Assembly (NCBI RefSeq): GCF_028389875.1
Contig: NC_084668.1
Span: 22,125,493 to 22,189,492 of the forward strand
Length of the DNA stretch: 64,000 nt
From: Rhea pennata
Lineage: Eukaryota; Chordata; Aves; Rheiformes; Rheidae
Direction of reading: 5' to 3'
The translations under genes and the position numbers were made by a program. Below are positions 1 through 64,000 of the stretch, piece by piece (the stretch's first letter is position 1; every line of letters begins with the position of its first letter). Under the pieces are notes generated by a model. The model saw only the letters and a program-made list of their open reading frames with translations. It was not told the origin of the DNA and ran no database searches.

Positions 1-3000
1 TGGAAGTCTTTGGGTTGACTTCTGGCTGATCAGTTAATGACATGAACGTTCATTTAGTAACTTGATATGATTTATTTATTTTAATTGTAAATAATATGTG
101 TTTATGTGGGATTAACGAGGTAATAGTTGAAAAGAATATGAGTGTGGAAAAAATAGTTGGATTAAGTTAAAGATAGGCCTCATTGACAGGGTTCCTTTTT
201 GGAGAATTGGACTGGAAAAATACAAGAGAAGAAGAAAATGTAGTATAGGACAATTTAAAAACCGAAATGTATCTGACTTTGAAATCAAAGATACACAGTA
301 AACTACAGAAGAGAAAAAGTACTGACTGCAAAGGCTACTTAAGGATATTGAAGGGGAAATGTTCACTTAACTTACAGGTAGTTAGGATAAATGTCATTAT
401 CCACTGTATTTATTCCATCAGCTCTCTCCTGCAAGAACACCTAGCTCTCCCTCCCCATCCCTTTCCATTAAGTTTTGATTCTGTCTTATAAATGGTTTCA
501 AGGATGAGATATTCTTGGATTATTTAGGGAGGTATTTACAACAGCTGCTCAAGAGTTAGGTATGTTTATTTGGCCTGATAATTGTTCAGTTAGGGTTTTC
601 ATACCAAACACTTGACACAATTGCCATTTAGAACCAAATGCTGTCAGCATTTAGGGAAGATTGGTGGAGGATTTAGGGAAAGTGCAGGGGACACTGGAGG
701 TAATGGGGAAAGTTATATTGGTAGATAGATCTGAATTTATTACCATTTGTGGGATAAGGATTTAGAGCACGTTCTAGGCTTTGTTTGTTCTACTCTTCAT
801 GAGAGAATGTAGATGAACTTACCAAATTGAGCAAAAGTTGGTGAGAATGAAAATTCAGGTAGAATTCTCTCTTCCTTCTCTCTTCCACTCTTCTTTATAA
901 AATCAAGTTAAAATTGACTGCTCTAGGTATATTGACATTTATTCATGATTTAGCTTTAATCATTATCAATATTAGTAGTTAAAATTGTGTTACATATTAA
1001 GATAGTGTGTATGTCCGCAGATGGGTGTCCTTCAGGCTGCTTTCAGTTCTGAAGTAAGTCTGTCCTCTCCCACCTTCCCACCTCCTTTTTTCCTCACTCA
1101 TGCTGCCTCCTTCCTTGTGCTGGCTCAGGAGTTTGTGCAGCAGTTTCATGAACTGGTCAGTGTCTGCTAACCTAACAACAGCAAAATTTTCAGCTACATG
1201 AGTTTCCCCTATTTGTTTCTCCTTGTGGTTGCAAAACTAGTACTGATAGAGGAGAGGGAGGGGAGTTCCAAGACAGGAGCAAGAGGCCAAGGTAGGGCTG
1301 CTGCTTTTGACAAAGGCTCTAGCTTGTGTGAATTAATGTATTCATTAGACAGCTAAGAGGACATCTACTGAGGTTCTGTATGTTTGCGAAGTCTAGTCAG
1401 GCTGAATTGCATAAATGATGAGCTGCTGACTGGTGTTTCATTTAAATCAGTCCTGCGTTGTTCTTGGAATTTTCAGTGTATAATCTTGGCAAAATGTTTG
1501 GAGTGACATTGTGCACAAGGATATAGACCAACATGATTACATTACAGTCTTTTGATTTCTTATAGCCTCTAGTTCTTAAGCTGAGAGTGACAGATGGCAA
1601 CAATAGAGTTTTTCTAGGATTTTCAGTGGCACAACTACTAGTTCATTTCTAGAATAGATTATGTATGCAGTATGTCTAAAATACAGATTTTGATAGTGTT
1701 TTCTGGCAATAAAATGAAATTTGAACTGAAAATATATAGGTTACATCCCAAATGCTGGAAAAAGTACTCCAGTCTTAACAATCTTTCTGCCATCATCATG
1801 TTTGTTTCCTCTCTGAAGAAATTCAGAAAGGTTGGGTCATCAGAAAAGGAAAAGAATATCATACTTGTGCATGATATTGGAGGGCTAGAGTTGCAAATGA
1901 CACAAAGGGAAGTTACTACTTACTAAAAATAAAGGGATTCATACACTCAAAGATCTGGCAAAAGTTACATCACAGTTCTCAAGATAAATAATCAGTGGCA
2001 TGAAAAGAGGAGAAACAATACAAAACTGAAGTCAATTCACTTAGCAAAAATTGTAGAAGACCTAAGTCTTTATTTTTTGATGTAGAATGGTCTGAATCCT
2101 AATCAGAGCAACTCCTGATACCACAGTGACAGGAGTCCTGGAAACACATTTCTAAGAAATTGAATGCTTAGGCTTAGGTATCAAATTGTAACCACAATCA
2201 GATATTTTCACTTTTTGACCATTCCATTTTAATATTTATGGCAAAAAAACTGATGTTTCTGAAAGTACCCCTACTTATATAATTATTGCAAAAAACTTGA
2301 TGAAAAATTATTATTATTGCTTATTTCTTTACATTCAGGCTCCAAAATATAGCTTACAAAATCAGGAATAGCCTGCCACTTACATGGTTAGGAAGTTTAT
2401 CACATAAGCTCCATCTGTACTTACTGCTGGGGAATTCTCGTGTTTCCTATCTGAAAGATTGGTGATAACAGACTAAGATAGCCCTGATCAGAGCTGCCTC
2501 ACTGTGTACACTGTGGGAATTACTTATATGAACAGCTAGAGTTTAACAAGGAAGAAAACCTCCTTTTAAGTAGTGAAGGACACAAATATTTATCGTATAC
2601 AGAATTTTCCTTTGGTTTGCATTTAGTGTTCTTAATATGTCAACTTTTCAGAACTGTCTAATACTCAGTTTGTGCCCAGTCATGCTTTTGTATGAATTCA
2701 GTAGCTTATTCCTTGCACTGAGTTCTTATTTTCCAGTGAGAACTTATTTCTGTGTTGAAGAATTGTCTGTCAGTGTGGGTATTCTTAATTTGCTGCCCCA
2801 GTTAGGCACAGAGTGCAGTTGCATGACTGTCAGCTCTGGACTGCACCAGTGCTGCTGTTGCGCTCTTCACTTCAGCCCTGCTTGCGTGGCTCTGCTTCCA
2901 TCCCCTGCACCACTGCATGTTGCTTGTCTGCCCATGTGGTAAGCTGCTGCAGAAACCTAAGGGTATAGCAGGCTGTTCAGATTTCTTTCTTTTTTTTTTT

Positions 3001-3635
3001 TTTGTGAACCAGCCCACAGTGATAGCAGGTGAATGCTTGTGTCAGTGAGGCAGGGAAGGTACCATCCCAGGTAGTTGGCTTTTTGTACTTCTGCATGTTA
3101 CAAGCAGCATGTGCACTCTTGAGCAGGTGTAGTTGTGGTTAAACAGTTCAAAGGCAGTTGCAGTAAGGTGTTCGAGAGCACTTTCTGATCCCAAAGCTGA
3201 CTCTTGTTTCTGTGATTTGTGTTTTGTTTTGAAGACACTAGAATTCTAGGAACAAATGACTTAAAGCAGTTATCTTACACCATCTAGAGAGCCAGAAGGT
3301 TTAAAACTTTATATTTCCTATACATTGTAGTATCTTTTCTTTTTGTATTTCTCAGTTTGAACTATGACACTCAAGCTTAAGTTAAAACTATTGCAGCAAG
3401 CAGTAAAAATAAAATCACTCCTTTGGGTCCGCAAAGCAAAACATGAAATTGACTTAAAGTACTTCAGGCTTTCAATCTTTGAAAATATCTTTGTTTGCTA
3501 TCTGTTTCTTAGGGATTCATTTTCTGATCTACCTTTTGTGCAGTTTTTATTGCCTTTATGAAATCTTTTTGTTTGACTTAAGCATAGTTTGACTACAGAA
3601 AAGGAAAAGCTCAATTTTATTTTTATCATTTACAG
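1..3635 (+). other. PPIG: PPIG 5' intron, no gene seen
   Basis: AT-rich non-coding DNA upstream of the first PPIG coding exon. It ends in a splice acceptor (tttacag, AG at 3634-3635), so it is most simply intron following one or more 5' noncoding exons that lie outside the window. No CpG island, conserved exon or recognisable repeat was seen. The short open frames in it carry no recognisable protein. That the whole stretch is intron is inference. Confidence 0.6.
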
Positions 3636-3654
3636 TATTTAAACTTTTGAAGCC

Positions 3655-6600
3655 ATGGGAGTAAAGGTCCAGAGACCTCGTTGCTTTTTTGACATAGCCA
3701 TCAACAATGTACCTGGTAAGAAAATTAAAATATGTACTCAATAACATGATACTCATATGAAATATCTAAGAATAATACAAATGCTAGTCAACTTCATAAC
3801 AAATGTGGCTTTCTTCTAGCTGGAAGAGTGGTCTTTGAATTGTTTTCCGATGTGTGTCCAAAGACATGTGAGAATTTTCGCTGCCTTTGCACAGGTTTGT
3901 AGATTTTTAATTTTATTTACAATTTTTAATATAATACCGTGCTAGCTAGTTTGACACCTAAGTTATTTTTGCTGACATTTTCTGACATATAAAAAGAAGC
4001 CCACGAAGCATTGGTTCTTGGCATCTGTAGAAATTTAGCAGATTTCGTATATGCATTTGATGCAGAATAAAGTTGTAGTTTTGGCTTAAGATGTTGCAGA
4101 GAGCATGTACTATTCAAATTCAAATACTGACTCAATAAGCTGATTTTCTGTTGCTAGAAAACACTGCTTACATAACGAAATGTTATCCAGTCCTGAAATA
4201 AGAAGTCAAGCATGCAGACTTCAGTTTTAGTCTTACATTTTGAGGTATTTCAAAGGTATTGCTGGTATTCATTTGTATCTTTGCTTCCTACTTAGCTATC
4301 GTTTTAATTTTTCTTTGTAGATGGAGACTGGTGACTTCCATCTCTAGTGAAATTCAAACTAATTCTTGAACAAAATATTTAAAAGTGGTATCTTCCTGTG
4401 GACTTCCTACTTTTGTTGCAAATGCTGATAGTTTGCAAGAAATTAATAGTAAAGAATTATACAAGAATAATATTGTGAATATATAGGTCCATATTTTCTG
4501 TCTTAAGTGTTTCCTGCTGCCTTTCCCATCTGCTCTGTTCTCTTTTGAATCAAGGCTTCATAGCTGCTCGTATGAATCACTCAGCAGTACTAACTTGATT
4601 TGGGTCAGGTGTGAGTGCATGATTAGTTATGTCAAGTTAGCTAGAACATTTTGTGTAACACTATACAAAAAGAGGCATTATCGAATTTGAAATTGGTTTA
4701 CTTGCACAAAATCAGTGTGCTAAAACTTGTTAATAAATTTGAACCCTGTTGTGTTTTTTTGTTGTTCTTTAAAAGTTTTTTAGTTTGGTGTGATGCAACC
4801 GTGGTGTTCTTCATCTAACAAATGCCCAAAAGTCAGATTTATTGCATAAAGGTTTTATTTCCTACTACTGCAGGGAATTTTTTACTTGATGTCTTTAAAA
4901 AGCATTTATAGTCAGAAACAAGTATTACTAAGTCCATACTTTCATGTTTGCATTTCACATTCACTTTTAAAATCAAGTTCAGATTAACTATTTCATTGCT
5001 TCAGCATATTTAAGAATAATGAGGAAAGTATGTGGTCAAAGTGTTTATGATGGCAGATTATTTCAATTTTTGATTTTATTTCTGTATTTTCATACTTACT
5101 TTTTGTCAATTCTGAAAAGAACTCTGCACATAATACAGGATATACGGTCATGGGTCACCACCTCTTTTCTCTTGCCATCTCTGTTAGATGTTTGCCAACC
5201 TAGTGGAACAGACAGGGCTACACATTTATCAAAGATTCTGTTAGAAGCACTTTTATAGCTAGTCAGATGCAGACTGGTGCCTCCAAATGCTATAGATAAT
5301 TTCAGAGGCAGCTACCCTTGATAGAAGTTGTCAGTTTTGCATCTCCAAATGAGACTCTGGGAAGCTGCAGTCAAACCATGTGCTGGCATTGAGAAGAAAA
5401 GCTGCTTCTCCTTCCAACACAGTCTCACTGCTTACCTTATTGTCACCTTGAGATTGGCTCTGCCACTTGCAGAGCTTCATCTTGAGCTGTTCATCTTGCA
5501 AACTCAGCAGAGAGCAGGAGCTCCAAAATTGGTGTGAGGCAGGAGGGTGGTGGATGCAGTGAGGAGCAGGGTGGGGAACAAAATTACTCCTTTTTGCTCC
5601 TCTTTTTTAGCTGTGACCTTTTATGCTACCTTTGCCATGGGATGTTGTAACTGAAGATTTGACTGTTCTTCTTCAGGGCAAAGCGACTTATCTTAAACCT
5701 ACACTGATTTTTTAATTTAGGTTTATCTACACACAAGAGGCCTGAAAGATTCTGTGAAAGCACTTTGAGTTGTGGGAATAGTAATGTCCTCCTAGCAGTA
5801 ATAGTAAGATACTGCACCCTTGGCTGTGTAAGCCTCTTCAGCTAGGTGTCATTTTCTGTATCTATTTGAGCTCTTAATTTATGTCATCTTGAATTAATTG
5901 TAGCTATTCTGGGGGTGGGGGCAGGAGAAGGTGATTCTTACCTCGTGTGCTCATATCAGTAAGGAGTTCCTCTGATAGAACTGCAGGGGCAGAAGCTAGT
6001 TTCTGCTTTGTCTCCTCAAATGTAATAGAAACAGGAAACTGGCAGGTATGGACCTCAGTCTCAAATCTCAAGTTGATTTTTCAGAACTCGATAGATACTT
6101 TTGATCCAGCTTTAGGCAGTATTTTTAAATAGTGGAGATTCTACAGGTATAAAGAGTCACTATTTTTTGTTTTCCCTTCCTCTCCTTTAGGTGAAAAGGG
6201 TACAGGAAAATCTACCCAAAAGCCATTGCATTACAAAAGTTGTCTATTTCACAGGGTAGTGAAAGATTTCATGATCCAAGGAGGTGACTTCAGTGAAGGT
6301 ATGCTTTAAACAAAACAAATACTTATATAATAGAATATTGCAAAAGTCCTCTTTAGCATCCTTTACTTACTTGAATTACTCAGTAACTTGACAGCTTTTT
6401 TTTTTCTGAGTAAGAAGCTTACATGAAAACGCTTAAAATGTGTACATATATACATAAACATAATTTCTGCTCTGTTACCTTAGTGCTCGGAGTAGGTTTC
6501 TATTGAAAGTTTTGTGTGTGATGGTAAAATATTATGTCTACTGCTGGGAAGTAAAGAGAAGAGAGAGAACATTGTAAAACACATGGGAAAACTATCTTTT

Positions 6601-9600
6601 TTTTCCAAATTTGTTTCTTCCTAAAAGAAATATCAAAGTGTTTATTTCATCATCTTTAGATATCTTCAAGAGTAATGTCAGTGACTTCTATGTAATTGGA
6701 GCAATAGTTTGTACTGCAAAATATCTTCAATAAAACGTGACTCTTTGTCACTACTTCAAGTTGTAACTGCCACTTTTCCTTTTTCAAGGAAATGGCAGGG
6801 GAGGAGAATCCATTTATGGCGGCTTCTTTGAAGGTAAGAGTTTCATGAGTCCTCTCTTTCAGTGTTAGTGTAAGCAATCACATTTTTATGCTGCAGTCTC
6901 AGTTCTGTAATTATCAACTCCATTGTCTTTGTTAGGATTTTGTTTAGTCTTAGAGTCTTTTGTTGCTTTTCACATGAAGCTATTATAATGTGTGTGTGGG
7001 AGGAGTTGTTTTTGTGGTTTTCTTTTTGTTTATTTGGGGGTTTCATTTTTAAAGACGTGAACCTTTTTAACTAATGAAAAATTAAAACAAAAATGGAATT
7101 CCTTCAGATTTAGGAGCTTTGCTGGATTTACATTTTTATAGCTTTCTAAACGTGGTCTTCTGATTCTGAACATACCTTTTTGGCTAGAGCAGATAGCTGG
7201 AAGTTGGGGCTTGGCTTTTTCTCTAGTCAGGTGGAGAAAGTCGTGATGGAGTCAGATTTCCTTGCAAGTTGTCTTTATGTATAAAGCCGTCTTTTCCTGA
7301 ACTCAAGAGAATTTAAGGATTAAGAGGCCATCTATTTTGTCACTGTGCTGATTCTCTTTTAGTTAGTGTCACCTAAGTTCTTCTCTCCTCAGCCTGTTTC
7401 CCAGTCTGTTTGCCCAGAATGTACTGGAGCATCTCTCTATTTCAAGGAGCAGTTTCATATTACAGCTAACCCCATCTGATGGCTAGCTGCCTCCTAAAGG
7501 GATGGTTGTAATCCCCCCTTCTCCTTGCCATTTTTCTTTTAATATTGGTACTTGTCTGAGCTTGCAGCAAACAATCAGAAGAATTATTCACTGTTTTGGT
7601 AAGTTTAGACTGCATTTTTATATCAGACCTTGGGTTGAATCAACTGTTCATAACTGCCAAAAGAGGGAGATCTTACCTTACACTGACTATAGTTCCCATC
7701 AGGTCAAACTAAGCTGAATCAGCTTGCTAAAATGCCAGACAACATGTATAGCAAAAATGTATTTGTTTCCATATTAGTGAGTCGATCCAGTTCAGTAGGT
7801 AGTCTTACAAGTATCAGAAGCAACACAAGTAACTAGCTGGGGTTGGAGAAATCTGTAGCTGGGAGAGACAGAAGACGTAGCAAAACTTTTTACCTTCTGG
7901 CAGTTGTAAGCTGTTTATTTAGAGCAGCAATAACATGAAACCATAAGGTATTTTTTGCTTATGAGACTCCCTTAACCAGCTCACCACAGAGTTAGATGGC
8001 ACCTAATGCCATGCAAGACAGCAGTGGTACAGGTGATGGTGGATAGTGAGTGAAACTGTTGCTTTCACTGCCAGTGATTCAGTGTGATGATAGACCACAA
8101 ACTTACAGGCAATGTACTCTTCCTTTTTATTGATTCTTTCTCTTGCCATATATTTAAATGATAATACTTAAACTTCTTCCATCTGGACAATTTATATACC
8201 CCAACAGCCTTTATGCTGTTCTGGGGAAGGAGGATAGGATGATCTGTTAAAAGTTTCTTGAGTGAAGAACGATCATTACATTTCACAGTTTTATTGTGAT
8301 TTAACCTGAGCTGTTGAAATGATTTCATCATCCAAAGTAAGATTTGTTCCAGTTATTTTCTTAATGGTTAGCTTGATTAAACTCATCTGTGTAGCTGACA
8401 AAGTTGTTCGAGATTGTCATCAAGCTGGATCTCCATGTTTGTTTAAAAAATAAGAACACAGCCTGAAAATGAGAGGATTTTATAATGCTTAATGCACCAT
8501 AATAAACTTGTTGCAGAATAAAAATAGCAACAACTTAAAATGGTCATGTCTCTATTAACAGTGGTAGGAAACATCTCTTGAAGTTTCCATTTCTGTTTTT
8601 TTTTTCAGGCTATAAATCATTAATTCATATTTCCATTTCTCATATTGCACTATTCGGAACGAAAGGTGTAATGTATTTTTAAAATAGTACCTATTATTTT
8701 GAATGTAATTTGAATGCTGTTTTTACTGAAGTGACTAGGATGAGTTTACTTAGATTATAGCATTTATCTAAGCACGTGTGGTATTTCTGAAATAATTGAA
8801 AACTTTTTTTTTTTTTTTAGATGAAAGCTTTGCTGTAAAGCACAACAAAGAATTTCTCCTTTCAATGGCTAACCGAGGGAAAGATACAAATGGTTCACAG
8901 TTCTTTATGTAAGTATTGGACTGTTATGAAGTGCATATATGGCTTTCAGTTTGTAAGCCGTAAAGGTAACTTTTAGTTATTGAAGACTGACTCCTAAGCA
9001 AACTCAAAGCTGATGTTTTCTCACAAAGTCCAGGGAAGTAGCCATTTTCCTAATGAGCAGTTTGGAAAAATGACTTTTATTTTTTAATCACTTTTGTGTT
9101 TAGAGCTTATTGTCTGCACTAAAGAGTGTTTGGTTTTGGTAGGTGTATTCTAACTCAGGCAGTAATGCAAATCTGTTAGATCCCTGCAGAACTTTATCAC
9201 AGTCTTTGTGGGTATCTATTCTTTATGTATGTATAGAGAACAGGAACAGCACTGGAATTTCTCCAGACTCCAAATAGTAGAGAAATTTTCTGTCACAAAA
9301 TAACTTTCAAAAGCAGTCTCATTTAGAGTTATATAAAAGTTAAAATTTTTAAAATATTTCTGCAGTAGACTACTGTTAAATCTAATCTAGCTACAGAAAG
9401 CATGCTTTAAATTCAGCAGTCTTATATGTTTCATGACCTGAATTAACATGATTGGTTGTGCATGTAACATACCATTAAACCTGTACTTTGGGACTTCTGA
9501 CAGATAATTAGTGTATTTATCCCAGCTTTTGACTCTTGTCATGGCTGACATCTGTATGCCTTAGTAATCCTAATGTAGTGGGATCTAGAAGCTGTGAACA

Positions 9601-12600
9601 GTTTGATTGCCTATAGATTAAAAAAACCCAGTCATTTCTGGTTTTGATATCAAATATTTTGTACATGGCTATTTTTCCTTTGCTTTCTGAAAATTTTTTA
9701 ATATGTAGAAGGTTATTTGCAGTTTCCTTCCTCTGAGACAGTTTGACTTAATTTTTATATCTGTACCTAGAAGTGTTAATATAATTTAATAAAGTACTTA
9801 CATCCTATACAAAGATGTTGTCTAAAAATTTATTAATCTGTACTTTGGTTTGACTTACGTAAAATGTGTTAGTCAAAGTAAGAAATGAAATGGTAGTTTA
9901 ATGTACAAAACCTTTAATAGCTGCATGCAAACTTAAAATAATGTGAAGATACGGCTTTTGTCCAATTTTATTAGTTCACTCAACAATTTTCAGCTGATAT
10001 ATAGATACATGACATGCTGACTGCTTTCCACTAAAACTGACATGTTTTTTCTCTTTAAATTACTTCGCTTGGCAACAAAAGAACAACTAAACCTACACCT
10101 CACTTAGATGGGTAAATATGTTTATCTTCTTCATACATATTTGTCTGAGAACTATTTTTAAAAAATGTAGTACTAAGAAGTCATACTTCTGTTTAAATTC
10201 TTCAGACATCATGTTGTTTTTGGACAAGTCATCTCAGGTCAAGAAGTTGTGAGAGAAATAGAAAACCAGAAAACAGATGCATCTAGTAAACCATATGCTG
10301 AAGTACGCATACTGAGTTGTGGAGAGTTAATTCCAAAATCCAAAGGTAAAGTTGAATTATACATTTATATAAATGCAAACTATGAGGCATTTTTGCTCAT
10401 TTGCTTCTGTATTGGTTACCTGTAAAAATAAATAGAAAAATACTTGTGATATATGGACAATGAGTGAAGAAAGAGCAACATTGCAGTACAGTTTTATCTT
10501 CTAAAAAACTTAGAAGGGGCTGATAGAGGAAACTTACTAAAGAAATACCATTTATACTTTCTTCAGATCTTCTCCTGGCTTAGATTTTCTTATACTAGCT
10601 CAGCTTACTGTAGTACAAAGCTGGCAAGTTCTTTTCCCATAGAGTGCTCTGTTAAGTATACTGAGTCAGTCTGCCTTTTTTTTTTTTTTTTTTTTTTTTT
10701 GATAGCTGCTGTTTTTGTTGAGTGTTGAACTTGCTTTGTTTCAGGTAAATCTTCAGAACAGGCTGTTAGGGTAGAAAGCCTGGAACTGCCATTTAGCTGA
10801 TATCCTTTTAAAGTTACTATAAACTACATTCATAAGCAAGAGCTGTGACAGAACCTGTCTGTGTTTTGAGGAAGGATGCCCTGCTCTGTTCTTGCAGAGC
10901 TAAACATGGTTTTGGAGATTGGATCCTGCTCTTCCTAGAAAATAAAGCTCACTGCTAAGATGCTGCTCTCACTCTGGAGAATCTCTCAGTTGAGATCCAG
11001 GATGCATGTTTGGTAGGAACTCCTGACAGGGATCATCAAGCTTTTTCGTTCTTAGCACCTTCTGGTGGTATGTGCTATGAAGGGTTGCTCCAAGGATGCT
11101 GAAGTACAAAAAAGGATAATTTTATTCCTTTGGCCTGAGGAAAATACAAGCATTCAAACTTGAGCCTCTTGGTTTTTGGTTTTCCTTCTTGATGGAGGCT
11201 TTTCTTTTCTTTGTTCATTTGTTGTGATGTCCAGGAGAATTGCTGTGAAGTCTGACGTGATCTCTTCAATCTCTCAAAATTCTAAACAGAGTTATCTTAC
11301 GGCTAATGGCTTCAGGAAAACTCTGCAACTGTTTAAATTAATTCATAAGTCATCCTGCATGTTAGGATGTAACTTTTACTGTACAGTACTTAGGCAGTAA
11401 ATATGTGGGTGGAATAAGTATGAAAATAAACTAAAACAATATACACGTGACATGGATGGAACTAATGGGTGAGACATCCACTTTTTTATGCATCTTTCTT
11501 GGTTCACCACACTCCCCTTATAAGGCTATTCTAGAAGGCTGGAAATTGAGTAAATGAAAGTTTTGGTTGGAATTGAACTGTCTGATGGCTTAAAGCCCTT
11601 AGGCAGGGCTTTAAAGTAGTCATTGTTAAAAGAGTGAAAAAAATAAATACAAAGTGTCTTTCCTTTAACTTCTGAAAGAGAACAGACTTCTGGAGAGATC
11701 TGACTGTGGTACTACCTATTTGTCTGTGTCTTTGTACATCTTCACCTTGGTACTGCTAGGCTCCTGGAGACTACTTGCTGTAGCTGGTCTGGTGTGCCAA
11801 GGAGGGAGATTGCTGCTAGGGCAATGGGGAAGGCCATTCAGCTGACCATAAGGCACCGTACTAGGTACTGGTGGGCAGCAGGAGGATTTGGAGAACAAGA
11901 GGCTTTAGGCACCAGGAACAGGCAGGTAGAGGGCAGAGCAGAGTGTGGGGAGGAATGGGCCCTAATGGGCATTAACGCAGAGCCAGCCTGGTGAAGGTGC
12001 TGCCTGGCAGACCGTGGTGGAGAATCCTGGTGAGTGGAGAGTCCTGCCATTGAAAGGAAAAGGCTCCCTGTAGGATCTGCAAAGTGAAATCCACCACTAC
12101 CATGAGAAATGATGGTTTGGCTGAACTTGTTTGTTAAATGCACAACATGGAACCGCTGATGAGCTGTGTTGACCTGAGGTGGTTGAAATAAGAGGAACAA
12201 TTTGTCATCTTGTCAGCAGAAGGAAATTGGCCAAGCTGCAATCCAAAGCTGAGAAATGGAGCAGGAGAGGCCATTGTACCTGCCAGTATAAGGAAGAGGC
12301 CAGGGAATGCAGATGTGAGGAACAGTTTCTGGGAGGTGAGCAGTGTCATGGAAGACCAGCAACAGAGAGGCCTCTGAGGTTGGAACTGTTTGTAGCATAT
12401 ACTGTGGGAGGTAGAGGGGAACTGAGGTTGTTAGAGTGAGGCCGTTACTGGAGGCGACTGCTTCTGGGAACTTGTTGTTAAGGCAATGAGATTCCTAGTA
12501 AGAGAAGTATAATCACAAGTTTATGTGGGAGGGTACGCTGTGATAGCAGAGGAGGCTAAACCAAAATACTTGTTCCGTATGGGCTTGCCAGTAGGCAACA

Positions 12601-15600
12601 TGAAGAAATTGGGAAAGTCTGTATAGAACAGAAATGAAATCAACACTTCCTAGGTATGGCATGGAAGCGAATGTGGTGTTAGCAGGAATCACTGTAGAGG
12701 TTAGGTGCCTGGTTTGAATGTTTATCTTTCAGGTTAAGGTTGAGGAAAGGGGATTGGATTTTAGGGTGTTTTTATGAGTGGATGAAGCACTTTATGGAGG
12801 AAACATTTACGTCTTTGTAGCAAATAACTGAATTTAGGGATGAACAAATGATCTCCTCACTGAACTAACTCATTGGATGTTACATAATTTGAGTGGTATG
12901 GAGGTCACAACTTACAGTATTGCAGAAGGATAGAACAAAAGCTTTTACTTGGTATTTGACAGTATATTTACCTAGAAAAGTGAGATGTTTGTCTTTTTTT
13001 CCCCCACTTTCTTTCATTTATTGTTTTTTTTTATTTGTGACCAAATGGTATAATTTTTAGAAAACCTTAATTCCAGAGAAATGTCAGAACTGTAAAAAAT
13101 GCTAAAATTATGTCAGTATTTACGAAAATCATTGAGAGACAATTAAGCTAATATTTTCAGGATGAACTGTGGAGCAACTAAAAAAATGTTCATTTTCATA
13201 ATGAAAAATGGAAGTTTATTTGTAACAAATTAACAAAGTTTTGCAGAAGGGAGTCTACTCAGACAAACCTAGTTTCATTTTTTGAGATTGTGATTTTGGT
13301 TTATCAAAGGTTTGTGAGACATTTTTAAGACTGATTTAAAAATTACACCCTGATACAGGGGAAAAAAAAACAAATCTGACTTTTTCTTTCTACCAATTCT
13401 TAACAATAGTCTTTAATGGAGTTTTCTTGTGAAAAGAGTATTTTTGGGGGATTCTGCAGAGAACATTGCTAGGCTTGATTTATGATCTTCATTGATGTTT
13501 CAGATGTCCCTAAGCAATCCCTGCTGGTAAAAGTGTACTTCAGCAAATGAAACAGATTTTAGCTGCTTTCATAATTCATTAAAGAATAACTTCGTAAATT
13601 GTGTCATCCTGCCAATACAATTTCGAATTTTAAAAATATCTATCCATCTATCAATACAAAGTATGAGCTATGCCTCCTGGTTATGTGACTTCACACTCTG
13701 TATCAGGCATAAAACACCTACAGAGTAAAGTCAGTGCTAGAAAGCAGTTATTCTGATAAGGCATGTCTTGTCTGCATTTTTGATTCGTGTCTCCTTCCTT
13801 TCCTCTTTTCTTGCTCATTCTGCCTCTAGAGTATTTTTCTTCCTGACTGTTGTTATATGTAGTTATTAGCCCCTCTTCCACCAGCTAGCTGCTCTGAACA
13901 GTTGTTTTAGACTTTTCTATTCCACAAATGCCAAGTTTTAGCAAGTTGGCCCTTAGGCGCAAGCTGTTTGTTTTGGCTTCAGCCAGATGGTTCCAAGTAA
14001 AGCCAGAGAGAGCTCCTCTTCCTCTGCTGGCTGTGGCTGCCTGCAAGCCACTTGTCTACAGAGACAGCTGTTTCCAGAGGCACTTGTGATACAGCACTCC
14101 TCACCATAACAACTTCATGGACAAGAGTTATGATAGTGTTCATGAACAGATATTTATGAGGACTTGATTACTATGTATAATTTTCATAGTAAGAAGTGAA
14201 AGACATAATAAAAACCCATGACAAATAGCTGAAGCAAAACATAAAAAATAGGAAAAAAAAAACACTAATACTTTGAAAAGCAAGGTCGTTGAACACTGAA
14301 ACAAATTATCAAAGAAAACATCTGTCTTGTAGTTTCTTGAAGTAAAGGCACACTCTTTTTGGGGAGAGTGCTTTAGTCCATCCCAAGTTACTGGATTTGA
14401 TACAAGGTAACCGAGACTGACCTTGCTGTGGCTTGCAGCATGAGATCATCTCTTCTGGCCGTTGTTCCTCAGCTAGGCCAGACTGCTTTCTGGCCAGGTG
14501 CTTTCTTCGTTTCAAGTCCAGTAGTCTGATATCATAGGACCAACGTAGGAGTTGCTGTATTCCATTAAAAGCTGAGGTGGTGAGAGTGCCTGGCTGTGTC
14601 ATGCAGCGTGATCGGGTAATTTATGAAGTCTGGCAAATACTATAGGTCCTATAGGTCAGAGCAAATGGAGCGGGAAGCAAAGCCTCTATTTCAGATGCGT
14701 TGATAGGTTGAAACCTGATACTGAAGATAACTAAGTGGAGCAGTTTGACTGTAAATAGAAGTCTTTCTCCTTCTCACCGACCTTCATACTACAGGATCGG
14801 TTTTGTTTCTTGATGTGGTCTGTAATTGGCTGGAACTAGATCGGTTTCATATTTGAAATAGTATTTGCTTCTGGACAGAGACAGAGGTCGCCAGAAAATA
14901 AATCTGAAACCTTTTGCCGAATGTTGTTTGCTATGTAAACAGTTCAGCTATTTTTTGACATGCATCTCTCCCCACCCAAATGCGCATGTGCAGACATGCG
15001 CACACACTTCATTTCCCAAATACATTTGCCACTGAAGTTGTTGTCCATCTGTCAAGAATCTCATTCTATCTGTTCAGGCAGTTACATATTAACTTACCTT
15101 CACTTCTATTTATTACTTACTCATTATGAAATAGTAACTATAACGTATCTAAAGCTGTTTCAATGATGAAGATAAAACTGTGTCACAGGTAGGCTTTGAC
15201 CAACTTAAAACAGATGCAGAAGGGAAAACTTCATGAAATAACTGTTTGACTAATTCAGCCGTTTCTGAAACTGAGCTTGGAGCCATCTTGCTTTGGCTGA
15301 AGGTATATGAGAACCAATATAATACGTATTTTTGAATGGGCCAAAACCAGAAATGGTAAGTAGTTGAGCAGATAAACATAGGAAAGTATCTTGGGTCTTG
15401 GATATCAGTTCACTTGTTTGCTACTTTTTGAGTTTATGATATTTAGAGCTCAGAGATAATTCTTCCATAGGACTGGTTTACTACCAGTCCTATATAGTAC
15501 TGGGCTCCTTTGATTGAAATCTTTTGGGAACTGTTTGGTTTTCTATTTTAAATACATACTTGTTACATTTTAACAATGTGAATACATTTTAAACAAGTAA

Positions 15601-18600
15601 AACTTCTATAAAATGTAAATTACGTAGACTTTATTTAATATAGTCCTTTAATAAGGATGTATGAGCAGAGGTTTGAGAAAATAGAACAAGTATTTTGGTC
15701 TGGACCAACAGAGGAAGTAAACAGTATTGTAAAAGAAGCCAATCTTCTAAAAATATTTTGCTAGAAGGTCTAAAAAAATTCTGGTAAGAATTTAAGCTGG
15801 TTTCAGTTGGTAGGCTGGTATAAAACAAAGTCAGCTGTCATAAATGGCTTGCCACTTCCTAGTTCATATCACAGCCAGAATTTACCATGAGATGGAACTG
15901 AGAAGTACAGAGGTCATGTTTCACTTGGTTGTCAGGCTTTCATTAATCTGCATCAGATGAGGCTTATGAATAAATACATAGAAGACATTAGGAAAAAAGT
16001 CTTTGGAAGTCATAGGCTTGTATCAGTGATGCTAATCTGAAAGGTTACTGTAGTTAAGTGCAATGGGTTTAAATTCCAGCCACTAAACCAATGTGGGGAA
16101 CACACAGGAATACTAGAAAGAGAAAAGACATGGCTACAAAAGGGGAGGCCAAGATGCCAGATTTGATGGTTTCTGGAGAGATTTTTCTGCATCTTGTATC
16201 TGATTGAGCATTACCTGAACTAAGCCTCAGCTGGCTTGTTGTCATCTAAATCTTATATCTCAGCCAAGTCTCTTGGAAGCAAAAGCTCTGCACCAGTGGA
16301 GAAGAAATCTGTCTTTCACCACGAGATACCGGTGTGCCAGAAGCTTGACGTGCTTTCTGAATGGGAGACTTGACAGAATAGAAGGATACTGGGCTACCAC
16401 AGAAGAGGTGTTGGTTTAGGTGAATAGTCCAATGCTGCCACTTAATATTTTGCTGATGATAAAGAACAGTACTGCTTCAGCTTTGATATTGTTATGAAGA
16501 CATTAGAACTAACAATACTGAAGGCTGCAGATGGAGCTAGAAAAATAAACATGAACACATTGTAATCTACGGTTGGGAGGCATTCTGGGAGAGGTGTGTG
16601 GCTTATTCTAAACACTGCTCAGAAGTAATGTGGGTGAGAAGATGGGCTGACAGGAGTAAAATCTGACAGCTTCATGTATTTGAGGGATGCCTCACTGCTG
16701 TATATTCAATAACCTTTTGCAGAAAAACAGTAAGCTAATATTAAGAGATGGTGTTATGATTGAGAGCTGAACAATTGCTTATCTGAGAAATACTGACCTT
16801 CTCTTCTGCATTAGAAACTCCCAATTGTCTCTATCTACAATTAGTATAAAATACCTTCATACTTGACTTTGCTGCCCAAGAGCATACCTAGTTACATTCA
16901 ATTTGCAGGAAACATTCTGAAGTTTGCATGGCGTGTCTATCCTGCAGCGTAAAGAAGCTGGCTGATACTTAACCAGGGTTATGTTGTCATTTGCCAGCTG
17001 TGGATCTGTCCTCACCAATTTTATCATTCTATTCCAAATAAGATTTTTTTTTCCTGTTTAAGTTAAAAGTTAGCAGAAAGTACTAGCTTATTACTACAAA
17101 TAATGCATCCCTGAGTGGAAGCGTAGATTTATTCTCTAACCAGCTTAGTAATTAATTTTATGCAAGCTTTCCTGCTTTTGATCATCCTTGTAAAACTGCT
17201 ATCTCTCATCTATGTAGTTTTGCAAAAAGGAAATCAAGTTATATTTGAGAATTCCTGTATTAAGCTGTTCAATTTGTACAAAATTGGTGCTCATAAGTAA
17301 AAAGCTGGTTAATAGCCTGTAATTCTTTTAAATTTTTGAAATCCTTTTCTTTTACACTTGAGTTCGTGTAACACCTAAGAGGGCATACTTTCCTTCTCTG
17401 GAGTAAGGACAATTAAAGATCATCTAATGGCAAAAATACATTAAGATAACGTTCCCCTTTAAAAAGAGTTTTTGTAATTACTTGGCTTAATATTTATTTT
17501 TTAACAACTCCTGACACACAACTGTTAGTACAAATTACATTCACTTTCGGGGCACAAAAAAGTGGCGGCCAACAAAGGATGTGCTTCACTAGAATAAATA
17601 GATGTTTCTTTGTATTACAGATAATGCAAAAGAAGAAAACTCATCAATTCAGGGAGAAAACTTTTGTTTTCTACTGTGTAAAAGCATCATGTTTACTGTA
17701 TCTGAATAGTTTTCAGATGCAGATAGATTGCACTATGTTGATACAAGTCACAATCCTCTGTTTCTCTTCCCCTCCTTATTTCCCTGGTTTGTGTGGAGGG
17801 GTTTTATTTTTTTTTCCCTTCCCTCAAACTGCTGGGACATTGAATGTAGGTCAGATAAAATCTGTATAAACCATGAATTCTTTGGATAGACCAAGCTAGT
17901 AAAAGCTATGTAAAACAGGCTAATAATTTTCAGCCTGTATGAATTCTGTTTCAAAGACTCATTTGCAGCTTTAAAATTCATGTGTTTCCAAAGTATTAAC
18001 AGATGTTCTAAAATACAGGTTTTCTCTGGCAAGAAAACAAGCTGTTTTGACACCAGCATTTATTTTTTAATATTTTTCTTCTGTTTAATGGTCAAGATTC
18101 CTTTTCTTGTTTCTGCAGCTGTATTTTGTCATGCAGTGAATGATGGATTGTCTTTGCAATTTGCAGTGACAAAACAATATTAGATGTTAATTACAGAAGC
18201 CAATTTTGATAAGACTAAGTCTGAAAATGACCAATGCTACTTTCATTCTCTTCCTTCTAGATTTCTGGATGTAACTTTTATTAATTTTGTGGGCAATAGC
18301 TTGATATGAATATCTTAAGACATTTGGAAATACTCGTACCATTCAACTAATCTACCTAAAGTGTCAGACTTGAAGCCTAGACTGCCTTTCATCAAATTCT
18401 AGTACTTTTTTTTAGTATTTTTTTTTCCAAATTAGTGAACTAGTACTTCTTAAAATACTAAAATCACTTTTAGTATTTTAAGAAGGTCTCAGATCAGTTC
18501 AGCAGGGCGGGAAGGGAAGGTGAGTGTGTGTTCTTATGGGTTGCTATCAGATTGCCAGTAAATTGCTGATTTGAAGCTCCAACAGGCACACAAGAAATGG

Positions 18601-21099
18601 TAAAATATGTAGTTATGGAATAGCCTACTCCCTGGCGGGATTCCTTTTTAATACCAGATGGTTAGTAAGTGGTTTGTATCTTTTTGTAGAAAAACATGAT
18701 GAGCTGTAGGATTAAGGCTGCTCTCAGAGTGTGGTTTCACTAAGCAGGAGGTTTGGTTGTCTGTGAATCTTCTCTTACCTCTTGGACTAACTTAAACAGG
18801 TGATCTGATTAGCCTGTGTCAAGCATTTTGTGTTTCAAAACTTTTGCCTTTGTAGTTTGAATAGATTCTATGTGAAGTCAGCTTAAAGCTGAAGGCAAAG
18901 AAATTTTTTTCATAAACAACAATTCTTTAATATATTTTAAATGATTCTTTATGTATGGTTGAAATTGCATAAAGTTTCATCTGAAAACATACACAGTTGT
19001 ATGAATTCTTGACAGTACAAATTTGGTGCTTAAGATCATACTTGTAAATATACCATGTTTGAAATCTCTTCTATGTTTTAAATTTATTCTTTATTTTATT
19101 TGAAAGAAACAATGTTTTCCTCTGAATCTCTTTTTTTTTTCCTCTCTCTCTCATAAATAAGCTCATGAAGATACTAGTAAAGTTGTTTGTTCTGGGATTC
19201 ATTAGAGCTGTTTGTTACCAAAATATGTCTCTGTTATTTTGATTTAAAGCCAAGAAAGAAGAAAGGAAAAGACACAAGTCATCGTCTTCATCCAGTGATT
19301 CGGAAAGTTCAAGTGATTCAGACTCTTCTTCTGATTCATCATCGGATTCTGAGAGTGCTTCTGAGGAGAAATCCAAGAAAAGAAAGAAGAAACACAAGAA
19401 AAATTCCAAAAAGCATAAGAAAGAAAAGAAAAAGAGAAAGAAAAGCAAGAAAAGGTCAATTTTGAGAATTTTCCTGTTGCTATAAAAGGGATTTTGGAAA
19501 CATTCTTTGTTTTTACTTTCACACATCGTAAGATTATCACTTTCTTATTCTATAACTACACAAAATAGTATAACTTGTGGAGTAGGTATTTCAAAGTTTG
19601 GGAGACAAACAGTTTCCTTGTAGTAGCATGAATTTTTCTAATTTGATAGTAAAGTACAATGTAAGTGTGTGTAGTTGCTGCCACTTACGAAGGAATGGAC
19701 TGAGACTTTCATATATTGGTCTTGGAAAATTGCAGAAGGACTTGGTTTGACATAGATGTTGACAGGTTGTTTCATGAAATTCACTTCCGTATCCAGTCTA
19801 GATTTAAATCATGTGCAGTGTTACTCCAGAGAATGTAGTATGCAGGAATAAAACAAAAAATATATACAAATAAACATACTAAAGACTAGTAAAGTTCTGG
19901 CGGATATGCTGGAAGCCTTTCAGTGTCACTAGAAGATAATAAAACTTGTAAGGCGCTCTTGCTTCTGAAAATGTTTTCAGTCTAACAGTTCTGCTCGTGT
20001 TTTGTATGAGATAAAGCTGTGTAAGCACAGGTAATATTTTTCCAAGCCAGCACTACAATGTAAGAAATACTCATTTAGGGCAATGCTATTGACCAAATCT
20101 ACATTCTAAGCATTATTTCTATGGGACTAACCCATTTCAGGCAAGATAATTGCTTATACCAGCTATTTGGAATTAAAATAGTTTGTAGACAGTTCATGCA
20201 AATGTTCAATCTGAGCTTGGCTTTACTAATCTTTTTAAGCTGTATCTAAATTTAGAATACATGCATGTTTTGTGCTGCACCATTGGAAATCATAGGTATT
20301 GGTCAGGAATCTACTGCACGTACTAGACTTTTTGGAGCAAAGATGACATAGGAAAGAAAGTAGTGTCTGAAGGCTAGGTCTGTTTGTTCCCTAGATTTTT
20401 TGTTTCTTTATTGTTACAAAAGAAAAATACTAGTATTGCCTGTAGATTTCATCCTTCTAAATGTGTACATTTTCAGTATAATTTTTCTTGATTGTTGTAT
20501 ATTGAGTCAACATAATTTCTGATTGAAAAGTCTTTCCTCACCCAAATAACTCATTTAAAATGTTATCTTTTGTACAAAAATAAAGCTCGTCTAGTGAAAG
20601 CGAAGATGAAAACCCTGAAGCACAGCCATTATCTACTGTCCGTCCTGAAGAAATTCCTCCTGTACCTGAAAACCGGTTCCTGATGCGGAAAAGTCCTCCT
20701 AAAGTAGATGAAAAAGAAAAAGAAAGGAAAAGCAGAGAGAAGGAAAGAGAAAGGTAATGTATGTGTTTAATTATGACTATACACTGGTGGTGGTACGGTC
20801 ATGTGATTGTTTTTTCAAGATTCTAGAGTGAACCAGTATTTCTTTGCCTATTGAGCAGTGGCACATTGTGAGCACTGCTGGAAGAAAATTGGATTTTTCT
20901 GTTTAATCGTAACTGTAGTATTTGTCCTAGAACAAAGGCTTAATGTTTAGAAATTGTTTTAGTGAATGAAAAATAACTGATTCAAAAAGGAAATGTGAGC
21001 AAAATATTTTGATTTTTCATTTAGAATTTATTACAACTGTCCTATCTGAGTCTGCAACTCTTTCTTTTTTTCAAAATGGAAAAATCTGAAAATCTTGTG

Positions 21100-21147
<48 letters not shown>

Positions 21148-24100
21148 TTTTTTTTACCAAATTTGAAGTTTTCATTAGAAATGTTGGAGGAAGGGGAAAA
21201 GTCTAATGGAGACTTAGCACATTTCATCACATGTGCATGTTTAATAGATTTAACCTAAAATAGGTAAGAATAAGTTTGACTAATGTCCATATTACAAAGA
21301 TTTAATTTGAATGAAACTTAAAAGAAAAAGAATTATGAGAAGAAAATTGGGGAGCTAATTTATAGGTGCAATTTTAATTGGAAATTACTGTCGAGATGGT
21401 TGCTTCTGGAAGCTACTTAAAAGGATATTGACATTACCATTTCAGTTGGTTACCTTAGATGAAAGCTTTACATGGAAAGCTAGCCTTGTCTAATAATTAC
21501 TAATGGGCCCATTTAAAATGTCATAGGTGCTATGAACGTTCACTTTCTGCTGTCCCATGCATCAGTATTTAATCTATTCCAGCTGTTGGTTTAAAAAAAG
21601 GTTGGGGGGGGGGATGACAGATATAATTGTTCCATGAAGGATTTCATGATTGCTCATTACTGTAGCTGATTCTGTCTGTATTAGAAGAGTTGAAATGCAG
21701 TTAATTAGTATTAAACTTCAGCTCTTGGCTTTCTATCATATGGTAACAATATCTTAACGTGACCGTGCAGGTAAACCTCAGCTTCTCTCACATGAGACAG
21801 GTTGAAGTGAACTGATGATCAGAGAAGCGTGCCTTTGTATTGTCACTGCGTGTGCACTACAGTGCCTCTCCCAGCTGTGAGAGGGTGTTCACTTTTCATG
21901 CCTGTGAATGAAACCTCCCTCACACAGGCAGTGAATCCATTGCAAATTAATTTCGCCCATAACTTCTGTGCTTTAAAAATGGAAAAAGAAATTAGCTCCT
22001 CTCATGAAGAACTCAAGTATAGTCCATGCAAGTTTATGATGTTTCATTTTGTCCTGGCATGTGTGCTAATTGGGTTCCAAAATGTGAAGTTGCTACCAAA
22101 AAACCTAAAGAAAAAGCCACTCCTTTTCTAATTGCGAAGAAACTTTTTGCTGTTCTATTATCTTTTTTTTCAATCTGAAATAAACTTTTTACAGTTCTAT
22201 TAAGGCCTCATACAAAAGCAAAAAATATAATTGTTATTGATTACACCAGTAATAAAGAGTGAAAGTAAATCTCTGTTTTTATTTGGTTTTATTTAATTAA
22301 TTTAATTTTAAATTATATGAGTTTTTAATCTTTCTTTTCCTTCATTGCAATTTTTAAGATAATGTTACAAAGCAATATCACTTTATTTTTTTATTTTTAG
22401 TAATCTATCAAATTCCCAGTCAACTTACCAGAGAAGGCTGTTAGTGACCAGATCTGGAAGGAAAATAAAAGGAAGAGGACCAAGGGTAAATGTTTACAAT
22501 CTTTTCCCTAAGACAAACATACAAACCCACACGGTGGCACACTCCTACTGCATTTTCATTAAGATGGCCAATTAAAAGAAAGGGGGTCAGGAGGTTTTAT
22601 TATGTGTCAGAATTGATTTGAGGTCTGAAGCTTCAAGGAAGACAACAAGGAAGATTATATCTCCTATTTTCCAGAGTTACTGTGGTCAAAGGATAATAGT
22701 GAGTTATGCTCAAGGTTTTAAAAGAAAGTTATGTAGATTTTGCATACTTAGTTTATTTGAAAATTCAAAAGCCTGACAAGAGGAATGGAATGTTCTGTTA
22801 AATTGTAAATCTTATTGGCAAAATCATGGAAAATAATGCTCGGACAACAGAAAGAGTGGAAGGATATGAGAAAACTTCAGCATTGAATAGATAAATAATT
22901 TTAGGACAATAGTTGTAAAGTATTCCCTGCTTGGAAACTCATGTCTACAAGCTCTTCTACTGTGTGAGTCAGTTTATATAAGAAATACAAAATTTTATAC
23001 TCAAATAAGCAAATGGTGATTTGTGTGTGTTTATATGAGTATTCAGGAAAAAAAAACAGTTTTACTTTTCAGGAGTACTATTTTGTAGAAGAGTTCCACT
23101 CTATTAGAAGGAAAAAACAAAAGGGGTCACTTCTGAGAGCCACAGTTTTACAAATTACAAATAGCCTAAGGAGGGAAAAAAAAATCTTAAAACATCTGTT
23201 TTGTACTTTAGGCTGTATAAGTTTTGACATAACAGATGTAAGCAGTCAGATACTCAGAACATGAATATTTTACAATATCATTCAAAAGAACTAAATTAAA
23301 GGACAGTCATTAAATTAATCATGAGAAAATAGAGGGGATAATTAATTGCTTTAACTGAATCATGATGGAAACTTGCTCTGTTCTCATTTATGAATGTGTG
23401 TCTAAGAATGGGGAGACTTGAAACATCAGTTCTTGCAAGTCCTCAAGTCAGGGAGATAAAGTGCTCTGAAATACTTGTAAAATATTTGTAAAACAGCTCT
23501 ACTGAAACAATCGTAAAAACAGGCTACCAAAACTTTGTGAGAAGGTTGTATTACCTAGAATCAACGTAAGTACAGATCAGCCAATTTGTCATTTTTATTT
23601 TCTATTTTAGTAGAAATACATACCCATCACTGATCGGTTCAAAATAATACTTAAGATGAAATTAAATACTAAGCGTATTGTTCATATTTTGATGGTTCCG
23701 AAGCTTTGGGATATATGCTCTAATGTTGAGTATGAAGGTAGTTTAGAAGTATTTTCCTCTTTGTGTTGTTTAAAGAACTAAATTTTAGTCCAAGCTTCTT
23801 GCTTCCTGTTGAAAGGAGCAGGAGACAGCCTTCATAGTGCGTGTGGCTGTTGTGTTCCGATAATTATAATCTTGTTACTGATACGGTGTGTACTGTTACA
23901 TTTGCAGTACCGTTACTTCTTGGTTGTGGCTGAATTGTCCAAGCTGAGGGTTAGGGGCGCAGCGATCCCTGAGCGCCTTGGGCTGCAGCGTAGTGCTGCC
24001 GTTTTGTCCCTAACATGAGAGGAAGTGCCTCTTGCTACTGTTAACATTGTGGGCTGTTATATTTGCAGTACCATCACACCAGACTTTGTTCCTGCATACT

Positions 24101-27100
24101 TAAAATTGCCTCAGCTCTGACTAGAAACCCATCAGTAAATTTTTCAAAGTAAATTTAATAATTACATTTGTATTGTCCAACTTTCCTATATTCTGTTAGT
24201 TGCGTGACAAATTCCTGGAAGCTCTTACACTTCAAGAATGATTCCTGTTTCTTGAGAGAACACAGTCCAGCTACCACCCGTTCCTGGTGGCAGCCTATAA
24301 CTTACTCATGCAGTTGAAATGGGAACACACTACTTTTGGAGAATGTGTTGAGGACGGGACCTAGGGCACTTGTTGACCTGTTCCTGGTGTCCTTCCTGGG
24401 TAGATTAAGCACACTGCTAGATGAGGAATACTTTGCTTTCTGGTTATCTTGAAATTACTTGTAACTCAAGCTCACCCAGTTAACATAAAATGCAAATGAA
24501 AATACACAAAGCAGACTCATAATTACAAATCTTTGTGAAAGACAAAGGTGAAGAAATGAAAGAAAAGCTATATACTTTCTCTAAGCTGTACTAAGATGAA
24601 AGTATTTCTGTTCCTTTTTTTTTTTTTCCAGGTTACTTACTGAAATCTTTGTTGTCAGTGGCTGTTAAGAGATGCCCATTTTTCAATAAATTTACCCTTC
24701 ATACTTCATCATAAATGTTCTCTCTAATGTATAAAAACTTTTGCTTCTATTGCCCAATTCTCTTCTGAAGTCTTCTAGAAGATCCAGACAGATTTAACTT
24801 ACTACTTTAAAATTGTTTGTATTTCATTCTTTTTCAGAGATCGCCTGACCCAATCCCATAACTAGTATAGGCATTTTTTCCATTTGCTTCAGCATTCAAA
24901 TGCCTCTGTTAAATGAGGTGTTATGTCTTGTGTTTAACTGTTACATTGCATCAGAAAGGAGATAGCTTTCCCGCTCCCCTGGCCTGATAACTGCGCTGCA
25001 GCCCTGCAAACAGCTGAGCCAAACAGCTACTGCTGCTGAAAGAGGCAGATTTTGCTTCTGGTGATGCATTCGTGAAAAAAGAGGGGGTCTGGTTGAGCAC
25101 CAGAAGCAGTGCAGTGTCCGTACTGGGAATGCGTGAAAGTCCCCTTTTTGACGGGGTGAGCTGTTAGATCGATTCTTCTGATCTTGTGCAGCTACATGCT
25201 GTACATTTTTTTAATATCAAATGATTTTAGTAATAGAAGCATCATCTTTATACTTTCTTACCAAAGCTAAGAATTTTCTTTGCCAGAAAAGCGAGTTACG
25301 TTTGTCCCAGTTAAAAACAACAGGAGAACACTTGCTAGCTTTAAGTACAACAACTTTGAAATAGTCACCTTAAAAATCAATTATTTGATCGCACGTTTGG
25401 TATCCGTGATTTAACTGAATGTCAAATATATTTTAACTCAGTAAATTAATAAATTGCCAATGTCCGCTTGGTGTGGAAATCTCAGGTGTCATGTACAATG
25501 CAAACTCAACCAGCAGGGATAAAAATCTTGCTTTAGCTATCATAGCATATGAAGTTCCAAGTTATGGCCAACTTTCTTTTCTTTTCAAGCGTTACCGGAC
25601 ACCTTCCAGATCCAGGTCAAGAGATCGATTCAGACGCAGTGAAACTCCTCCACATTGGAGGCAAGAAATGCAAAGAGCTCAAAGAATGAGAGTATCCAGC
25701 GGAGAAAGGTGGATAAAAGGCGACAAGTAAGATTGCTTCTTTTCGGAATATATGCATTGAAATTTTTGTGTGTTAAAGTAATACCTCTGTTCTCAGATTT
25801 TCTCTTGTATTATAGTAACTTACACAAAAATGTGACTGATTACCCAATTGCCTTATAGCTGTTCTTATTTTTAATCATGCTCGCTTGTGATTATTGTAGA
25901 TTTAAAATAATTAATATAGCAATCCTAATGCAATTGAAATTTCAGTTGTGAAGTTGTTTCACATCTGACTTCCTTTTGCAGAGTGGAGGGATTCACAATA
26001 TTTAAAAGCTGTACTTTTCTCTCTCCAAGGAGTGAAATAAATGAAAACAAGAAAGATAATCAAAAAAGCCCAGGAAGAGGAAAGGAGAGAAAAATATCAG
26101 ACCACAGACAATTTTCTGAAAGTCCAAGCAGAAGAGGGGAAAAGGAGAAGAAAAAAGATCACAAATCAAGCAGTAAAGACAGGGAGACAAGAAGGAATTC
26201 AGAAAAAGATGAGAAGCATAACAAAAGCAAGGCCAAGAAAAGAGCTAAATCCAGAAGCCATAGCAAAAGCCGAGAGAAATCAAAAAGTAAAGAAAGAGAC
26301 TCTAGGCACAGCAGACATGATGAAAAGAGAGCAAGATCAAGAAGCAGAGAGAGGGACCATGAGAAAGGCAGAGAGAGAGAAAAGCGTTACGATTCTAGAG
26401 GGAGAGATAAAGAAAGAAGTAGGAGCAAGGAAAGAAGTAGAAGGGGAGGTTCAAGAAGTAATGAACAAGATCATAGTAAGAGCCGAGACAGGGAGAAACA
26501 TAAGTCAAGAAGCAGAGAGCGTGAACATGCTAGAGGAAAACACAGTTCCAGCAGTAGAACGAGGGAACGAAGCAAAAGCAGGGACAGGGACAGGGGTAGG
26601 AGAGGCAGATCTAGAAGCAGAGACAGAGATCGCAGTAGAAGTAAAGAATATTCAAGAAACAGAGATAGAGATAGAGATAGAAGAAGAGGAAGATCAAGAA
26701 GCAGAGAAAGGAGAGGTACACCAGAGAGGTATAGAGGAAGAGAAAACAGGAGGAGGAGAGATTCGAGGAGTTCAGAGAGAGAGGATAGTCAAAGCAGAAA
26801 CAGAGAGAGGTATTCAAACAGAGAAAGCAGAAGCTCATATAAGAGGAATGATACTGAAAGCCAAAGGAAGAGGCGTTCAAAAAGCCGTGAAAGTAGCAGT
26901 CCTGAATCCAGTAAAGATAAGAAGTCTAGCAGAGACCGGGATAGAAGTCCAGACTCAAAAAAGAGACCAAGTAGTAAAGAGAGAGAATCAAAAAAATCAT
27001 ATTCACGCAGGAGCAAAGAAAAGGAGAAATCCAGATCCTCAGCAGAAAAGGAAATAAACCAAAAATCAAAGAGTCAGGAAAGAGATCAAGCCCAGAGTAA

Positions 27101-27158
27101 GGATAAAAAGTCCGATCATGAAACAAGTCCTGGAACAGATGATGACAGACATGGATGA
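3655..27158 (+). CDS. PPIG: PPIG, peptidyl-prolyl isomerase G (SR-cyclophilin), 11 coding exons
   Basis: Nuclear-speckle cyclophilin that binds the RNA polymerase II CTD and acts around pre-mRNA splicing. Coding exons: 3655-3715 (exon from 3636), 3820-3894, 6191-6298, 6789-6833, 8821-8908, 10082-10111, 10206-10345, 19250-19454, 20586-20753, 22401-22485, 25590-25726, 26030-27158. The first two together encode the start of the fold, and every junction is GT-AG and in phase. The total is 2,271 nt, 756 aa, against about 754 in human. Residues 8-176 are the cyclophilin domain, with R67, F72, M73, Q75, Q123, F125 and H138 at catalytic positions. The CypA Trp121 position is His133, as in mammalian PPIG. 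Residues about 184-250 are Ser/Asp then Lys-rich. Residues about 336-756 form the RS tail, mostly in the last exon. The start ATG has G at -3 and +4. Counting the listed intervals gives 12 coding segments. Confidence 0.97.
10678..10700. repeat. Poly(T) tract
   Basis: A run of about 22 T in the PPIG intron following the exon ending at 10345. It could be the reverse-strand tail of an old retroposon, but no element body is recognisable beside it. Confidence 0.8.
15467..15493. repeat. Perfect 11-bp inverted repeat, 5-base loop
   Basis: ATAGGACTGGT (15467-15477) is followed by loop TTACT and the exact reverse complement (15483-15493), inside the same large PPIG intron. The arms are not simple AT repeats, so chance formation is less likely. 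No function can be assigned. Confidence 0.75.
18446..18485. repeat. Perfect 18-bp inverted repeat (hairpin) in PPIG intron
   Basis: The left arm (18446-18463, CTTCTTAAAATACTAAAA) and right arm (18468-18485) are exact reverse complements separated by the 4-base loop TCAC. AGTACTT/AGTATTT-like motifs occur in the 60 bases before it. It lies in the large intron between the exons ending at 10345 and starting at 19250. It could be a relic of a short palindromic DNA transposon or a chance AT-rich palindrome. No target-site duplication was found. Confidence 0.8.
21100..21148. repeat. (TA)n microsatellite
   Basis: About 48 bases of alternating TA, with one C interruption, followed by a T run, in the PPIG intron after the exon ending at 20753. 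Confidence 0.95.
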
Positions 27159-27310
27159 GTTTGTGGACTTAATGTTTCCATTGTCTCAAAGTTTTAGAGA
27201 CATTTTGGGGAACGCTTTTTTTAAGATGTGGACTTCAGTTTGGTCTTTTGATAATCTAAAACCTGGATCATTTGTACTGCTAAAGTTTTAATAAACTTGA
27301 AATGAAAAAC
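27159..27310 (+). other. PPIG: PPIG 3' UTR with poly(A) signal
   Basis: The sequence after the PPIG stop contains a canonical AATAAA at 27290-27295, about 130 bases past the stop. It is the first plausible 3' end. Further AATAAA motifs lie downstream (for example near 29201 and 32245), so longer UTR forms cannot be excluded. The end coordinate is approximate. Confidence 0.55.
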
Positions 27311-29730
27311 ACATTCTATGTGTAATATAGCGTGCTGTTTTAAATATTTCATTGTTTTATGTATCCTGGTGTGTTGACAGATAGGAAGGTAACTTCTATG
27401 ACACATTTATTTTCTACCTGATGAACTTAGAATTTTGTGCAAACAATCACTGCCTGCAAAGAAGCTTGTTTCATGAGTGAAGGAGAAAGCTGCAAATATG
27501 CTACACGTCTCTTTAAAGCTCGTAGAATTCTACAAGCTGTCAGTCACTACCATATTGCTATATTCATATTTTAGGATGTAGAAAGCCTAAAGAAATAATG
27601 ATTTTTGGAGGATTTTTTTTTAATAATCAAAGTGAATTAATATAATTCTTCACTGTTTGTACTTCTGTCACTGTCAACAGTAGAATCCATGACTTGGGCA
27701 AGTTGTCTGTGTTTGGGAATTATTTCTTTGTCCTAAATATTTTTGTAAGAAGCAATTTTTATGAAGTGCTCATCTTTTGGTGTAATTTTTTCTGTAACCT
27801 TCCTTTTTCTGCTCCCTGCTCTCATGTTTGTCTATTGTGGAAAATTCAGCTTGGATGCTTCAGACTATGTTGCCTCACTGTTGTTGCTGGTAATTGGATG
27901 CAAAGGGATGAAACTGATGAGCAGAATTCACTAGGGGTGTCTGCACCCCTCCCTGAGAGACAGCACTCACTGAGCAGAATAAGGAACATTTTTGCTGCTG
28001 CTTGGCTGTCTTTGAGAGAACTTTTGCTGCTTTTTTATACTGGGTATTTGAGGCATTTGAAGCAGGATTTCAAGTAATGTTTGAGACAGGGCCTTAAATT
28101 TATTATTCTTTCATCTCATACCTCTAGGACCCGTATCTGTGTTTCTTAGCACCACACCTCTGTATAAAAGAGGAGGAAGTTGGTTTATATTGCTGTAGTA
28201 GTGTGCCCGCGTGTTTGCTGTTTCCATTGAGCAGATAGTCTGTGGTAGTGTAGTTAGTGGGCTGAGAGGAGGAGGACAGATTGGTGTAAGCCCCAACACT
28301 TCATTCAGTATTTGGACTATTTGCACTGAAGCTAAACCTTAACAAAAGTAGATTGACAGGTGAGAAATCTTGTAATTTGTAAAGAAAAGTGACGGGCATT
28401 AATGTAAACCTGTGGCAAAGCATAAGAGTGTTTTAGTAGGGTGGGTTTTTTTTTTTTTTTTTTTTTTGCAAATCTATTATTTTTATGACATAACTTGTTC
28501 TTACTGCATTTGTAAGTTTGTCAACTTTTTTGCTATGTAATAACCCACTTTCATTAGTGCACATCTACAGCAGATTGGCAGTGTTGAAACTTGATATTGT
28601 GATCCGGACAGTTGTTACTCTAAAGAAAAATAACAGTTGTGTTTTAAAAGCAAAATATGTAGGAAGTAGAGAATACTAAGGGAAGACTACTAAAAGCATA
28701 AAATTTCAGAGTAATTTGTAGAACTGCTTTGGCTATTCATTTTTTCCCCACGTTTTTGTGCGTGTTTTGCATTACAGTGGCCGTTTTATGCAGAATGTGT
28801 AAGATATTTCACGAGCCCATGTGGGTGGACGATACAGCTGTTAATTAAGAGGGATTATAGGAGTAAATGAAAGAAATGAAGCCACTGTGAACTCAGTATG
28901 ACTTTGGAGAAAATCTAGTCATATTTTCAGAGTCCATATTAAGAAAAAACTGAAGAAGTTAGGCTAAAGGATCATATGACTGCTTAGACAAAGGCTTCCT
29001 TCAGTGCATTTATGATCTGCTATGCAGATAATGTACTTCAGAGTCTCATTTAAAAACTCTATTTGCATTATTCTTTTTCTTTAATAGAAGTGCCACAAAA
29101 TTCCCACACTGTCCTCATTGCTGAAGTGTGCTCGCACTACTGCGATTATTCTTGCTAACACCACAGAAACTTGTATAAGCAAAAAAACAAAAAAAAAAAT
29201 CAATAAAGTGGTAACTATGTTGGCTCGTGCAGTAGAACTCGGGGGGGGGGGGGAATGCAAGCCGTCAGCAGTAAGACAATCTACAGGAAATAGACTATCC
29301 TTTTTTTAATTCTGCAAGTTAAGACATGAATGTATTTATTAAAAATTTCAAACTGGAGATTCTGTCCAACTGCAGTTGACATACAGCTGTGGGGAAGATT
29401 TTAGTTCAAAAGGTGCAATTTTTATACCTTCCATATGGATTATCTTCATTGTTACAAGTGGAAATAAATTAGGTATGCATTAAATGAGCTCTCCTTTCAC
29501 AGCAGTTTTAAATTCGATTAAATGGCACAAAACTCGCTTTTGTTGTTTTTAATGTATTTTGTAAGTTGTTCACTTTCAATCCCACTAATCTGTTGATGCG
29601 TATATGCCTGCCTGTAGTGTATTTGATGGTAAATGGTTTTCGTGCTGACCGCTTCTGTTTGTTTACCTTGAAACACAGCAGCCGCAGTCTTGTCAGAGGG
29701 AGGATGTGCCAGATTCTCTTGAGTTGTTAT
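27311..29730. other. Intergenic, no gene seen
   Basis: AT-rich DNA between PPIG and the CpG islet. It holds a T tract at about 28447-28467 and a 13-base G run at 29241-29253. No exon-like segment with splice sites and a recognisable protein was found on either strand. Confidence 0.5.
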
Positions 29731-29734
29731 CGAA

Positions 29735-30049
29735 TTGGAAATCGAGAATGCTGAGGGGCACTCGGGGGGACTGAAACGCAGTCCCTCAAGAGGCAGCGTG
29801 TCCCCAAGCACCAGCAGCCTCTCGCCACCCTGCGAGGCGGCAACGGCCGCTCTGGCTGTGTGTGGAGCCGCTTCTTTCCTCCCTCGCTCCCTGCGGGCCA
29901 AGCTGCCGCGGCGCTGGGCTCGCGCGGGCTGCCCTGGGCCGGGCTCAGAGCACCTGGGCACTGTCCTCGGCAGCTACGGCAGAGGCTTTTGGCGTAGAGA
30001 GCTGAACCGTAAGCGTGATCGAAAGCATACTTTAGCGTGCTGGAGGTGA
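29735..30049. other. Isolated CpG-rich islet, unassigned
   Basis: A roughly 270-base GC- and CpG-rich segment stands out from the AT-rich intergenic DNA around it. It is open on both strands (104 codons on plus; a 147-codon frame on minus overlaps it), but neither translation resembles a family I know. It may be a small promoter or enhancer island, or an old retrocopy. No poly(A) tail or target-site duplication was recognised. Confidence 0.45.
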
Positions 30050-33000
30050 TGAGAACGATGCTCTTGGCCTTTCCAGGTGGATGGGGAAGGCAGTTACACG
30101 TTTAAAGGACAGCTTTTTCTGTCAGTACTCATGACTGTATTCCAGAGTATTTGTGAGCCTGAAGACTTAAGATAAATGAGGGCACAGAGTACTGCTCTGG
30201 TACTTTTTAAGAATACCTGTAAGTGCATGTACATACAAAAAATAATTTCCAAAGGTCAGACATGCTTTCTTTGTCATTAGATTTACAGTGGTGATTAACA
30301 CTGTACTTACCCCATACAGTTTACACACATGCAGAATGCTGTAGAACTTAATACTGGTCATAGCTTTTGCAAACTGTATCACCAAAAGGCCATAATTGAT
30401 GCTGGGTTTTCTGGGTGCTGCCATCACCTGAGAAGCACAGATTCCCTGTGAGGCTGGGTGGATATATAGAGAAAAGATTGTGTAGAAACTACTGGATGTT
30501 AAAGATGTGTTGCAGTTTGCTAATTCTTTGGCTGACACTGTCATGTAGTGTTTCAGTTGAGAAGGGGACGGGGTGGGGGGAAGGCCGTGGTTAAATTTTA
30601 CCCCTTCATTCTCTGCAGTTGTCAAAATCCTGAAACCTCTCGCTTGCTGTTCAAATCTGACACTATAGACTTCTCTGGTGGCGATCTTTGTCAGATGCCA
30701 TTTACTGTTACCCCATAACAGTATCTAATTTGTAATAGTATCACTCTAAAAAAGATTCTAGCTTAATGTAAACATAAAGGAAGCAGTGCTTTAGACTTTT
30801 TAAGTTTGTTAATTTATTGTTGATTTATTGAAGGGAATACAGTACTTTCGGACATGCCTCCTGGGGCAAAGTAGTGCTTGTGGCTTATCTGATTGGCAAA
30901 AATGTGTATTCATGCTTATTGAAACTTTCCTTATATTAGAAAACCTCCGGATAAACATACTGTGCTTTATCATAGACCTTGCTTTAAATCATCTTTGTTT
31001 TCTCTCTAATACTTGAAGAATGGTTTTATTAATAAAGGCATTGGTATTTTTCTTCATCAGCCATGAATTAATTTTTACTGTCAACTTACCTGGAGGAATA
31101 CTAGTGCCAAAGTTAATTTGCATGTTTCTCGAGTCACTGTGATACAAACTTAAAGCAGTTACATACGCTCTTCTTCTTTTGTTGAAAATTGTAAATTTCC
31201 TAATGCGGTATTTCACTAAATTATTCAAGAAGTTGCATATCGCAAAATCTGCATTCTGCAAAATTCTAATTCAGTACAATTCTGCAGTCTCCTAGCAAGA
31301 AAATACAAGCTTTTTATTTTGTTGCATATATACTTTTAGTGTAATTCTTATTTCTTACCCTTGAACAATTCACATAATTAAGAACAGTGCGCTAACAAAA
31401 CTTGTGTTCCATAATAAGAGCATAAAATACTATACATATTTTTTCTAAAAAAAGCTACAATACCAAAAATGTTTTCTAATCTTAATATGAAATTTCACAG
31501 AAAGAATAACTGTGACAAAATATAATTAAGTGCTGAGTTTAGATAGTAAAACTACATAGAGGTAAAGTCATGTTTGTTTAAAGAATTAAACTACAGTATT
31601 CTTTATCATAAAGTCATTGTTCATATGAGACTAGCAAGACAGTTAATGTGAGCAGGTTCAGAAGGCAGATCTTAAGCTGCTAACTATGCCTGACTAGCTC
31701 ATTGGTTTTAATTCCTTTTTTTTAATTCATTAACGCTCTAATGCTAGCACATTGAACACAGGCTAAATGAACTATGAAGTAATGTGGTGCCATCACGGAC
31801 TTTGCATTGAAATTTTGCAACATGCAGAGCACAGTTGTAAGGAACCTTGCTATTTTTGGCAGGCAGTTAACCATCTCTATATCCCCTGTACATATGCCTG
31901 TAAGTGTATATGGGAAGTATTCAGTGTGGTGATTTAGCCATAGTTGTTAACTCCTGTTTTTTTTGGTATTGTAAATGAGTGTTTGGAAGGATCAAAAAGA
32001 ATTTAGGCCTCATTAATTTATGATCAGTTGTAAGAGGAACTAGCTAAGAGAACTGTGGTTAATTATGAAAGTAGTGCTGTTTGTATTAAGAAACTAGAAT
32101 TCAGTGAAGTATTTGGAAAATCTCCATCTTCTGGACATTTTGTAATCTGTAGTTCTCAGCTGGGAAGTTGGCCCAGTTCTCAACTGGGAGAGTGTAAGTT
32201 CTTGATATAAAATGTACAATTTATCTATTAAAATACTTTTATGCAATAAATGCTTTTTTCATATTTGTTAGTGTATTCCATATGTCTGCTGTGTGTACTT
32301 CCTGCAGTATTACTTAGCATCTTCTGTATGTAATTAAGAGTAGTGTTCTGTTAGTTCATATGGCACAAATGTAAATGTGCAGGGGATTCAGATCTTCAGC
32401 CTTTTAAAGAGGTAGTAACAAGCTTGTACAGATTTCTAAAATATGCTGATTTGATGTCAGGACACTGCTGCTTTAAACCAAAATTTATACATTTTTATGG
32501 AAGACACGGATAAAGTCAGACTTTTATTTTCAAACTAAATTGGATGACAGTGTTGAATTGTAGAAGGAATTACAGCACTAGGTACAGATTGACAGACAAG
32601 TGACAGGAGTGACAGGAGCTCATCATTCACAGAAATGCAGCTCTAATGAAGCTGGTAATAGTGATAAAGGACACTTTGGAATTGTTTTTTTTTTCACTTG
32701 TTTCCAACTTCAATCTTGCAACAAAAACAGCCTGCTATTTTTGCCCAAAGCCAATAGTTTTCATCAGCTACTCAGGAAAGTGTTACCTACCTGATGACAC
32801 CAATTCACAAGTAATGATAGGACAGTTTACAGTCCATTTAGAATGGGATACAAAGGCAAGTTTTGACCCAAGGTCATCTGGACCGGCATCCCAGCCAGCT
32901 AGGCCACGGAGGATGGTGGACAGAAAGCAGGGAAGAATGCAAAGGCACTTCTCCTTTCTTGCATGCTCTCACACCAGTCAGCTTAGAAACTTCTAGTGCA

Positions 33001-33844
33001 AAGTATGTACAGTCTTGCTACACACTCTGTGTTAGCTCCTAAAACCAGTGCTACAATTTTCTCAAGACTGTATTCCTGTCTTGCATGGCATTCTCCATTG
33101 TAAAAGAAAGAAAAGTAAGCAGAAAACTGTCAGGAGTAAGAAGTACACTTAGCGCTGATGATCTTACTCTTGTGGACAGCTATTTTTAAAGAGCTTATTC
33201 AGTTTTATCTGCTTAGTAATATCTTTTGAAGCCAAAACAAGTTTTAAATAAGCCTTCAGGCCCAGAGATACTGAATATTAGAGAATACAGTACAGGTGAC
33301 AGCATACATGTTTTCAGTTTACGTTCGGTTGTCATCTCTTGACATTCTAGACAATGAATCTACTGTTTTGATCCATAATAAAGCTAGAGTAATTAAAGGT
33401 GTAATTGCTTATTGCAAAGCAGTTGCAAACTATGGCTATAGCTATGGCCTGCCCTTGTTTCCTGAGCTGAAACAGCTCAAGAAAGTTCTGGTGAATATTG
33501 TGTCTTGTGTGTCCCAGAGTTGGCTTCTGCAGTTAGGCACTGATGTCTTGCAGGCTTATACAGGTTGTAAGATGATTCTGAAGTGATACCTCTTGGCTCT
33601 GTTCTCCTGCAGGCTCTCAGGGGCACATAAGGTGTAAAGTCCCTGCCTTGTTCCTAGCAGGTGCTCAGTCCTTGTGCAAGCTGGGGCTCATGCACATTTG
33701 GCAGGAAGAACATGAACAGTGTACATTGCCTTTCCTTTTCTCCCCATTCTAGTTTTTGTAGTTGTGTATGTATACATACTCCCCACTCATGCAGTTGTCT
33801 GTTGAGCCTAAACTAATTTTTGACAAATAACCAGCTTGTATTTC
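30050..33844. other. Intergenic, no gene seen
   Basis: AT-rich DNA between the CpG islet and the CFAP210 duplicate. It has scattered AATAAA motifs (for example near 32245) that could serve long PPIG 3' UTR forms. No coding exon, RNA gene or repeat family was recognised. Confidence 0.45.
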
Positions 33845-33966
33845 ATAAAATATGTAGTCAGTTCCCTGCCATCTTTCTCACATGGGCTTCAAGTTACTTT
33901 TACAGGATATATTCAACATGGATCACTTCATATTAACTCCTCCCGTAAAATTCAAAAAGGTGGGGC

Positions 33967-33993
33967 TTTTTTTTTTTTTTTTTTTTTTTTTTT
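33967..33993. repeat. Poly(T) tract
   Basis: 27 T followed by a G-rich stretch, present in the CFAP210 duplicate but absent from the parental segment near 39.18 kb. It therefore arose after the duplication. Confidence 0.85.
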
Positions 33994-35568
33994 GGCGGGG
34001 GGTGGTCTTTGTTTTATCACATGCAAACTACTTCTACCTTTCTTTTCTGGATAGTCTCAGTGTTATTCCCTGGTTTTGTTTCTCAAGCCATAGTACAGCT
34101 ACTACAAGGTATCTGACTTGGCAATTTTCTATACTGTATTAGAGAGGAAAAGGAGGAATAAAACCTAGATAGGAAGCCCATATCCACATCCTGTTCCTAC
34201 CTTGGATACTTGGACAGGAGAATAAAGTTTATGGGCAAGTCTTGTCCCAGATTCAATTACTTACTGTCCTTATCTTTGAAATTCTTGCTTCTTAAAAAAA
34301 GGCAGCTTCTCTCTGACCATCGTACTCCAAGTCTGCTTGTTTTTCCTTCTGTCTTCTTGCCTGCTTTTCAGCCTGGTGAAGAAAAGGGAATAGCAAAGGT
34401 TGGTACTTCCTTCACAGTATAACCATCTATTAAAACATACAGAGGATAAGCTTACAGGAGATCTGAGGTGATGTGAATCATTTTACACTGTTTAGGGAGT
34501 GTTTATACTGTGTAGGGAGCTTTTATGCTTCCTATCTTTTGTCCAGCTAGCTTTTTGTTGCAATAATGAGCTGGAACACCCAGGGAGGAGTCCGCCTAGG
34601 ATCTTGCCATCAGAAAGAAAAAGTTCAGAATGCTTGGTGAGAAACAGGAAGAGAAGGGAACTGCTGGATTGGCTCAGCAATACCACACACTGTTAATAAT
34701 AATATATTTACTTTTAAATAAGTCAATCACATTTTCTTATCAGGAAAAGTAGGGAAATTAATACAGGTGCCTAGTTAAGAAGTCAGTTATGTTATTTTTC
34801 TTGCTCTCAGGGAATCACAGGCCACACACACTGATGAAGAAATTTGCATTTCTGCAGATCTAGGCAGCCTGAAGAGTAGAGATTACTTGCCTGCAAAGCA
34901 CAAAGTTCTAGTGAAGCTGAGAAAAAGTTCCATATAGGCATTTCTTCTGAACTCAACCTTTTTTTAAAAAAAAAAATTATTTACAGAAAGACTCAGTTAC
35001 ATAACAGTTTTGATTTTGCTGATGTAACAATTCTGAGCAACATCTTTGTCACAGAATTTAATTATTACATTTGAATTTTAGATTTAAAACTCGAGCAATC
35101 TCACCTGCTAGTCTCTCCCTCCTTTTCTTAGATCTGCCATCATTTCTTTTCCTTTAATGTGAGCTCTAATCCAATCTTCTTCTTCTTCCTCTTTCTTTTG
35201 TTCCTCTTCAGCTTCAATTATTTTCTGTTTAGCGACATGCTCCTCTTTAAAGATCCTTTCATTTTTATGCAGGATGAGATTTTGGAAATCCCAAATGCAA
35301 AATAAAAACCTAGCAGAGACCTCGGGCCTTGTCTATTATAATTACAGTTCTTTGGTTATACCAGTGGATGAGGAGGTGCGGAAGACAAACCTGGACAAGA
35401 GTTCTCATGACCAAATTGCCACAAATTACTGCAAAAATAAAAGTAACATGCATCTGGTTGTGGCCTGAGGCACAGTATATGTAAATTATATTCTTTCCTC
35501 TCTCTTCCCACTACCTCTGCCTTTACTTCCCCCATCTTGTGTGCTATTTGGATGCCACAGGCTCCAAA

Positions 35569-35588
35569 GGACGGACGGACGGACGGAC

Positions 35589-35639
<51 letters not shown>

Positions 35640-35650
35640 AAAAAAAAAAA
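35569..35650. repeat. Compound microsatellite (GGAC)n-(AC)n-(A)n
   Basis: About five GGAC units, then about 22 AC units, then about 16 A, in the intron of the CFAP210 duplicate. The parental copy has no such tract at the matching place, so it expanded after duplication. It is probably length-polymorphic. Confidence 0.95.
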
Positions 35651-36839
35651 GCCTTTGTAGAACCATAATAGTATAAGCCACAAGTATTTTGCAATCTCCC
35701 AGCAAGGCAGGTATGAGTACATATTGCTTTCAGCATAGATAAAAGGTTGAAAGCAAACGGAGTAAAATTTATATAATTACAGCCAGAAGATGTACAGGGA
35801 AGAAGAAAATTGAGCAAAGACTCACTGGAAATTTTCTCCTTTTATTCTTTCACACACCAGTGATTCAGAGGCCCTTCACTTTAGCCTCTCTGTTCAAGCA
35901 CTTACTGAGGGGAAACAGCAGCTGTGGTAAGCAGGTCTCCTAATCACCACTAATCATAAAGGGAAGACGCGTTAAAAAGATACTGTCATGTTCACTGGCA
36001 CAGGTAATCCCTTCTTCCAAACAAAGGAGAATGGGCTCAAAACAGAGGAGCTACATGGAACCTAAATCCAGGCATCAAGTCAAGGAGGATACTCCTTAAC
36101 GTCCACAGCAGACTTTGTCATCATAGGCCAGTCAAGGCTCAGGCATCACTACAGTACCACTTCAGGCAAGAGAATGGAGCTCTCTCCAAGAGGCCTTCCT
36201 GAGAAGCAGGGAGGAAAGAGATGGCCAGCAATTGTCAAGATATGGATATGAGCTCATTACTGAAGCAGTCAGCAAGCCTCCCACTGCTCTCAGGCCAGTT
36301 TATTTAGATACATCGGTGCAACTTTCATCCCCCACAGCCAAAGCAAAACCAGCACCAAACTCTCTGCTTTCCTGTTACTTACATGATGCAGCCTCCGGCG
36401 TTCAAGTTTTTCCGCCTGCTCCTTCTCCTTTTCTCTCTGAATTTCCAGTTGGTACAACCGAGTCAATCTCTGAATTTCTTCTCCTTCTCTTTTGTCTTCT
36501 AGCTTGGCCAGTTCTGCCTGACGCTTGTGCTCCTTTATTCTGAAACAGAGAAAGGAGTTGGAGAAATGGGCTAGGGACTCTGTAAAGCAGGGAAAAGACA
36601 AGGATTCTGCATGTCTAGAGGTACCTTAGCACCAAGGAATCTGTACTTTGAAGTGGAGGTGGGTAGACTGTCAGAGGTCAAAAAGAGCATCATCATTTTG
36701 AAAGGTAGCCCCTCATCCTCTGGCCAAAGCTCAATTCCAGCCCGAGGGAGAAGTACTTAGGATTCTGCTGGTCTACTCTAGCAAAAGCAAACAAGACCAG
36801 CAAATGAACTTGAACTCTAAGCAGCTGGTTTAACTGTTC

Positions 36840-37950
36840 GCACGCTCGCTGCACCGGTTTGGCCCTTGCCAGCTACTGCTCTCCCAAACAGCGCCAAGGC
36901 ACTGTCTGGGACATGAAAACGGCCGTCAGCCCACGCCAGGGGGCTGCATGAATGCTGCTGGGATGGGGCAGAGGGAAGGGGAAGAGTTCTGCCTTACCGA
37001 GACAAGCCCCTTGCTCTCAGGGGCAGGACACGGATCCCCTCGCTCAACTCACCAGCACTCACGCAGCCCCTGGGAGCGCGGGACCTCCCTGCAGCTGTGG
37101 CACCGCGTCAGGGAGGAGCCCGCTGCGGGCTTCCAGCCTGGCCGCCGGCAGATGAAGAGCACACCCAGCGCTTAGAAGGACACAGTTCAGCCCGGCGGAG
37201 CCCGCCCCATGCCAGCCGCTTCCGCGGAGGCCTCAGAGGCCGCTGAGCGGCCGCGTGCAGACCGGGGCGGCCGTTGGGGGCGGCCGTTGGGGGCGGCCGT
37301 TGGGGCGGCCGTTGGGGGCGGCGCCTCGCCTCGGCCCGTGTGGCGAGCGCTGTCCCCGCCAGCCGGCCGGGCCGCGCCTGCCCGAAACGCGCGTTTCCCT
37401 GCAGGGAGTCCGTACCTGGCGAGAGGCTGTAGCTCTTGCCCCGCCTCGCTCCTCCATCTCTGCTCCTGCTCTGAGCTCCGCTGTAAGTTTTTCTTGGCCC
37501 TGGTTTGCGCCTGTTGCGCGCAGGCAGCGGGTGTCGGGCGGCAGCCCCGCGGGGCTCTGCGAGGACTGTGTCTCTCTAGGCCTGCCTGCCGTGGGGACTC
37601 TCGGAAGCCCCCTGGCCTCTGCTGGGTTACCGGGCCTCGCAGGTGAGCCCCTTTGGCTGCGACGCGACGAGTGGCTAGGTTCGCTTTTCCAAACCCCCCC
37701 CCTTTTGGCCTGCGCAAAAGAGAGTCCTAGAGGAAGGAGCTGGTTATTGCCGTCGGGAAAGGAGGAAGCCTGCCCCGCCGCTGGCCGGGTTCACGGGTGC
37801 GGGAGGCTGCAGCTACGCAAGTGGGGTGCGCTTGCAGGGACCTCGCCTCTGCTGGTGCTGTGTCTTGCCCAAAAGACTGCTCTGCCAAAGCCTGCTGCTC
37901 TCAGAAGCCGGGCTCAGGATGCCTGAAAAGTGGGCTTAGAAATTTAAAAG
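36840..37950 (+). promoter_or_regulatory. Orphan CpG island with plus-strand splice donors
   Basis: A GC- and CpG-rich block lies between the CFAP210 duplicate and the 3' end of CFAP210. On the plus strand it offers two strong splice donors: GCT|GTAAGT near 37483 and CTCGCAG|GTGAGC with the exon end near 37641. On the minus strand there is a moderate donor, CCAG|GTACGG, near 37410. No open frame in it resembles a known protein. The likeliest reading is a promoter and first exon of a noncoding or lineage-specific transcript. The strand is inferred from donor strength only. Confidence 0.55.
37261..37322. repeat. GGCGGCCGTTGGGG tandem repeat
   Basis: Four consecutive units of a 13-14 base motif (GGCGGCCGTTGGGG), one unit a base shorter, inside the orphan CpG island. 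Confidence 0.9.
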
Positions 37951-39246
37951 CAAACCAGAGGACAATTTTTCAAGCAAAAGTATAATCAAGCATCTTTTTA
38001 TGAAATGCTTCTTATCTTTTAGAACTTGTATCATTTTCCAGTTTGGCCAAGACAGACAGACAGCTCGTGGGGCTGGGTGCAGTAAAGCGAGGCTTTTCGG
38101 TTTTTTGGACTTTCTATCCAGTAGACCCCAGAATAGGGGGAATATTCTTTTTATACCCCAGGATATTTGCTGAAGAAGTCATTATATGAAATTCTAACTC
38201 TGTCCAAGGCAGGAACATGATGGGAAAATTTCAGCCAAGAAACAAAGCTTAGGGAGTGAGGTGTGTGTGATTTTGGTGTTCAAGAGTAAGCCTAGGAGCA
38301 GTTCCATGCTGGCTGCAGAAATCTGAGAAACAGTTTTAGATCTGGATCTATTTGCCACTGATTGAATGTTTGTTAATCTTTTTGAAAGAAGAGTCCAATT
38401 ATGCTGTCTCTTGTTGCCATGCTATTTTTGTAGTAGTTAATCACAGCTATATTTGGGCCTATTTTCCTGGTAGGTGACACCTTTTATTAGCTGTGATCAA
38501 ATCACATATATCTTTGCATATAATACCATTTGATTATGCAGTATGTGATACTTGTTTTGCAGACTTAGTTGCAAAATTCTATAAGAACTGCAGGACCATA
38601 ACTATTTTGACTTTTCAAGGTATTTGGTTGAGCTTTCTTCTGTAGAACCTATAGAGTTTCTTTACTGGGAATATCTAACTGGAAAAGGGCTAGTGAAAGA
38701 AGTGACTAATACATATGCAGAAAATAATGGACATTCTATCCTGATAACAAAACAGCATTCTACATGCTGAAGGATACAGGGGAGAGGTAAGACCAAAAGG
38801 GCTTTGAAGTAGACTAGCATTATTTGAATGTAGCTACTGTAGAAAAGAATTCCGTGCTGATCCTTCATTGGAAATTTGGCTCACATTCATACGTGGTAGG
38901 CCTGAAAAGTAGGGAACTTTTTCAGTGAATTTTTAGAATAATAAATAATAAAATCTTAAGAGAGAAAAAAGAGAGGCGTCAGATGGAATATTTTACACAG
39001 AAGTCAATTACTCTGTCTCCAGTTTAACAAACTAACTTTCAAAAAATACAAGCTGGTGATTTCTGAGACTATAGTCAGATCTCTGGCATTTTTTTCAAAT
39101 GGGCTTCCAGCTTAATAGCATGTATTCAATATGGATCCTTTATAGTTTTAAACTCTTCCCATAAGATTCAAAAAGACATTAAATCTATTTTTTTATCACA
39201 TGGAAACTACTTTTGGCTTTCCTTGTTGGATAGTCTTAGTGTTATT
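37951..39246. other. CFAP210 3' flank
   Basis: AT-rich DNA downstream of the CFAP210 stop on the minus strand. A minus-strand AATAAA (TTTATT on plus) at 38483-38488 is a possible poly(A) signal about 760 bases past the stop. The upper part (39080-39246) is the parental counterpart of the start of the duplicate at about 33.85 kb. No other gene was seen. Confidence 0.4.
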
Positions 39247-42200
39247 TCATGTTTTTACTTCTTGAGTTGTAGTACAGATACAACAAGGTAACTGAGTTCC
39301 AGGAATGTCCTGTGCTTGATAACTAGGTCCTCTTCCTCTGGAATGTGGCCCATGTACCAGTTCTGTTCCTTCTTTGGATGCTTTGAGAAGAGGATAAAGA
39401 TTATGTGTGGTCTTGGACTCTGATTCAATTACTTGCTTTGCATAGTTCTGAAATTCACACTCCTTAAAAAATGCAATAGCCTCTCTCTGAGCATCGTAGT
39501 CCAAGTCTGCTTGTTTTTCCTGCTGTTTTCTTGCCTGCTTTTCAGCCTAGCGAAGAAAAGGGAATAGCAAAGGTTGGTATTTCCTTCACAGCATAACCAT
39601 CCATTAAAACATACAGAGGATAAGCTTACAGGAGATCTGAGGTGATGTGAATCCGTTTATACCTGTCAAAATCTTTCTTCTTTTCAAAATTAATTGAATA
39701 CTGTAGTGAATCTCAACATTAACTGCTGCTCTGTGGTGGCCTATCCAGAAGTTACATGATGGCAGCAGTAATTCACAGTAACAGAGGATAGGGTGTGGTT
39801 TGTTATTGTAAACCAGCTTGAACCTGCACAACACTTCAGGGGGAAAGGCTTTGTATTAGTGGCTTCCCAGCAGGGATCATAGAATCACAGAATGGTTGAG
39901 GTTGGAGGGGACCTCTGGAGATCATCCTCATCCATCCCCAGAAGGATTTTAGTAGTGAGGTCCTGAGCAGAAAGGAAGCTCATGTGCAGAAAAGGGATGT
40001 GAATCCCAGAATGGGGTCTCAAAGTCGTATTTGGAAAGTATTGATCTTTCTGCCGTCGGCACTTTCAGGTAATCTTCTTTGACCAACATGGTCAGAGAGA
40101 GTCTCAAAGAGAATGCTGTTCCCCTGCTCTGAAAGGGGGCTGGTCCCCAACACCAGCAGCTGCGGTCGTACAGGTCATACAAACGGGCAAAAAAGCAACA
40201 TCAAAAAGCTCCCCTTCTCTCTTTCTGTCTGCCAGGATCTAGTCCTGCTGGTTTAGATGCATACTTTTTTCTAAAGGGGCTGAGAGAGTACAGTGCTTCT
40301 ATTTACCATTTGCTGGACCTGAATTTTCTGGACTTCCATATTTTCATCACGACGTCTTTGTTTCTTGGCTTTTTCCATTTCCAGGTAGATACGATCTGTT
40401 TCCATTAAGTCATAAAGTTCTTTTTTACCCTCTGCTTTTTTCTCTTTCTCCCTTTCCATTTTCATCTTCATCTATATTTTACAAAATACACAAAGTTAAC
40501 CAAGTAGCTAGCCAGCTAAGTTGGAAGTCACGTCTTTCAGCAAAACCACCCCTGTTTCAGAGCTGTGATGAGCATGGTCAGTGTAGTTGGCCAGTGTCCA
40601 AGCCCAGGGTTTTCAGCAGAGCTGGTACATATGCACCTAGTGTGGCAGGAGAGGGACAGAGGACCCCAGGAAAGATGGCAGATAACCTGATGAAGCATGC
40701 TGAGAGACAGTGCTAAGTATGGAAAATGTTCACACAATTTACCAATGATTATAGAGCCTTCCACCTCTAAGCTCTGGAGGGAGTATCATCACACATACAG
40801 CTTGCACATTTCTGAAGAAGTTATTCCTGAACCTCTATATGGTAAATGTAAGAGGTGACTGTTAAGTGAGAACTTGAACATGTGTCTTTCTCCATGAAAA
40901 CTAAAAAGAAGATACTAAAAACTCTTGTATCTCTTAAAGATATTCAGAAGTTTGGCTGTATTGTAGTGTATTCTTACCCTCCTTCTCCCAGTTTCTTACC
41001 ACAGTGGCTCTGTGTTCAGCAATAGATTCAATGTCGGCCTTTCTTTTTTCTTCTTTGTCTTTGCGTTCTTTTTCTTGTTCAGCTTCTTTTTTTGCAATAT
41101 CTCTAGCAACACGACCATCTTCCATCTTAAATGCCTCACTCATCTGTGCAGCTAGGCGGTTAACAATGGTGTCCTGGTGTTCCTGCATTAGCCTGTAGGG
41201 GAACATTAACTATCATAATATTACCATGGTACCCACCTGGTCTACTGATTTTTTTCTGCTACCAAAACAAGTAATGCTGCTTCCATTCTTTCCTCCTCTT
41301 GTTGCACAGGTCTACTCACCCAACTGTTTGACCTCCTTGCATTCCTCCTTTTCTATTCTTTAAAAATACCCAATTTGGCAAATAATTGTTACCTGTTTTT
41401 GTCACGCTAGCTTTTTGTTGCAATAATAAGCTAGATCACTCAGGGAGGAGTCCACTTAGCATCTCACCATCAGGAAGAACTACTGGGAGTATTTGATGAG
41501 AAGAGGTAAGAGAAGAAAGCTATTTTGTTAGCTCAGTGATATCTTTATGCTGTATTCTCACTGTTAAATAGATAAACCGTATTTCCTTACTAATACCCCA
41601 ATGTAATTAATACAGGTGCCTAGTTAAGAAGTCAGATACATTTTTTTTTCTTCATCTGCCTCAGTGAAATATAGCTCATGCTCCAAAACTGCTTTCAGTC
41701 ATGATCTTAATTGTTTTCAGTTGCTGAGGAGGTGGAGCTTTTGCAGGCCTTATGGAAAATCACTACTCACAACACACTGGTGTGCAGCTTTGCACTTCTG
41801 CAACTCTTTGTTTTGAAGAATTGATAGATTCCCCTCACCCCAGCTTTTATTATTGAAGTTGAGAAAGAAATCCCCTTTTCTCCTTAATTCTCTACTTTAG
41901 CTATTAGCAGAATTTATTTGCAAAATAACTGCAGTTTTTATTATGTCATCAGTCTGAAAGAATTATGACTAAAGTATATTTTTAAATTGTTATCTAGCTT
42001 TGTACCTACCTTTGCATTTCAGCTTCTTTTTCTTTTCTCAGCTTGTCAATAATTTGCTTTGCTTTAAAATGAGCTCTAATCCGATCATCATCTTCCTCTT
42101 GTTTTTGTTCCTCTGCTGCTTTGATTATTTTTTGGTCAGCTACATGTTTCTGCATAGATAAAGTGGTTCTGACATATTTATAACAACAGATGAAGTTTAG

Positions 42201-45200
42201 GAAATCTCGGCCTTGGGTATCAACTTAAAGAACTATTCCCTATTCTATCTCTTCATCTTTCTTTTTAAGAAAGAAGAGAAGGGATTCTCAGTACCTCCAC
42301 TTACTTCTGCTTCCCTGTTCAAGCATGCATGAAGGGGAGATAGTCTGAGGAAAGAGAAGGGGGATGGAGCACTGAACACAGCCACTTTTCCAACATGTTA
42401 TATGAAAACACTGATAGGCAGAGGGATAAATGAAGTATGGGCACTGAGGAACACACCCTGTTCAAACATGAGAGGAATGGTAGATGCAGAGTGAGGACAC
42501 CAAGGAGTGCTCTTTCACCCAGCAGAAAAATGGGGTGTAGTACCACAATGCTACTACACAGTGTTGTGACGATTATTCCTCACTTCCATTCACTCACAAG
42601 TTGAGAGGAATGGGAATATGCAGTCCCCACCAACACACACAACTGTGTTGCTCCTGGCCCACCTCATCCAAACCTTCCCCAGTCTAAGAGCTCGATCCCA
42701 TTACTATCTGAAGAGGGCTGTTCTAGAGTTTCATGTGAAAAATACCATCTTTCACATACTAGTCAAAACCGTTGTGAGGCATTGCTGCTTCACCTGTGGC
42801 AAGGTACCTTTGAAGGTAAAGAGGGCAGCAAGTCTGATCAATTTCCTAACCAGGAAAGCAGTCAGCAAGCCTCCGGTTGCTCTCAGGCCTCCTTATTTAG
42901 CTACATCAAAGCAACTTTCACCCCCACAGCCAAAGCAAAACCAGCACCAAACTCTTTGCTTTCCTATTACTTACATGATGCAGCCTCCGGCGTTCAAGCT
43001 TTTCCGCCTGCTCCTTCTCCTTTTCTCTCTGAATTTCCAGTTGGTACAACCGAGTCAATCTCTGAATTTCTTCTCCTTCTCTTTTGTCTTCTAGCTTGGC
43101 CAGTTCTGCCTGACGCTTGTGCTCCTTTATTCTGAAACAGAGAAAGGAGTTGGAGAAATGGGCTAGGGACTCTGTAAAGCAGGGAAAAGACAAGGATTCT
43201 GCATGTCTAGAGGTACCTTAGCACCAAAGAATCTGTACTTTGAAGTGGAGGTGGGTAGACTGTCAGAGGTCAAAAAGAGCATCATCGTTTTGAAAGGTAG
43301 CCCCTCATCCTCTGGCCAGAAATTAGTTACGCATCATGCACAATCAGATTGCAGTCGACTGGTAACACGTTACTTTTTATCTGAGTGACCCATCAACACC
43401 ACTCTATTCATGACATTCTAGCCTGTCTGCAGTAGTCTGAGCAACGAGGATTTCCCCAGTGAGTCCCATGATACCTGTGTTTTTCCTCATGCACATGCAG
43501 GCCACAGCTTAAACTGGTAGTATTGTGTAGTAAGTTCTGTGTACTAAGTGTATACATTGGACCTGGAATATGTGGGACTGGACTTTGAGCCCTTCCTCTC
43601 CATGCAGGAATTTGATTTCATCTGTCAGAGTTCTTGGGCCAGTCCTGTAAACACCACTGGGGAGCCCTCTATGAGGTTTCTGGAAGAGCTGGGAGAAGGA
43701 ATGGAGATAGCAGAGATGCATTCTCTTGGCATCAGGTTATGGCCAAATGGAAAATCTGGTTTAACCTTTTACTTTTCTGGAAACAAAACTGAGTTAATAT
43801 GAATTTTCAATAACTATTTCTGAATAGTGAGCTGACAACAAATTGACACTGCCTGCTAGAGGCCATTTTACATGCAGCCTGTTGGCAACCACAAGACACT
43901 GCATATCACAGCTTTTCCCTTTTGTGCAAGATCTTTTTTAGAACTCTAGAACTTTCTTCTAAAACATTGCATTTGTGGTGCAAACAATTAATAGGTTTCT
44001 CTAAAAGCTTTATAGAACATATTTAGAGAAGAGAGTTTAAATAAAGAAAAAAATAGAATTGCTATTGATGAAATATTACTTACTGTTCCAGCTGAGCTCT
44101 GCTAAGTGCCTTTTGTTTCATATAATGTTCATGTGCCTTCTCCTGTTCTCTGAGAATAGCTTTTTTACGTTCATGTTCCAATTCTTCTTCCTTCTTTTTA
44201 TTAACATCTTGCTTTAACTTTTTAAATTCAACTTGAGCATCTCTTTCTTTAAGGACCTCAGTAAGTAGAAGTGCACTCTACAAGAGAACAATTTAAATAA
44301 TTTACATGTTCAGAAGTGTCTAAAGAAAATCAGTAAAATTTAAAATTAAAAATAGTAAGTTGTCAACAGACATGTAACCCTTTCACTCTTTCAGTCTTAT
44401 AGTATTGATAGGTGCTTGCTTGATCGATAGCCTCTTTCCGTCTTGCTGCTTGGAATTGTGCTTCTTCCAAATCAATTAACCTTCTCTCTTCCTCTTCCCT
44501 TTCTGCACATAGTTTTTTGGCTTTAAGTTTCCTTTGTGCCAGGCCCTACAACGCAGATATGTATATATATATATATTTTTTTTTGCAGAGCATGCTTTAA
44601 AACTGTAGATAAATATATAAAAGTCTGAAGATGATATACTAAATTACTTTTTTATTTCTGAATTTTAGGTTTAATTCAACAATTAAACTATTTAAAAGGA
44701 ATTTAGTTAAAGTACTTAGTAAAAAGCAAAATTTAAACAAAGCAAGTACAGCTAGAGTATTGCTATGAGTGTTTTTTTGCATGTATGAAGATGACTGCCC
44801 CAGTTTATCCTGTACTTACCATAATGGTATTGGGCCAGTCCTTTACAGCTGCCTTGGAGCGTAAGTGCATTTCTTTCCGTTCTTTCCTCTCAGCAAGGAT
44901 ACATGCTGCTTCTCTAGTTGTACTGCCAAGATTGCCCTGAATCCTTTCCCATTCGGCTTTTGGCAATACAATAACCTGATGAAGATCTACATCATTTGGA
45001 AGAAAATATCCATCTAGAATATTATTTTCTGCCAAACCATTTAATGCTATGCATAGGGAAGAAAAGATATTGAGGTTACTTGATATCAGAAAATCCTAAA
45101 TTTAAATCTGTATCAAGATGTTCCTGCACAGTAAGATACTAAGTTATAAGAGTTACTTTCCCTATCCCAGTACCCTAGACCTAAGACAGAGCATCTACAT

Positions 45201-46634
45201 CTGCACAGTAAGCTTGGTTGGGTAGGTACTTGGGCTGCACCACACCGTTGTCTGGGTGAATTAATTATTTGCACGTCCCCTTAACTGTTTGTAGGTATGT
45301 ATATATGTAGCTTGTGATAGCTAACACTTTTGAGACAGTATTTGGGTGTAATTCTGAGGATAGGAGGGAGCAGGGAGTATTCCCAAAAGGGAAAAGGGGA
45401 TATTGGTGAAGCTATTCTGCTGAGGGTGGAGGGAGTCAGCCAGAGGGGACAGCAGTATGGCCACAGGCTGTGCCTTACCACCCTTGTCCTGGGCTCTTCG
45501 TATTTATTAGAATATGGGTGGTGCACACGTGTATGTGTGAGTGTAGGTTTTCTAGGTGATTGTTAAGTTTTGCAAAATACCCTTCAAATTGATCATCAGT
45601 ACTTTCAAATGAAATTGAATTTTGATCAAAAAAAGAGATTCTTTTAGAAATTCATGTTCATCTGATTTTCAGAAGATTAACTTATCTAAAACATTAGGAA
45701 GCTTCACTTGCAGTGGTACTTATGCTGAAATCAAAATCTGGCTGAAGATCTAGTTATTAATCTATTTGTCTTATTTGGTGACTAGGCCCGATCTTCTGCC
45801 TCTTCCCAGATAAAGGCAGCCTTGCCAAAAGTTACCTGGCAGCGACTAATACACAGTTACATTATGTAGATTCTGAATCACCAGAAACCTCCTTGTTTTC
45901 TAGCTTCCAGGTTTTTTATGATAGTGCAATTCCACTGCGTTCAGGTTAGTTCTTTCTAGTTAAATTTCAGGCAGGAGCAGGCATGACAGTTCTTGCCTGC
46001 AGCGGGGGAGCCGGAGGGAGGTGGCGGGGGAGAGCCCAGCCAGGTGTTATTGCCCGGGTTGTGTTTGGGGTCCCCCTTGCTGCCGCTCCTAGCTGAGCCA
46101 CCCTGCACACGGCCACGGGGCGCCCGAAGGGCCCGGGCACCTCGTGTGCCGCTCCCGCGCGGTGCTCCGGTGCTGCACGGGCCCTTTCGCGCCGCCACCC
46201 GCCGCCGCGAGAGGCGGCCCCACTCACGGGCCAGCTCCCGCCGCCCGCCCCCCCCCCCCCCCCCCGGGACGGCCCCACTCACGGGCCAGCTCCCGCCGCC
46301 CCCCACCCCCACCCCCACCCGGGACGGCCCCACTCACGGGCCAGCTCCCGCCGCCCGCCCCCTCCCCCCCGGGGCGGCCCCACTCACGGGCCAGCTCCCG
46401 CCGCCCGCCCCCCCCCCCCCCGGGGCGGCCCCACTCACGGGCCAGCTCCCGCCGCCCCCCACCCCCACCCCCACCCGGGACGGCCCCACTCACGGGCCAG
46501 CTCCCGCCGCCCGCCCCCCCCCCCCCCGGGACGGCCCCACTCACGGGCCAGCTCCCGCCGCCCGCCCCGGGGCGGCCCCACTCACGGGCCAGCTCCCGCC
46601 GCCCGCGCGGGCGCTCGGGCTGAGCCGCCGCCAT
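39247..46634 (-). CDS. CFAP210: CFAP210 (CCDC173), ciliary microtubule inner protein, 9 coding exons
   Basis: Coiled-coil protein of the trichohyalin/plectin-homology type, known as a microtubule inner protein of motile-cilium doublets. Exons in transcript order: 46634-46586, 45046-44820, 44545-44372, 44277-44084, 43131-42975, 42149-42010, 41192-41000, 40471-40307, 39546-39247. Phases agree throughout. The CDS is 1,599 nt, 532 aa, against about 550 in mammals. Exon 1 gives MAAAQPERPRGRRELA; exon 2 has no early ATG, which supports that start. Recognisable stretches include PKAEWERIQ (exon 2), LIDLEEAQFQAARRKEAI (exon 3), ALLLTEVLKERDAQ (exon 4), KREGEEIQRLTRLYQ (exon 5) and GPSYQAQDIPGTQLPC (exon 9). 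Most of the chain is Glu/Lys/Arg-rich helix. The exon 3 donor is the weak GTCTGT. It shares a promoter with PHOSPHO2. Confidence 0.95.
39876..39945 (-). mobile_element. CR1 LINE 3'-end fragment
   Basis: The plus strand reads ATCATAGAATCACAGAATGG, then a GGTTGGAGGGGACCT-like segment. This is the reverse complement of the avian CR1 3' end, with its ATTCTRTG terminal repeats. It is a 5'-truncated fragment of about 70 bases, as is typical for CR1, in the last intron of CFAP210. It has no coding capacity. Confidence 0.85.
46215..46603 (-). repeat. Minisatellite of eight exon-1/splice-donor units (CFAP210)
   Basis: A 31-base core (minus strand GGCGGCGGGAGCTGGCCC|GTGAGTGGGGCCG, bar at the splice site) occurs eight times: plus positions 46215, 46270, 46325, 46375, 46426, 46481, 46532 and 46573, each 31 long. 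Periods are 55, 55, 50, 51, 55, 51 and 41. The unit nearest the ATG is the real end of exon 1 (donor after 46586); the other seven lie in intron 1, each with an intact GTGAGT. Spacers are pure C runs or CCACCCCCACCC types on plus, hence G-rich on the sense strand. The array is probably variable in copy number. Assembly error in such GC-rich DNA is possible. Confidence 0.93.
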
Positions 46635-46666
46635 AGCCCCAAGCCGCGGCGCTGTGTGTACGCGCC

Positions 46667-46679
46667 GTTGCCGGGCAAC
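46667..46679. promoter_or_regulatory. RFX X-box
   Basis: GTTGCC-G-GGCAAC is a perfect inverted-repeat X-box (GTNRCC N0-3 RGYAAC), 33 bases upstream of the CFAP210 ATG. RFX factors bind such sites at ciliary gene promoters, which fits CFAP210. Confidence 0.85.
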
Positions 46680-46692
46680 CGGGCGGCGCGGG

Positions 46693-46702
46693 GTCACGTG
46701 AC
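46693..46702. promoter_or_regulatory. GTCACGTGAC E-box palindrome
   Basis: A ten-base perfect palindrome around CACGTG. It fits USF or MiT/TFE (CLEAR-type) bHLH-zip factors, and sits between the X-box and the PHOSPHO2 exon. Confidence 0.6.
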
Positions 46703-46978
46703 GGGCCGGCCGCGAGGCGGTGGCGCTTGCACGAAGGGAAGCCGGAAGCGAAGGGCCGTTGAGGTGGGTCGGCCCGGAGCGCGCACCCCGCCCGGCCCGG
46801 CCCGGCCCTCTCTGCCGGCGGTGCTGTCCGCTTCGCCTGGCTTTTCGGTCCGTGGCGGCCGCCCGGCCCAGCCCCTCCGTCGTCCCCCGCGGGGGGCCGC
46901 TTTGCTTTTCCCCTCCAGGTTGGGCTGTCGGGCTCGCGGTGGTCGCGTTGCTGCCCCGCGCTCGGGGGCGGCGGGTGC

Positions 46979-47008
46979 GCCCGGCCCGGCCCGGCCCGGC
47001 CCGGCCCG
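46979..47008. repeat. (CGGCC)n tract
   Basis: About five perfect CCCGG/CGGCC pentamers in the CpG island downstream of the likely first PHOSPHO2 donor. A shorter run of the same motif is at about 46788-46806. Confidence 0.85.
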
Positions 47009-47717
47009 TGCTCTCCGGCGCGGCCTGCGGGCGTGGGCAGCGCCCGAGGGTGGAGGGAGGGCCGTGCTCGGGGCTGCGGCAGCAGATGTGCTTGAGGAGA
47101 ATGGCGTTAAATACCGGAGGAAGGCGCGGGGGGCTTCTGCCCCAAGGGGTTTCCACAGTCCGGAGATTTTTTTCCTCCGCGATGCAGCAATGGCAGTGTT
47201 TGTTGTTGATTGCTTGATTCAGTGTGTCCCATATTTATAAATAATTTGGCTTCAGCTGCTCAGTACTGTTTGCCTCTCTTTGGATGCAGAAAACTTTAAG
47301 CTGTTTGACAGAATCCCAGTTCTGTTGCACTGGCAAATGATTACGGAGAAACTGAAAATCGTTGATCAAACTAATAATGTATGAGGAAGGGAAGATTGAT
47401 TCTGCATCAGTAAATATTAATAACTACACAGTGTGCATCTAGATACATCTAGATTGTCTGTTTTAAATACAGTAAATGGGGCTAGAGTTAAAACTTTGAC
47501 CTTTACTTTTTTTTTTTTTTTTTAGCTTCAGCACAACTTTTTCCTACAGCTATAGTAGCTATAAATAGTTTACTGTGTTTAGATTTTGTCTTAACTCCTT
47601 ATTTCCTTGCAGAGTTATTTTTCTCCTGAGTACAAGATCAGGATAGGAATTCAGTACTTTTGCTTATATAAATATTTCTTTTTTTTTGTATGTGTTTTGA
47701 AAACTCTTCTGACAGCT

Positions 47718-48443
47718 ATGAAATTTCTGTTGGTTTTTGATTTTGACCATACGATCATAGATGAAAACAGTGATACCTGGATTGTGAAATGTGCTCCTGG
47801 GAAAAAGCTTCCTAATGAATTAAGAAACTCCTATCGACCAGGACACTGGACTGAATATATGGGTAAAGTCTTTGCCTACTTGGGAGACAATGGCATCAAA
47901 GAAGATGAGATGAGAAGAACTATGACAACAATTCCATTCACTGCGGGGATGGTAGATCTTCTAGGCTTTATTGGCAAGAACAAAGAGTTCTTTGACTGCA
48001 TAATTATTTCAGATTCTAATACAGTATTTATTGACTGGATTTTAAAAGCTGCTGACTTTCATAAGGTGTTTGATGAAGTGTTTACAAACCCTGCAGCGTT
48101 TACTAGTACTGACTATCTTACTGTACAGAATTTCCACACTCACTATTGTGCAAGGTGCCCTAAAAACCTTTGTAAAAGGAAAGTATTAAAAGAATTTCTA
48201 GATAAACAATTGGAGCAAGGAGTAAGTTATACACAAATTGTGTATATAGGTGATGGTGGGAATGATCTATGCCCAGTAACTTTTTTGAAGAAGGATGATA
48301 TTGCTATGCCTAGGAAGGGATATACTTTAGAGAAGAAGATCTCTCAGCTCTCTCAAAATCTCAGTCCTGTAGAATGTTCTGTTCTGGTCTGGTCAACTGG
48401 TGGAGAAATAATGTCTTACTTGAAACTGCTTCTTAAGGAATAA
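47718..48443 (+). CDS. PHOSPHO2: PHOSPHO2, HAD-family pyridoxal phosphate phosphatase
   Basis: Cytosolic HAD-superfamily phosphatase of the PHOSPHO1/PHOSPHO2 type; the mammalian enzyme is reported to act on pyridoxal 5'-phosphate. 241 aa, the same as human, in a single coding exon. The nucleophile motif DFDHT is at residues 8-12 (D8 and D10), motif II SDS at 98-100, and the GDGGND metal-binding motif at 178-183. A Cys-rich CARCPKNLC segment is at 144-152. The ATG has G at -3. Upstream in-frame codons are preceded by acceptor-like CTTGCAG (about 47613) and CTGACAG (47715), so the mature exon starts at one of these and the frame above 47718 is not expected to be used. The 5' noncoding exon lies in the shared promoter with CFAP210. 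Confidence 0.97.
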   Translation: MKFLLVFDFDHTIIDENSDTWIVKCAPGKKLPNELRNSYRPGHWTEYMGKVFAYLGDNGIKEDEMRRTMTTIPFTAGMVDLLGFIGKNKEFFDCIIISDSNTVFIDWILKAADFHKVFDEVFTNPAAFTSTDYLTVQNFHTHYCARCPKNLCKRKVLKEFLDKQLEQGVSYTQIVYIGDGGNDLCPVTFLKKDDIAMPRKGYTLEKKISQLSQNLSPVECSVLVWSTGGEIMSYLKLLLKE

Positions 48444-48990
48444 TTCAAATGATAAAAGGAAATAAATATTGTTATATTTTATCTTCCTATAACTGCATGC
48501 ACATAAAACCACTAAATTGTAAAGTTGACATGATATTATCTGGACCTGTGGGTTTTTTTAAAATACAATATGAAAGTGTTTATCTTCAATTTTGACAATA
48601 CAGGGGAAATGATGTTAAAATGACTTTCTAACATACTACGTATTCCAATAAAATGGAGAAGAATGGTTGCAAGGAGAATTGAACATAATCCTTTTTTTTA
48701 ATTATTATTTTCTAAGCCTTTATCAACTGCATAACTGACTTCTGTTCACATGCATACAGAAGACATAGGATTAGTGCACAAAAGAATGAAGTTCTTGTAA
48801 AATGTTAGGTGCTGGGAATAAGGTTCTGGGCTTTGTATACTTTTTTTAAATCAGGATACTTAATGTGTAAATTATTTAGTGTGCTTGTAATTTTGTTTGA
48901 TTTGAAGGTGCATTTATATTTTAATATACTAAATATTTTACCAAACAGAATTACTTTTTAATGTTTTATATTAAAGTCAATAAAAGCTAC
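48444..48990 (+). other. PHOSPHO2: PHOSPHO2 3' UTR with several poly(A) signals
   Basis: AATAAA occurs at 48461-48466, 48647-48652 and 48979-48984. Use of any one is not shown by sequence. The first is very close to the stop, so the second or third is the likelier main end. Confidence 0.5.
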
Positions 48991-49777
48991 CATCACTGAC
49001 AAAAGGAGAATGCATGATTTGCTTAATATATTCTGCTGGCCTTTGTGTCCTCAGGTCTTGGAGATAGTGAACACAAATGTGGGTGGCAGCTTCAGAAAAT
49101 CTTTGGATAACACCTTAATTTACTTTCTCAGTCTGACCTCTTCTATTCTTGAGAACGGTAAGAATTTTGCTTTTCTGTCTGAAGAAAAGTAATTCTCCTG
49201 ACTGTCACCGTAACGGTGTGCTGTTGCACTCTGTGCAGAGCTGGAGCTAGTCTTTCCTGTAGACATCTGGGAGTCAGCAAGGTGTTTTGTTTCTTCCTGC
49301 TGGGTTTCTGTGGTAATGTGCAGGCCCACAGAATGCGGGATTTGTATGCATTTTTACACTACTTTCACCTCTTCATTGTTATGAATATAAGAGTATAATC
49401 TTCTCTCACAGGATAGGAGGGAACATCTCTGCCCATTTGAAGTTTTTAATGGATTTTTTTTTCTGTTTTTAAAGGAATCATTTGTGAATGGGGACTGTTT
49501 GCTTTACCACTTGCACTGATTTTGGTAATGCATATAGAGATGCTAAAAATGTCTCATTAAAGTTAAATAATGTATTTTCATGCCAAATTTTTGCCTTTTT
49601 ATAGTCCCACAAAATGTCCAAAATGATGATGTAGTCTCTTATTGATTTGATGTGTTTTAGGTTTATTGCCTTAATAGCTGAGAAATTAGTCCAACTTTTC
49701 TAGCGCTCATACTTACAGGTGCCTGAGATGGAGCTGCCTGTAACAGCTGTAACTGTCTTGCTCTGCATTTTCAGTGC

Positions 49778-49779
<2 letters not shown>

Positions 49780-49808
<29 letters not shown>

Positions 49809-49818
49809 GGGGGGGGGG
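49780..49818. repeat. Poly(T)29-poly(G)10 tract
   Basis: An uninterrupted pyrimidine run of 29 T is followed directly by 10 G. Lengths of such runs are unreliable in assemblies. Confidence 0.9.
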
Positions 49819-50010
49819 ACGGTTTTCATCATTTGCCTTTGATGTTGTCAGTACCTTCTTTGACTTAGCTGAATATTTTTAGGGGTGATTTCTCTTGATT
49901 TGAAATTGATGATATATGAATGAAGATTTCCTTTAAAAATTTACTTGTAAAGGTTCAGTTTCAGCCCTATTTTAACTTATTATAGAGGGTTGCTTGGATA
50001 GTCTGTTGTC

Positions 50011-50038
50011 TATTAGTCTCAATATCTTGAGACTAATA
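50011..50038. repeat. Perfect 12-bp inverted repeat, 4-base loop
   Basis: TATTAGTCTCAA (50011-50022), loop TATC, then the exact reverse complement (50027-50038), in the PHOSPHO2-KLHL23 spacer. No T run follows and nothing suggests a terminator in this eukaryotic setting. Confidence 0.75.
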
Positions 50039-51949
50039 TAGTTGAGTTTTGGGGTACATTGATTTAAAAATGGATATTTGATAGTGATCTGAGGTCTTTA
50101 CAATAGAGCTCCTACTCTCTTGTCCTCTACAAGTGCCCAAAGACAGCATGTGAAGAATTTATTAAGTCTCTAGTTGTGACAGTTTTAAGTTTATTTGCAT
50201 GCCATAAAAAAGAGTGGTAATGGCAATCACATAGTATGCCATTTTGTATTGTGTGGGTGGTTTTTTTTTATTTTTTTTAAAAATCTGCTTCATTCCAGAT
50301 GTGCTGCTTAATGTTCCAGATACTGTGCTGTTCTCTTTTGTCCTTTTCAGAGCTTAATTGTGGGGCAAATTGCTTTCAATTTATCGACAAATCTTGGGCT
50401 ACTGCTTGCTTGAAAACAAGCAAACAGGAAAAAAGCTACTATATGAATAATAATTCAGCATTTTCTTCCACTTAGATTAGTTTAAGTAATACTCTTTTAC
50501 CATTAAAAACCCTACACAATAGTTTGGTGAATTACTAAATCATTAAGTAAGAAACTATCTTCCTTCTCTTTTCTCTCAGAGAGAGCAGTTTTTTATGTTT
50601 TGAACTGAGTAGTTCTGAATAGTACTGAAGCAGGAGATGAGACTAGATTAAATAAACTATTTGAAAGACTAGCAGTTCAGGATTACTTTTCTAAAATTTC
50701 TGCAAATTTGCAAATTGCCAAGCTTTTCACATTTGGGTATGAGGAATAGGAGATGAGTACCTCCAACTTGCAGCCTTAAACTGGTAAGGCAGCCAAAAGA
50801 GAAAGGAAGGCAGAGCAGATCCTTGAAGGGACATGTATTTTGTACCCTTCCTGACCACCAACCTTGTCAGGGGTTTAAGATAACATGCTGTCTGGGATGG
50901 AGATGGTCGAAGGACTGAGGAAGCATGATGACTTAGGTAAAGATATTATGAAAATAAATGCGTCCTGGAAGGAAGTGTGTGTGTGTGAAATTTTCAATAC
51001 AGTAACAGAGCAGAGTGTGTCAGCTGTGACAGAGAGAACTTACTCTTAATACTGTACTCTGACCTTACATGCTGGTAGGCTAGTGAAGAGCTGGGAGAAA
51101 CTTCTGCCTGTCCATAGGAAGATGATGAAATGGAAAGTGGAAAACAGCAGCAGCAAAACAAAGTTGTTGGCATGGGGATGCATAAACAGATTCAGGGCCA
51201 TAGAAGGGAATGCTCCGGAGGAGGCAGGGGGGAAGAGAGCGAGGGTAATGTAGCTGTGGGACAGCCCCTTGTCAGAGGCAGCAGGCTGGCCTACTGCTAA
51301 TTTCTGGATTGCACCACAAAACTATTGAGCGTTCTTGAAAAACAGAAGGCAAAGGTGTGTGAAGGATTTGTTGTCTTTATTTGAAGCAGTCTGTTGAGGT
51401 CTTAGGCAACTACATAAAGGAGAAGAGAAGGTTTGCCTCCTGTTCATGTATATGATCTTTTAAAAATTTTGATGTTTTTAGAGCTCATAATTCTTTCTAT
51501 TGGGTATTGCTGTCACTTAGCGAATAGTAACAGGTAACCACCTCATTTTGGTAAGGGAAACTGTTCCCAGACCTTTCAGCCCCAGGAGCACTGTGGCAGG
51601 GCAGGTGAATCTGGCTGAAATGCGGAGAGCTGGCTGATGCGAAGGATCTAAAACCTGCTGCTGGTGAAGGACCGAGCCCAGGCCCTTAGGAGAGAGCAGA
51701 GCCCCTTTAACCCCAGAGTACACTGTATTGCAAGCACATTTAGAGGTCTCCGTTACAGAAAATGTTTTGTCAGCAGAGAAGAAAGACTCCTGAAGCTGCA
51801 CACCTCATTTTCAGCAGTGGTAGCTGTCATATGAATTTCTTTGTGAGTAATTTGCTTGTACTTGCAGTCTGTCAGTGCAGTCTGTGGCAGTCATTTGAGC
51901 CTTGCCAGCTCAGATGTCTGAAGTGGCTGTTGCTGTCCCCTCTCAAAGC

Positions 51950-52631
51950 CTGTCACTGGGTAGCGGGGAGGGGATCCCTCCGGGGAAGCCCTGGACCCTG
52001 CTGCCCTTTCTGCTGCCCTTGGCAGTGCCTGGAGCAGGAGCGGGGCGGCCGCGGGCCCCTTCTCTCCCGGCGCCCGAAGCCGCTCCAGGTCGCGCAGGTG
52101 GCTGTGGAAGCCGCTCTTGCTTTGTTGCTTGGCCCGGTCCCACCGGGCTGGTGACGCTCCCCAAGCATCTGCCGCTGTCCCCAGAGGGGCCGCCGCCGCG
52201 CTAAGCCCTTTGCCCGCGGGCCGGGGAGCTGCAGGCCGCCGCCGCCGCGCCTGAGGCGAGAGGATCGCGCCGCCGGGGCTCGCCGCGCCGCCGGGGCTCG
52301 CCGCGCCCGGTGACCTTGAGCGGGGGCCCCGGCGGGCGGCGCCGCCGGGCGCCCGCGGGCAGCGGCTCCGCCGAAGATGGTCAAGGGGCCGCCGGGGCGG
52401 GGCGGGGCGCGGCGGGGGCCCGGCGCGGCCCGGCAGCTGCCCCGCTCCCGGGGGAGGGCGCGGACAAAGCCGCTAACGGAGCGCGGCGGGAGCGCGCGCG
52501 GCGGTGCTCGGCGGGCGGGAGAGCTGTCGCCCGGCGGCGCGGGGCCGAGAGCGGCGGGGCGGTTTTCGCTGGCGGGCGGCGAGCGCTGTGTGGGAGCGAG
52601 GAGCGCCTGCTTTTGTGGGGCGCCGGCAGTG
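51950..52631 (+). promoter_or_regulatory. KLHL23: KLHL23 CpG-island promoter and 5' UTR
   Basis: A GC-rich island runs directly into the KLHL23 start codon. A GCCGGGGCTCGCCGCGCC-type direct repeat occurs at about 52271-52308. No splice acceptor is needed between the island and the ATG at 52632, so the first coding exon probably carries the 5' UTR. The transcription start is not resolved. Confidence 0.65.
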
Positions 52632-55600
52632 ATGGCACTGGCTGGGCAGGAGGACTACGTCTACGTTTACAACGATTTTTCTCACCCGGGGGGTATGCTG
52701 GAGGCGTTCCGAACGTTTTACCTGGACGGCTTGTTTACCGACATTACTCTTCAGTGCGCTTCTGGGGTCATCTTCCACTGTCACCGAGCTGTGTTAGCAG
52801 CCTGTAGCAATTATTTTAAAGCGATGTTCACGGCCGACATGAAAGAGAAGTCTAAAAAGCAGATCAGACTCCCCGGGCTCAGCCACATCATACTGGAAGC
52901 GCTGGTGAATTATGCCTACACAGCACAGATCCACATAACAAAGAGAAACGTTCAGAGCCTGCTGCAGGCTGCGGACCTCCTCCAGTTCGTGTCGGTGAAG
53001 ACAGCCTGCGAGCAGTTCCTGCTTAGGCACCTAGACACAGACAACTGCATAGGGATGCACTCCTTCGCCGAATACCACCATTGCTCCGAGCTGGAGAAGG
53101 AGGCACGGCGGCTGTTGCTGTGGCAGTTTGAGGATGTGTGGAGGCAGGAAGAATTTCTGGACATCAGCAAGGAGAAGCTCTTCTTTATTCTTTCCAGAGA
53201 GAACCTCAATGTTTGGCAAGAGAAGACAGCCATCGAAGCTGTCGTTAAGTGGGTTGCACACAACGTAGAAGAGAGAATTGAATACATCTATGAGCTACTT
53301 AGCTGTGTCAAAATTGACTTAGATAGCATGTACTTAAGGTCAGCTTTAAGCCTGCAAAAAAAGTGTCGACTAAATGATAATAAGATCAGGTCACTCGTAT
53401 ACAATGCACTAAATCCAAACCCCAAAGGCATTTCCAAAAGACCAACGGCAGCCATGTATGTGATTGGAGGCTATTACTGGCATCCCTTATCAGAAGTGCA
53501 TGTTTGGGATCCTTTAACCAATGCCTGGGTCCAGGGAACGGACATGCCAGATCACACCAGAGAGAGCTACGGGGTCACTAACTTGGGCCCCAACATTTAT
53601 GTGACAGGAGGTTATAGAACTGAGAGCATCGAAGCCCTCGACACCGTGTGGATTTATAACAGCGAACGAGACGAGTGGACAGAAGGCTGCCCCATGCTTG
53701 ATGCAAGATACTATCACTGTGCAGTTTCTTTGGGTGGATGCATCTATGCATTGGGTGGCTACAGAAAGGGAGCTCCGGTGCAAGAAGCCGAGTTCTACGA
53801 TCCTTTAAAAAAGAAATGGGTTCCTATTGCAAACATGATCAAAGGTACGTAAGCATTCATACAGCTGCTGCTTCCAATGTCTGTCCTTTGCTGGATGCCA
53901 CTTATAAATGCCACAGGTGTGTTCCAAGTGTGATCCAAGTTCTACTGAAGTCAATAGGAATCTTCCTGTTAATTTTGGTGGGCTTTTGGGTCAGGTCCTC
54001 ACTAGCCAAACTACTGCAAAGAGCCAGACCCTGTGCTCGGGGCTGGGAGCTGTGTCACAGATGCTGGTGGTCACATCTGAGTAGTATTCTCCGTTTAATT
54101 TTGTCCCCTTCCAGAAGTAAAATCTCTGTACAGGTTAGAAAGGAAAAAGAAAAACCTCTGTAATTGATGCCCATTCAGTAGACCTTCAAAGACCACGCTC
54201 CAATGAAGAGATTGGATTATTTAATATGGTATAGAATCTAATGACTTAAGTTCCTAATAGAAGGTAAAATTATTTGCTTGAAGCAGGATAATCTGACAGA
54301 AACTTCAGTTCAAATTAATAAGGTTTTCAGGGCAGTTATTTACAGATGTGCTTTCTTCATTTAAAGCTTTTCGTAAGTAATTTTCTCATATCTCAGTGTA
54401 TGATCTGTTCAGGAGCCTAAGTTTTATCTTTAGTGTGAAAATAATGAAAAGTACCCATGTGTAGTTTTAAGCAGCCAAATTAGTGAATTACCACCAACGT
54501 ACAAATTTGGATCACAGCCCTGTTGAAGTGTATTATTTCATTATAAAATTTAGAAACAATTGTACATTTTATCATATAATTTGTATAACATAATTATTGA
54601 TAATTAGTTACAAAATATTTTATTAAACTATACTGCAACTTGATACTTTCATATATGAATGAGATTTGTGAGGTGTCTATAATAGGAAAACACTTTTACT
54701 CATGTATCAGTTTCTTCAATATTCATATATTTTTCACAAACTCTGCTATTACTCTAATTTAAAAACTAGAAATGCTACACTAATACTCTGAGCACGATTA
54801 TGCGTTCTGTGCTTGTATTTTGCTGTGTTTCATGTGTGAAGCTTTTTCTCGGAAGCTTAAAAAAATACAGTAGTTTCTTCCTATTTTTTGTCTATTTTAC
54901 TTTGCAAACCCCTTCTTTAGTTTTCTTTCATTTTCCTGGAGATAAGCATTAACATAGCTCCATTCTGTTTGTGTCCTTGTTTGTACAATAGCACGATTAA
55001 TTATATGATGGGAAAGGCTAGAACTATCACAAAAGATACTCTGAGACACTGAATAATCTCACTTCTCATTGACTTTTCTCTTGCCAAATAAGGGATGACT
55101 TTAAAAGCTTTATTTAATTTGGTAAAATACTGAAAGTAATTCCCTATTCTAAAACATATGTGACTAATAATGTGTGAAATTGTATGGGGCCATATTGTAT
55201 GCAAGTTAATACATTTTTATTTAATTTCTTCTGATTTATACTGATAAGGTATCTTGACAGTTGTTTAACTGTGTATTCATTTACATGCTTGAAAGCGTCA
55301 TTTCACCCTAAAATATTAACTAGCAAGTCATTTGAAATGGGATTATTGGTGGAAGAGACAGAGAGTACTTTGGGAGCCTGAAGGTGTGTTGTGACCTTAA
55401 TGCTGTGTACAGGAGTTGGAAACGCCACCGCCTGTGTCCTGCATGAAATCATCTATGTAACCGGAGGTCACTACGGGTACAGAGGAAGCTGCACCTATGA
55501 TAAAATCCAGAGATACCATTCAGGTAGCAATGAGTGGAGTATAGTTGCCACAAGTCCGCATCCAGGTAAACACTGATTTCTCTCATGAATGTACAGCTTG

Positions 55601-56518
55601 ATTTTTTTTGCTGCTAGCTTGGAATCTTTAAGCCCTCTTACAGCATTTCTGACATTCTTCTGTTAAAAGGAGCAATGCTTGTAGGGGCAGAAAGGTCCAA
55701 AATTGATGTTTGACCCTGTGGGATCATCCCTATTTCCAAGCTTTGAGAAGGGGAAGGGAAGAACTCTCCTCAAACATCTATTCTATAGAAACTACTGTAT
55801 AAGTATTGTCTTAAGGAAACGCTGCATTCTATTCAATAACATACTAGAGTAATTTTTCATAAAATCTGTCTATTCATAGGCATCTGGCAAAGATCTTTTA
55901 TATGGATTTTAATAGAGTTTTCTCTACTTTCTGCATTTCATAACAATAAGTTTTTAAGGAGGTTCTCACTAAACACTGGTGATCATGTATATGCCTTCTA
56001 TAGTGCCTTGGTCTCACTTAGACCCAGTGTAGCAGAAGTTCTGAGACCTCTCGTAAACTCGGTGAAGAAACTCAGCTGACCTCAGTGGGCATTTAAACCA
56101 AGACCCCATTTTTTTGCATGTAGCTGCAGTTCTATAAACTGCATAGCATTTCTTGTTTAAGTTACCATTATCATTCTGAGTTGAACTATATTCCTTTCTT
56201 CCTGAAGAATATGGATTGTGTTCAATTACATTACAAAACAAGATCTATTTCGTGGGTGGACAGACCACAATCACAGACTGCTATGACCCAGAGCAGAACG
56301 AATGGAAGCAGATGGCTCACATGATGGAGAGAAGGATGGAGTGTGGCGCAGTGGTTTTGAATGGATGCATCTATGTAACAGGAGGATATTCCTATTCAAA
56401 AGGGACATACCTACAGAGTACTGAGAAATATAACCCTGAACTTAATAAATGGGAAGCAGTAGGTAATCTCCCCAGTCCTATGCGTTCACATGGCTGTGTC
56501 TGTGTGTATAATGTCTAA
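52632..56518 (+). CDS. KLHL23: KLHL23, BTB-BACK-Kelch protein, 3 coding exons
   Basis: Member of the KLHL family, many of which are substrate adaptors of CUL3 ubiquitin ligases; the partner of KLHL23 is not evident here. Coding exons: 52632-53844, 55413-55565 and 56208-56518, joined in phase 1, giving 558 aa as in human. BTB is at residues about 36-131 (FTDITLQC, FHCHRAVLAACSNYF), BACK about 136-237, and six Kelch repeats from about 275 to the end, marked by IGGYYW, VTGGYRT, ALGGYRKG, VTGGHYG, VGGQTT and VTGGYSYS. The chosen ATG matches the family N-terminus (MAL-GQEDY) and has G at -3 and +4. An in-frame upstream ATG at 52377 is also open (see findings). Confidence 0.97.
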
Positions 56519-59500
56519 ACAGAATTAATTTTTATATTGCTGTCACAAAAAACAGGAGATACAGTATTCATAGTAGTACCAATTACCTCATCAGTGAGAT
56601 GTCTAACAGAATCCCTTAGGTCATATTCATTAAAGGTTATGTATAACTTGTCTTTATTTTAAATGATTTATAGATAATTCACAGATTCATATTCGTATCG
56701 ATGCAATGATTCCTAGGTTCATGGATTCAAAGATAAATTCAGTAACAATATTTCCATATATTTTCAGCCCAAACTTTCTCTGTCATAAAAGTTTTTGAAT
56801 GATTCTCTTGCAATGCTTGGTGTAGCTATATAGGAACGACTGTGGAAACTGGAATTTGTTTTCATTAATACATGAGTGGAACTATAGTTTGGTGCTAAGG
56901 TGAGTAAAACGAAACAAAATACACCGCATTTCTGTAGGCTAGTGAGCTTAAGATGAAATCTCTAATACTCAGACGATAGCTATGGAAATTGGTCATTGTC
57001 ACAAGATAAGCATGTGGTACGTATACAGCAATATCACTTTGAGGACTGGGTTACCACATCTGAAAATATTGGACAGTTATCCTCTATATTTAGTTATTCC
57101 TCAAAATCTGTGTTAAAATGCTGAAATGAGAAGAGTACGTGGCAGAAGAAATGACACATGGTAGCCCAGCAGCACAAAGAGAAAGCATGCGTTAGTTTTC
57201 CAAAGGCAGAGCAACGTTCTGCAGTATGAGACCATTTGAGAAATGTCATTCTCATACTGAAAGAGCCTTTGAGGAATGAAAAAGAAGTCTTCCCATTGCT
57301 TTGCACTGGGCTCTTGGCTGATTCACAGGTATTGTTGACTCTTTTCCTGGAAAAGCCTTTCTTTGATAGCAATTTTTGCAGTCATACTTAAGACGTGTCT
57401 TCATGTAGTGGAAGAAGCAAAGGAGACAGACTGGAGTATTCCCCAAATCTTTCCTGAGATACAAACATCTGTGTTTATTTTATTTAATACTATTCTCCCC
57501 CCCACACACACACACAAAGTGCTAAATTGTGACTTGGAACAAAGGCAGCAACTGAAGAAACTTGTCAGAACATTATGCGTGTAGCAATTTAACGCTAATT
57601 GGTCCACTGGAGTTAGCGTTTCTTTCAAAACATGGTATGAGAGCTTCAAATTCTGTCTAGAGAACAACTTGATGTAGGCAGAAAGATCATCATTTTGTCA
57701 GCTCTTTACATGTAGCATGCCAGTGTCAGTGCTGGCAGAAAGCAGAATCCATGTGTCATGTTCAAATACAGAGTATTTGCCTCTGCCAACACCAGTCTTT
57801 CTACCAGCCTGTCTTGCATACTGTCATGTGCCAGGTAGTAGCACACATGCATTTGGTTGACTATGAATCATTATTTCTTAGGATTTGTTGCATCCTCATA
57901 CCTTGTATAGATACTGTAATATGTGGCTTGTTATTATTAGCCTGGTTCCCTATGCAGTAAGATCCAGCTGTGTTGTCTTTCTGTGCACGTGTCAGCTCCC
58001 CTCTAAGTTTTGAATTTCATCTGTTTGCAGCAGTGTTTCAGAGAGGTGTAGATCTTAAGAAATTTTTCAGGTTTTATGGAAACTGGTAGCAGGATAGAGA
58101 GGAGAGGGAGACTGAAATTAGTGTCGTGTGAACATCAAGCAGAGCTGGGATTGCTGCAGTGCTGCAGAGAGGAAAGAAGGATAAGGTAGAAAATATATCT
58201 GTAGGCTGTACGTGTTCCCTGCCTTGTGGAGTGACTGCTGAGATGTCATGAGGATGGGTTTATACAGCCATGTAAATGAAGACACTGTTATGTCACACAG
58301 TTACCTGCTCTATGAAGATGTAGTTTCAGCCTGTAAAAACAAAGAAACTTAATTCCTTAATTGCAAGAATGTTCCTCCCTGCTCCTGTAGATCTAGTATC
58401 CTACGGTGGGAAGCACCTGCTGATTAGTTCCCTGTGGAGCTGTCAGAGACCTAGCGCTGTAGTTCAGAGAAATACTTGCCCGAACAGGCAAATGGGTTGC
58501 ATGGAATCTAAAAAATACCCAAATCTTCCTGGTTACTTAGGAGGTAGCTTTGGGGAGCAGGTTAAGTACCTATTGCCCCCTTCTCTTGATCCTGCTGCTG
58601 TACTGGGACAGAACAGCTGTTTGGGAGGCCACACTCAGAACAGTGTCGCAGAAGTCATCCAAATAAAGAAGTAACATGTGGGAGCAGAGAGGCTGTTTTA
58701 ACCCAGATCAGTTCCACCATCCAGCTTGTAAAATGACACCAGAAATAGCTGTCAGACATTGGTATGAGAGAGAGGGAGGGCCAACACAGGGCTGGGATAG
58801 GGAGCTGTGGAAACTTTTTACACCAGCACTGCCACTAAAAATGAAAAATTTTACCTTATTGGATTTGTCAGGTATGTTTTAGGAGCTTTCCAAGCTGGTA
58901 AGCCCCAAGCTTATAGTATTTCTTTCACTTAATTGTAAACATTTTTATTATCTTTGTTCTTTCACATTTTATACTGTTTCTCACTTGCATTTGACTTCTG
59001 GAATGAGGTTGCACTCAACTCTGCATGTTGATGTGAAATTCTATGGTGTGTATATATAGTTCTTGTTTTAATGTCTTTGTGCCTCACCTTAATGTGTCAG
59101 AAGCTCAAGTGTGCATGGGTTCAGAGTTTTGCTTAGTTAACAGGTCCACTGAGAGCTATGTAAGGATCAAAGGGAATTTGTTTAAAGACTCTAATATGTA
59201 GAGAGGTTGGAGGAGCTGAACTTGAGGCTGCTTGAAATGTGTGGGCCAGGCAGCTAGCAAAAAAAAAAAAAAAAAAAAAAAAAAGTTGGTGCTCTCCACA
59301 GCAGAGAGTTTCTAGTATCCAATGGAGAAGTAAAAGGCTACATTGCAATACCATGAAGCTAATCTATGTATTGAACATATCTGCAGTGAACTCAAAGGAC
59401 ATGCTTCATTCTTCAGTGCAAAAATGTATCGATGCAGCAGCTTCATGTTTAAAGAAAACATAGGACCATGGGAACAGCTGCTGTTGGCTTGACCTAAGGC

Positions 59501-60470
59501 TTGTTTAGCCCAGTGTCCTGTCTCTGGCTGTAGTAGGTAGGTAGAAGAATAAAAGAACAAGGCAAGCACTGTCGTAACCTCCCGGCTTCTGCTCATCTGT
59601 TGTCAGAGACTTTCTAGATTTAGATATGTATCTGATTAAAGACAGCAGCAGCGTTTTGGGCTGAGCAGAGGCCTGGGAGAGCAGAGTTCGGTTTCTTGCT
59701 CTAGTCACTGTGTTGGCAAGTGCTTTGCTTTTCCCAGCATCAACCGTCCTGTGAAGCAAAAAAAAGCCTTTAATTCTCAGATGCTGGGAGGATGTGTGCT
59801 GATCATGCATATACTGAAGTCAGTCAGAATTCTGTCTATGGCTTCAGTAGAAATCAAGTTTTTTTAAGAAATTTTTGAATGCTTTAGAATGAATGGGATG
59901 TAAAAGTTCAGAGAGTTACTGTTACACTTTAACTGGTGCTACTTTTTACAATAACATATAATGTCCTTTTAAATCAATGCATGTTTTTAACACATCACAA
60001 GCAGGTGTGTAGCAATCAGACTGTTGAGCACGGCCAATAATATGAATTTGATGAAATGAATTGAGTGTTTAGGCTCCCATTAAATAACTTGTGCATCCTA
60101 CTTCAGGTAGAATGTTCAGGATATTTTTTAGCCATTCACGTGATACATGTTTAATATTAAGAGTTGTGTGTGAATACTAAATTGTGTGGCAATTGAGTGC
60201 TATTGTATCTGTTTTATGGTAGGAGTTGTTTTACCATTTCATTTGTGAACTAGAAAAAGACTGAACTAATGTAGAAGTTAAAGCAATTGTTAAGGCAGTA
60301 CTACTATTTAATAATTTATTAAAATAAAATTATAATTTTATTCATGATACCCAGTTTATAGTACTATGATGTCTAAAACACTTTAGTAAATATAAATGTA
60401 TTTAAATAAATGTTTGCGCTGTTTAATAAATGTAAATATGACCTAAACTAGCATCCATGTACAAATGTTA
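56519..60470 (+). other. Probable long KLHL23 3' UTR / intergenic
   Basis: AT-rich DNA without a recognisable exon. AATAAA occurs at 58662-58667 and in a cluster at 60323-60328, 60405-60410 and 60425-60430, just before the next CpG island. The cluster would give a 3' UTR of about 3.9 kb, but this is inference. An A run of about 25 bases is at 59260-59284. Confidence 0.4.
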
Positions 60471-60489
60471 ACTCTTAAACGCCTCTTTT

Positions 60490-61520
60490 TCTGCTGAGCT
60501 GAAAGAGCAGTGCAGACGCCCGCGCCGCCCGGCGGGTGCGGCGTGGCGGCGGCGATCTCCCCTCTCCGCGCGCGCGAGGCCCGGGCAGACGCGGCTCCTC
60601 CCGGGGGGCTCTCGGCACTCGGGATCTTCCGCGCGAAGGGTGAGCGCTGCTCGCGCGTTTCCCCGGTTCCCGGGCTTGGTACCCAAAGCTCCTCCCAAAG
60701 TCACCGCGGCCGGCGGCGCCCCTGCCGGCGCTGCGCGTCCCCGCGCGGCCGCTCCGCCGCGGGGCCCGGCGCGCGCCGCCACGCCGGGGGCGGGGCCGCG
60801 GGCGGTGGGGGCGGGGCCGCGGGACGCCCCGCCCCGCCCCGCCCCGGAAGGCGGCGCCCACGTGAGGGGCGGGCGGCGGCCGCGGGGGCTGCTGGGCGGC
60901 GCGGCGGCCACTGCGGCCTGCAGAGCGGCGCGGCGCAGCGCGGGTGCTCGAGCCGGAGCCGGAGCCGCGCAGGTCGGTGCTCGCGGGGCCCGGCCCTGTC
61001 CCCCCCCCCCCGCCCCCCGGCCCGCCGCGGGCCCTCCCGGGCTGGGGCTGGGCCTGGGCCTGGGCCTGGGCCTGGGCCTGGCCGCCGCGGCCGCACGTGG
61101 GGCGGCGCTGCCCGGGCTCCGGCGCGGGCCGCGGGCCCCGTGCGATGGCGGCGGGCCCGGGGAGCCGGCGCGGCGCCTTGCGAGCCGCGGCGATCGCCGA
61201 GGCCGCCCCCGCCTGGCGGCGGCGCGGGGGCCCGCGCACCGCGCTGCGGCCGGGGCCGGGGCCGGGGCAAGGCGGCCCTGGGCCCGGCGCGGCCGCCCGG
61301 GGGCGGGATGGGGCCGCGGCGCGGCGCGGGCGGCCTGGCGGGCCCCGCGGCGGCTTGTGCCGGGCGGGCGGGCGGCGCGGGCGGCGGGGCTGCCTGAGCG
61401 CGTCCCCGGGAGCGCCTGTCCTGGTGCTCTGCCGCCCCTCCGGAGAGCTGCACGGCGCGGCGGGGAGCGGGGGCGTTAATACTGCCGCGGAAACGAGTGC
61501 GGTTTTCTTCTGTTAACGGT
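60490..61520 (+). promoter_or_regulatory. Large CpG island, probable promoter of the next gene
   Basis: About 1 kb of very GC-rich DNA begins abruptly after the KLHL23 3' region. It has several GC boxes (GGGGCGGGGCC at about 60788 and 60808, then a CCCCGCCCC cluster), a CACGTG at 60859-60864, and plausible plus-strand donors near 60649 (GG|GTGAGC) and 60972 (CAG|GTCGGT). A possible start is ATG at 61145 (MAAGPGSRRGALRAAA), but I do not recognise the protein and frames in such DNA are open by composition. In human, SSB follows KLHL23; no SSB coding sequence is visible before 64,000. Confidence 0.6.
61042..61082. repeat. (GGGCCT)n hexamer repeat
   Basis: About six tandem GGGCCT units inside the last CpG island. 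Confidence 0.9.
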
Positions 61521-64000
61521 GAAGCGGAGACTCGCATGGAAAGCAGACTGGGAGGCGGGGGCACCGTGAGAGCCGGGTGTAAGAAAGGGTATTCAAGGTT
61601 ATCAGAAAGCTGAAGGGTTTTGCAGGGCAGACACTGGGTGAAGACTTGAAAAGTGTGTTCTTCCAGTTTCTTCACTGCACTATTTTCAGTACTTCTGGAT
61701 GATGGTCCTTCAAGTATTCAGAGCTAAAAAGAAGGGGAAAGAAAGGGGGGGAGGGAAGGAAGTGTCCTGCATGTATTTAGTATTTTTAGACTAGTTAGAT
61801 TAGCTTTAGACTAGCTTCTTTTCCTTTTTTGAGGTAAAGGACACCCAGGTTACCCTACAGAGGTCAAGGGAGAGTTCCTTCCAAATACACAAAACCAAAG
61901 TAAAGCAAACAGCTTTACTAAGTGATTCTCTGGTAACTATATTGGTTACCTCAGAAACGTTGCCTCCCAGTAATCCTTGCTTTAACTGTGCTAGAAATGT
62001 TGGTGATCTCCCAGCATGCAGCCAAAAGGTCCCACATTTAACTTAAGCAGAACCTGCATTAAGGGACAAGGTCTCCAACGAGTCCACGCGCCGTTTGAAA
62101 CACTGAAGACAACTGACGGGGCAGGCAGGCAGATACAGCCCAGCTCTCAGAGGCTTCCCTTCCCTGCGGAAGGGTACGGAGCTGCAGCTTCCACTCAGAC
62201 CTTTCTTAACAGTGTGCTTGAGGCTGCTGGCTGACCAGGTGGAAGCTGGTAAGGGAAGATCTTGCGTTCAGCTGGAGCTGTATTCCACCATGTGCCAGCA
62301 GGCTGTCTCCATGCTGAGGTTCTAGAACGTACCATTAATGAATTTTCTCTTAAAACAAGATACATGACTAAAATCATGGGTGTTTTTCCTCAAAACATGC
62401 AAGAGGAAGTAGCATTTTTCGTAACTCTTAAATTAATGTTGTCTTTATAATTGAGCTATGCTGTGAAAAGCACCTGTGAGAAAATGGTGCCCTTAAAGCA
62501 TATTGCCTAGCACTTAAAAAAAAAAAAAAAAAAAAAAAAAAACACACCTGAAGAAGATTTTTTTACAGTGTGAGTTCAGTCACCAAATTAAGGTTCAAGA
62601 ATATAAAGATTCATATAGCTGCCAGTCTGCTTTTTTTTTTTCTCCTTCTTGAGGATATGGTTTAATGTTAAATGTAACCCAGTACAATTGCTTGCTGCCA
62701 TAGAAAGGTATTCTGTTTTTTGTTCTCCTCTTTTCCTCCCTGCCTCAACAACACCATCACTTGCATTCCTGCAAGTTGAATGAAGCTAGTGATAAATTTA
62801 TCTGCTGGAACTATTCACTTTCTTCAGTGGGTTAGCTTTCTGTTGGATCAGGCGTTATGGTAGTACACAATTAGTGCTCAAATAGAGATAAATTAATCCA
62901 ATAGAAAAAGCTGAGACTGTTCCTCAGACTGCTGATTTACACCAAATTAAGTATAATATAAAATTGAATACCAGCTTCTCAGCAAGTCAAGTTTTGGAGA
63001 TAGTGCCAGCACCTAAATGTAGTTGTGAACTAATTTAAGTCTTCCCTAGTCAGCATAATTAGTGTGAGACATCTCTAAAGTAACTACAAATGTTAGCCTA
63101 CATATCACTGCTTGAATTCTTATAGAGCGCTTTATGCACTCTGATCACAGGTGTTAACTAACACTTGCTAAAACCGTATTTTCAAGGGTGTTGCAATGTT
63201 TGGGCACAGTGAAGAACAGGATGTGGCCTTCTAAAGGCTGTAAGTGCCCAGATACAAGAATGACAAGCAAGTGAGGGGATGGGGTAGCCTTGAGATTAGG
63301 AAGAAGGCGAAGCTGGAATATTGTAGGAGTGCAGCAAGCTGAACAGTGATTGGTGGATTAAACTACTAAAATAAGGAGATAAACAGATGGCCAAGCAACT
63401 GTTCTGATGGAGAACATGATTTCCTGGGACAAGAGAGTCTTAGCGGCGTGTTCCTTATGTCCGTATTGCCGTCTTGCTCCTCTGAAAGATGTTACTGCCC
63501 TAGGGGTGGCAGAACAGAGTGCGTGTGTCTGAGATCTCGCAGTCAGGCATGAGCGCAAACCCATCTTCACCAGCAGCCTTAATGATCACTCATCTGTGAA
63601 CTAGGGCATCTGATGGCCAAGAGTCTATTTAATCTTCTGCAGCTGTAGTTACCAAATGTGATGGCATCCAAAGGGAGACAGTGAAAATGTGTGCTGAATT
63701 CAAACTGATACCTGCCAGCTTTACAAAGCTGTGTGTTTTTTCTCAATGACTACTCTACTCAGACTATTGCTATCTTAAGAGCAATGAGATGGGCATTTTT
63801 TGGTCCCTATTAACTTTTTGGCAACTTACTAGTGTGTGTACTAGGACTATAAGATGAATGCTAGCTAGGGGAAGAAGTTGCTTTAAAATTTAAGGCATCT
63901 TACCTCTGTACATGCTTAAGTCAGTATTCATATTGAACTGCACCAAAGACAAGTCTGTAAAGGGGAGAACTGGACATCTTTAGGATTTACTAGTAAATAC
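61521..64000. other. Right flank, no gene seen
   Basis: AT-rich DNA following the CpG island, with an A run of about 25 bases at 62517-62541. It is most simply the first intron of the gene starting in the island. No coding exon or repeat family was recognised. Confidence 0.4.

Follow-up and report, generated by a model that had tools for sequence, protein, structure and literature searches.

The window analysed here, a 64,000-nucleotide stretch of the Rhea pennata genome, carries a minisatellite in which the end of an exon and its splice donor are repeated eight times in tandem, at the 3' end of exon 1 of a gene identified as CFAP210 by its matches to solved protein chains. The donor array is a real, well-formed feature of an already described kind, and is less usual in lying at a first exon and on a 44.5-Mb contig. 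It is probably a locally grown, GC-rich and quadruplex-prone minisatellite that began across the border of exon 1 and intron 1, with the donor nearest the ATG (donor 1) mainly used; most likely, donors 2-8 act as occasional decoys. No earlier report of the CFAP210 array was apparent in the part of the literature covered, as judged by titles, the beginnings of abstracts and a few passages.

The repeat array and its host gene

Counting on the minus strand gave eight copies of the block GGGCGGCGGGAGCTGGCCC|GTGAGTGGGGCCG with zero differences between them. The eight-fold repeat described in the initial annotation was thus confirmed, although its cassette length of 31 bases was not, since the invariant block comprises 32 bases (19 exonic and 13 intronic). 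The sequence CTGGCCC|GTGAGTGG, said to be conserved in every unit, was indeed present in all eight, with 8 matches on the minus strand of the window and 0 on the plus strand. The copy-to-copy spacings, beginning from the ATG side, are 41, 51, 55, 51, 50, 55 and 55. The array was also picked up by TRF, and its region has a GC content of 82-84% and 44 CpG. Other GC-rich tandem repeats are present in the window as well; one of them, in another GC-rich stretch, is a 13-base tandem repeat at 37264-37322, GGGGCGGCCGTTG, in 4.6 copies.

In 500 dinucleotide shuffles of positions 46634-46150, the commonest non-polyG 15-mer occurred at most three times and GTGAGT at most twice, against eight copies in the real array. 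A search of the genome (1.27 Gb, 180 contigs) for the 32-mer, tolerating at most 3 mismatches, returned 8 matches, all within the array and without a ninth copy at this threshold, and the reversed 32-mer used as a control had 0 genome-wide matches. The contig bearing the array (C6) is 44,487,990 bases long. DNA similar to the window was found at 29 places in the genome, namely the window itself and 28 places at 65-76% identity, and the one of these 28 that was inspected (L053) contained ordinary GC-rich tandem repeats.

When exon 1, ending at donor 1, was joined to exon 2, the product matched the solved CFAP210 chains 7rro_o (E=1.2e-19; residues 12-90 on 12-90, gapless), 7ung_o (residues 13-90 on 19-96) and 9cpc_2B (residues 12-90 on 17-95). 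The N-terminus made through donor 1 is equal in length to that of 7rro_o and 5-6 residues shorter than those of 7ung_o and 9cpc_2B, while exon 1 proper has little residue similarity to the solved chains. Eight gene pieces (the joined exons 1-2 and seven others), chosen by eye and joined with X, matched 7rro_o with E=1.8e-82 (residues 12-494 of 547). On these matches the host gene is CFAP210, with later exons readable. Of the eight donors, the one closest to the ATG is very likely ancestral, because the N-terminal length and the frame fit, and not because of residue similarity in exon 1; the earlier description of a coding exon of 49 nt ending at this unit agrees with our count and, by length and frame, with this likely ancestry. 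Together, the copy counts and the gene match support the earlier proposal that CFAP210 exon 1 ends in a minisatellite of tandem splice donors.

A PHOSPHO2-like phosphatase ORF at 47607-48443 is divergent from CFAP210, and beyond it lies a BTB-Kelch ORF, which we take from human gene order to be probably KLHL23. X-boxes are marks of ciliary promoters, and an X-box-like sequence lies between the two divergent genes (Table 1). Both strands have long open reading frames that cross the array, at 45993-47240 (plus strand, 415 codons) and 46224-47156 (minus strand, 310 codons); these are probably an effect of GC content and not genes.

Table 1. Features of the CFAP210 donor array and its surroundings (positions in the window; the first intron base of each donor is the higher coordinate of its row)
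Feature	Positions	Strand	Basis
X-box-like GTTGCCCGGCAAC, 32 bases upstream of the ATG, between divergent CFAP210 and PHOSPHO2-like genes	46667..46679	-	motif match
CFAP210 exon 1, coding part, 49 nt, ATG at 46634, ends at donor copy 1	46586..46634	-	frame; joined to exon 2 matches CFAP210 chains
Minisatellite, 8 exact copies of the 32-base exon-end/donor block	46215..46604	-	TRF, motif counts, genome search, shuffles
Seven G-rich spacers, each with a G-quadruplex motif; G-runs of 14 (46527), 14 (46421) and 18 (46265)	46237..46579	-	motif scan
Higher-order copy, 93-nt exact repeat at a 156-nt shift (about three units)	46270..46518	-	repeat comparison
Donor 1, GTGAGT, likely ancestral, likely the main donor	46580..46585	-	sequence, chain match
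Donor 2, +41, predicted stop early in exon 2	46539..46544	-	sequence
Donor 3, +92, predicted stop early in exon 2	46488..46493	-	sequence
Donor 4, +147, in frame, +49 residues	46433..46438	-	sequence
Donor 5, +198, in frame, +66 residues	46382..46387	-	sequence
Donor 6, +248, predicted stop early in exon 2	46332..46337	-	sequence
Donor 7, +303, in frame, +101 residues	46277..46282	-	sequence
Donor 8, +358, frame shifted, predicted stop eight codons after the junction	46222..46227	-	sequence
CFAP210 exon 2; acceptor ...CATAG before 45046; donor GTAAGT after ...ATTATG	44820..45046	-	sequence, match to CFAP210 chains

Frames and strength of the eight donors

All seven offsets of the later donors (41 to 358 nt) given in the initial annotation were exact on recount. 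Modulo 3 they leave 2, 2, 0, 0, 2, 0 and 1, so that the frame is kept at 147, 198 and 303, as had been stated. The in-frame addition of a peptide is likewise upheld, but its composition is not limited to Gly, Pro, Arg and Trp, as Val, Ser, Glu, Ala and Leu are also present. In the splicing predicted from donors 2, 3 and 6, exon 2 opens with CAT TAA in frame. Since the two nearest substitutes for donor 1 (+41 and +92) would thus be unproductive, the array would be a poor buffer against donor loss, a role that had been suggested for it. Without splicing, the first in-frame stop is a TGA that falls just within donor 8; so long an open frame says little at such a GC content.

Three of the seven later donors are in frame against a chance expectation of 7/3, and selection for isoforms by frame was rejected on this ground. 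Six of the seven, all except donor 2, are reached only by crossing one or more G-runs of at least 14. The frames of donors 3-8 therefore hang on these runs, and a single homopolymer slip or assembly error would change them; frames past the G-runs hold for the present assembly, and another individual may have different ones. With the in-frame count near chance and six donors placed beyond such runs, the suggested generation of N-terminal variants is unsupported. The functions proposed for the array are possible, although unsupported, and the frame evidence is mildly against them.

With the donor matrix used here, the donor sequence scored 5.94 of 12.61; of the 76 GT sites in 46700-45060, 6 scored above it. 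Its intron side, GTGAGT, is good, but it is preceded by CCC, and by this matrix its strength is mediocre.

Probable growth of the array and choice of donor

Growth of a quadruplex-prone minisatellite beginning over the border of exon 1 and intron 1 would have given each unit the last 19-21 exon bases together with the donor. Splicing would then fall mainly at donor 1, which is the copy closest to the cap and ends a very short first exon, and the G-rich spacers may serve as intronic G-run enhancers for a donor without exonic U1 pairing. Donors 2-8 would be used at a low level, most of the resulting transcripts carrying early stops, and mutation (slippage, unequal exchange) would maintain the array, rather than isoform selection. 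We favour this reading because the perfect tandem copies span the exon border, because the in-frame count is at chance level, and because G-quadruplex motifs occupy all seven spacers on the transcript-sense strand, on which the window has 11 non-overlapping matches in all, 7 of them here. It is further favoured by a BLAST of exon 1 against intron 1, which found seven copies, five at 42.1 bits and two at 38.2, against a maximum of 26.3 in 200 shuffled introns, and by a published class of the same anatomy (PMC12954441).

The units are uniform outside the G-rich spacer save for one C/T site, and the spacers fall into three classes with lengths of 41-55. The longest exact repeat in the array measures 93 nt, and its shift of about three units points to a multi-unit duplication. 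The perfection of the donors was considered as a sign of selection and rejected, the rest of the unit outside the spacer being equally uniform except at the one C/T site. When the units are folded singly, a GGCCC/GGGCC hairpin forms around every one of the eight donors, with the donor in its 7-nt loop (e.g. 46580-46592); of the 80 GTRAGT sites in the window, no others are flanked by a 5-pair stem. The hairpin stability z-scores ranged from -0.07 to +0.58 in seven of the eight units and reached -2.55 in unit 8, the 461-nt region folded with z=+0.57, and in a 471-nt fold computed without quadruplexes the hairpin was kept by donor 1 alone (0.98), the others being at or below 0.19. A special RNA structure as the function of the array was therefore dropped, since seven of the eight hairpins are no stabler than shuffles and the larger fold loses most of them.

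The favoured reading also draws on a second exon-border donor array in the same genome, on a 352-kb contig (L052, 1977-2193; G000:C59), which implies that repeat growth at exon borders recurs. The exon from which this array starts reads LPTIYVVTPTYA|R, and together with the next exon it matched Pfam Glyco_transf_43 (E=1.7e-33) and B3GAT3, beta-1,3-glucuronosyltransferase 3 (3cu0_A, E=9.4e-47). It contains five copies of the exon end and donor, and use of any of the four later donors would bring a stop directly behind the first copy.

Genome-wide, three-fold GTGAGT gave 339 matches against 481 for the reversed motif, while for three-fold CAGGTRAG there were 25 matches, spread by eye count over 8 places, and the reversed motif had 1 match. 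Permuted motif A gave 22 matches in 1 place (its reverse, 88 matches) and permuted motif B 71 matches in 16 places by eye (its reverse, 122); the match counts do not stand for separate places and are dominated by a few arrays. Genome-wide enrichment of donor arrays was dropped as a claim, the permuted and reversed controls being inconsistent, and donors are not implied to be favoured seeds because the permuted motifs gave fewer places once and more once. All 8 places with CAGGTRAG were inspected, and 1 of them starts at an identifiable exon; for the other 7 the judgement was made by eye from some 150 bases upstream. Two further repeats were recorded in these searches. One, at L046 (about 2017-2587; G000:C3:129302017-129302594), has 14 copies of CTCTCCGCAG|GTAAGG at a 40/50-base spacing, so that acceptor-like and donor-like sequences abut, and no exon was identified alongside. 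The other, at G000:C69:145778-146893, is a G-rich minisatellite whose units measure 46-50 bases; it surfaced as a match of a permuted-motif control.

Among near-equal donors, exon definition has been reported to prefer the upstream one, for internal exons only (PMC9225289), and the cap-binding complex to favour the cap-proximal donor (PMC4889658), and both rules point to donor 1. Binding of HNRNPH in flanking introns is reported to accompany enhanced exons (PMC13001508). For intron definition, by contrast, the rule is that the intron-proximal donor is chosen (PMC9225289); this would make donor 8 the favourite and goes against local growth with main use of donor 1. That reading is also weakened by the mediocre donor score and by the fact that the ancestral status of donor 1 rests on length and frame, similarity in exon 1 being low.

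A working splice-choice device, in which donors 4, 5 and 7 yield an extended CFAP210 N-terminus or the number of units tunes productive mRNA through decay, would accord with the identity of the eight donors, with the three that stay in frame and with the use of repeat donors reported for IFI6 (PMC4526556) and ABCA7 (PMC5954066). We nevertheless consider it unlikely, given that the in-frame count is at chance and that the frames depend on G-runs of 14-18. In ABCA7, moreover, retention of one unit is reported at about 2% of transcripts, constant with VNTR length, and it is the skipping of exon 19 that rises with that length (PMC5954066). The N-terminal helix of CFAP210 is described as packing onto the B-tubule wall and bending around CFAP52 (PMC10663601), and long N-terminal additions might not fit this packing. 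It is also rather improbable that the array forms a copy-number rheostat, with one productive cap-proximal donor set against seven identical, quadruplex-separated decoys that mostly lead to mRNA decay. If it did, the number of units would set the output of CFAP210, a doublet-microtubule inner protein, in ciliated cells and sperm.

Sequencing of long G-runs is error-prone, and the true number of units might be lower or the lengths of the G-runs wrong; we give little credence to such an assembly artefact, as the units are told apart by their spacers, unlike the outcome of a simple copying error, and a 390-base array is short relative to long reads. Still harder to credit is that the array acts as DNA, a G4- and CpG-rich element that affects transcription from a position past the CFAP210 start, in the CFAP210 direction, and upstream of the divergent PHOSPHO2-like gene: the 44 CpG, the G4 motifs of all seven spacers on the non-template strand and the divergent ORF would suit such an element, but with other GC-rich tandem repeats in the window the composition is not special.

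The array extends the growth of exon-edge repeats to a first exon, a large contig and a gene of motile cilia, and it offers a natural test of the choice made by the spliceosome among identical, near-evenly spaced donors in a first exon. Should the number of units differ from one individual to another, it would become a candidate explanation for differing CFAP210 output.

Comparison with known repeats

The CFAP210 array probably arose by an event of the kind described in birds as exon stuttering, in which a coding-exon edge and the splice site on it are tandemly copied into the adjoining intron in GC-rich sequence (PMC12954441). Here a piece of exon 1 from base 29 or 31 to base 49 recurs, donor included, in tandem within the adjoining intron 1, in seven copies besides the source, inside the published range of 1-44. 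The exon part copied, 19-21 nt, compares with 20-187 (median 36) in stuttering exons, and the 32-base core is perfect, whereas the copies in the published example are imperfect (PMC12954441). The best CFAP210 copies equal and do not exceed the shuffled-intron cut-off of 42.1 bits used in that study, where settings may differ, and this counts against the favoured reading. So does the location, since of the 236 stuttering introns reported in 115 chicken genes, 190 are on dot chromosomes and 46 off them, with 36 on macrochromosomes (PMC12954441), while the present array is on a 44.5-Mb contig; the association with dot chromosomes is strong, though not required. The main text of that study, whose gene list is in a supplement, makes no mention of CFAP210, CCDC173 or B3GAT3, and Hron et al. 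2026 noted in it that exon stuttering creates potential alternatively spliced transcripts (PMC12954441).

The CFAP210 repeat contains the donor of its own exon, repeated, as in donor-bearing minisatellites. An older example is reportedly the human minisatellite of IFI6 (6-16), said to have been found by Turri et al. in 1995 to provide several splice donors. The two repeats are alike in supplying several donors and differ in that IFI6 transcripts have been reported to use downstream units (PMC4526556), whereas use of the later donors is a prediction for CFAP210. The human VNTR of ABCA7 intron 18 similarly starts at the donor of the exon and has a donor in every unit, but its unit is of 25 bp, starts with the donor GT and is present in 12 to about 427 units; it follows an internal exon and its splicing effects have been measured (PMC5954066), whereas the CFAP210 array lies at a first exon. 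With CEB1 and CEB25 the array shares GC-rich tandem units containing G4 motifs; those two were assayed for instability in yeast, and G4-forming minisatellites such as CEB1 are reported to be unstable there (PMC2673046, PMC3486850).
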